From assembly GCA_001800605.1 (NCBI GenBank), contig MGVS01000037.1:1-33087 (forward strand): DNA of 33,087 nt, read 5' to 3'. This DNA is from Elusimicrobia bacterium RIFOXYD2_FULL_34_15 (lineage in GTDB: Bacteria; Elusimicrobiota; UBA8919). The number at the start of each line of letters is the position of its first letter. Position 1 is the first letter of the stretch. Of the stretch, positions 1 through 33,087 are shown piece by piece. The notes under the pieces were generated by a model. The model was not told the origin of the DNA. It did not search any database and saw only the letters and a list, made by a program, of their open reading frames with translations. A program made the translations under genes and the position numbers.

Positions 1-1
1 A

Positions 2-370
2 GAAAATATTCTTAAATTATTAAATAAAAAACATAATTGTAATATTAAAACAATAGATGGTTATAAAAACATGTCATTTAAAAAATGGTATGAAACATCA
101 GAAGAAACTTTTGGTTTCAATAAGTGTTTATCACCATGGATGCGGTTTAATATTATGCCAGACGGTAAAGCAAATTTTTGCATTGATTTTCCTGATTATA
201 TAATAGGAGATGCAAAAAAAGAATCTTTATCTGAAATCTGGAACGGTAAAAATGCCGGTACTTTTAGAGAAAAATATTTGAAAGAAGGGCCTCTCCCAAT
301 TTGCAACAGATGCTGCTGGTTATATAATGATTATAATAGATTACTTAAAGAATGGAAACAAGAAGGTTAA
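2..370 (+). CDS. Radical SAM protein, C-terminal SPASM domain (5'-truncated by window edge)
   Basis: The reading frame is open back to base 2, so the ATG at 71 is probably internal and this is the 3' end of a longer gene. The visible 120 or so residues look like a SPASM/twitch auxiliary iron-sulfur domain: a Cys in NKCLSPW, then a PDGKANFC strand, the IGDAKKESLSEIWNG segment typical of SPASM domains, and a C-x2-CC cluster (ICNRCC) near the end. SPASM domains bind extra 4Fe-4S clusters in radical SAM enzymes that modify peptides, sugars or other substrates. The radical SAM core with CxxxCxxC is outside the window, so the substrate is unknown. It ends 18 bp before the GH4 gene and is probably cotranscribed with it. 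Confidence 0.75.
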   Translation, partial: ENILKLLNKKHNCNIKTIDGYKNMSFKKWYETSEETFGFNKCLSPWMRFNIMPDGKANFCIDFPDYIIGDAKKESLSEIWNGKNAGTFREKYLKEGPLPICNRCCWLYNDYNRLLKEWKQEG

Positions 371-388
371 ATTAAGGAGGATTAATTT

Positions 389-1717
389 ATGGCACGGATA
401 GTTTTTATTGGCGCTGGAAGTCTGACATTTACCCGTAACCTGGTAAGGGATATACTAACTTTTCCTATTTTAAATGATTCTACTATTGTATTAATGGATA
501 TTAATAAAGAACGGCTTGAATTTGCCAGAAAAGCTGTTCAAAGCATTATAGACAGAGGTAAGTACCTTGCACGAATAGAAGTAACTTTAAATAGAAGGGA
601 AGCTCTCAAGGGTGCAGATGTTGTTTTATGTACAATTTTAGCAGGAGGAGTACAGGTCTGGCGTTATGATGTTGAAATACCAAAAAAATACGGAGTAAAT
701 CTTAACGTTGGAGATACGCGCGGTGTAGGCGGAATATTCAGAGCACTTCGTACTATACCTGTAATGTTAGATATCTGCAAAGACATGGAACAGGTTTGCC
801 CTAATGCGATACTTCTTAACTACACTAATCCGATGGCAATGTTATGCCGTGCAATGCAGAGAAAATCATTTATTAAACTAACCGGATTGTGTCATAGCGT
901 TCAAGGTTCAGCCGCAATGTTAGCAAGATGGATTAATACACCGATGGACCAGATAACATATGTTTGCGCCGGAATTAATCATCAAGCTTGGTACATTGAA
1001 TTCAAAAAGAACGGAAAAGATGCGTATCCAATGATTCGCAAAAAAGTTCTAACTGATAAAAAAGTTTATATTGAAGAAATCGTGCGTAATGAAATGTTTC
1101 TTGCACTGGATTATTACGTCAGTGAATCCAGCGGACATAATTCGGAGTATAACTGGTGGTTCCGTAAACGTTCTGATTTAATAAAGAAATATTGCAATGT
1201 CGGTACAAGCTGGAATCCCGGAGTTTACGCTTATATTTTAAATGAATATCTAAAAGCAGAAAGAACCTGGAAAAAAGAAATTACAGAATGGTTTAAAAAA
1301 GGTGCACCGTTATCTTTGGAAAGGGGACAGGAATATGCCGCATATATTATTAATGCATTAAAAGGTGGAGAACCGTTCGAATTTAACGGCAACGTACCTA
1401 ATACAGGAACCATAACAAATCTTCCCAAAGATGTATGTGTAGAAGTACCGGTTGTGGTAAATAAACGCGGATTCAATGTTATCCATGTAGGAGCAATTCC
1501 ACCGCAATGTGCAGCATTAAATAACATAAATATAGCATCGGAAGAAATGGCTGTGGAAGCAGCCCTGACAGGAAATGCAAAATTGGTGTATCATTCAATA
1601 ATAAATGATCCGCTGACAGCATCAGTTTTATCCTTGAGGGAAATTAAGAAAATGGTTGAGGATATGTTAAAACAAAATAAAGCATATTTACCTCAATTTA
1701 AATCAATTAAGTTTTAA
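389..1717 (+). CDS. Glycoside hydrolase family 4 (alpha-galactosidase/alpha-glucosidase-like)
   Basis: This is a 442-residue GH4 family enzyme. Known GH4 members hydrolyse glycosidic bonds by an NAD+- and divalent-metal-dependent redox/elimination mechanism in the cytoplasm. The N terminus has the dinucleotide-binding [15 protein letters not shown] segment with an acidic residue at the end of strand 2 (LMDINKER). The family segments [19 protein letters not shown] and GLCHSVQG follow; the Cys of the last and the His of GINHQAW are the usual metal ligands. Overall it is closest to the MelA/AglA-type branch. An AAGGAGG ribosome-binding site 8 nt upstream fixes the start. Length is normal. The exact sugar specificity cannot be read from sequence. 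Confidence 0.88.
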
Positions 1718-1728
1718 GCAAATTTATT

Positions 1729-1756
1729 TTGTAAAATTAATTTATTTTTGTATAAT
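1729..1756 (+). promoter_or_regulatory. Predicted sigma-70-type promoter for trpG-trpD-trpC
   Basis: TTGTAA, 16-nt spacer, TATAAT, just after the GH4 stop codon. Predicted transcription would start near 1763, directly at the left arm of the repeat hairpin, giving a leader of about 115 nt before trpG. Prediction from consensus match only. Confidence 0.55.
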
Positions 1757-1764
1757 AACTAAGG

Positions 1765-1868
1765 CAGTACACAGTAAACTGTACACAGAATACAGTTTAA
1801 AAAGAAGGCGTTTTTGATTTTAGCTGTATCCTGTGTGCTGTATTCTGTGAGCTGTATCCTGTGTACTG
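1765..1868 (+). repeat. Heptad repeat inverted pair forming the trpG leader hairpin
   Basis: The right part is a run of 7-mers: CTGTATC, CTGTGTG, CTGTATT, CTGTGAG, CTGTATC, CTGTGTA. The left part (1765-1795) carries the complementary words (CAGTACA, CAGTAAA and so on). I aligned 1765-1795 with the reverse complement of 1838-1868 and counted 26 of 31 matching positions, so the RNA leader can form a long imperfect hairpin. The right array ends 8 nt before the trpG start codon. Unlike a classical trp attenuator, no Trp-codon leader peptide or U-run is evident. The ORF-track start at 1814 lies inside this repeat and is rejected. Confidence 0.85.
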
Positions 1869-1876
1869 ATATTAAA

Positions 1877-2449
1877 ATGATTCTAGTTATTGATAATTAT
1901 GATTCTTTTGTTTATAATCTCGTTCAATATTTAGGAGAGATGAATCCTGATATCAAAGTTTTCAGAAATGATGAAATCAGTATCAAAGAAATTGAAAAGT
2001 TAAACCCAACCCACATAATTATTTCTCCCGGACCTTGCACACCAAAAGAAGCAGGAATTTCGATACAAACCGTTAAACATTTCTCAAATAAAATACCGAT
2101 TTTAGGTGTTTGCCTGGGTCATCAATCTATAGGTGCTGCGATGGGCGGTAAAATAATTCATGCAAAAAAACTGATGCATGGTAAAACCTCTATGATATAT
2201 CATGACGGTAAGACAATTTTTAAAAATCTAAAAAATCCTTTTGAAGCAACAAGATATCATTCTTTGGTTGTGGAAAAAAAATCACTGCCCAAATGTTTTA
2301 AAATTTCCGCATGGACCAAAGACGGAGAAATAATGGGTTTAAGATTAAAAGAAAGTAAAAAACCTGTTGAGGGAATACAGTTCCATCCGGAATCTATATT
2401 AACCAAATCCGGTAAAAAACTATTAAAGAATTTCTTAGGATTAATATGA
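1877..2449 (+). CDS. trpG: Anthranilate synthase glutamine amidotransferase subunit (TrpG/PabA)
   Basis: Class I glutamine amidotransferase of about 190 residues, which releases ammonia from glutamine for TrpE to make anthranilate from chorismate. The nucleophile Cys sits in [10 protein letters not shown], the oxyanion region is SPGPCTP, and the catalytic His/Glu are in GIQFHPES. The N terminus [14 protein letters not shown] is the classic TrpG/PabA start, so I place initiation at 1877. The 21 residues added by the ORF-track start are repeat-encoded. No Shine-Dalgarno sequence precedes it. It overlaps trpD by 4 bp (ATGA). A PabA or dual role is possible because trpE is not in the window; the trpD and trpC neighbours favour TrpG. 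Confidence 0.9.
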
Positions 2450-3498
2450 TTAAAGAAGCTATTGCAAAAATTGTTCAAAGAGAAAACTTAACCGAAAAAG
2501 AAGCAATTGATGTAATGACCGAGATAATGACCGGCCAGGCGACAGAAGCACAAATCGCTTCATTTATTACTGCACTAAGAATGAAAGGCGAGACTATAGA
2601 TGAAATTACCGGTTGTGCTAAGGTAATGCGAGAACACGCTACAAAGATTAAAGTTAAAAAACATGCAATTGATATAGACAGGGACGAAATTAATATTGAC
2701 TGGGAAACAATAGTTGATACCTGCGGTACCGGCGGGGATAAGACAAAAACTTTTAATGTATCTACTGTAACCGCATTTGTAGTTGCAGGTGCCGGCGTCG
2801 TTGTTGCAAAACATGGTAACCGCGCTGTAACGTCTAAATGCGGAAGCGCCGATGTCCTTGAAGAATTAGGCATCAATTTAGATTTAACTTTTGAAAAAGT
2901 GGAAGAATGCATAAATAAAATCGGAATTGGATTTTTATATGCACCGATGCTCCATTCAGCAATGAAATATGCTATAGGACCAAGAAGACAGATTAGCATA
3001 AGAACCATTTTTAATATTTTAGGTCCTTTAACTAATCCGGCAGGAGCAAATGCCCAGGTCTTAGGTGTATATTCTCCGGATTTAACCGAAACTCTAGCTT
3101 TTGTTTTAAAAAATCTAGGTTCTAAAAGTGCTTTTGTTGTTCATGGAATCGATGCTATTGATGAAATTTCAATAACCGGAAAAACTCAGATTTCTGAATT
3201 AAAAAATGGTATAATAAAAACTTATCTCATTAAACCTGAGGACTTTGGATTGAAAAGGGCTGAACCGGAAGATATTGCAGGCGGAGATGCAAAAGAAAAT
3301 GCAAAAACAATAATCGATATTCTTGAAGGTAAAAAAGGACCTAAAAGAGATATTGTTCTTCTAAATGCCGCTGCAGCATTGACTGCTGCAGGAAAATCAA
3401 GTAAGATTAAAGTAGGTATCGAACTTGCAGAAAAATCTATTGACTTAGGTAAAGCACTAAAAAAACTTGAAGAACTAAAAACAAATTGTGGAAAATAA
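2446..3498 (+). CDS. trpD: Anthranilate phosphoribosyltransferase
   Basis: TrpD transfers phosphoribose from PRPP to anthranilate, the second step of tryptophan synthesis. At 350 residues it is of normal length. The PRPP-binding [17 protein letters not shown] loop, the [18 protein letters not shown] stretch and the GPLTNPA motif are all present. The start overlaps the trpG stop in an ATGA junction, implying translational coupling. Its end overlaps trpC by 11 bp. No anomaly seen. Confidence 0.97.
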
Positions 3499-4276
3499 TT
3501 TTTTAGATAAAATTGTTAAGTTTAAGAAAACAGAGATTTTACAAAGAAAAAAGCTGTTGCCTTTAGATAAAATTAGATCTCAAGTCAGGAATTTGAAATC
3601 ACTAAGAAATTTTAAAGAAGCTATTTCAAAACCAAACCGCTTAAACTTAATTGCAGAAATAAAAAAAGCATCACCGTCTGCAGGTGTAATTTCAAAAGAT
3701 TTTAACGTTCAGAATATTGCAAAACAGTATAATCAAGCCGGTGTAGATGCAATATCGGTACTCACAGAAACAAAATATTTTCAGGGTGATATTTCATATA
3801 TAAACACAGTTAAGAAAAACGGTTCTTTGCCTGTATTAAGAAAAGATTTTTTAATTGACGATTATCAGATTTACGAGTCAAAATATTACGGCGCCGATGC
3901 TATACTTCTGATTGTTGCAATTTTAAATAAAGAAAAATTAAGAAAATTCTTAAAAATTGCAAAAAAAATAAATCTTTCTTGCATAGTAGAAGTCCATACA
4001 AAAGCGGAATTGAAAATCGCTTTAGAAACAAATGCAGAAATAATAGGAATAAACAATAGAAATCTTTTTGATTTTTCTGTTGATTTAAACACAACTATTA
4101 GTCTTAAATCCGAAATTCCTAAAAATAAAATAGTGATTTCGGAAAGCGGAATAAAAACGAAAGAAGATATAAATGCATTAAGAAATATAGGCGTGAACGC
4201 TGTTTTAATAGGACAACATTTTATGGAATCAAAAAATATAAAAAAGTCGATTGCAGAGCTCTTAGCAGTAGCTTAA
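3488..4276 (+). CDS. trpC: Indole-3-glycerol phosphate synthase
   Basis: A 262-residue TIM-barrel enzyme that closes the indole ring from CdRP. Visible family motifs are [14 protein letters not shown] (catalytic Lys), [28 protein letters not shown] and the C-terminal phosphate-binding ISESGIKT and [12 protein letters not shown]. The start is GTG at 3488, inside the end of trpD, consistent with coupled translation. It is not fused to TrpF, which is a separate gene downstream. A 227-bp repeat-bearing gap follows before trpB, so the operon may be split into two transcription units there. Confidence 0.96.
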
Positions 4277-4322
4277 GACATCTAAGTCAAATTAAACAGA
4301 CATAATAAATATAGTATATTTT

Positions 4323-4452
4323 GTAATTAGGAAGAGCCTGCCTACCGGCAGGCAGGTAATCCCGATAAATCGGGACAAGTTTGGTAGTTAGTGATAAATT
4401 TTTCGATTTTAATAAAATAGATACCTATCGCTAATTACTAACTACTAATTAC
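4323..4452 (+). repeat. Heptad repeat hairpin (TAGTTAG/CTAACTA family) with an interrupted left arm
   Basis: The right arm, 4427-4452, is ATCGCTAATTACTAACTACT plus six more bases, made of 7-mers. Its reverse complement matches a left arm that is split into GTAATTAG at 4323-4330 and TAGTTAGTGAT at 4385-4395, with one fewer 7-mer on the left. The 54 bases between these pieces are a GC-rich palindromic insert, annotated separately. This supports insertion of palindromes into a pre-existing heptad hairpin. Confidence 0.75.
4331..4384 (+). repeat. Two adjacent palindromic elements inserted in the heptad hairpin
   Basis: The first palindrome is CCTGCCTACCGGCAGGCAGG (4337-4356). The second is TCCCGATAAATCGGGA. 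Relatives of the first occur at 23079-23098 and 31500-31532, and of the second at 10815-10830 and 31451-31472. They are much richer in GC than the surrounding sequence. Confidence 0.8.
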
Positions 4453-4462
4453 TTAAATTCCG

Positions 4463-4480
4463 AGGTCGCCACGACGACCT
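4463..4480 (+). repeat. Short GC-rich hairpin in the trpB leader
   Basis: AGGTCG, loop CCACGA, CGACCT, lying 23 bp before the trpB start and just upstream of its GGGGG ribosome-binding site. It could be another palindromic repeat family or a leader structure. No terminator U-run follows. Confidence 0.5.
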
Positions 4481-4503
4481 AAAAATTTACAAGGGGGTTA
4501 TGT

Positions 4504-5859
4504 ATGGACGATACAAAGATTTTATTGACGGAAAAAGAACTGCCGCAGAGATGGTACAATATTCAGGCAGATTTACCGGAACCATTAGCACCGCCTCTTA
4601 ATCCTCAAACAAAAAAACCTATTGGACCTCAGGAACTGGCCCCCATTTTTCCCATGGAATTAATTAAGCAGGAAGTTTCGCAAGAAAGATGGATTGAAAT
4701 TCCTGATGAACTGCTTGATATATATAAATTGTGGAGACCGTCGCCATTACATAGAGCGAAACGGTTAGAAAAATATCTCAAAACTCCGGCAAGAATATAT
4801 TTCAAAAATGAATCGGTATCACCTGCAGGAAGCCATAAACCAAATACAGCAATTGCGCAGGCATATTATAATAAAAAAGAAGGGGTAAAGCGGTTATCAA
4901 CCGAGACTGGAGCAGGCCAATGGGGAAGCGCACTTTCATTTGCGTGTAATCTTTTCGGGTTAGAATGCACTGTCTATATGGTTAAGGTTTCGTACGACCA
5001 AAAACCGTACAGAAAATTTTTAATGCAGACATATGGCGCAAAAGTTTTTGCTTCTCCTACTAACCTTACAAATTCAGGAAGAGAAGTTTTAAAAAAAGAT
5101 CCTAATTCGCCGGGTTCACTTGGTATAGCAATAAGTGAGGCGGTTGAAGATGCCGCAACACATGATGATACAAAATATTCGCTTGGAAGTGTATTGAATC
5201 ATGTTATATTACATCAGACAGTTGTCGGTCTCGAGACACAAAAACAGCTTAAAATTGCCGGTGAAAAACCGGACATTTTAATTGCCTGTGTCGGAGGCGG
5301 CAGTAATTTTGGCGGTTTTACTTTTCCGTTTATTCCGGAAAAACTAAAAGGTAACAATATAAAAATGATAGCGGTTGAACCTACATCCTGTCCGACACTT
5401 ACAAAAGGACCTTTCAGATACGACCATGGCGATGTTGCAAAATTTACGCCTTTAATGATGATGTACACACTTGGCCATACCTTTGTTCCACCGGCAATTC
5501 ATGCCGGCGGACTCAGATATCACGGTGCTTCTCCGCTTGTATCCTTACTACTAAATAAAAAAGTTATAGAAGCGGTTGCCTATCCGCAAAATTCTGTTTT
5601 CGAAGCAGCTGTAACTTTTGCAAGAACAGAAGGAATATTGCCTGCACCTGAAACTGCACATGCAATAAAATGTGCAATTGATGAAGCTGTAAAATGCCGC
5701 CAGACGAAAGAAGAAAAATGCATAGTTTTAAATTTCTCCGGGCACGGTCATTTTGATTTAGCGTCTTACGATAAATATTTATCAGGAAAGCTAGAGGATT
5801 ACGAACTTCCTGATGAAAAAATTAAGGAAGCGCTTTGTGAATTAAAAGATCTATTATGA
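4504..5859 (+). CDS. trpB: Tryptophan synthase beta chain, TrpB2 type
   Basis: A 451-residue PLP enzyme of the TrpB2 (TrpB-like) family, longer than classical TrpB of about 400 residues. It has the long N-terminal extension rich in prolines ([13 protein letters not shown]), the WRPSPLHRA segment, the PLP lysine in GSHKPNTA (about residue 112), ETGAGQWG, and the phosphate-binding [10 protein letters not shown]. The reaction is condensation of indole with serine. Classical TrpB1 is activated by TrpA; TrpB2 proteins often work without that complex or with an atypical TrpA. No trpA is present here. A GGGGG ribosome-binding site precedes the ATG. It overlaps trpF by 4 bp (ATGA), so its place in the Trp pathway is well supported. 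Confidence 0.95.
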
Positions 5860-6521
5860 CAAGAATAAAAATCTGCGGAATAACAAATGAAAAAGATGCC
5901 TTATGGGCATCAAATGCCGGTGTGGATTTTATCGGACTGAATTTCTATAAAAACAGTCCGCGTAAAATTTCTGCCGAAATGGCAAAGAAAATCACATCAA
6001 AACTGCCTGAATTTGTAAAATCCGTAGGTGTTTTTGTTGATGAAGAAATTGATGTTTTATTAAAAACTATAAAAAAAACACAATTAAAACTGGTTCAACT
6101 TCACGGAAACGAATCTCCGGAATATTGTGATGAACTAAAAAGTAAAATATCAGAATCTCTTCCACCGGATACCTTATGGGAAAATAAACCTCAGATTATA
6201 AAAGCATTTAGGATAAACAACGATTTTCCTGTAGAAAATATAAGTAAATTCAATAATGCAGATTATTTTTTATTAGACACTTTTGTAGAAGACATTCCTG
6301 GCGGAACAGGCGAAGTTTTTAATTGGGATATCGCCATAGAAGCTAAAAAAGCCGGGAAACCTATATTTTTATCCGGCGGTTTAAATCCTGAGAATGTAAC
6401 GGAAGCAATTAAAAGAGTTGAACCTTTTGCAGTAGATGCCTGTTCCGGAATAGAACGTACTCCAACCCGTAAAGATTATGATAAAATGCTTGCTTTTGTT
6501 AAAGCAGTAAGAAAAATTTAA
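5856..6521 (+). CDS. trpF: Phosphoribosylanthranilate isomerase
   Basis: A 221-residue TIM barrel that isomerises phosphoribosylanthranilate to CdRP. The N terminus carries KICGIT with the catalytic Cys. Later motifs are QLHGNE, LLDTF with the catalytic Asp, [11 protein letters not shown] and [10 protein letters not shown], and the phosphate site AVDACSGIE. The start is coupled to trpB by an ATGA overlap. Length is close to the family norm. It is the last gene of the Trp cluster; trpA would often follow but does not. Confidence 0.95.
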
Positions 6522-6538
6522 AAAACATAATTTTATTA

Positions 6539-6566
6539 TTGCTTTTTGAAGAATTATAACTAAAAT
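6539..6566 (+). promoter_or_regulatory. Predicted promoter for the CsgG-like secreted protein gene
   Basis: TTGCTT, 16-nt spacer, TAAAAT. Transcription would begin near 6573, which is downstream of the ORF-track ATG at 6567 and so supports the later start at 6597. Consensus prediction only. Confidence 0.45.
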
Positions 6567-6596
6567 ATGTTTTTAACATTCCAAGGAGGTATATTT

Positions 6597-7931
6597 ATGG
6601 TTTCAAAGATTTCCAAGTTTCTTCCCTGTTTTCTTGTTTTTGGATTGCTCATCGGTATAACATATGCGCAAACAACTGCCGATACAACTAAAACAACTAC
6701 TGAACAACCGGTAAAAAAGGAAGAACCGGCAAAAGCACCAATAACCCAAGTTCAAAAAGAAGAAAATAATACAACACCCGCGGCACCTGTCGTTGCTCCT
6801 TCTGTAACACCTGCCCCTGTTTCACAAACGCCTATTACTCCTGCGGTAACACCAACACCGGCATCTACCCCAAGCAACGGAAAAACAAAAGTTGCAGTTA
6901 TGGATTTTGAAAGTATCGGAAGAAATATAAAAGAAAATGATTTAGGCCTGTCCGTTGCAGATAATTTAAGAACAATTCTCTTTAAAACCGGAAAATTTGA
7001 TGTTGTTGAAAGAAATTATTTAATGAAATTACTGGAAGAACAAAAACTGCAAATGAGCGGTATAGTAGACAGTGATACAGCGGTACAAATAGGAAAACTT
7101 TCTGGTGCCGGAAAACTTATTGTAGGGAGCGTATCCAAAATAGGTACTAAATATACAATAAACTCAAGGTTAATTGATATTAAATCAGGTTCTGTAGAAA
7201 AAGCAGAAAGTTTAGGTGGTTATAGTGAAGACGATATACCCAACATGATTGAAGATATTGCAAAATTACTGATGGGTGATACCGTAACACGCCCAAAAAT
7301 TCAAACTGCTGAAAAAAAACAGGAACCAGTCATAGAACCGGTAAAACCTGTTGAATCACCCAAAAAACCCGATACAGCTAAAAAAGATGAATCTGATTCA
7401 AAAAAAAGAGCTGCGGTTGATCTCGATATAGGAATTAAAGCCGGTGCATTTTACCTACTTGATAGTAAATTATCAAAAGATTTTAGTTTAGGATTTTTAT
7501 GGGGTGGTACGGCATCTCTATGGATTACAAGAATAGGCCTTCAGTACGAATATGAAAAATACAATAATACAGGTGAAAGAACACAACGTACCAATAATGG
7601 GATAAATATCGTTACAACAAAAACCAATACCGAAATGGATTTGACCCCAGGTTGGTTTTCATTACTAATCCGGGGCAATTATGACAATGCTTCTATGTCT
7701 TATGGTTATATAGGTGTTGGAATGGGAAGTATTAAATCTGAAAAAACTGTTACAGTTAATAACGTTGCACTTCCAACTGTAAGCGATACATTTAGCGGTC
7801 AACAGTTTTTAATTGGCTTTAACGGCAAACATGCCGGACTTTGTGTTAAATACAGTAAAATATCTACGAATGCCAGATGGGCAGATGTGGACTTAGGTGG
7901 TCTATCTGCGACGTTAGGTTTGTTCTTTTGA
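6597..7931 (+). CDS. Secreted protein with CsgG-like domain and C-terminal barrel-like domain
   Basis: About 444 residues from the ATG at 6597, which follows a perfect AAGGAGGT site; the ORF-track start 30 nt upstream lacks one. A signal peptide (to about residue 25, ending TYAQ) is followed by a Thr/Pro/Lys-rich linker to about residue 95. Next comes a CsgG/TolB-like domain (about 98-225: KVAVMDFES, VVERNYLMKLLEEQ, AVQIGKLSGAGKLIVGSVSK). A second Lys/Pro-rich linker leads to a glycine- and aromatic-rich C terminus (about 275-444) ending in Phe that looks like a small outer-membrane beta barrel. CsgG-like domains often act in envelope assembly or secretion, but the exact role is unknown. The gene is bounded by a predicted promoter and terminators, so it is probably monocistronic. 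Confidence 0.78.
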   Translation: MVSKISKFLPCFLVFGLLIGITYAQTTADTTKTTTEQPVKKEEPAKAPITQVQKEENNTTPAAPVVAPSVTPAPVSQTPITPAVTPTPASTPSNGKTKVAVMDFESIGRNIKENDLGLSVADNLRTILFKTGKFDVVERNYLMKLLEEQKLQMSGIVDSDTAVQIGKLSGAGKLIVGSVSKIGTKYTINSRLIDIKSGSVEKAESLGGYSEDDIPNMIEDIAKLLMGDTVTRPKIQTAEKKQEPVIEPVKPVESPKKPDTAKKDESDSKKRAAVDLDIGIKAGAFYLLDSKLSKDFSLGFLWGGTASLWITRIGLQYEYEKYNNTGERTQRTNNGINIVTTKTNTEMDLTPGWFSLLIRGNYDNASMSYGYIGVGMGSIKSEKTVTVNNVALPTVSDTFSGQQFLIGFNGKHAGLCVKYSKISTNARWADVDLGGLSATLGLFF

Positions 7932-7937
7932 AGACCA

Positions 7938-7975
7938 ATTACACAGATTTAACAACAAGTCTTAATCTGTGTAAT
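7938..7975 (+). repeat. Inverted copies of the AATCTGTGTAAT repeat
   Basis: ATTACACAGATT (7938-7949) and AATCTGTGTAAT (7964-7975) are perfect 12-bp inverted repeats. The same word occurs twice before lnt (29839-29874) and in interrupted form at 23067-23192, so this is a dispersed family. More diverged copies seem to continue to about 7999. Confidence 0.75.
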
Positions 7976-7999
7976 CTATGTTGCTAATCAATGTAATCA

Positions 8000-8031
8000 G
8001 TGATTGTTTGTTTTTTAAACAATCACAATTT
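8000..8031 (+). terminator. Intrinsic-terminator-like hairpin 1
   Basis: Perfect 10-bp stem GTGATTGTTT / AAACAATCAC with a 7-nt loop, followed by AATTTTT. It lies downstream of the CsgG-like gene. The stem is AT-rich, so its strength is uncertain. Confidence 0.55.
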
Positions 8032-8033
8032 TT

Positions 8034-8067
8034 AAAAAGCGATTCCTATACAAAAGGGTCGCTTTTT
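8034..8067 (+). terminator. Intrinsic-terminator-like hairpin 2
   Basis: AAAAAGCGA pairs with TCGCTTTTT, with an inner CCT/AGG pairing and a terminal T-run. The symmetry would allow use on both strands. It ends 2 bp before the -35 box of the leuS promoter, cleanly separating the two units. Confidence 0.75.
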
Positions 8068-8069
8068 AA

Positions 8070-8098
8070 TTGCAATTTATCGGAATTTTTAATATAAT
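8070..8098 (+). promoter_or_regulatory. Predicted leaderless promoter of leuS
   Basis: TTGCAA, 17-nt spacer, TATAAT, then only six bases (TCTACT) to the leuS ATG. The expected start point falls on or next to the A of the start codon and no Shine-Dalgarno sequence exists, so the mRNA is probably leaderless. Confidence 0.7.
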
Positions 8099-8104
8099 TC
8101 TACT

Positions 8105-10603
8105 ATGTCATATGATTCCAAAACTATAGAACAAAAATGGCAGAAATACTGGGAAGAAAATAATCTTTTTAGATCCGGCGAAAAATCCGACAAAAAGAAG
8201 TTTTATCTGCTTGAAATGTTTCCGTATCCTTCTGGTAAACTTCATATGGGGCACGCCAGAAACTATGCAATCGGCGATACACTTGCTAGATTCCTCAGAA
8301 TGAATGATTACAATCTTTTATACCCGATGGGTTATGATGCATTCGGACTTCCTGCTGAGAATGCTGCAATAAAAAACAAAATTAATCCTGAAAAATGGAC
8401 TGACGAATGTATTAACACTATGAAGGAACAGCAGAAAAAATTAGGTCTTTCATACGACTGGAATCGCCTTGTTGTAACAGCAAAACCTGAATATTATAAA
8501 TGGAATCAGTGGATTTTTACCAAGTTTTTTGAAAAAGGGCTTGCATTTAAAAAACAGGCACCCACAAATTTTTGTCCCAAAGACCAGACGGTTCTAGCAA
8601 ATGAGCAGGTTATTGACGGAAAATGCTGGAGATGTCAAACAGAAGTTGAAGTAAAAGATCTTGAACAGTGGTTCTATAAAATTACCGATTATGCCGAAGA
8701 ACTATTAAAAGATATTGAAAAATTAACAGGCTGGCCTGAAAGAGTAAGAATCATGCAGCATAACTGGATCGGTAAATCCGATGGACTCTCGGTAAATTTT
8801 CCTGTAAAAAACTCGGATAAAAATATTGAAATTTTCACAACCCGGCCAGATACTCTTTTTGGCGTAACATTCATGACTTTTGCAGCGGAACATCCGCTCG
8901 TTATGGAATTAGTAAAAGGCACTGAAAAAGAAAAAGAAATAAAAGATTTCGTAAATAAAATTGTTATCCAAAAAAGAATTACACGGCTAGAAGAAAAAGA
9001 AAAAGAAGGGATATTTACCGGAAAATATGCAATCAACCCATTGACCGGCGATGAAATCCCTATATATGTCGGCAACTTTGTCTTAATGGAATATGGAACC
9101 GGAGCAATAATGTGCGTACCGGCCCATGACCAGCGAGACTTTGAATTTGCCAAGAAATATAATATCCCAATAAAAGAAGTCATCCAGCCCTTCGACTCCG
9201 CTCAGGGCAAGCCGCTATCCGCTGCTTTTGTCGAAGAAGGTACCATGGTCAATTCTCAGCAATTTAACGGTATTAATTCCAAAGATGCCATAGCAAAAAT
9301 CTCTGTTTATATTGAAGAAAAAAAATTTGGAAAAAGAGTTATACATTATAAATTGCGTGACTGGCTTATATCACGCCAACGGTACTGGGGAACTCCAATA
9401 CCGATAATTTACTGCGAAAAATGCGGGACAGTACCTGTACCTGAAAAAGACTTACCGGTATTACTGCCTAAAGATGTGGAATTTACCGGTGAAGGTAATC
9501 CTCTTTCAAAATCTTCAAGTTTTGTGAGTTGTAAATGCCCAAAATGCAACGCTCCGGCACGTCGTGAAACAGATACCATGGACACATTTGTTGATTCTTC
9601 ATGGTACTTCGAAAGATATTGCGATCCTAAGCAGGACAAGCTTCCTTTTAGCAAGGAAAAAGTATCTTACTGGATGCCGGTCAACCAATATATCGGCGGA
9701 ATAGAACACGCTGTTTTGCACCTTCTATATTCCAGATTCTACACGAAAGCATTGCGCGATTTAGGACTATTAAATTATGACGAACCTTTTCAAAATCTTT
9801 TATGTCAGGGGATGGTTGTAAAAGACGGTTTCAAAATGTCTAAATCTAAAGGAAACGTTGTCTCTGTAGATGATATGATAGATAAATATGGAGCAGACAC
9901 CGCCCGTTTATTTATTCTTTTTGCATCTCCGCCTGAACGCGACCTTGAATGGTCTGATGAAGGTGTCTTAGGCTGTTACAGATTTGTCAACAAAATCTGG
10001 AATTTGGTACAAGGGATACAGCAATTAAAAATTAAAAAACCTGTCCTGAACTTGTCGAAGGATGAAAAATTATCCGCCACTGAACCGTTTGCGGATCCGC
10101 CTAACACCAGTGGCGGAAAAAACTTGGAACGCATAAGAAATCTTACTATAAAAAAAGTTACGATAGATATCCAGAAAGAATTTCATTTCAATACTGCAAT
10201 TGCTTCTATAATGGAATTCTATAACGAACTTACCGCTAAACAATCTTCTGTAGATTACGAAACTTTTAAAATAAGCCTTGAGACGCTTATAATTCTACTG
10301 AGTCCTTTTGCACCGCATATTTGTGAAGAAATGTGGCAAGTTTTGGGACATAACGAGTCTATAATAAAGCAAAACTGGCCGAAATGGGATGAAGAGAAAC
10401 TTAAACAAAACGAAGTAACCATAGCTGTTCAAATTAATGGTAAATTACGCGGTCAAATAGATGTAAACATAGGATTATCTGAACAGGAAATTATGGAATT
10501 TGTCAAATCTAATGAAAAAATTCATAAATATATTATTAATAAAAAAATAATTAAAACTATCTATGTACCTCAAAAAATATTAAATATAGTAGTGGGAGGA
10601 TAG
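8105..10603 (+). CDS. leuS: Leucyl-tRNA synthetase with repeat-encoded peptide insertions
   Basis: An 832-residue class I aminoacyl-tRNA synthetase that charges tRNA-Leu. The HIGH motif appears as HMGH (about residue 48), the zinc-type Cys clusters as FCPKDQT/CWRCQ and CEKCG/CKCPKC, and the editing domain as TTRPDTLFGVTF and GTGAIMCVPAHDQRDFEFA. The KMSKS motif is at about 577 and the C-terminal domain ends in INKKIIKTIYVP. Two stretches are encoded by palindromic repeats: FDSAQGKP after residue 359, and VLNLSKDEKLSATEPFADPP and following at about 646-671. Both sit at variable surface positions and preserve the frame. Expression appears leaderless. lptE follows with a 1-bp gap. Confidence 0.97.
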   Translation: MSYDSKTIEQKWQKYWEENNLFRSGEKSDKKKFYLLEMFPYPSGKLHMGHARNYAIGDTLARFLRMNDYNLLYPMGYDAFGLPAENAAIKNKINPEKWTDECINTMKEQQKKLGLSYDWNRLVVTAKPEYYKWNQWIFTKFFEKGLAFKKQAPTNFCPKDQTVLANEQVIDGKCWRCQTEVEVKDLEQWFYKITDYAEELLKDIEKLTGWPERVRIMQHNWIGKSDGLSVNFPVKNSDKNIEIFTTRPDTLFGVTFMTFAAEHPLVMELVKGTEKEKEIKDFVNKIVIQKRITRLEEKEKEGIFTGKYAINPLTGDEIPIYVGNFVLMEYGTGAIMCVPAHDQRDFEFAKKYNIPIKEVIQPFDSAQGKPLSAAFVEEGTMVNSQQFNGINSKDAIAKISVYIEEKKFGKRVIHYKLRDWLISRQRYWGTPIPIIYCEKCGTVPVPEKDLPVLLPKDVEFTGEGNPLSKSSSFVSCKCPKCNAPARRETDTMDTFVDSSWYFERYCDPKQDKLPFSKEKVSYWMPVNQYIGGIEHAVLHLLYSRFYTKALRDLGLLNYDEPFQNLLCQGMVVKDGFKMSKSKGNVVSVDDMIDKYGADTARLFILFASPPERDLEWSDEGVLGCYRFVNKIWNLVQGIQQLKIKKPVLNLSKDEKLSATEPFADPPNTSGGKNLERIRNLTIKKVTIDIQKEFHFNTAIASIMEFYNELTAKQSSVDYETFKISLETLIILLSPFAPHICEEMWQVLGHNESIIKQNWPKWDEEKLKQNEVTIAVQINGKLRGQIDVNIGLSEQEIMEFVKSNEKIHKYIINKKIIKTIYVPQKILNIVVGG
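9187..9211 (+). repeat. Palindromic element inside leuS encoding FDSAQGKP
   Basis: Core GCCCTTCGACTCCGCTCAGG with GCCCT/AGGGC ends, read in frame as FDSAQGKP. It lies in the variable linker before the GTMVNSQQFNG segment. The family is the inverse orientation of the element at 10040-10063 (CTTCGAC versus GTCGAAG). Confidence 0.8.
10040..10063 (+). repeat. Palindromic-family element inside leuS encoding VLNLSKD
   Basis: CCTGTCCTGAACTTGTCGAA then GGAT, in frame, in the linker before the anticodon-binding domain. An interrupted relative of the same word is in lptE at 10668-10734. Confidence 0.8.
10073..10117 (+). repeat. Palindromic element (TCCGCCACTG...CAGTGGCGGA) inside leuS
   Basis: A perfect 10-bp outer stem, TCCGCCACTG (10073-10082) with CAGTGGCGGA (10108-10117), encloses a GCGGATCCGC palindrome. 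It encodes part of SATEPFADPPNTSGGKN. Relatives lie in lnt (30531-30577) and upstream of secA (26632-26690). Confidence 0.85.
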
Positions 10604-10604
10604 T

Positions 10605-11357
10605 ATGATAAATATTTGCCGTAAAGCAGTTTCTAAGTTGTTTAAATCTTTCTTATCTTTTACCAAGCCTGTCCTGCCGCCTATGGCGAGCCTCGCCCCT
10701 TTGGGGCGGGGGCGTGCGAAAATAGTCGAAGGATTACCCATTACTCGTTACTCGTTACCCGTTACCCATCACCCGTTACTGTCGTTCGTTACCCGTTACT
10801 CGTTACCCAGCCTGTCCCGATTCTTCGGGATTACTTTATTATTTTTTATCGGTTGTGCATCCCCGTATAAACCAACAACACAGGTACTTCCCCAGAATAT
10901 CAAAAAAGTTTCAATAGAAACTTTTAAAAACTCTACGGTATATTACGGCATTGAAGATAAACTTACTACAGCAGTTACAAACGAGTTTATACGTGACGGG
11001 CGGCTCGCCGTTGTAAATCCCGACGAAGCAGACGGTGTTTTATTTGGCGAAATAACAAGATATGTTTTGGAACCATTGACATATGACGAGAACCATGTTG
11101 TTAAAGAATATAAACTTTGGATATTGGTCAATATTTCTCTTATAGATAAAGCAAGAAAAGTTGTATTGTGGCAGGAAAAAAATCTTGAGGGCAATTACAG
11201 ATTTTTTATCGCAAATTTACCCGGAGGAACTACGGAAGAAGAAGCCAGGGAAATAATTTGGGATAAGCTATCCAGAAATATTTTAAAAAGAACAATTGAA
11301 GGCTTTGGCGCCGTCTCGGGTATAAGTGAAAAAAAAGTCCCGCCTAAAACGGAATAA
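10605..11357 (+). CDS. lptE: LptE-like outer-membrane lipoprotein with a repeat-expanded N terminus
   Basis: 250 residues. The mature part is an LptE-type domain: KKVSIETFKNSTVYYGIEDK, AVTNEFIRDGRL, EADGVLFGEITRY and NISLIDKARKVVLWQEKNLEG. LptE is the lipoprotein plug of LptD in LPS export. A lipobox FFIGC puts the lipidated Cys at residue 84, unusually far in. Residues about 21-74 are encoded by a stack of repeats (10668-10830), splitting what would be a normal lipoprotein signal peptide. The start at 10605 is fixed by GGGAGGA 5 nt upstream, so the repeats appear to be translated unless an internal start is used. leuS lies 1 bp upstream; holA follows after a repeat-filled gap. Confidence 0.8.
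   Translation: MINICRKAVSKLFKSFLSFTKPVLPPMASLAPLGRGRAKIVEGLPITRYSLPVTHHPLLSFVTRYSLPSLSRFFGITLLFFIGCASPYKPTTQVLPQNIKKVSIETFKNSTVYYGIEDKLTTAVTNEFIRDGRLAVVNPDEADGVLFGEITRYVLEPLTYDENHVVKEYKLWILVNISLIDKARKVVLWQEKNLEGNYRFFIANLPGGTTEEEAREIIWDKLSRNILKRTIEGFGAVSGISEKKVPPKTE
10668..10734 (+). repeat. CCTGTCCTG...GTCGAAGGAT element split by a second GC-rich palindrome
   Basis: Left piece CCTGTCCTG (10668-10676) and right piece GTCGAAGGAT (10725-10734) match the contiguous copy in leuS. Between them is a GC-rich insert containing GGCGAGCCTCGCC and CCCCTTTGGGG. This is an apparent element-within-element insertion in the lptE coding region. Confidence 0.75.
10734..10810 (+). repeat. Heptad array (TTACCCG/TTACTCG family) inside lptE
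   Basis: Consecutive 7-mers TTACCCA, TTACTCG, TTACTCG, TTACCCG, TTACCCA, TCACCCG, one irregular 13-mer, TTACCCG, TTACTCG, TTACCCA. It is translated as repeats of TRYSLP-like peptides. Inverse-orientation copies lie at 11373-11394 and 26581-26609. Confidence 0.85.
10811..10830 (+). repeat. TCCCGA/TCGGGA palindrome inside lptE
   Basis: CCTG then TCCCGATTCTTCGGGA, a 6-bp stem, immediately after the heptad array and before the hydrophobic core of the signal peptide. Same family as the elements at 4358-4375 and 31451-31472. Confidence 0.7.
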
Positions 11358-11372
11358 CCTCATAAGAATAAC

Positions 11373-11452
11373 GAGTAACGGGTAATGGGTAACGAAGAAA
11401 GAAAACAATCCGTTGCGAAAATTCTGTATACTGAGTACTGTATCCTGAATCC
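11373..11452 (+). repeat. Two heptad arrays between lptE and holA
   Basis: GAGTAACGGGTAATGGGTAA and two more bases (11373-11394) is the inverse of the array inside lptE. CTGTATA, CTGAGTA, CTGTATC, CTGAATC (11424-11451) is of the trpG-leader family and stops 11 nt before the holA ATG. No other feature was seen in this 106-bp gap. Confidence 0.8.
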
Positions 11453-11463
11453 TATTATATAAT

Positions 11464-12489
11464 ATGAGTATTATAAAGTATAACGAATTTAAAACAAAAT
11501 TAAAAACATTAAAAAAAACCACAATTTCACCTATATATCTTTTTTACGGAGACGAAGATTATTTGAAAAATGAAATTATTTCATCTATTGAAAGCATTAC
11601 AATTGAACCATCAACAAAAGATTTCAACTATAATGTTTTTTACTTTGGTGACAAGAATAATTCCGATACTTCAATGGAAACAGTATTGCAATCTGCAAAT
11701 TCCTACCCGTTTATCTCAGATAAAAAATTAGTAATAGTTAAAAACATCAATAAATTACCTGAATCACAAGATTCTCTGCTTGAAACTTATATAGATAACC
11801 CGTCCAAGACAACATGTCTAATATTGGTTGGGGGAGAAAAACTTCCTAAACGAGTACTTTTTACCAAAATCGAAAGCGAGTATCCGACTGTCAACTTTTA
11901 TCATTTGTTTGAATCAGATATTTGCAGGTGGATAGTAGAAGAGGTTAAATACTTTAAAAAAAATATTTCTAATTCTGCGACACAAATGTTGTTAGATATT
12001 ACCGGTGAAAACCTAGCTGATATAAAACGTGAAATAGATAAACTCGTCTTGTATGCCGAAGAAAATACGGAAATTACCATTGAGGATGTTGAAATCTGCT
12101 GCGGGCATTTTAAAGAAAACACTATTTTCGAATTATTACCTGTTTTAGCGGCAAAAAAAATAAACACTGTAATTGAAATTTTAACTAACCTGCTTAATAA
12201 CGGAGTTAGCGAGTTTGCAATATTATCAACAATTGCGGATAGATATAAAAAATATTTTAAATTTTATGAAATTTCAGATACCGGAGCAAATGAGTGGGAA
12301 GCCACAACAAGGGCTGGTGTAAGGTTTTACCAGAAAGACTTTTTAAAAGATGTTAGATCTCTAAATAAGGAAGATATAAAAATTTCTTTACAAAACATTT
12401 TGAATACGGAATTAGAGATAAAATCCGGAAGGAATAGCAAAATGCAAATTGAAAAATTATTTTTTGAACTTTGCAAGCCGTTGAGCTAG
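11464..12489 (+). CDS. holA: DNA polymerase III delta subunit
   Basis: A 341-residue clamp-loader subunit that opens the sliding clamp. Typical HolA features are the N-terminal PIYLFYGDEDYLKNEII segment, KLVIVKNINKLP, the TCLILVGGEKLPK strand, LLDITGENLADIKREIDKLVLY and the C-terminal helical domain with LNTELEIKSGR. No Shine-Dalgarno sequence precedes the ATG; AT-rich TATTATATAAT lies directly upstream of it. The 3' end overlaps the convergent rpsT by 33 bp. The holA-rpsT neighbourhood is common in bacteria and supports the call. Confidence 0.92.
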   Translation: MSIIKYNEFKTKLKTLKKTTISPIYLFYGDEDYLKNEIISSIESITIEPSTKDFNYNVFYFGDKNNSDTSMETVLQSANSYPFISDKKLVIVKNINKLPESQDSLLETYIDNPSKTTCLILVGGEKLPKRVLFTKIESEYPTVNFYHLFESDICRWIVEEVKYFKKNISNSATQMLLDITGENLADIKREIDKLVLYAEENTEITIEDVEICCGHFKENTIFELLPVLAAKKINTVIEILTNLLNNGVSEFAILSTIADRYKKYFKFYEISDTGANEWEATTRAGVRFYQKDFLKDVRSLNKEDIKISLQNILNTELEIKSGRNSKMQIEKLFFELCKPLS

Positions 12490-12735
12490 GCGTGAAATTT
12501 TTCTTGAGGCATTTTTCCGGTGAATAACATTTCTTTTTGCTGCTTTATCAAGAACGCTGGAAACAGCTTTTAATAATTCTTTGGCTTTTTCAGCATTTTT
12601 TTCTGTTAAAGCCGATTCAAATTTCTTAATAGCTGTTTTGATTCTTGATTTTACAGCTTTATTCACCAAACGTCTTTTTACATTTTTCCGTGCCTCTTTC
12701 AAAACCGATGTGTGTCTGCCTGTTTTTAATTTCAT
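12457..12735 (-). CDS. rpsT: 30S ribosomal protein S20
   Basis: 92 residues, basic and helical: MKLKTGRHTSVLKEARKNVK at the start, then NKAVKSRIKTAIKKFE, and KNVIHRKNASRKISRLAQRL-type residues at the C terminus (here RNVIHRKNASRKISRL). S20 binds 16S rRNA early in 30S assembly. I start at the second Met of the track ORF because the -10 box lies only 8 nt upstream of it. The earlier Met would be upstream of the predicted transcription start. Its stop codon is inside holA (33-bp convergent overlap). Confidence 0.95.
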   Translation of the reverse strand: MKLKTGRHTSVLKEARKNVKRRLVNKAVKSRIKTAIKKFESALTEKNAEKAKELLKAVSSVLDKAAKRNVIHRKNASRKISRLAQRLAKFKK

Positions 12736-12743
12736 ATTTGTAG

Positions 12744-12772
12744 ATTTTAACAAAATATAAAAAAAATGTCAA
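12744..12772 (-). promoter_or_regulatory. Predicted leaderless promoter of rpsT
   Basis: On the minus strand: consensus TTGACA, 17-nt spacer, TAAAAT, then eight bases to the rpsT ATG. There is no room for a Shine-Dalgarno leader. The -35 box overlaps the start codon of the divergent murJ. Confidence 0.75.
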
Positions 12773-14340
12773 GCGAAAATTTTAAAAAAGAATCTAAAGT
12801 AACAAAATATATCGGCTATGTTCTAACCGGAACAATGTTTTCCCGTATACTTGGCTATCTTCGCGATATGCTGGTCGGTTGGCTTTTCGGTGCCGGACTG
12901 TATGCCGATGCATTTTATGCCGCCCAGAGAATTCCTAATCTTTTCAGGCGTTTATTAGGCGAAGGCTCATTATCCTCGTCTTTTGTACCTGTATTTACCG
13001 ATTATATATCTACAAAAGATGAAGAAGAATCCAAAAAGCTTTTTAGTGTGGTTTTCACAACTCTTCTCTTTACTCTTTTGGTTGTAACTCTAATAGGTAT
13101 TGTCTTCGCTCCGCAGTTAACTAGAATTATTGCGTATGGATTTGAAAAAAATCCCGACAAACTTGCATTAACCATATCTTTAACACGTCTTATGTTTCCG
13201 GCTTTGCTTTTTGCGTGTATAGCAGCATTTCTTCTTGCTGTACTAAACTCTCTTAAATCGTTTTTTATACCCGCAGTATCTCCTGCTGTACTTTCCGTTG
13301 CCGAAATTGTTTTCATTCTTGGTATCGCCCGGTTTATTTTAAAAGAAAGTCAAATTAAAGGTTTAGCAATAGCGGTATTGGTCGGCGGATTATTACAATT
13401 CTTAATTATGATGCCATCAATTAAGAAACATGGGTTTTCGTTTAAACCAATTTTGAACTTTAATCATCCGGGACTTAAACAAATATTTTATTTAATGATA
13501 CCGGCAATGTGGGGAATATCTATTGACCAGGTAAATGCTTTTATTGATACAATATTTGCTTCCTTTCTAAAAGAAGGCAGTGTAACTGCACTTTATTATT
13601 CGAACCGGGTGATGCAGCTTCCGCTTGCTCTTTTCGGCATTGCTGTGGCTTCAGTATCATTACCTTTAATGTCAGCAAGTGTTTCCAAAAAAAATATAGA
13701 TGATATGAAAGATATGCTTGCATTTTCAATTAAAATATCATCGCTTGCTATTTTTCCTTCACTTATGGGATTAATAATTCTTGGTAAACCAATGATAAAA
13801 CTTCTATTCGAACATGGAAGATTTGATTCCAATGCAACTTTAATTACAAATTCTGCATTATTTTTTTATGCTTTAGGCCTGCCGGCGTTTGGATATGTAA
13901 AAATTTTTGCCGGAGGGTTTTATTCACTTAAAGAAACTAGAATTCCTGTGAAAGTCGCTACATTATGCATGATAACAAATGTTTTTCTAAATGCGATACT
14001 AATGCGTCCTTTAGGTGTAGGCGGACTTGCACTTGCAACTTCGATATCGTCATGGCTTAATGCTTCTCTTCTTTATATGTTTCTTAGAAAAAGAATCGGA
14101 AGTTTTGGAAGCAGAAAAATATTTTTCTCGCTTGTAAAAATAACTGTTGCTACTTTGACAATGGGTTTAGTATGTTATATTTTGTCTAATTATGTTTTCA
14201 GCAGCTTGGCATTAAATGTATTCGGAACGATAATTATAAGTTTTCTAACATATTTATTTATGACAAAGTTATTAAAAATTAAAGAAATGAAATCGGTTAT
14301 GTCTGTTTTAAAAAGGGAAGAACCAACCATAGATGAATGA
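12766..14340 (+). CDS. murJ: Lipid II flippase MurJ
   Basis: A 524-residue polytopic membrane protein that flips lipid II to the periplasmic face for peptidoglycan synthesis. The MviN/MurJ N-terminal signature is clear: GTMFSRILGYLRDMLVGWLF, ADAFYAAQRIPNLFRRLLGE and GSLSSSFVPVF. About 14 hydrophobic segments follow, and the later FARFDSNAT-type segment appears as LFEHGRFDSNATLI. No ribosome-binding site is evident and the ATG overlaps the rpsT -35 box, so opposing expression may interfere. It overlaps uvrC by 8 bp. Confidence 0.95.
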   Translation: MSSENFKKESKVTKYIGYVLTGTMFSRILGYLRDMLVGWLFGAGLYADAFYAAQRIPNLFRRLLGEGSLSSSFVPVFTDYISTKDEEESKKLFSVVFTTLLFTLLVVTLIGIVFAPQLTRIIAYGFEKNPDKLALTISLTRLMFPALLFACIAAFLLAVLNSLKSFFIPAVSPAVLSVAEIVFILGIARFILKESQIKGLAIAVLVGGLLQFLIMMPSIKKHGFSFKPILNFNHPGLKQIFYLMIPAMWGISIDQVNAFIDTIFASFLKEGSVTALYYSNRVMQLPLALFGIAVASVSLPLMSASVSKKNIDDMKDMLAFSIKISSLAIFPSLMGLIILGKPMIKLLFEHGRFDSNATLITNSALFFYALGLPAFGYVKIFAGGFYSLKETRIPVKVATLCMITNVFLNAILMRPLGVGGLALATSISSWLNASLLYMFLRKRIGSFGSRKIFFSLVKITVATLTMGLVCYILSNYVFSSLALNVFGTIIISFLTYLFMTKLLKIKEMKSVMSVLKREEPTIDE

Positions 14341-16348
14341 TTTTTTAAACCAAAAGTTGAAAAACTTGCCAAACCATCCCGGTGTCTATATAATGCGAGA
14401 CGCTTCAAGTAAAATAATATACATTGGTAAAGCAACATCCCTAAAATCCCGCGTAAAATCATACTTTGTTGAAAACATAAAAGATTTCAAAAATACATTT
14501 CTTGTAAAAACAGTCAGAAACATAGAATATATTCTTACAGAAAATGAGAAAGAAGCTTCTATCCTTGAAGAAGCTCTAATAAAACGTTTTCAACCGAAAT
14601 ATAACATAATCTGGAAAGACGACAAACGATATCCGTACATTAAAATCGGAAAAGAAAAATTTCCTGCGATAGAAGTAGTACGTATAAAAAAATCTGACGG
14701 AGCTAAATATTTTGGTCCATATCCGGACTCCACAGATATGCAAAAAACACTAAAATTAGTTAAAAGGATTTTTGGTTTACGCCCTTGTCAATATAATTTA
14801 ACCAAAAGAAAAAAAGAATGTCTGTATTATTTTATAAATAAATGCCCTGCACCTTGCATTGGAAAAGCTAACGAAGAAGAATATGTAAATATGATAGACA
14901 AAGTAAAAATGTTCTTATCCGGCAAAAACAAAGAATTGTTAAGAGCTCTTGAAAAAGAAATGAACATTTCAAAAAAATATCTTGATTTTGAAAGCGCAGC
15001 TAAGTTAAGAAATATTATCTTTGCAATAAAAAACACTCTAACCCGCGTAAATTTCAAGGAAACAACTATTGATAACATATTAATGAATATTGATAGGGCT
15101 TCGTATATTTCAGATTTATCAAAATTGTTAAATTCTAATGTTAACCGGATTGAAGGTTTTGATATCTCCAATATTTCAGGAAAATTTGCGGTAGGTTCCC
15201 TGGTTGTATTCACAAACGGATTCCCTGATAAAAAAGAATACAGAAAATTTAAAATTAAAACTGTTAAAAAAATAGATGATTTTAAAATGATTTTTGAAGT
15301 TATTAACCGACGTTACTCCGGTACTCTTGTTAAAAAGACTCCTATGCCGGATATGATACTTATAGACGGCGGAAAAGGCCAGCTTTCCTCCGCGATATCA
15401 GCATTGGAAAAAATTCCAAACATAGAAAAAATGCCTAAGGTTATTTCAATTGCCAAAAAAAATGAGGAATTGTTTGTTACGGGAAATCCTAAACCAATAA
15501 TTTTATCTAAAAATTCTTTAGCTTTAAACCTTATAAAACATATAAGGGATGAAGCCCATAGATTTGCAATATCATACCATAAACTACTGAGAAAAAATCT
15601 TTTCATAGCTTTTATAATATTTATTTCTACATTACAGCTCTTTTCAAAAGAAGGCACAATTTATCTAAAAAATGGAAAAACAATTGCAGGAGATATTACC
15701 AAGCTCGAGAACGGAAATTTACTGGTTGAAGTTAATAATTGCGGGATGGAATTTACAAACAAAGAAATAAAAAATATTGCGTATTCCAAAAACAAAGAAC
15801 AAAAAGAAGAAAACTTTTTACAAAAAATGAAAAACACTCAGAAGGCACAAGTTAAAGAAAAAATAAGAAATAGAAGATATGCATATGACCCCTTAATATA
15901 CACTTATGCAGATAAATACGGATTGGATCCGTCTTTTGTAAAAGCAGTTATAGAAGCAGAATCAAATTTTAATCAAGATGATGTTTCTTGGAAAGGGGCT
16001 ATAGGTTTAATGCAACTTATGCCTAAAACTGCAAAACAAATGAAGCTTAATCCAAACAATATAGAAGATAACATCAAAGGCGGCACACAATATTTGAATT
16101 ATATGTTATTGGAATTCGGAGATCCATCACTTGCACTTGCCGGTTACAATGCCGGTCCATATGCTGTAAAAAAATACGGCAACCAAATACCGCCATACAA
16201 GGAAACCAAAAATTATGTTGATACAGTCTTAAGAAATTATATAAAACATAAGCGGGATAAACAACTCTGGTATTTTGTTGATGAAAAGGGCTGCATTAAA
16301 ATCTCCGACAAACCAAAAGATAGAAGGTATAAGAGAGTTGAGAAGTGA
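14333..16348 (+). CDS. uvrC: Compact UvrC fused in frame to a lytic transglycosylase
   Basis: A 671-residue ORF. Residues 1-90 are the GIY-YIG nuclease (HPGVYIMRD, IIYIGKATSLKSRVKSYF). A four-Cys cluster follows (RPCQYN, KECLYYFINKCPAPC), then a UVR helix pair (about 203-240). The RNase H-like nuclease has GFDISNISG, LIDGGKGQLSSA and RDEAHRFAISYH up to about 420. Relative to typical UvrC of about 600 residues it lacks roughly 120 residues between UVR and GFDISN, and the C-terminal HhH domain. The frame then enters a hydrophobic segment (LFIAFIIFISTLQLF) and an SLT domain (about 515-640). The ORF overlaps murJ by 8 bp. Whether this is one fusion protein or two genes with a missed start is unresolved. 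Confidence 0.85.
   Translation: MNDFLNQKLKNLPNHPGVYIMRDASSKIIYIGKATSLKSRVKSYFVENIKDFKNTFLVKTVRNIEYILTENEKEASILEEALIKRFQPKYNIIWKDDKRYPYIKIGKEKFPAIEVVRIKKSDGAKYFGPYPDSTDMQKTLKLVKRIFGLRPCQYNLTKRKKECLYYFINKCPAPCIGKANEEEYVNMIDKVKMFLSGKNKELLRALEKEMNISKKYLDFESAAKLRNIIFAIKNTLTRVNFKETTIDNILMNIDRASYISDLSKLLNSNVNRIEGFDISNISGKFAVGSLVVFTNGFPDKKEYRKFKIKTVKKIDDFKMIFEVINRRYSGTLVKKTPMPDMILIDGGKGQLSSAISALEKIPNIEKMPKVISIAKKNEELFVTGNPKPIILSKNSLALNLIKHIRDEAHRFAISYHKLLRKNLFIAFIIFISTLQLFSKEGTIYLKNGKTIAGDITKLENGNLLVEVNNCGMEFTNKEIKNIAYSKNKEQKEENFLQKMKNTQKAQVKEKIRNRRYAYDPLIYTYADKYGLDPSFVKAVIEAESNFNQDDVSWKGAIGLMQLMPKTAKQMKLNPNNIEDNIKGGTQYLNYMLLEFGDPSLALAGYNAGPYAVKKYGNQIPPYKETKNYVDTVLRNYIKHKRDKQLWYFVDEKGCIKISDKPKDRRYKRVEK
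15592..16348 (+). other. Lytic transglycosylase (SLT) module within the uvrC ORF
   Basis: The C-terminal 250 or so residues look like a complete exported Slt-type protein: signal-like RKNLFIAFIIFISTLQLFS, a small beta-rich segment (IYLKNGKTIAGDITKLENG), then the SLT domain. That domain has the catalytic Glu in VIEAESNFN, then GAIGLMQLMPKTA, LALAGYNAGP and Y-V near NYVDTVLRNY. Such enzymes cleave peptidoglycan glycan strands. No ATG, GTG or TTG codon occurs at the natural beginning; CTG at 15592 is the best in-frame candidate and lacks a ribosome-binding site. The hydrophobic segment could also serve as a signal anchor with the UvrC half in the cytoplasm. Confidence 0.75.
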
Positions 16349-16349
16349 C

Positions 16350-16380
16350 AAGTTAAAATTGAAAGTTAAAAGTTAAAATT
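16350..16380 (+). repeat. Heptad array (AGTTAAA family) before the alkyltransferase gene
   Basis: Degenerate 7-mers of the AGTTAAA/ATTGAAA/GTTAAAA type, AT-rich, beginning just after the uvrC-LT stop and ending 10 nt before the next ATG. Confidence 0.65.
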
Positions 16381-16390
16381 AAGTCAACAA

Positions 16391-16696
16391 ATGGGAAAAA
16401 ATAGAAAATTGATTCAAAAGATAAGGAATTCTAAGTATCCGGAATTCTATAAAAAAGTTTGGATTGAATGCTTAAAAATACCCAAAGGAAATACGATATC
16501 CTATTCAGAACTTGCGAAACGAATTAAAAATCCAAAATCAGCAAGAGCAGTTGGAAATGCTTTAGGGAAAAATCCTTTTGCACCATACGTTCCCTGCCAT
16601 AGAGTTATAAAAAAGAATAGACAGCTTGGCGGATACTCAGGCGGATTAAATAAAAAAATAAATTTATTAAAAAATGAAGGATTTAAAATAATATAA
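16391..16696 (+). CDS. Methylated-DNA-protein cysteine methyltransferase (DNA-binding domain protein)
   Basis: 101 residues comprising only the C-terminal domain of O6-alkylguanine-DNA alkyltransferases. The motifs are PKGNTISYSELAKRI, the helix-turn-helix stretch SARAVGNALGKNPF, the acceptor-Cys motif VPCHRVI, and LGGYSGGLNKKINLLKNEG. The presence of Cys in PCHRV means it should accept alkyl groups, unlike alkyltransferase-like proteins where it is replaced. Single-domain forms exist. No Shine-Dalgarno sequence is present. It follows the uvrC ORF, grouping two DNA-repair functions. Confidence 0.93.
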   Translation: MGKNRKLIQKIRNSKYPEFYKKVWIECLKIPKGNTISYSELAKRIKNPKSARAVGNALGKNPFAPYVPCHRVIKKNRQLGGYSGGLNKKINLLKNEGFKII

Positions 16697-16738
16697 AATT
16701 AATATAAATAAGTTATTTTAAATTTTTTCATTTAAATG

Positions 16739-16767
16739 TTGACAAAAAAAACGTTTTCATTTATACT
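16739..16767 (+). promoter_or_regulatory. Strong predicted sigma-70-type promoter for the large secreted protein
   Basis: Consensus TTGACA, 17-nt spacer, TATACT. Transcription would start near 16774, downstream of the ORF-track TTG at 16770, so translation must begin at the ATG at 16809 behind AAGGGAG. Confidence 0.75.
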
Positions 16768-16808
16768 TATTGGTGGTAAATAATTTAACAATTCAAGGGA
16801 GAATATCT

Positions 16809-19800
16809 ATGCCAAAAATAATTCTTAAAAAAATTCTAAAGCGTATTCGGTTTGCACTTATTATCATCCTATTTTCTAATTCTCTTTTTGCTTACTGGTT
16901 CTCAACAAAACTTACTCCAAGTACCGGCGATTTTAACGAAGGTAAGTGGGCTAAAATTTATATCAGAGGAAATTCTATTCAAATAGGTTACCAGCAGGAT
17001 ACAGGGGCAACCACATCTGTGCGCGTATTTAATGCAACTTTACCGACAGAATCTTGGAGCGATACCCAAATTGATTCAATTGTATCTAATATAGATTTTG
17101 GCAAATACATCGGTATTTGTGAGAATACAAATAATATCAAATATATCGTATATCAGGACAGTGCTTCAGTAGCAAATATGCCATCTCTTAAATGGAGCCA
17201 AAATACTGCTTCAGTATGGGATGCTCCAACTTTTTTGGATGGAGCTGCCCAACTCGGTGAAAATTGCGGAGATTTTGCATCTATCTCTGTTTACTCAACT
17301 AATTATCCTTGGGTAACATATTATAAAAAAGATAATACTCCCATTTATATGTTGAGATATGCAAGATACAATGGTGCCGGATGGTCAACAGGTAATACAA
17401 GTTCTTCTCTAGGTAATCTTCTTTATTTAGACAATACAGTTGATACTGATAATAAAATGCATATTGCTTGCTCTCCTATATCTTCAAATGTAATTAAATA
17501 TTTCTACGGTGATAATACTTCTTTTTCAATTTCAAATGAAACAGTAAGTTCCAACCAAATCAAACACACAGCAATTGCGATTGATACAAGCAACCTTCCT
17601 TATATAGTCTATTATGATTTGTTCGATAAATTAAAATGTGCAAAAAGAGTTTCCGGAACTTGGGTATCAAAAGATGTTGCTACTATAAATTATTCCGGTG
17701 TATCGGCATCTTTTACTGATAGATGTGCTATAGCAATAGCATCAGGCGTTATTCATATCGCTTATCATGACGGTAATAATGCATTTAAATATGCAAGAGC
17801 TACAATACCTTCAGACTGGAATAATGTTACATTTACTAATTCTTCCATAGATTCTTCTTCTGTCGGACAATATTGTTCAATGGCACTTTATGGCGACACT
17901 CCATACATAAGTTTTTATTCAACCGGTACAGGCGGCGGAGATTTAAAATATATCAGACTGGTTAACACTGCACAAACATTAAGCTGGACTACGGAAACAA
18001 ATTATTCTTCGGACGGTATTGACCCTGAAACCGGAAGTTTATCCGACAATTTTACCTATCGTGTTAAATATACTGACGCCGATAATGATGCTCCCGCAAG
18101 CGGATATCCGAAAGTATACATATTAAAAACAGGTTCTAATATTACAGGCAGTCCGTTTACAATGACTGCAGTAGATTCAAATGCATTCACTATTGGCAGA
18201 GTTTATACATATTCAAAAACGCTTGATACATTAGGTACAGATTACACTTATTACTTTGAAGCACCAGATCCAATCGGCTCACCTGCAACCGGAAATGCAA
18301 CCGGTATCACTGATAGTCCGGATGTGTCTAATACTACGCCAACTCTTACATGGACAGGGGAAACAAATTATACTTCAGATGGCATTAATCCTGAATCCGG
18401 CGGTATAATCAGTACTTTTACCTATCGCGTTACATATACCGACGCTGATAATGATGCTCCCGCAAGCGGTTATCCCAAATTATATATTAAAAAAACCGGC
18501 GTTAATATTTCAGGCAGTCCATTTACCATGACAGAAGCAGATTCAAATGCATACTCTTCAGGTAGGGTTTATACTTATCAAAAATTACTCGGTATAAATG
18601 GAACAGATTACACTTACTATTTTCAAGCATTGGATATTTATAATTCTACTGCAACAGGAACTCCAATCAACAGCGTTGACAATCCGGACGTTATTAATAC
18701 ATCTCCAACGATTACATGGACAGATGAAGCCAATTATGACGCCGGCGGTGTTTATCCTTTAAGTGCAACATCCACAAATACTTTTACATATCGCGTTACA
18801 TACACCGATGCGGATAATAATGCACCTTTAGCAGGTTATCCTAAGGTAAATATTCAAAGAAATTATTCAGGTATTTTAGGAAGCCCGTTTACTATGAGTG
18901 CGGCAGATCCAAGCGACACAAATTATACAGATGGTAAAATTTATACTTCAACACACACACTTGATACAGTCGGGGCAACTTATATATATTCATTTTCAGC
19001 ACAAGATTCAAATAGTGCTACTGCAACCGGTGAAGCAAGCAATACTACTGTCTATAATCCGCAAGTAATAGCAAGCAACCTAGCACCAACACTTTCATGG
19101 ACTGCAGAATTGGGTTATACTTCTGACGGTCTTGCCCCTGAATCCGGTACATCAACAAACACTTTTACTTATCGTGTTCAATACACCGATCCTGACAATA
19201 ACCCACCACTAAACGGTTATCCCAAAGTATATATAAAAAAAGGCGGAATAAATATAGTAGGCAGTCCATTTTCTATGAGTTATGTAGATTCTTCTGATTC
19301 AAATTATCTTGACGGCAAATTCTATTATTACCAAGAATCTTTTGATACTGCGGGAACCGATTATACATATTCGTTTGAAGCATTCGACTCAAACAGTTCT
19401 CAGGCATCAGGAATATCAACAGGTACTGTAGATGCACCGGATATAACCGGTAATAGCGCACCTACGCTTACATGGGTAGGGGATCAAAATTATATTTCCA
19501 GCGGACTTTATCCTGAAACAGGTACATCAACAAATAGTTACACCTATCGTGTTCTATATACCGATGTCGATGATGACCCTCCTGCAAATGGTTATCCTAA
19601 ATTATATATTAAAAAAGCTGGAGTAAACATAACTAACAGTCCATTTACCATGACTTATGTGGATTATTCTGATTCTATTTATTCTGACGGACGGGTCTAT
19701 AAATATCCTCCAAATTCCGATGATACAGTATTGATTGAAAACGCAACTGATTATATATATTATTTTGTAGCACAAGATGCGTATAGCAATTCGGCTATTG

Positions 19801-21650
19801 GCATTGCGACATGCACAGTTGATGCACCGGATATAACAGCATCCGGTTCTGGAAGCCAAGCTCCGACACTTACATGGAGTAACGAACCAAATTATGTATC
19901 TGATTGTATAAATCCTGATACCGGAGATACTTCAACTTCTTTTGTTTATCACGTTAAATATACTGATTCTAATAATGATGCCCCGTTGAATGGATACCCG
20001 CTTTTATATATATTAGATAATGGTACAAATATTTCCGGTAGTCCGTTTCTAATGACTGCTGCAGATTTTAATTCGTATTCTTCAGGTAGAATTTATTCTT
20101 ACACTAAAACCCTTACTGCAGGCGCAAATTACTCCTATTATATGACAGCATATGATATAAATATCACTGAAGCAACAGGAATTATGACAGCTGCTGTATC
20201 AGGACCAACAGTAACCGGTGCAAGCTCAACACCCGGCACAATCAGCGGTAGTGTAGTTCAGACAGGTCTCTTAACAGGAATACAAGGTGTAAGTGTTACA
20301 GCTTACCAGGGAACAACTACATTGGGTAACACATCCAGTGATGGAACCGGGAACTTTTTACTTTCTTTGTCTGCCGGTATATATGACCTTGTTTTTTCGC
20401 ATACGGGTCATCTAACACAAATAAGGTTAGGCGTAACGGTAACCAGCGGTCAAAATACTACATTAGTGGACGTTGCATTACATACCGAAAGCTCTACACA
20501 AAATCTTTCCTGGACACCAAGGTCAAATATGTCCGTAGCAAGAGTTGGGTTGGTTGCTGCAGCACTAAACAATAAAATTTATGCTATCGGCGGTAATAAT
20601 GGTACCAGCACTTTAATGGATATAGAAGAATTTGATCCTGTGTTAAATACTTGGACTGCAAAATCAAATATGCCCCAAGCAAGAGATTGGTCCGCAGTCG
20701 GAGTAGTTAACAATAAAATATATGTAATCGGCGGCGGTGGCGGCGGTTTTTATGGCTCAGTTTTTGAATATGATCCCAACGGAAACCCATGGTCAATAAA
20801 AACACCTATGTTTACCGCAAGGTCTAAATGTGCAGCAGGAGTAGTTAATAATAAAATATATGTAATAGGCGGCACGAATACTGGTAGTTTTACGCCTCTA
20901 AACACTGTTGAAGAATACAACCCAGTATCTGATACATGGACAAGCAAAGCAAACATGCCTACTGCAAGATATGGTGTTGCGGTTGCAGTTGTTAATAATA
21001 AAATCTATGCTATTGGCGGTGCAAGAGGAAGCAATAATACTGATAGAGTTCCTTACACAGAAGAATATGACCCAATTAGTGACACATGGACATCAAAAGC
21101 AAGTGCCCCTACTGCAAGAAGTGAACATAGTGCAGTTGTATTAAATAATAAAATATATGTTCTGGGTGAATCTGATGCTATTCAGGAATATAATCCATTA
21201 ACAAATGCATGGACAACAAAAACCAACGTAACAGGAGAACTTCATAGAGGCGGTTCCGGTGCTGCGGTCGTTAATAATAAGCTATATTTTGTAGGCGGGT
21301 ATAGCACAGGCAGATATCTGTCATCTGTTTTTGAAGCCAGTATTTCCGAATCAATCGGTCCAGGTTATAGCGAAAACATTGAAAATGCTTTTTGCTATCC
21401 TGTACCTGCAAGATTATCTAACGGTGACACTATAAAATTTGCAAGTTTTACACCATACGCTACTGTTAAAATTTTATCAACTGCGGGAGAAATATTAAAA
21501 GAATTTACAGCTGATTCAAATGGCAACATTCAACCATGGGATGGTGAAACAGATAGCAACGGAAGAATTGGTACTGGAGTTTATATAGTTCATGCTAAAG
21601 AACAATCAACTGATGGATTAAAGAAATTTAAAATAATAATAATAAAGTAA
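16809..21650 (+). CDS. Large secreted repeat/kelch protein with C-terminal sorting-type domain
   Basis: 1613 residues from the ATG at 16809, fixed by the promoter and an AAGGGAG site. A signal peptide (about 1-33, ending LFAYW) precedes a region of about 350 residues with propeller-like blades (YIVYQDSAS, IAIDTSNLPYIVYYD, ISFYSTGTGGGDLKYI). Six tandem copies of a roughly 120-residue domain follow (about 389-1135). Then come a carboxypeptidase-regulatory-like domain (about 1140-1225; GTISGSVVQTG, SDGTGNFLLSL) and about six kelch blades (1235-1503; NNKIYAIGG, YDPISDTWT). A FlgD/Por-type C terminus follows (about 1527-1613; CYPVPARLSNG, IGTGVYIVHAK). It is probably surface-exposed or secreted; the ligand is unknown. 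The PorV-like gene 21 bp downstream is a plausible partner. Confidence 0.85.
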   Translation: MPKIILKKILKRIRFALIIILFSNSLFAYWFSTKLTPSTGDFNEGKWAKIYIRGNSIQIGYQQDTGATTSVRVFNATLPTESWSDTQIDSIVSNIDFGKYIGICENTNNIKYIVYQDSASVANMPSLKWSQNTASVWDAPTFLDGAAQLGENCGDFASISVYSTNYPWVTYYKKDNTPIYMLRYARYNGAGWSTGNTSSSLGNLLYLDNTVDTDNKMHIACSPISSNVIKYFYGDNTSFSISNETVSSNQIKHTAIAIDTSNLPYIVYYDLFDKLKCAKRVSGTWVSKDVATINYSGVSASFTDRCAIAIASGVIHIAYHDGNNAFKYARATIPSDWNNVTFTNSSIDSSSVGQYCSMALYGDTPYISFYSTGTGGGDLKYIRLVNTAQTLSWTTETNYSSDGIDPETGSLSDNFTYRVKYTDADNDAPASGYPKVYILKTGSNITGSPFTMTAVDSNAFTIGRVYTYSKTLDTLGTDYTYYFEAPDPIGSPATGNATGITDSPDVSNTTPTLTWTGETNYTSDGINPESGGIISTFTYRVTYTDADNDAPASGYPKLYIKKTGVNISGSPFTMTEADSNAYSSGRVYTYQKLLGINGTDYTYYFQALDIYNSTATGTPINSVDNPDVINTSPTITWTDEANYDAGGVYPLSATSTNTFTYRVTYTDADNNAPLAGYPKVNIQRNYSGILGSPFTMSAADPSDTNYTDGKIYTSTHTLDTVGATYIYSFSAQDSNSATATGEASNTTVYNPQVIASNLAPTLSWTAELGYTSDGLAPESGTSTNTFTYRVQYTDPDNNPPLNGYPKVYIKKGGINIVGSPFSMSYVDSSDSNYLDGKFYYYQESFDTAGTDYTYSFEAFDSNSSQASGISTGTVDAPDITGNSAPTLTWVGDQNYISSGLYPETGTSTNSYTYRVLYTDVDDDPPANGYPKLYIKKAGVNITNSPFTMTYVDYSDSIYSDGRVYKYPPNSDDTVLIENATDYIYYFVAQDAYSNSAIGIATCTVDAPDITASGSGSQAPTLTWSNEPNYVSDCINPDTGDTSTSFVYHVKYTDSNNDAPLNGYPLLYILDNGTNISGSPFLMTAADFNSYSSGRIYSYTKTLTAGANYSYYMTAYDINITEATGIMTAAVSGPTVTGASSTPGTISGSVVQTGLLTGIQGVSVTAYQGTTTLGNTSSDGTGNFLLSLSAGIYDLVFSHTGHLTQIRLGVTVTSGQNTTLVDVALHTESSTQNLSWTPRSNMSVARVGLVAAALNNKIYAIGGNNGTSTLMDIEEFDPVLNTWTAKSNMPQARDWSAVGVVNNKIYVIGGGGGGFYGSVFEYDPNGNPWSIKTPMFTARSKCAAGVVNNKIYVIGGTNTGSFTPLNTVEEYNPVSDTWTSKANMPTARYGVAVAVVNNKIYAIGGARGSNNTDRVPYTEEYDPISDTWTSKASAPTARSEHSAVVLNNKIYVLGESDAIQEYNPLTNAWTTKTNVTGELHRGGSGAAVVNNKLYFVGGYSTGRYLSSVFEASISESIGPGYSENIENAFCYPVPARLSNGDTIKFASFTPYATVKILSTAGEILKEFTADSNGNIQPWDGETDSNGRIGTGVYIVHAKEQSTDGLKKFKIIIIK
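17977..20215 (+). repeat. Six tandem coding repeats of about 365-400 bp
   Basis: Units begin near 17977, 18345, 18710, 19090, 19468 and 19868. Each starts with LTWTxExNYxSDGxxPE, continues with TYRVxYTDADNDAP, GYPKxYIKKxGxNIxGSPFTM, a short variable part, and ends with DYTYYFxAxD. Some nucleotide segments are almost identical between units 1 and 2, indicating recent duplication. This is likely an Ig-like beta-sandwich; I do not recognise a named family with certainty. Confidence 0.85.
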
Positions 21651-21671
21651 TCATTTATTCAGGAGGGTCTT

Positions 21672-23042
21672 GTGAAAAAAATTCTAATATTCTTAACTTA
21701 CCTATTTCTGTATCTAAACCAACTTTATGCCGGTGTTCCAACCGCCCAATTTCTTCTTGTTGGTCAAGGTGCAAGAGAAACAGCGATGGGACAGGCAGCG
21801 GTAGCAAATTGCTACAATTATTCTGCACCTTACTGGAATCCGGGCGCATCCGCATTTTTAAAAAATCCTACACTTGGTTTTAGTTTTGCACAACTTCCTG
21901 AAGAAATTGGCAGCAGCTATGCATCATTTATATATCCTTTTAGGAAATTTGCAGTAGGATTATATTCAATAAGTGAAATAACTAGCGTAACAACCTATGA
22001 TATTTACGGCAATATAGGTCCTGATACTCAGGTATCTAATATTAATTCTGCATTTAATTTTGCATATAAAATCTTTGATTCTCTTGCTATCGGGTTAAAC
22101 TTAGGCTCTATTAGAATGAATTTAGGTAATTATTCTGCAACTGCACAGAGCAACAGTATAGGATTTATTTTTTTTAAAAACAGATTATCTCTTGGATTAA
22201 CATCTGCAAATATAGGTGGTGATATTACCTTTGTCGATACTCCTGAAAAACAACCAAAACTCATTAGATTAGGATTAGCATATTATTTTCTTGAAAAAAG
22301 AAACCTTACAGTTGCTTTTTCTACGGAAGAAGTTCAAGATGACGAAAACGCAGGTATTAGAGGCCTTGGCATAGAATATTATCCTTTAAAAAATATTGGA
22401 TTAAGACTCGGCTTAAAAAACACAAATGACGGTATTCCGACAATTACAGCAGGTCTTGGTTTAAATCTAAAACGCTGGGTCTTAGATTATGCATTCAATT
22501 CACAAGGCCAGGAATTACCAAATATGGATATTCACCGTATTGGTTTATCAGTTCGATTCGGAAAAATTGAAGGAGAAGAAGAAGAACCCGAAATAGAAAC
22601 GTACAAACCTACAAAAACCAGGCTGGTAAAACCAAAGAGAAAATCCGGAGAAATTATTAACATCGCAGTTTCAGATTTCTCGGGTAAAAATGTATCCCAG
22701 GCGGATGCTTCAATTGTTGCTGATTTCTTAAGAACAGAACTGGTAAACACAGGCATTTATAACGTAATAGAAAAAGCAAATATGGAAAAAGTACTGGCTG
22801 AAGCTGCATTCCAGCAATCTGGTTGTACAACATCTGAATGCGCGGTTCAAATAGGTAAAATTTTGAACGTTAAACAGATAGTTGTCGGAAACCTTTCCAA
22901 ACTAATGGATACATATTATATAACTGTAAACGTTGTTGACGTAGAAACAAGCAAGATTGTAGCGTCATACGACCAGGAAGCAATGTCGGCTAAAGAATTG
23001 AAAACTGCTTGCGGTTTACTGGCTCAAAGACTTGCACAATAA
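21672..23042 (+). CDS. PorV-like outer-membrane barrel fused to a CsgG-like domain
   Basis: 456 residues; GTG start at 21672 behind AGGAGGG. A signal peptide (to about residue 20) is followed by a PorV/UPF0164-type barrel. Its start, QFLLVGQGARETAMGQAAVANCYNYSAPYWNPG, is the hallmark of that family (quoted segment: LLVGQGARETAMGQA). The barrel runs to about 300, with GIEYYPLKNIGLRLGLK and a strand-like C terminus IGLSVRFGK. A charged linker (EGEEEEPE, KPKRK) leads to a CsgG/TolB-like domain (about 325-456; IAVSDFSGKNVSQADA, VIEKANMEKVLAEAAFQQSG, AVQIGKILNVKQIVVGNLSK). PorV in Bacteroidetes hands C-terminal-domain cargo to the type IX surface machinery. Its position behind a protein with such a tail suggests a similar job here. 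Confidence 0.8.
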   Translation: MKKILIFLTYLFLYLNQLYAGVPTAQFLLVGQGARETAMGQAAVANCYNYSAPYWNPGASAFLKNPTLGFSFAQLPEEIGSSYASFIYPFRKFAVGLYSISEITSVTTYDIYGNIGPDTQVSNINSAFNFAYKIFDSLAIGLNLGSIRMNLGNYSATAQSNSIGFIFFKNRLSLGLTSANIGGDITFVDTPEKQPKLIRLGLAYYFLEKRNLTVAFSTEEVQDDENAGIRGLGIEYYPLKNIGLRLGLKNTNDGIPTITAGLGLNLKRWVLDYAFNSQGQELPNMDIHRIGLSVRFGKIEGEEEEPEIETYKPTKTRLVKPKRKSGEIINIAVSDFSGKNVSQADASIVADFLRTELVNTGIYNVIEKANMEKVLAEAAFQQSGCTTSECAVQIGKILNVKQIVVGNLSKLMDTYYITVNVVDVETSKIVASYDQEAMSAKELKTACGLLAQRLAQ

Positions 23043-23067
23043 GACATCTTATAAAAGAAAGATGTCT
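23042..23067 (+). repeat. Hairpin after the PorV-CsgG gene
   Basis: Perfect 9-bp stem AGACATCTT / AAGATGTCT with an 8-nt loop, starting in the stop codon. No T-run follows, so it is at best a weak terminator or an mRNA-end stabiliser. Confidence 0.5.
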
Positions 23068-23192
23068 GATTACACAGACCTGCCTGACGGTAGGCAGGTT
23101 AAGGCACGACGGTAGTATCTGTTTAATCGTCTTTAACAATCTGCCCGTCCTCCGCAGTAGCAGACTACTGCTACGGAGGATGGATGTAATCG
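23067..23192 (+). repeat. AATCTGTGTAATC-family array interrupted by palindromic elements
   Basis: GATTACACAGA is followed by the palindrome CCTGCCTGACGGTAGGCAGG (23079-23098), then ATCTGTTTAATCGTCTTTAA, CAATCTG, a 41-nt insert (23144-23184) and TGTAATCG. The insert has paired TCCTCCG/CGGAGGA and CAGTAG/CTACTG arms. The uninterrupted arrangement (CGTCTTTAGTAATCTG joined directly to TGTAATCG) is at 29851-29874. Confidence 0.8.
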
Positions 23193-23221
23193 AGAGCGGT
23201 GATGACATTCTCAACGCTCTC
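23192..23221 (+). repeat. GAGAGCG/CGCTCTC inverted repeat upstream of the TlpA-type gene
   Basis: 7-bp perfect arms separated by 16 nt, ending 11 bp before the ATG at 23233. It could be an operator, a hairpin or a repeat remnant. No ribosome-binding site or convincing promoter was found in this 190-bp gap. Confidence 0.4.
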
Positions 23222-23232
23222 ATTAAATAGCT

Positions 23233-24576
23233 ATGAAAAAAATATTAATATTAATCTGTTTTTTGTCGGCAGGGACATTTGCGTTTGCTAAATTAATGAT
23301 AGGAAACAAAGCACCTGGGTTAATACTATCTGACATGAATGGTAAAAGAATATCACTTACTGCCATTCTTTCAGATAATAAACCTGTAGTACTTTCTTAT
23401 TTTGCGACATGGTGCCAGCCTTGCCTTAAAGAAATACCGCATCTGCAAAATCTTCAGGCAAAAGGAAAAGTAAAAATTATTTTAATCAATATTGACAGCC
23501 TGCCTAAAGAAAAAGTTGCTGAATTCTTAAAACAAAATAATATCACATTACCCGTATTAATGGATCCTGAATCTAAAATTACAGGGGAAAACTTTGAAGT
23601 TCTAAAAGCGGGCAGAGCCAGTATTCCTAAATTGTTTTTACTATCACCAAGCGGAATAATTAGATTGATTGTAGATGGTTTTGATGAAAATATTGAGAAA
23701 ATTCTGGAAGAGAACATTACTCTTATTGAAAAGGAAGAATTGAACAAACCTAAAGAACTTGCGGTTTTTTTCAGTAATTCAACCAATGGGTACCTAGAAT
23801 CCTGCGATTGCCCGGCAAATCCGTATGGTGGATTGGTAAGGCGGGCAACTTATCTAAAACAACAACGCGAAAAATATCCTAATAATATACTGTTGGATTC
23901 CGGTGATTTGCTGCCTTTATATGCTAACGATATTATTGCTGACTATATTTTTAAAACATATCAAATTATGAATTATGATGCTATCGGTATAGGTGATCAG
24001 GAAATTAGTTTTGAAAATTTTGTTTCCAGTATGGACAAATACAAACTCCCATTCCTATCTTCAAATATAAATTATTGCGAAGGAAAGAACTGTATGTTTT
24101 TAACCGCTCATGATAAAATCATTGAAAGACAAGGTTTAAAAATAAAATTGCTTTCTGTCACGCATCCCGACGTTTTTGCATTATTCCCGGACAAAATAAC
24201 AAAAAAATTGAATATTTTAGCTATTGCCGATATTTTATTTGCTATCAATAAAAAAGATTGCGATTTATTAGTTTTAATTTCTCATTCGGGTTTTGATGCT
24301 GACAAAGAAATTGCTGAAAAATTTAAAGATATCGATGTCATTATCGGCGGCCATTCGCAAACTTATCTGACGAAGCCAAATAAGGTTGGCAATACCCTCA
24401 TAGTTCAAGCAGGCGGAAATTGTCAGAATATCGGAAAACTTGTTATTAAATTTGATGAAAATAAGAAAATAACATCTTATGATTATGAGCTGGTGCCTCT
24501 GACAAAAGACATTCCGGATTATCCGCCGGTAAGAAGTTTAATAGACGAATATAAAAATACCACAAAGAAAAAATGA
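23233..24576 (+). CDS. TlpA-type thioredoxin fused to a UshA/5'-nucleotidase-like metallophosphatase domain
   Basis: 447 residues. A signal peptide (about 1-19) is followed by a TlpA/ResA-like thioredoxin domain (about 23-160) with active site FATWCQPCLKEIP (Cys61 and Cys64) and the cis-Pro SIPKLFLL. From about 175 a metallophosphatase-like domain begins: STNGYLESCDCPANPYGGLV, LLDSGDLLPLY, ISFENF, LISHSGFDAD and IIGGHSQTYL. The first metal motif DxH is not seen and the usual GNHE is replaced by GDQE, so phosphatase activity is doubtful. The CDC pair after GYLE is characteristic of a subgroup of such proteins in envelope redox contexts. The following gene overlaps by 4 bp (ATGA), so the two are surely coupled. 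Confidence 0.82.
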   Translation: MKKILILICFLSAGTFAFAKLMIGNKAPGLILSDMNGKRISLTAILSDNKPVVLSYFATWCQPCLKEIPHLQNLQAKGKVKIILINIDSLPKEKVAEFLKQNNITLPVLMDPESKITGENFEVLKAGRASIPKLFLLSPSGIIRLIVDGFDENIEKILEENITLIEKEELNKPKELAVFFSNSTNGYLESCDCPANPYGGLVRRATYLKQQREKYPNNILLDSGDLLPLYANDIIADYIFKTYQIMNYDAIGIGDQEISFENFVSSMDKYKLPFLSSNINYCEGKNCMFLTAHDKIIERQGLKIKLLSVTHPDVFALFPDKITKKLNILAIADILFAINKKDCDLLVLISHSGFDADKEIAEKFKDIDVIIGGHSQTYLTKPNKVGNTLIVQAGGNCQNIGKLVIKFDENKKITSYDYELVPLTKDIPDYPPVRSLIDEYKNTTKKK

Positions 24577-26021
24577 AAAAAGCTTTTTTTGCCTTTCTTT
24601 TTGTTATCTTTTCTACAAATCTTTTCTGTCAAGCCATTAAATTAAATAAAAAAATTATAGATTTTGGTCAAGTTACGCAAGGCAAATTGCTAAGTTATGA
24701 AATAGAGTTAAAAAACACTTCTGTAAATGTTTTAAAAGTAGGGTTAAGACCTTCCTGCGACTGCATTTCAGTGAGTCCCGAAAGATTTGATATATCACCG
24801 AAAAACAAAAAAACTATAAAAATCTCAATTGATACTAAAGGTTATCTAAAAGATTTTACAAAAAATGTATTCGTTCAATCAAATGATCCTAAAAATCCGT
24901 ACATACCCATAAATATAAAGGGATATATATTAGCCACCAAAGAACTAACAATACCTATAACAATATTTGATTCTGCCGGATGCCTTTTTTGCATTGAATT
25001 GAGAAAAACTGCAATTCCTTCTTATGAAAAAAAATACGGTATAAAAATAGATGTTTCCGAATATTCTATAGATGAATCCAGAAACTATGCGGCACTTGTA
25101 ACACTTGAAAAACAATTCGGAAAAACTATGACAAAGGTGCCTGTGCTATTTATTGGTAATGATGTAGTTGGTGGCAAGAAAGATATTATTGAATTACTGC
25201 CGATACTTTTGGAAAAATATATAAAAATCGGTAAGGTTGAACCTGTGAAAATGCCTTTTGATGATATGAATCAAAAAGTAAATATAAAAAACTTAAAAAT
25301 ATTACCGGTAGTTGCAGCGGGACTGATAGATAGCGTTAACCCTTGTGCATTTGCAACGATAATTTTCTTTATAACTTATTTAAGCATGGTTTTAAAGAAA
25401 AAAAGAATAGAAGTACTTTTTGTAGGCATGAGCTTTATTTTGGGAGTATTTATTACATATTTCCTGATTGGCATAGGACTTTTCAAATTTATCCAAAAAA
25501 TTAACCAAATTATAATAATTTCGAAAATTATGTATTTTTTTATAGGAATCTTGGTTTTATTTCTTGCTTTCCGCCATCTTTATGAAGCAATCGCAATAAA
25601 GAAAGGGATAGGAATGGGCGATAACGTAATAAAATTAAAACTCCCGAATTTTTTACGATGGAAGATATACGATGTTATAACAAAACTTTCAACATTTAAA
25701 TATTTAACATTAATTGCTTTTGTGATAGGCGCAATAATTACCGTATTAGAGTTATTTTGTACAGGCCAGGTTTATTTACCTACAATAATATATATGGTTG
25801 GAACTCCCGAATATAAGAAATCAGGAATTTTATATTTATTATTTTACTGTATCTTATTTGTTATTCCGCTTATTATTATATTTTCTATCTTTTATTTTGG
25901 AGCAAATATGGAAAAACTGGAACAGGTTTTCAGAGATAAAATATTTCATATTAAAATAGTAATGTTTTTATTTTTCCTTACCTTGGGAATATTAATTTTG
26001 AGATTTATATTTTTCACTTGA
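24573..26021 (+). CDS. DUF1573 - CxxC thioredoxin-like - CcdA/DsbD membrane protein
   Basis: 482 residues. The signal peptide (about 1-19) is followed by a DUF1573 Ig-like domain (about 20-110; IIDFGQVTQGKLLSYEIELKN, SCDCISVSP, QSNDPKNPYIPINIKG). Next is a glutaredoxin/thioredoxin-like domain (about 125-225) with SAGCLFCIEL and TKVPVLFIG. The C-terminal half (about 245-482) is a CcdA/DsbD-type membrane domain of about six helices with the paired cysteines in DSVNPCAFATI and LFCTGQVYLP. Known CcdA/DsbD proteins carry electrons from cytoplasmic thioredoxin across the membrane. The domain order puts the soluble thiol domains before the membrane part. The likely recipient is the upstream TlpA-type protein. 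Confidence 0.85.
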   Translation: MKKAFFAFLFVIFSTNLFCQAIKLNKKIIDFGQVTQGKLLSYEIELKNTSVNVLKVGLRPSCDCISVSPERFDISPKNKKTIKISIDTKGYLKDFTKNVFVQSNDPKNPYIPINIKGYILATKELTIPITIFDSAGCLFCIELRKTAIPSYEKKYGIKIDVSEYSIDESRNYAALVTLEKQFGKTMTKVPVLFIGNDVVGGKKDIIELLPILLEKYIKIGKVEPVKMPFDDMNQKVNIKNLKILPVVAAGLIDSVNPCAFATIIFFITYLSMVLKKKRIEVLFVGMSFILGVFITYFLIGIGLFKFIQKINQIIIISKIMYFFIGILVLFLAFRHLYEAIAIKKGIGMGDNVIKLKLPNFLRWKIYDVITKLSTFKYLTLIAFVIGAIITVLELFCTGQVYLPTIIYMVGTPEYKKSGILYLLFYCILFVIPLIIIFSIFYFGANMEKLEQVFRDKIFHIKIVMFLFFLTLGILILRFIFFT

Positions 26022-26045
26022 CAAGTTTTAATTAATTGATATAAT
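26018..26045 (+). promoter_or_regulatory. Strong predicted promoter of the cold-shock gene
   Basis: Consensus TTGACA, 16-nt spacer, TATAAT, overlapping the stop codon of the preceding gene. The leader of about 48 nt holds a small hairpin (GTGTGG / CTACAC with one G-T pair) and a GGAGGAG ribosome-binding site. Leader folding is a common control point in cold-shock genes. Confidence 0.8.
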
Positions 26046-26099
26046 TGCTATTGTGTGGTGAAAGCTACACAGAATGTTAAGTTAGGAGGAGTATCGTAG

Positions 26100-26303
26100 A
26101 TGCGTGGTAAAGTAAAGTGGTTTAATGACTCCAAGGGCTATGGCTTTTTGTCAAAAGAAGATGGTTCTGGTGATGTGTTTGTGCACTTTTCGTCAATCAG
26201 TGGCGAAGGATTTAAGTCTCTAGCAGAAGGCGACGCTGTTGAATTTGACGTCGTTGAATCTGATAAGGGTCCTAAAGCAGCCAATGTAAAAAAGGTTCAA
26301 TAA
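26100..26303 (+). CDS. Cold-shock domain protein (CspA family)
   Basis: 67 residues, a single cold-shock OB fold that binds single-stranded RNA/DNA. RNP1 is [11 protein letters not shown] and RNP2 is DVFVHFSSI, preceded by [11 protein letters not shown]. Length matches the family. It has its own promoter, a strong ribosome-binding site and a terminator, so it is monocistronic and probably highly expressed. CspA-family paralogues are often not cold-induced. Confidence 0.97.
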
Positions 26304-26333
26304 ACATATATTTTTAAACACAAACTAAATAAG

Positions 26334-26373
26334 AAAACCCAGTTTTGAATAAAATCATCGTTGGGTTTTTTTA
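26334..26373 (+). terminator. Intrinsic terminator of the cold-shock gene
   Basis: AAAACCCA pairs with TGGGTTTT around a 20-nt loop with inner AT pairing, followed by a run of T residues. Confidence 0.75.
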
Positions 26374-26422
26374 TTATCCCAACTAACATTCTGCAGTTTT
26401 CTGCAAATGTGAAGTTGCGATA

Positions 26423-26543
26423 ACCCCGTTAGAGATAGGAAGCATTTATGCTTCCGTTTCAATTTAAAAAATTTCGCAGTACTAAATATTCCTTTAATTC
26501 TTTAAAATATACATATGCTATACGAACTCATCTCTAACGGGGT
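26423..26543 (+). repeat. 121-bp element with perfect 14-bp terminal inverted repeats
   Basis: This is the core of the 411-bp gene-free gap 26304-26714. ACCCCGTTAGAGAT (26423-26436) and ATCTCTAACGGGGT (26530-26543) are perfect inverted repeats. Just inside the left end is a second hairpin, GGAAGCAT TT ATGCTTCC. The centre is AT-rich and codes for nothing. It could be a MITE-like element, a dispersed palindromic repeat or a small structured RNA. The rest of the gap holds the csp terminator, a predicted secA promoter and repeat arrays. Confidence 0.75.
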
Positions 26544-26571
26544 AGACAAACACATAATTATTTGATAAAAT
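26543..26571 (+). promoter_or_regulatory. Predicted secA promoter
   Basis: TAGACA, 17-nt spacer, TAAAAT. The -35 box begins on the last base of the inverted-repeat element, so the element may supply part of the promoter. The resulting leader of about 135 nt consists mostly of repeats. Confidence 0.4.
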
Positions 26572-26580
26572 ATAAATATA

Positions 26581-26707
26581 GTAACGGGTAACGGGTAATG
26601 AGTAAGGGTGTATCTTAATAACTGTATCCTGCTTGTCCGCCAACGACTCCTTGTCCGCCAAAGTCCCAGTGGTGGAAGTGGCGGATATTCCGTATTCTGT
26701 GTACTGA
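26581..26707 (+). repeat. Heptad arrays with a nested GC-rich palindrome upstream of secA
   Basis: GTAACGG, GTAACGG, GTAATGA, GTAAGGG (26581-26609) are followed by a CTGTATC-family array whose pieces ACTGTATCCTG (26621-26631) and CGTATTCTGTGTACTGA (26691-26707) flank a TCCGCCA...GTGGCGGA palindrome of the leuS/lnt family. The array ends 7 nt before the secA ATG. Confidence 0.8.
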
Positions 26708-26714
26708 ATTTAAT

Positions 26715-29342
26715 ATGATAAATTTTATTGTTAGAAAAATATTTGGAACAAAATCAGAAAGAGATATCAAGAAAATTCTTCCGCTAGTTGAGCAAACAAA
26801 TTCCTTTGAAGACAAAATAAAAATATTGTCTGATGATGCTTTAAAATTAAAAACATCGGAATTTAAACAGCGTATCTCCGAAGGTGAAACTTTAGAACAA
26901 ATTCTACCGGAAGCTTTTGCCGTAGTCAGGGAAGCATCAAAGCGTGCTATAGGATTAAGGCATTTTGACGTACAGTTATTAGGCGGTATTATATTGCACC
27001 AGGGAAAAATCGCGGAAATGAAAACCGGCGAAGGTAAAACTTTGGTTGCTACCCTCGCTGTTTATTTGAATTCACTAACCGGAAAAGGCGTACACGTTAT
27101 TACTGTCAATGATTATCTCGCTAAAAGAGACAGATTCTGGATGGGACCGGTATACGAATTTTTAGGACTTACAGTAGGATACCTTCAGCACGATATGTCT
27201 GATGAAGACCGTATTTTAATGTATAAATCCGATGTTACATATGTTACTAATTCGGAAATAGGCTTTGACTATCTCCGTGATAACATGAAACGTTCTAAGG
27301 AAGAACGGGTCTTAAGAGAAGTAAACTATGCGATTGTTGATGAAGTAGACTCGATTTTAATAGACGAAGCAAGAACACCTTTAATTATTTCAGGACCCGC
27401 CGAAGAATCAACCGATAAATATTATATTATCAATAAATTAATGCCTCATCTAAAAGGAAAATTTATAACTGAAGCCGAAGAAATCGACGCTAAATACAAA
27501 GGAGTTGATTTGTCCGTAGGTTTCGATTATATAGTAGATGAAAAAAATCATTCCGCGTCATTAACCGCTCAGGGTGTTTCAAAATGCGAGAAAATGCTAG
27601 GAATTAAAAATCTTTACGATGATGTCCAATCGGAATGGATACACCATATAAATCAGGCTATTAAAGCACATAATCTTTTCAAACGGGATGTAGATTATGT
27701 TGTAAAAGACGGTGAAGTAATGATTGTTGATGAATTCACAGGCCGCCTGATGCCGGGAAGAAGATGGTCCGAAGGACTTCACCAAGCAGTCGAAGCAAAA
27801 GAAAATCTAAGAATTGCGGAAGAAAATCAAACATTGGCTACAATAACCTATCAGAATTTCTTTAAACTTTACAAAAAATTGGCAGGTATGACCGGAACAG
27901 CTATGACAGAATCCGGTGAATTTTGGCATATTTACAAACTTGATGTTGTAGAAATACCAACAAATCAACCTATGTTGCGTAATGATTATCCCGATCTTAT
28001 ATATAGAACTGAAAAAGAAAAATACGAAGCAATCTTAAATGAAATTGAAGAACTCTATAAAATTGGAAGGCCTGTTCTTGTAGGTACCCGCTCTATAGAA
28101 AAAAATGAAAAACTTTCAATGCTGTTAAAAAAACGAGGTGTCCCTCATCAAATACTAAATGCAAAATTTCACGAACAGGAAGCTCAGATAATAGCACAGG
28201 CCGGCAGAAAAAAAGGTGTTACAGTTGCGACAAATATGGCAGGAAGGGGCACTGACATCATTTTAGGAGGCAATCCTCCCAATTTGGAAGAACAAAACGA
28301 AATAAAAAAACTTGGCGGTCTGCATATACTTGGTACGGAAAGACACGAAGCAAGAAGAATTGATAACCAATTACGCGGTAGAGGCGGAAGACAGGGCGAT
28401 ATGGGCTCCTCAAGATTTTTTCTATCGCTTGAAGATGAACTTATGCGGTTATTCGGAAGCGACAGAATCGCTCCTATAATGGAGCGTTTGGGAATGAAAG
28501 AAGGCGAGGTAATAGAACATCCTCTTGTTTCCCGTGCAATAGAAAATGCGCAGCGAAAAGTGGAGGAGATGAATTTTGAAATAAGAAAAAATCTGCTTGA
28601 ATACGACAATGTAATGAATAAGCAGCGTGAAGTTATTTATACTCTCAGAAATTCGATACTGGACGGTATTGACGTATCAGAAAAAATATGGAATATGATT
28701 AATGAGCAATTGGAAGAAAAAATTGAAATATATTGTCCTAAAAAAACATATCCGGAAAACTGGGACATGGAAAACATATCTATATGGACAAAACGTACTT
28801 TCGGCCTTGAGCTTAAACTTTCAAATGATGAGATAGTTTCACTAACACACGAAACATTCAATGAAATGCTCGTTGAAAAAATCAGAAATATCTATAACCA
28901 GCGCGAAACCGAATTTACAAAAGAAATACTGGAAAACATAGAAAGACAGGTAATGCTTCAGGTAATTGATAATTCCTGGAAAAATCATCTTTATGATTTA
29001 GACCAACTAAGAAAAGGCGTAGGACTTCGGGCATATGGCCAGAAAGATCCGTTGGTTGAATATAAAAAAGAATCTTTGTCTCTATTTATGGCAATGATGG
29101 ATAGAATAAGCGAAGAAACAGTTGAATATATTTTCAGAGTACAAGTTATGCCTCAGCCAAAATTCAGGACTAAACCTGTTTTATCAAGTATTCCCGGAAC
29201 TCAAAAATTACAATCGGTAAAACAAAGTCAAACTCAACAACAAAACCATTCAGATTCGCCTTCTATACCTGGTAAAATCGGTAGAAATGACCCTTGTCCC
29301 TGCGGTAGCGGAAAAAAGTATAAAAAATGCTGTGGGAGGTAA
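26715..29342 (+). CDS. secA: Protein translocase ATPase SecA
   Basis: 875 residues, the motor that drives preproteins through SecYEG. Walker A is EMKTGEGKTLVATL, the DEAD-type motif is VDEVDSILIDEARTPL, and the helicase-like TNMAGRGTDIILGG and QLRGRGGRQGD motifs are intact. The C terminus ends in the zinc-binding, SecB-type tail with CPCGSGKKYKKCC. No Shine-Dalgarno sequence precedes the ATG, which directly follows TTTAAT after a heptad array. The next gene starts 7 bp downstream, using the last codons of secA as its ribosome-binding site. Confidence 0.98.
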   Translation: MINFIVRKIFGTKSERDIKKILPLVEQTNSFEDKIKILSDDALKLKTSEFKQRISEGETLEQILPEAFAVVREASKRAIGLRHFDVQLLGGIILHQGKIAEMKTGEGKTLVATLAVYLNSLTGKGVHVITVNDYLAKRDRFWMGPVYEFLGLTVGYLQHDMSDEDRILMYKSDVTYVTNSEIGFDYLRDNMKRSKEERVLREVNYAIVDEVDSILIDEARTPLIISGPAEESTDKYYIINKLMPHLKGKFITEAEEIDAKYKGVDLSVGFDYIVDEKNHSASLTAQGVSKCEKMLGIKNLYDDVQSEWIHHINQAIKAHNLFKRDVDYVVKDGEVMIVDEFTGRLMPGRRWSEGLHQAVEAKENLRIAEENQTLATITYQNFFKLYKKLAGMTGTAMTESGEFWHIYKLDVVEIPTNQPMLRNDYPDLIYRTEKEKYEAILNEIEELYKIGRPVLVGTRSIEKNEKLSMLLKKRGVPHQILNAKFHEQEAQIIAQAGRKKGVTVATNMAGRGTDIILGGNPPNLEEQNEIKKLGGLHILGTERHEARRIDNQLRGRGGRQGDMGSSRFFLSLEDELMRLFGSDRIAPIMERLGMKEGEVIEHPLVSRAIENAQRKVEEMNFEIRKNLLEYDNVMNKQREVIYTLRNSILDGIDVSEKIWNMINEQLEEKIEIYCPKKTYPENWDMENISIWTKRTFGLELKLSNDEIVSLTHETFNEMLVEKIRNIYNQRETEFTKEILENIERQVMLQVIDNSWKNHLYDLDQLRKGVGLRAYGQKDPLVEYKKESLSLFMAMMDRISEETVEYIFRVQVMPQPKFRTKPVLSSIPGTQKLQSVKQSQTQQQNHSDSPSIPGKIGRNDPCPCGSGKKYKKCCGR

Positions 29343-29349
29343 AAACTCT

Positions 29350-29745
29350 ATGATCAGTAAAGTTAAAATTAACACTAAAATAAAAACCGAATTTATCAAT
29401 ATAACCAATACTGTTGAGAAGGAAATAACCAAAAACAAAATATCAGACGGAATCTGTACAGTTTTTGTTCCTCACACAACCGCAGGTATTACAATAAATG
29501 AAAATGCAGATCCTGATGTTGTAAAAGATATTTTAATGATGCTGGACAGAAAAATACCTTTAAGAGATTCTGATTACGAGCATTCCGAAGGAAATTCAGC
29601 AGCTCATATTAAAGCTTCAGTAATGGGTTCATCTGTTACAATCTTTATTGAAAACGGAAAACTCCAACTCGGGACCTGGCAGGGTATTTATTTTTGCGAA
29701 TTCGACGGACCCAGATCCCGCGAAATTTGGATTAAAACCCTTTAA
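29350..29745 (+). CDS. YjbQ/UPF0047 family protein
   Basis: 131 residues from the ATG at 29350; the ORF-track start lies inside secA. GGGAGG in the secA stop region is the ribosome-binding site, 10 nt upstream. Family motifs are complete: VFVPHTTAGITINENADPDV, the SEGNSAAHIKASVMG segment and LGTWQGIYFCEFDGPRSR. E. coli YjbQ has weak thiamine-phosphate synthase activity in vitro; the physiological role of the family is not settled. It is probably cotranscribed with secA. Confidence 0.93.
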   Translation: MISKVKINTKIKTEFINITNTVEKEITKNKISDGICTVFVPHTTAGITINENADPDVVKDILMMLDRKIPLRDSDYEHSEGNSAAHIKASVMGSSVTIFIENGKLQLGTWQGIYFCEFDGPRSREIWIKTL

Positions 29746-29773
29746 TCCCAAACCACGTAGGATTTGAATTTAC

Positions 29774-29795
29774 CTTATATCCAACTTGATATAAG
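29774..29795 (+). terminator. Possible weak terminator hairpin after yjbQ
   Basis: CTTATATC / GATATAAG, a perfect 8-bp stem with 6-nt loop, followed by AAACTTTCCTTT. It is AT-rich without a clean T-run. Confidence 0.35.
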
Positions 29796-29838
29796 AAACT
29801 TTCCTTTATCTTATAATAATATTGTTGAAAAAATAAAT

Positions 29839-29874
29839 AATCTGTGTAATCGTCTTTAGTAATCTGTGTAATCG
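29839..29874 (+). repeat. Tandem AATCTGTGTAATCG repeat before lnt
   Basis: Two direct copies of AATCTGTGTAATCG separated by TCTTTAGT, ending 6 nt before the lnt ATG. This is the uninterrupted reference for the split array at 23067-23192. Confidence 0.8.
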
Positions 29875-29880
29875 TTGTAT

Positions 29881-31419
29881 ATGAAAAAAATATTTTTATG
29901 TTTATTATCGTCGTTACTCCTTCTTTTATCTTTTCCTAAAATATCATTTTGGCCATTAGCATGGATTTCACTTGTACCTCTCTTATCAGTAATATCAAAT
30001 GAAAAACCTTTAAAAGCATTTCTATACGGAATTTTAACAGGAATTGTTTTTTATTGCGGAATTTTATATTGGATAGTTCCAACTTTTTCTGCCGCCGGCG
30101 AACCAAATATTATCGGCATTCTTGTTCTCCTTTTATTGGCAATATATTCAGCATTATATTATGGAATTTTCTGTCTGTTCTATTCTAAAAACTTCAAACA
30201 CAGTTTGATACTGCCGGCTTTCTTATGGGTTTCTTTAGAACTTATTCGCACTCATTTATTCTCAGGTTTTCCGTGGGCATCATTGGGATATTCCCAATGG
30301 AATTTCTTACCTATAATACAGATTTCCGAATTCACAGGCGTATATGGAGTATCTTTTTTAATAATATTGGTGAATGTTATATTAGTACACAGTATACAGT
30401 ATACAGTATACAGTTTAAAAGATATAGGAAACAAGACACAGCACACTAGATTCAGGATTCAGAATAATATTACAACAGCATTAATTGTTCTTTTTTGTTT
30501 AGGATTTGGTGCCATTAAACTCTATAACCCTTCCGCCACTACTTCTTTGGCGGACCCGCCAACAACTCAGTGGCGGGATAACCCAAGAATTGTCACAATT
30601 GTTCAAGGTAATATTGACCAATATAAAAAATGGGATGAAAAATATCAACAAGAAATCGAAAACATTTATTCCGAGCTTTCCGTTTCGAACTCAAAAAATT
30701 CAGATTTAATAGTTTGGCCGGAATCTTCAATACCTGGATTTTTAAGAATCGATCCAAAAATCTATAACTGGATCAAAGAACTCGCAAATAAAACTAAAAC
30801 ACAGTATTTAGTATCCTCAAATGATTTTAAAGACAATAAATATTATAATTCTGCATTTCTAATATCCAAGCAAGGCGAAGTTATTGGTGAATATTCAAAA
30901 GTCCATCTTGTCCCATTTGGAGAATATGTACCTTTAAGAAAAACAATTAGTAAATTTATTAAAGTAATTAATGAAATAGGTGAATTTGCTCCCGGAGAAA
31001 AATATAATGCTCTTGATTCTTCTGCAGGCAAACTTGGAGTGAATATCTGTTTTGAATCTATATTTCCAAATGAAATTAGAAAATCAATAAATTCAGGAGC
31101 AGAAATCATTGTTAATGTAACAAATGACGCATGGTATCTTAAAACATCCGCACCTTACCAGCACTTTACAATGAACATTTTTAGGGCTGTAGAAAATAGA
31201 AGGGAAGTAGTAAGAGCTGCAAATACCGGAATCTCAGGCTTTATTGATTCTTATGGTAGAATAAAATCAAAAACTGAAATATTCAGAACTGCAGCACTAT
31301 CGGATAAAATAATACCATTAAATCATATTACCTTTTATACAAAATATGGTGATATTTTTTCTTATTTATGCCTGTCAATAACAATATTATTTCTTATCAT
31401 ATTTTTCTTCAAACCTTAA
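29881..31419 (+). CDS. lnt: Apolipoprotein N-acyltransferase with repeat-encoded insertions
   Basis: About 512 residues from the ATG at 29881. Lnt adds the third acyl chain to lipoproteins in the inner membrane. Several N-terminal membrane helices precede a periplasmic nitrilase domain with catalytic Glu in IVWPESSIPG, Lys in YSKVHLVPFGEYVPLR and Cys in GVNICFESIFP. Two stretches are repeat-encoded: HSIQYTVYSLK to FRIQNN (about 170-196) between two helices, and SATTSLADPPTTQWRDN (about 217-234) between the last helix of this block and the RIVTIVQGNI start of the nitrilase fold. Neither disrupts the active site. Together with lptE and the lipoprotein genes it confirms a diderm envelope. Confidence 0.95.
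   Translation: MKKIFLCLLSSLLLLLSFPKISFWPLAWISLVPLLSVISNEKPLKAFLYGILTGIVFYCGILYWIVPTFSAAGEPNIIGILVLLLLAIYSALYYGIFCLFYSKNFKHSLILPAFLWVSLELIRTHLFSGFPWASLGYSQWNFLPIIQISEFTGVYGVSFLIILVNVILVHSIQYTVYSLKDIGNKTQHTRFRIQNNITTALIVLFCLGFGAIKLYNPSATTSLADPPTTQWRDNPRIVTIVQGNIDQYKKWDEKYQQEIENIYSELSVSNSKNSDLIVWPESSIPGFLRIDPKIYNWIKELANKTKTQYLVSSNDFKDNKYYNSAFLISKQGEVIGEYSKVHLVPFGEYVPLRKTISKFIKVINEIGEFAPGEKYNALDSSAGKLGVNICFESIFPNEIRKSINSGAEIIVNVTNDAWYLKTSAPYQHFTMNIFRAVENRREVVRAANTGISGFIDSYGRIKSKTEIFRTAALSDKIIPLNHITFYTKYGDIFSYLCLSITILFLIIFFFKP
30388..30466 (+). repeat. Heptad arrays inside lnt
   Basis: Words CAGTATA, CAGTATA, CAGTATA, CAGTTTA begin two bases into the array, and CAGCACA, CTAGATT, CAGGATT, CAGAATA follow after a short spacer. 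This is the inverse orientation of the trpG-leader family. The 79 bp are translated in frame. Confidence 0.85.
30531..30577 (+). repeat. CCGCCACT...AGTGGCGG palindrome inside lnt
   Basis: Outer 8-bp stem CCGCCACT / AGTGGCGG and an inner stem TTGGCGG / CCGCCAA with a 2-nt loop. It encodes SATTSLADPPTTQWR in frame and shares words and peptide (ADPP) with the leuS element. Confidence 0.85.
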
Positions 31420-31450
31420 ATACAATAATTTAATCCGCCTTCGTGAAATT

Positions 31451-31472
31451 CTATCCCGATTTATCGGGATAG
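31451..31472 (+). repeat. Perfect palindrome CTATCCCGAT TT ATCGGGATAG
   Basis: 10-bp perfect stem with a 2-nt loop, 32 bp after lnt. Same family as the TCCCGA palindromes at 4358 and 10815. It lacks a T-run. Confidence 0.8.
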
Positions 31473-31489
31473 ATGGATAATCAATATAA

Positions 31490-31548
31490 CACTTCGGCAC
31501 CTGCCTTCTGCCAACTGGCGGAGGTAGGCAGGGATTTCCGCAGAAGTG
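31490..31548 (+). repeat. Composite nested palindrome (CCTGCCT...AGGCAGG)
   Basis: CACTTC/GAAGTG outer arms enclose CCTGCCT (31500-31506) / AGGCAGG (31526-31532), which enclose TGCC/GGCG-type inner pairing. It partly overlaps the next AT-rich hairpin. Confidence 0.65.
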
Positions 31549-31563
31549 AAAAATATTTCACTT
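31544..31563 (+). repeat. AAGTGAAA/TTTCACTT hairpin
   Basis: Perfect 8-bp stem with a 4-nt loop in the 282-bp gap between lnt and the DsbD-type gene. The rest of the gap is AT-rich; GGCAA/TTGCC words recur at about 31611-31650 but no convincing promoter was found. Confidence 0.5.
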
Positions 31564-31701
31564 AATATATTAAAAAGTTCAATTATAAATACATTATTTG
31601 ATATATTATTGGCAAAGTAATTGCCACATAAATAGTATATAGAGGCAATAGTATAACATGAATGTAAAAAGTTAGTTCCACCACCTTAGATTGGAGGAAA
31701 T

Positions 31702-32406
31702 ATGGTAGAAAATTTAACTAATGCTTTTCAGAATTCGTTATCTCAAGGAGCTCTTATAACAATTCCTCTCGCAATTGTTGTTGGATTTTTGACAAGCTTA
31801 ACACCTTGCGTCTATCCTATAATACCTATAATTATAAGTTATGTTGGTGGACAAAGTGGTGGTTCGAAAATAAAGGGATTTCTCCTTTCTATTTTCTATG
31901 CTTTAGGAATAGCAGTAATTTACTCTTTATTGGGAGCAATAGCAGCTCTTTCAGGTAATTTTTTTGGAGATTTTCAGGCAAGTTTTTGGCCAAATCTATT
32001 AGTAGGTAATTTATGTCTCCTTTTTGGTTTAAGTATGTTGGATATCTTTATTTTCCAAATACCATTTCTTTCGCAATTCCAGACAAAAAGAGGAAAAGGG
32101 CTTTTAGGCGCCTTTTTCTTTGGTATGATCTCGGGTTTAGTTGCATCGCCATGCACAGCTCCCGTATTATTAATAATTCTGACTTTTGTTGCTACAAAAC
32201 AAAATTTGCCATATGGAATTATAGTTCTTTTTTCTTTTTCAATCGGATTAAGCTTAATTCTTGTATTGGCAGGAACTTTTGCAGGTATATTAACTTCTTT
32301 ACCAAAATCAGGAGTTTGGATGGTGAAAATTAAAAAAGCTTTTGGTTATATCTTTATCGCAATAGCAGAATATTACTTTATTCAAGCAGGAAAATTTTTC
32401 AATTAA
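31702..32406 (+). CDS. DsbD/CcdA-type transmembrane thiol electron transporter
   Basis: 234 residues, about six membrane helices, no soluble domain. The two redox cysteines are in SLTPCVYPIIP (Cys36) and ASPCTAPVLLI (about Cys151), the exact motifs of the DsbD central membrane domain. Such proteins move electrons from cytoplasmic thioredoxin to periplasmic acceptors. GGAGG at 31693-31697 fixes the start. It lacks the N- and C-terminal domains of full DsbD, so a separate periplasmic partner is needed. It is distinct in sequence from the CcdA-type domain at 25300-26020, so the window holds two membrane thiol transporters. The next gene starts 27 bp later. Confidence 0.92.
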   Translation: MVENLTNAFQNSLSQGALITIPLAIVVGFLTSLTPCVYPIIPIIISYVGGQSGGSKIKGFLLSIFYALGIAVIYSLLGAIAALSGNFFGDFQASFWPNLLVGNLCLLFGLSMLDIFIFQIPFLSQFQTKRGKGLLGAFFFGMISGLVASPCTAPVLLIILTFVATKQNLPYGIIVLFSFSIGLSLILVLAGTFAGILTSLPKSGVWMVKIKKAFGYIFIAIAEYYFIQAGKFFN

Positions 32407-32433
32407 ACCTGCATCACAATTATTGTGTTATTT

Positions 32434-33087
32434 ATGAAACTATTTAAATTAATTAATTGGATTTGTATATATGTATTTATATTTTTATTTATTGGCTGCG
32501 AAGAAATGTTTCGTAATCCGCTGGATTATTCCGGAACATCATCAAATAATAGTTATCAGCAAGCCCCTAAAATAACAAGATTGGTTATTTCCGGAATTAC
32601 TAATGAAACTGCTACAGTTATATGGTATACTGATAAACCGTCTAATTCTAACGTTATATATAATGAAGATCTTGGCACTGAAAAAAATGTCTTAGACTCT
32701 ACTTACGTTATTGAACATTTTATTCAACTTAAAAATTTAAAATCATCTACTAAATACAATATTACAGCAACTTCTGAGGATCCATTAGGTAATTTAGCAT
32801 CTTCAAGTAAAAAGAAATTTGTCACGGAACTCAATTTGTCAAACAACAGTGATCCTTCTTTAGATACTAGCGGAGATACCTTAGGCCCTATAACAAGCAG
32901 TCTGACATCTAGTCCAAATCCCACTGTAGGCGCTACAAGTGTTAGTTTAGGTGCGTCAGTTTCAGATTCCGGCACCGGCGGTTCTACTATATCTGCTGCT
33001 GAGTATTTCGTTGATACTACCGGAACTAACGGAACCGGTACTGCTATGAGTGCGCAAGACGGCACTCTTAATTCTATTATTGAAGCT
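32434..33087 (+). CDS. Lipoprotein with fibronectin type III-like domain (3'-truncated by window edge)
   Basis: An open frame from the ATG at 32434 to the window end (218 codons, no stop), absent from the ORF track because it is unfinished. The N terminus is a lipoprotein signal (IYVFIFLFIGCEE, Cys22). Residues about 45-130 resemble a fibronectin type III/purple-phosphatase N-domain: ITRLVISGITNETATVIWYT, HFIQLKNLKSSTKYNITATS, DPLGNLASS. A Ser/Thr/Gly-rich region with a further Ig-like start follows (SSPNPTVGATSVSLGASVSD). It is likely a surface or periplasmic lipoprotein; the function is unknown. No Shine-Dalgarno sequence; a CACAAT T ATTGTG palindrome lies just upstream (32415-32427). Confidence 0.8.
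   Translation, partial: MKLFKLINWICIYVFIFLFIGCEEMFRNPLDYSGTSSNNSYQQAPKITRLVISGITNETATVIWYTDKPSNSNVIYNEDLGTEKNVLDSTYVIEHFIQLKNLKSSTKYNITATSEDPLGNLASSSKKKFVTELNLSNNSDPSLDTSGDTLGPITSSLTSSPNPTVGATSVSLGASVSDSGTGGSTISAAEYFVDTTGTNGTGTAMSAQDGTLNSIIEA

Follow-up and report, generated by a model that had tools for sequence, protein, structure and literature searches.

The sequence analysed here (the window) is a stretch of 33,087 nucleotides from Elusimicrobia bacterium RIFOXYD2_FULL_34_15, the genome of which (2.47 Mb in 119 contigs) is hereafter called G000. A copy of a composite repeat, hereafter called the GATTACA or host repeat, is found in the gap between two genes, the first with its stop at 23042 and the second with its start at 23233; one unit of this copy is split by a 41-nt imperfect palindrome, hereafter called X (Table 1). 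The RNA fold of positions 23043-23232 is strong (z -7.75). Elsewhere in the window, an open frame of 671 amino acids (14333-16348) was read by eye as a UvrC-like protein that lacks its normal C-terminal portion and is joined to a lytic-transglycosylase-like domain, and intergenic low-complexity arrays of the TAACGGG and CTGTATCCTGTGTACTG types are found on both strands (1766-1872, 10738-10808, 11424-11459, 26580-26608 and 30378-30420).

Table 1 Coordinates of X, the host repeat and a second palindrome in the window
Feature	Position	Strand	Description
X	23144..23184	+	41-nt imperfect palindrome; arms CCCGTCCTCCG / CGGAGGATGGA; 3-nt bulge in stem
Host unit split by X	23138..23191	+	AATCTG^TGTAATC; halves 23138-23143 and 23185-23191
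Composite host repeat copy	23043..23221	+	Outer hairpin GACATCTT...AAGATGTC, GATTACA/TGTAATC units, second hairpin GAGAGCGG...CGCTCTC
Empty host unit	7964..7976	+	AATCTGTGTAATC; outer hairpin GTGATTGTTT...AAACAATCAC adjoining
Empty host unit	29839..29851	+	AATCTGTGTAATC
Empty host unit	29861..29873	+	AATCTGTGTAATC; the empty site of the initial annotation
20-nt palindrome	23079..23098	+	CCTGCCTGACGGTAGGCAGG; unrelated to X; in the window host copy at GATTACACAGA^TTAAGGC

X has the ends CCCGTCC and GGATGGA and is bordered in the window by CGTCTTTAACAATCTG on its 5' side and TGTAATCG on its 3' side. As single-stranded DNA it is predicted to fold into a hairpin of 16 pairs (-14.6 kcal/mol, z -5.55 relative to shuffled sequences) with a one-sided 3-nt bulge in its stem. 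The X pattern has one match in the window (0.00 expected), and TCTGTGTAATCG, with up to two mismatches, has 10 (2.18 expected), a number reached in 0 of 100 shuffles. A chance palindrome or chance flank match was ruled out by the shuffles, reversed controls and the fold z score. No Rfam RNA family reached its gathering score across the window, nor did the host repeat match one, and six loci compared with known RNA families gave one chance-level match (E 0.74), far below the gathering score. In the right arm of X, GGAGGA pairs with TCCTCC, which makes an effect on translation conceivable, if speculative. In 9 of 21 filled loci (L033 and L037 left out), X is followed after 14-43 nt by the start of an open frame of at least 60 residues; for the window copy the distance is about 48 nt.

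The initial annotation had described a 41-nt palindrome splitting a repeat, with an empty counterpart at 29851-29874. The split is borne out by the intact form of the unit, AATCTGTGTAATC, of which there are 200 exact copies in G000 and 105 in a genome of the same genus, Elusimicrobia UBA9627 (G001), with none in the reversed controls. The empty site also exists, although its coordinates were slightly off (within about 10 bases; Table 1). Exact units were counted in six further family members (G002-G007; 26, 85, 10, 7, 20 and 10, respectively), and the core unit occurs family-wide in Elusimicrobiota and in some other phyla. X was not found in these six genomes despite their host units, and its full two-ended pattern is present in 3 of 340 genomes of the phylum (G000, G001 and G011, the last with a 36-nt variant), so the host repeat is older than X. 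In the fetched G000 loci and the window, 58 clusters were seen of a composite repeat with variable outer hairpins around GATTACA/TGTAATC units. The outer ends gave a stem score of at least 7 in 38 of 65 cases, compared with 1.8 % of shuffles, and comprised 27 different stem sequences. Inspection by eye had suggested that the repeat might be a 5' leader, its first hairpin preceded by a -10 box. This idea was dropped on weak statistics: TATAAT with up to one mismatch was present in 7 of 13 cases (3.85 expected), and 52 of the 58 clusters had a gene start no more than 130 nt away on one side or both, compared with 211 of 290 random placements.

Nine copies of X were found in G000 with the 19-nt left arm (up to three mismatches; reversed control 0) in the search for copies and empty sites that the initial annotation had suggested. 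Eight are within the host unit, six of them at AATCTG^TGTAAT and two at AATTTG or AATCTA^TGTAAT, and the ninth is in a second, different repeat at GTGGATG^AATGCGAA. G001 has 14 copies (reversed control 0), 10 in the host unit, three in this second repeat and one in a third palindrome. All 18 host-unit copies of the two genomes share one junction and one orientation relative to the unit. On our reading, the two length variants keep to different places in these genomes: all 15 copies of 41 nt are in the outer unit, and all 3 copies of 42 nt are in the inner unit. Two weak matches in G002 and G008 were read through and are not X. The initial annotation had named two outcomes as speaking against its reading, a 41-nt sequence unique in the genome and a flank match at chance level, and neither was seen.

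The copies of X are 94-95 % identical to each other. For the sequence around them, 30 nt beyond the unit were compared on the left and right in 113 G000 copies, 8 filled and 105 empty. Identity (left/right) was 0.49/0.48 for filled pairs, 0.49/0.46 for filled-empty pairs and 0.48/0.47 for empty pairs, with 0.43/0.40 for shuffled flanks. In a permutation test, a fraction of 0.37 of 5000 random sets of eight, drawn from the 113, matched or exceeded the similarity of the filled set. The closest flank relative was an empty copy for each of the eight filled copies, which is also the chance expectation with 105 empty copies. Between filled AATCTG[X]TGTAATC and empty AATCTGTGTAATC, nothing was duplicated and nothing lost; the short target duplications that the initial annotation had proposed to look for are absent from the filled AATCTG^TGTAATC sites of G000 and G001. 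The fetched loci contain 105 intact units and none of five altered forms expected as footprints of imprecise excision.

Orthologous sites were compared for 4 of the 23 filled sites, and one was a clean empty site. Upstream of recJ, G000 has AATCTA[X]TGTAATC and G001 has ...AATCGTCTTTAGAAATCTA|AGTAAT..., with the host kept and X absent. The local variant AATCTA is common to both orthologues up to the junction, and there was therefore no left-side co-conversion here. At a second site (L023 in G000, L106 in G001), the host is in both genomes and X in G001, but a whole unit has been lost in G000, so the site is ambiguous. The remaining two are ispF, where G001 is filled, and the window site, where G000 is filled; at each, host and X are both missing from the other genome. 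The shared junction and orientation, the unrelated flanks and the empty recJ orthologue argue that X is a discrete REP-like mobile palindrome, younger than its host. The claim of the initial annotation that GC-rich palindromes move as discrete units is thereby upheld, also by a second palindrome (below); the pair of sites inside the window, offered as direct evidence of it, is on its own suggestive and not direct proof.

The second, 20-nt palindrome was found in 13 distinct contexts in the fetched loci: five at GATTACACAGA^TTAAGGC, three in the loop of an outer hairpin, one elsewhere in the host and four outside it.

A 19-mer from the right arm of X has exact matches in 28 stretches in eight assemblies: Elusimicrobia UBA9627 (11), Omnitrophota CSMAG_2090 (4), Parcubacteria LacPavin (4), Gracilibacteria Tobar (3), CSMAG_2758 (2), CSMAG_2684 (2), Patescibacteria mb.144 (1) and WWE3 (1). 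Across assemblies the variants are 35-44 nt long, with constant ends and a differing apex. The hosts are repeats typical of each genome, such as AAATG^AAAAATT in Omnitrophota and TTGTTTG^TATCTTG and ACTTTG^GACTTTGG in CSMAG_2684, and the Parcubacteria copies are in the loops of other palindromes. The dinucleotide 5' of X was TG in 42 and CG in 8 of 60 distinct oriented copies (YG in 50 of 60), the exceptions being mostly from Parcubacteria. In G048, three copies of X are in a GGACTTT tandem array, the period of which, judged by eye, is unbroken across X, and no target duplication was seen in these (GGACTTT)n hosts. Linkage of variant and context is also frequent within each of the other genomes, and three copies in Gracilibacteria G042 have long flanks in common on both sides. 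In G045 (L153), a palindrome of about 40 nt is within X, which in turn is within a GTTAACGG-type repeat, giving three levels of nesting. A phage or plasmid vector was considered and rejected: the right-arm 19-mer had 0 matches in viral contigs, and X was unmatched in phage and plasmid collections.

G000 has five Y1 transposase genes, and the model of the REP-associated tyrosine transposase (REP_Tyr_transpos) matches all five proteins, one (G000:C1) above the curated NCBIfam cut-off and four below it. The initial annotation had proposed a REP-type (RAYT) transposase in association with the palindrome; RAYT-like genes are present in the genome, but none is flanked by X. The X arm (up to one mismatch) was in 0 of 46 Y1 loci of this and other genomes, all five G000 loci included, which rules out X as a RAYT-flanked REP for the Y1 loci examined. 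Y1 genes were found in 5 of the 8 assemblies with the right-arm 19-mer (one of them G001), and no Y1 match was found in the X-bearing G045, G047 and G048, which are MAGs of completeness not given. At the foot of X an unpaired GTAG is absent on both strands; its 5' end is CCCG and its 5' flank mostly TG or CG. TnpA-REP is described as cutting single-stranded REP hairpins at dinucleotides selected via the GTAG motif (PMC8266576). X has a bulged stem and a dinucleotide preference but no GTAG; an HUH transposase acting in trans is therefore the likeliest mover, though this assignment is tentative and short of even odds.

A RAYT-like gene lies between gatC-like and gatA-like genes (named by eye) in both G000 (G000:C1, L054) and G001 (G001:C53, L060), and the middle part of the G001 copy differs from that of G000. 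Y1 loci of Omnitrophota G041 (L161) and Gracilibacteria G042 (L158) have near-identical palindrome pairs unrelated to X, which are candidate dedicated REPs.

The RAYTs studied so far use an unpaired GTAG foot. Like the GTAG REPs and REPINs that accompany RAYTs, X is a short, GC-rich, bulged, intergenic and non-autonomous palindrome in a genome with RAYT-like genes; unlike them it lacks both the unpaired GTAG foot and inverted doublets, flanks no RAYT and has a low copy number. The target-site duplication of a MITE derived from a DDE transposon is missing in X. The small dispersed repeats (SDR) of cyanobacteria, from the 2008 work of Elhai et al., are reportedly very small and mobile by the criterion of filled and empty sites, with a mover that is not known. 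X resembles SDR in its small size, in having both filled and empty sites and in the lack of a known mover, but it has another sequence and is about twice as long as SDR are said to be.

CGTC-tagged REPs are reported by Di Nocera et al. 2013 (PMC3733652) to be without a dedicated transposase and in some cases to be inside other palindromes. X likewise has CGTC near one end and no dedicated transposase; in its predicted fold, however, CGTC is base-paired and not an unpaired tag, there are 16 pairs where CGTC REPs have an 8-9 bp stem with a loop of 4-5, and the nine G000 copies are singletons, none adjacent, in contrast to HH dimers. The same source describes REPs nested in palindromes of another kind, among them GTAG-23 of T. 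roseum, for which there are hundreds of empty targets, and as further cases GTAG-15 of A. variabilis and CGTC-1 of H. neapolitanus (PMC3733652). X is similar to these as a palindrome in a palindromic target, empty targets being known for T. roseum, and differs from the cases described there in its orthologous empty site, its fixed orientation and the occurrence of one palindrome in several phyla. X has a REP-like way of life but fails defining features of both GTAG and CGTC REPs. A literature search gave no evident account of repeats of this kind from Elusimicrobia or candidate phyla, which is not proof that there is none.

On balance, the best overall account, somewhat favoured over its rivals, is that X, a palindrome of about 41 nt, is mobile, REP-like and non-autonomous, was inserted into the older GATTACA repeat and is moved by an HUH transposase in trans; that X moves as a discrete unit is much the firmer part of it. 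The GATTACA repeat would have spread through the family first, and X would then have inserted precisely, in one orientation and with no target duplication. The folded single-stranded hairpin may have been processed by an HUH (Y1, IS200/RAYT-type) transposase in trans, perhaps since lost from some hosts. From HUH chemistry a fixed orientation, a short 5' target preference, the lack of duplication and a bulged stem are expected, and hairpin repeats are proposed to serve as landing sites through harmless insertion and single-strand exposure. The linkage of X variant to unit position (15/15 and 3/3) is against free insertion, which does not predict it. At L073 and L079 of G001 the left flank is common and the right flank different, a sign that recombination between copies also occurs; together with the linkage of variant and context, this suggests that copying between repeat copies probably supplements insertion. 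Taken further, X could have spread without any transposase, by a replication template switch at the hairpin end or by short-tract gene conversion from filled copies, with junction and orientation fixed through being copied. As the whole explanation, and equally as the mover of X, this is doubtful, if well worth weighing: it is favoured by the same linkage, there and in the other genomes, by the lack of a dedicated transposase and of a Y1 match in three X-bearing genomes, and by the left-only likeness of L073 and L079, but homology to the right of X is just about 7 nt (TGTAATC), recJ keeps AATCTA to the junction, and the presence of X in unrelated repeats of other phyla is not explained.

Joint amplification of host and X as a composite, the empty copies belonging to another subfamily, is highly improbable. 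Such spread would have clustered the filled copies, whose similarity among themselves does not exceed their similarity to empty copies, and the empty recJ orthologue retains the host; the joint lack of host and X opposite the window and ispF sites and the three G042 copies would fit it. Least credible, to the point of being nearly negligible, is the reverse order, in which the repeat originally contained X and lost the hairpin by deletion to give empty copies. Hairpins are prone to deletion and L023 has lost a whole unit where G001 has X, but the repeat is family-wide without X, empty copies outnumber filled ones by 200 to 8, and AATCTGTAATC, the expected product of a deletion between the TG repeats on either side, was found 0 times in the fetched loci. 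That X is confined to the genus, its occurrence in other phyla reflecting binning contamination or convergence, is also highly improbable: although all records are MAGs and a single study series (CSMAG) supplied 3 of the 8 assemblies, apex variants and host contexts are particular to each genome, mostly in several copies, and the isolate names indicate at least six separate studies.

How transposase-less CGTC REPs spread is stated as an open question by Di Nocera et al. 2013 (PMC3733652). The filled sites, 200 empty targets and orthologous empty site of X, together with a 41-nt unit that can be synthesised, make the question testable. X may possibly be among the smallest known mobile DNA units, a geneless hairpin of about 41 nt (35-44 nt), with ends conserved and apex free to vary, that inserts in one orientation 3' of YG, crosses phyla, lands in the intergenic repeats native to each new genome and is moved by a borrowed HUH transposase or by template switching. 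Its cross-phylum distribution suggests horizontal travel of minimal palindromes among candidate-phylum bacteria and, if this account is true, nested palindromes would turn whole intergenic regions into mosaics of X-like units.
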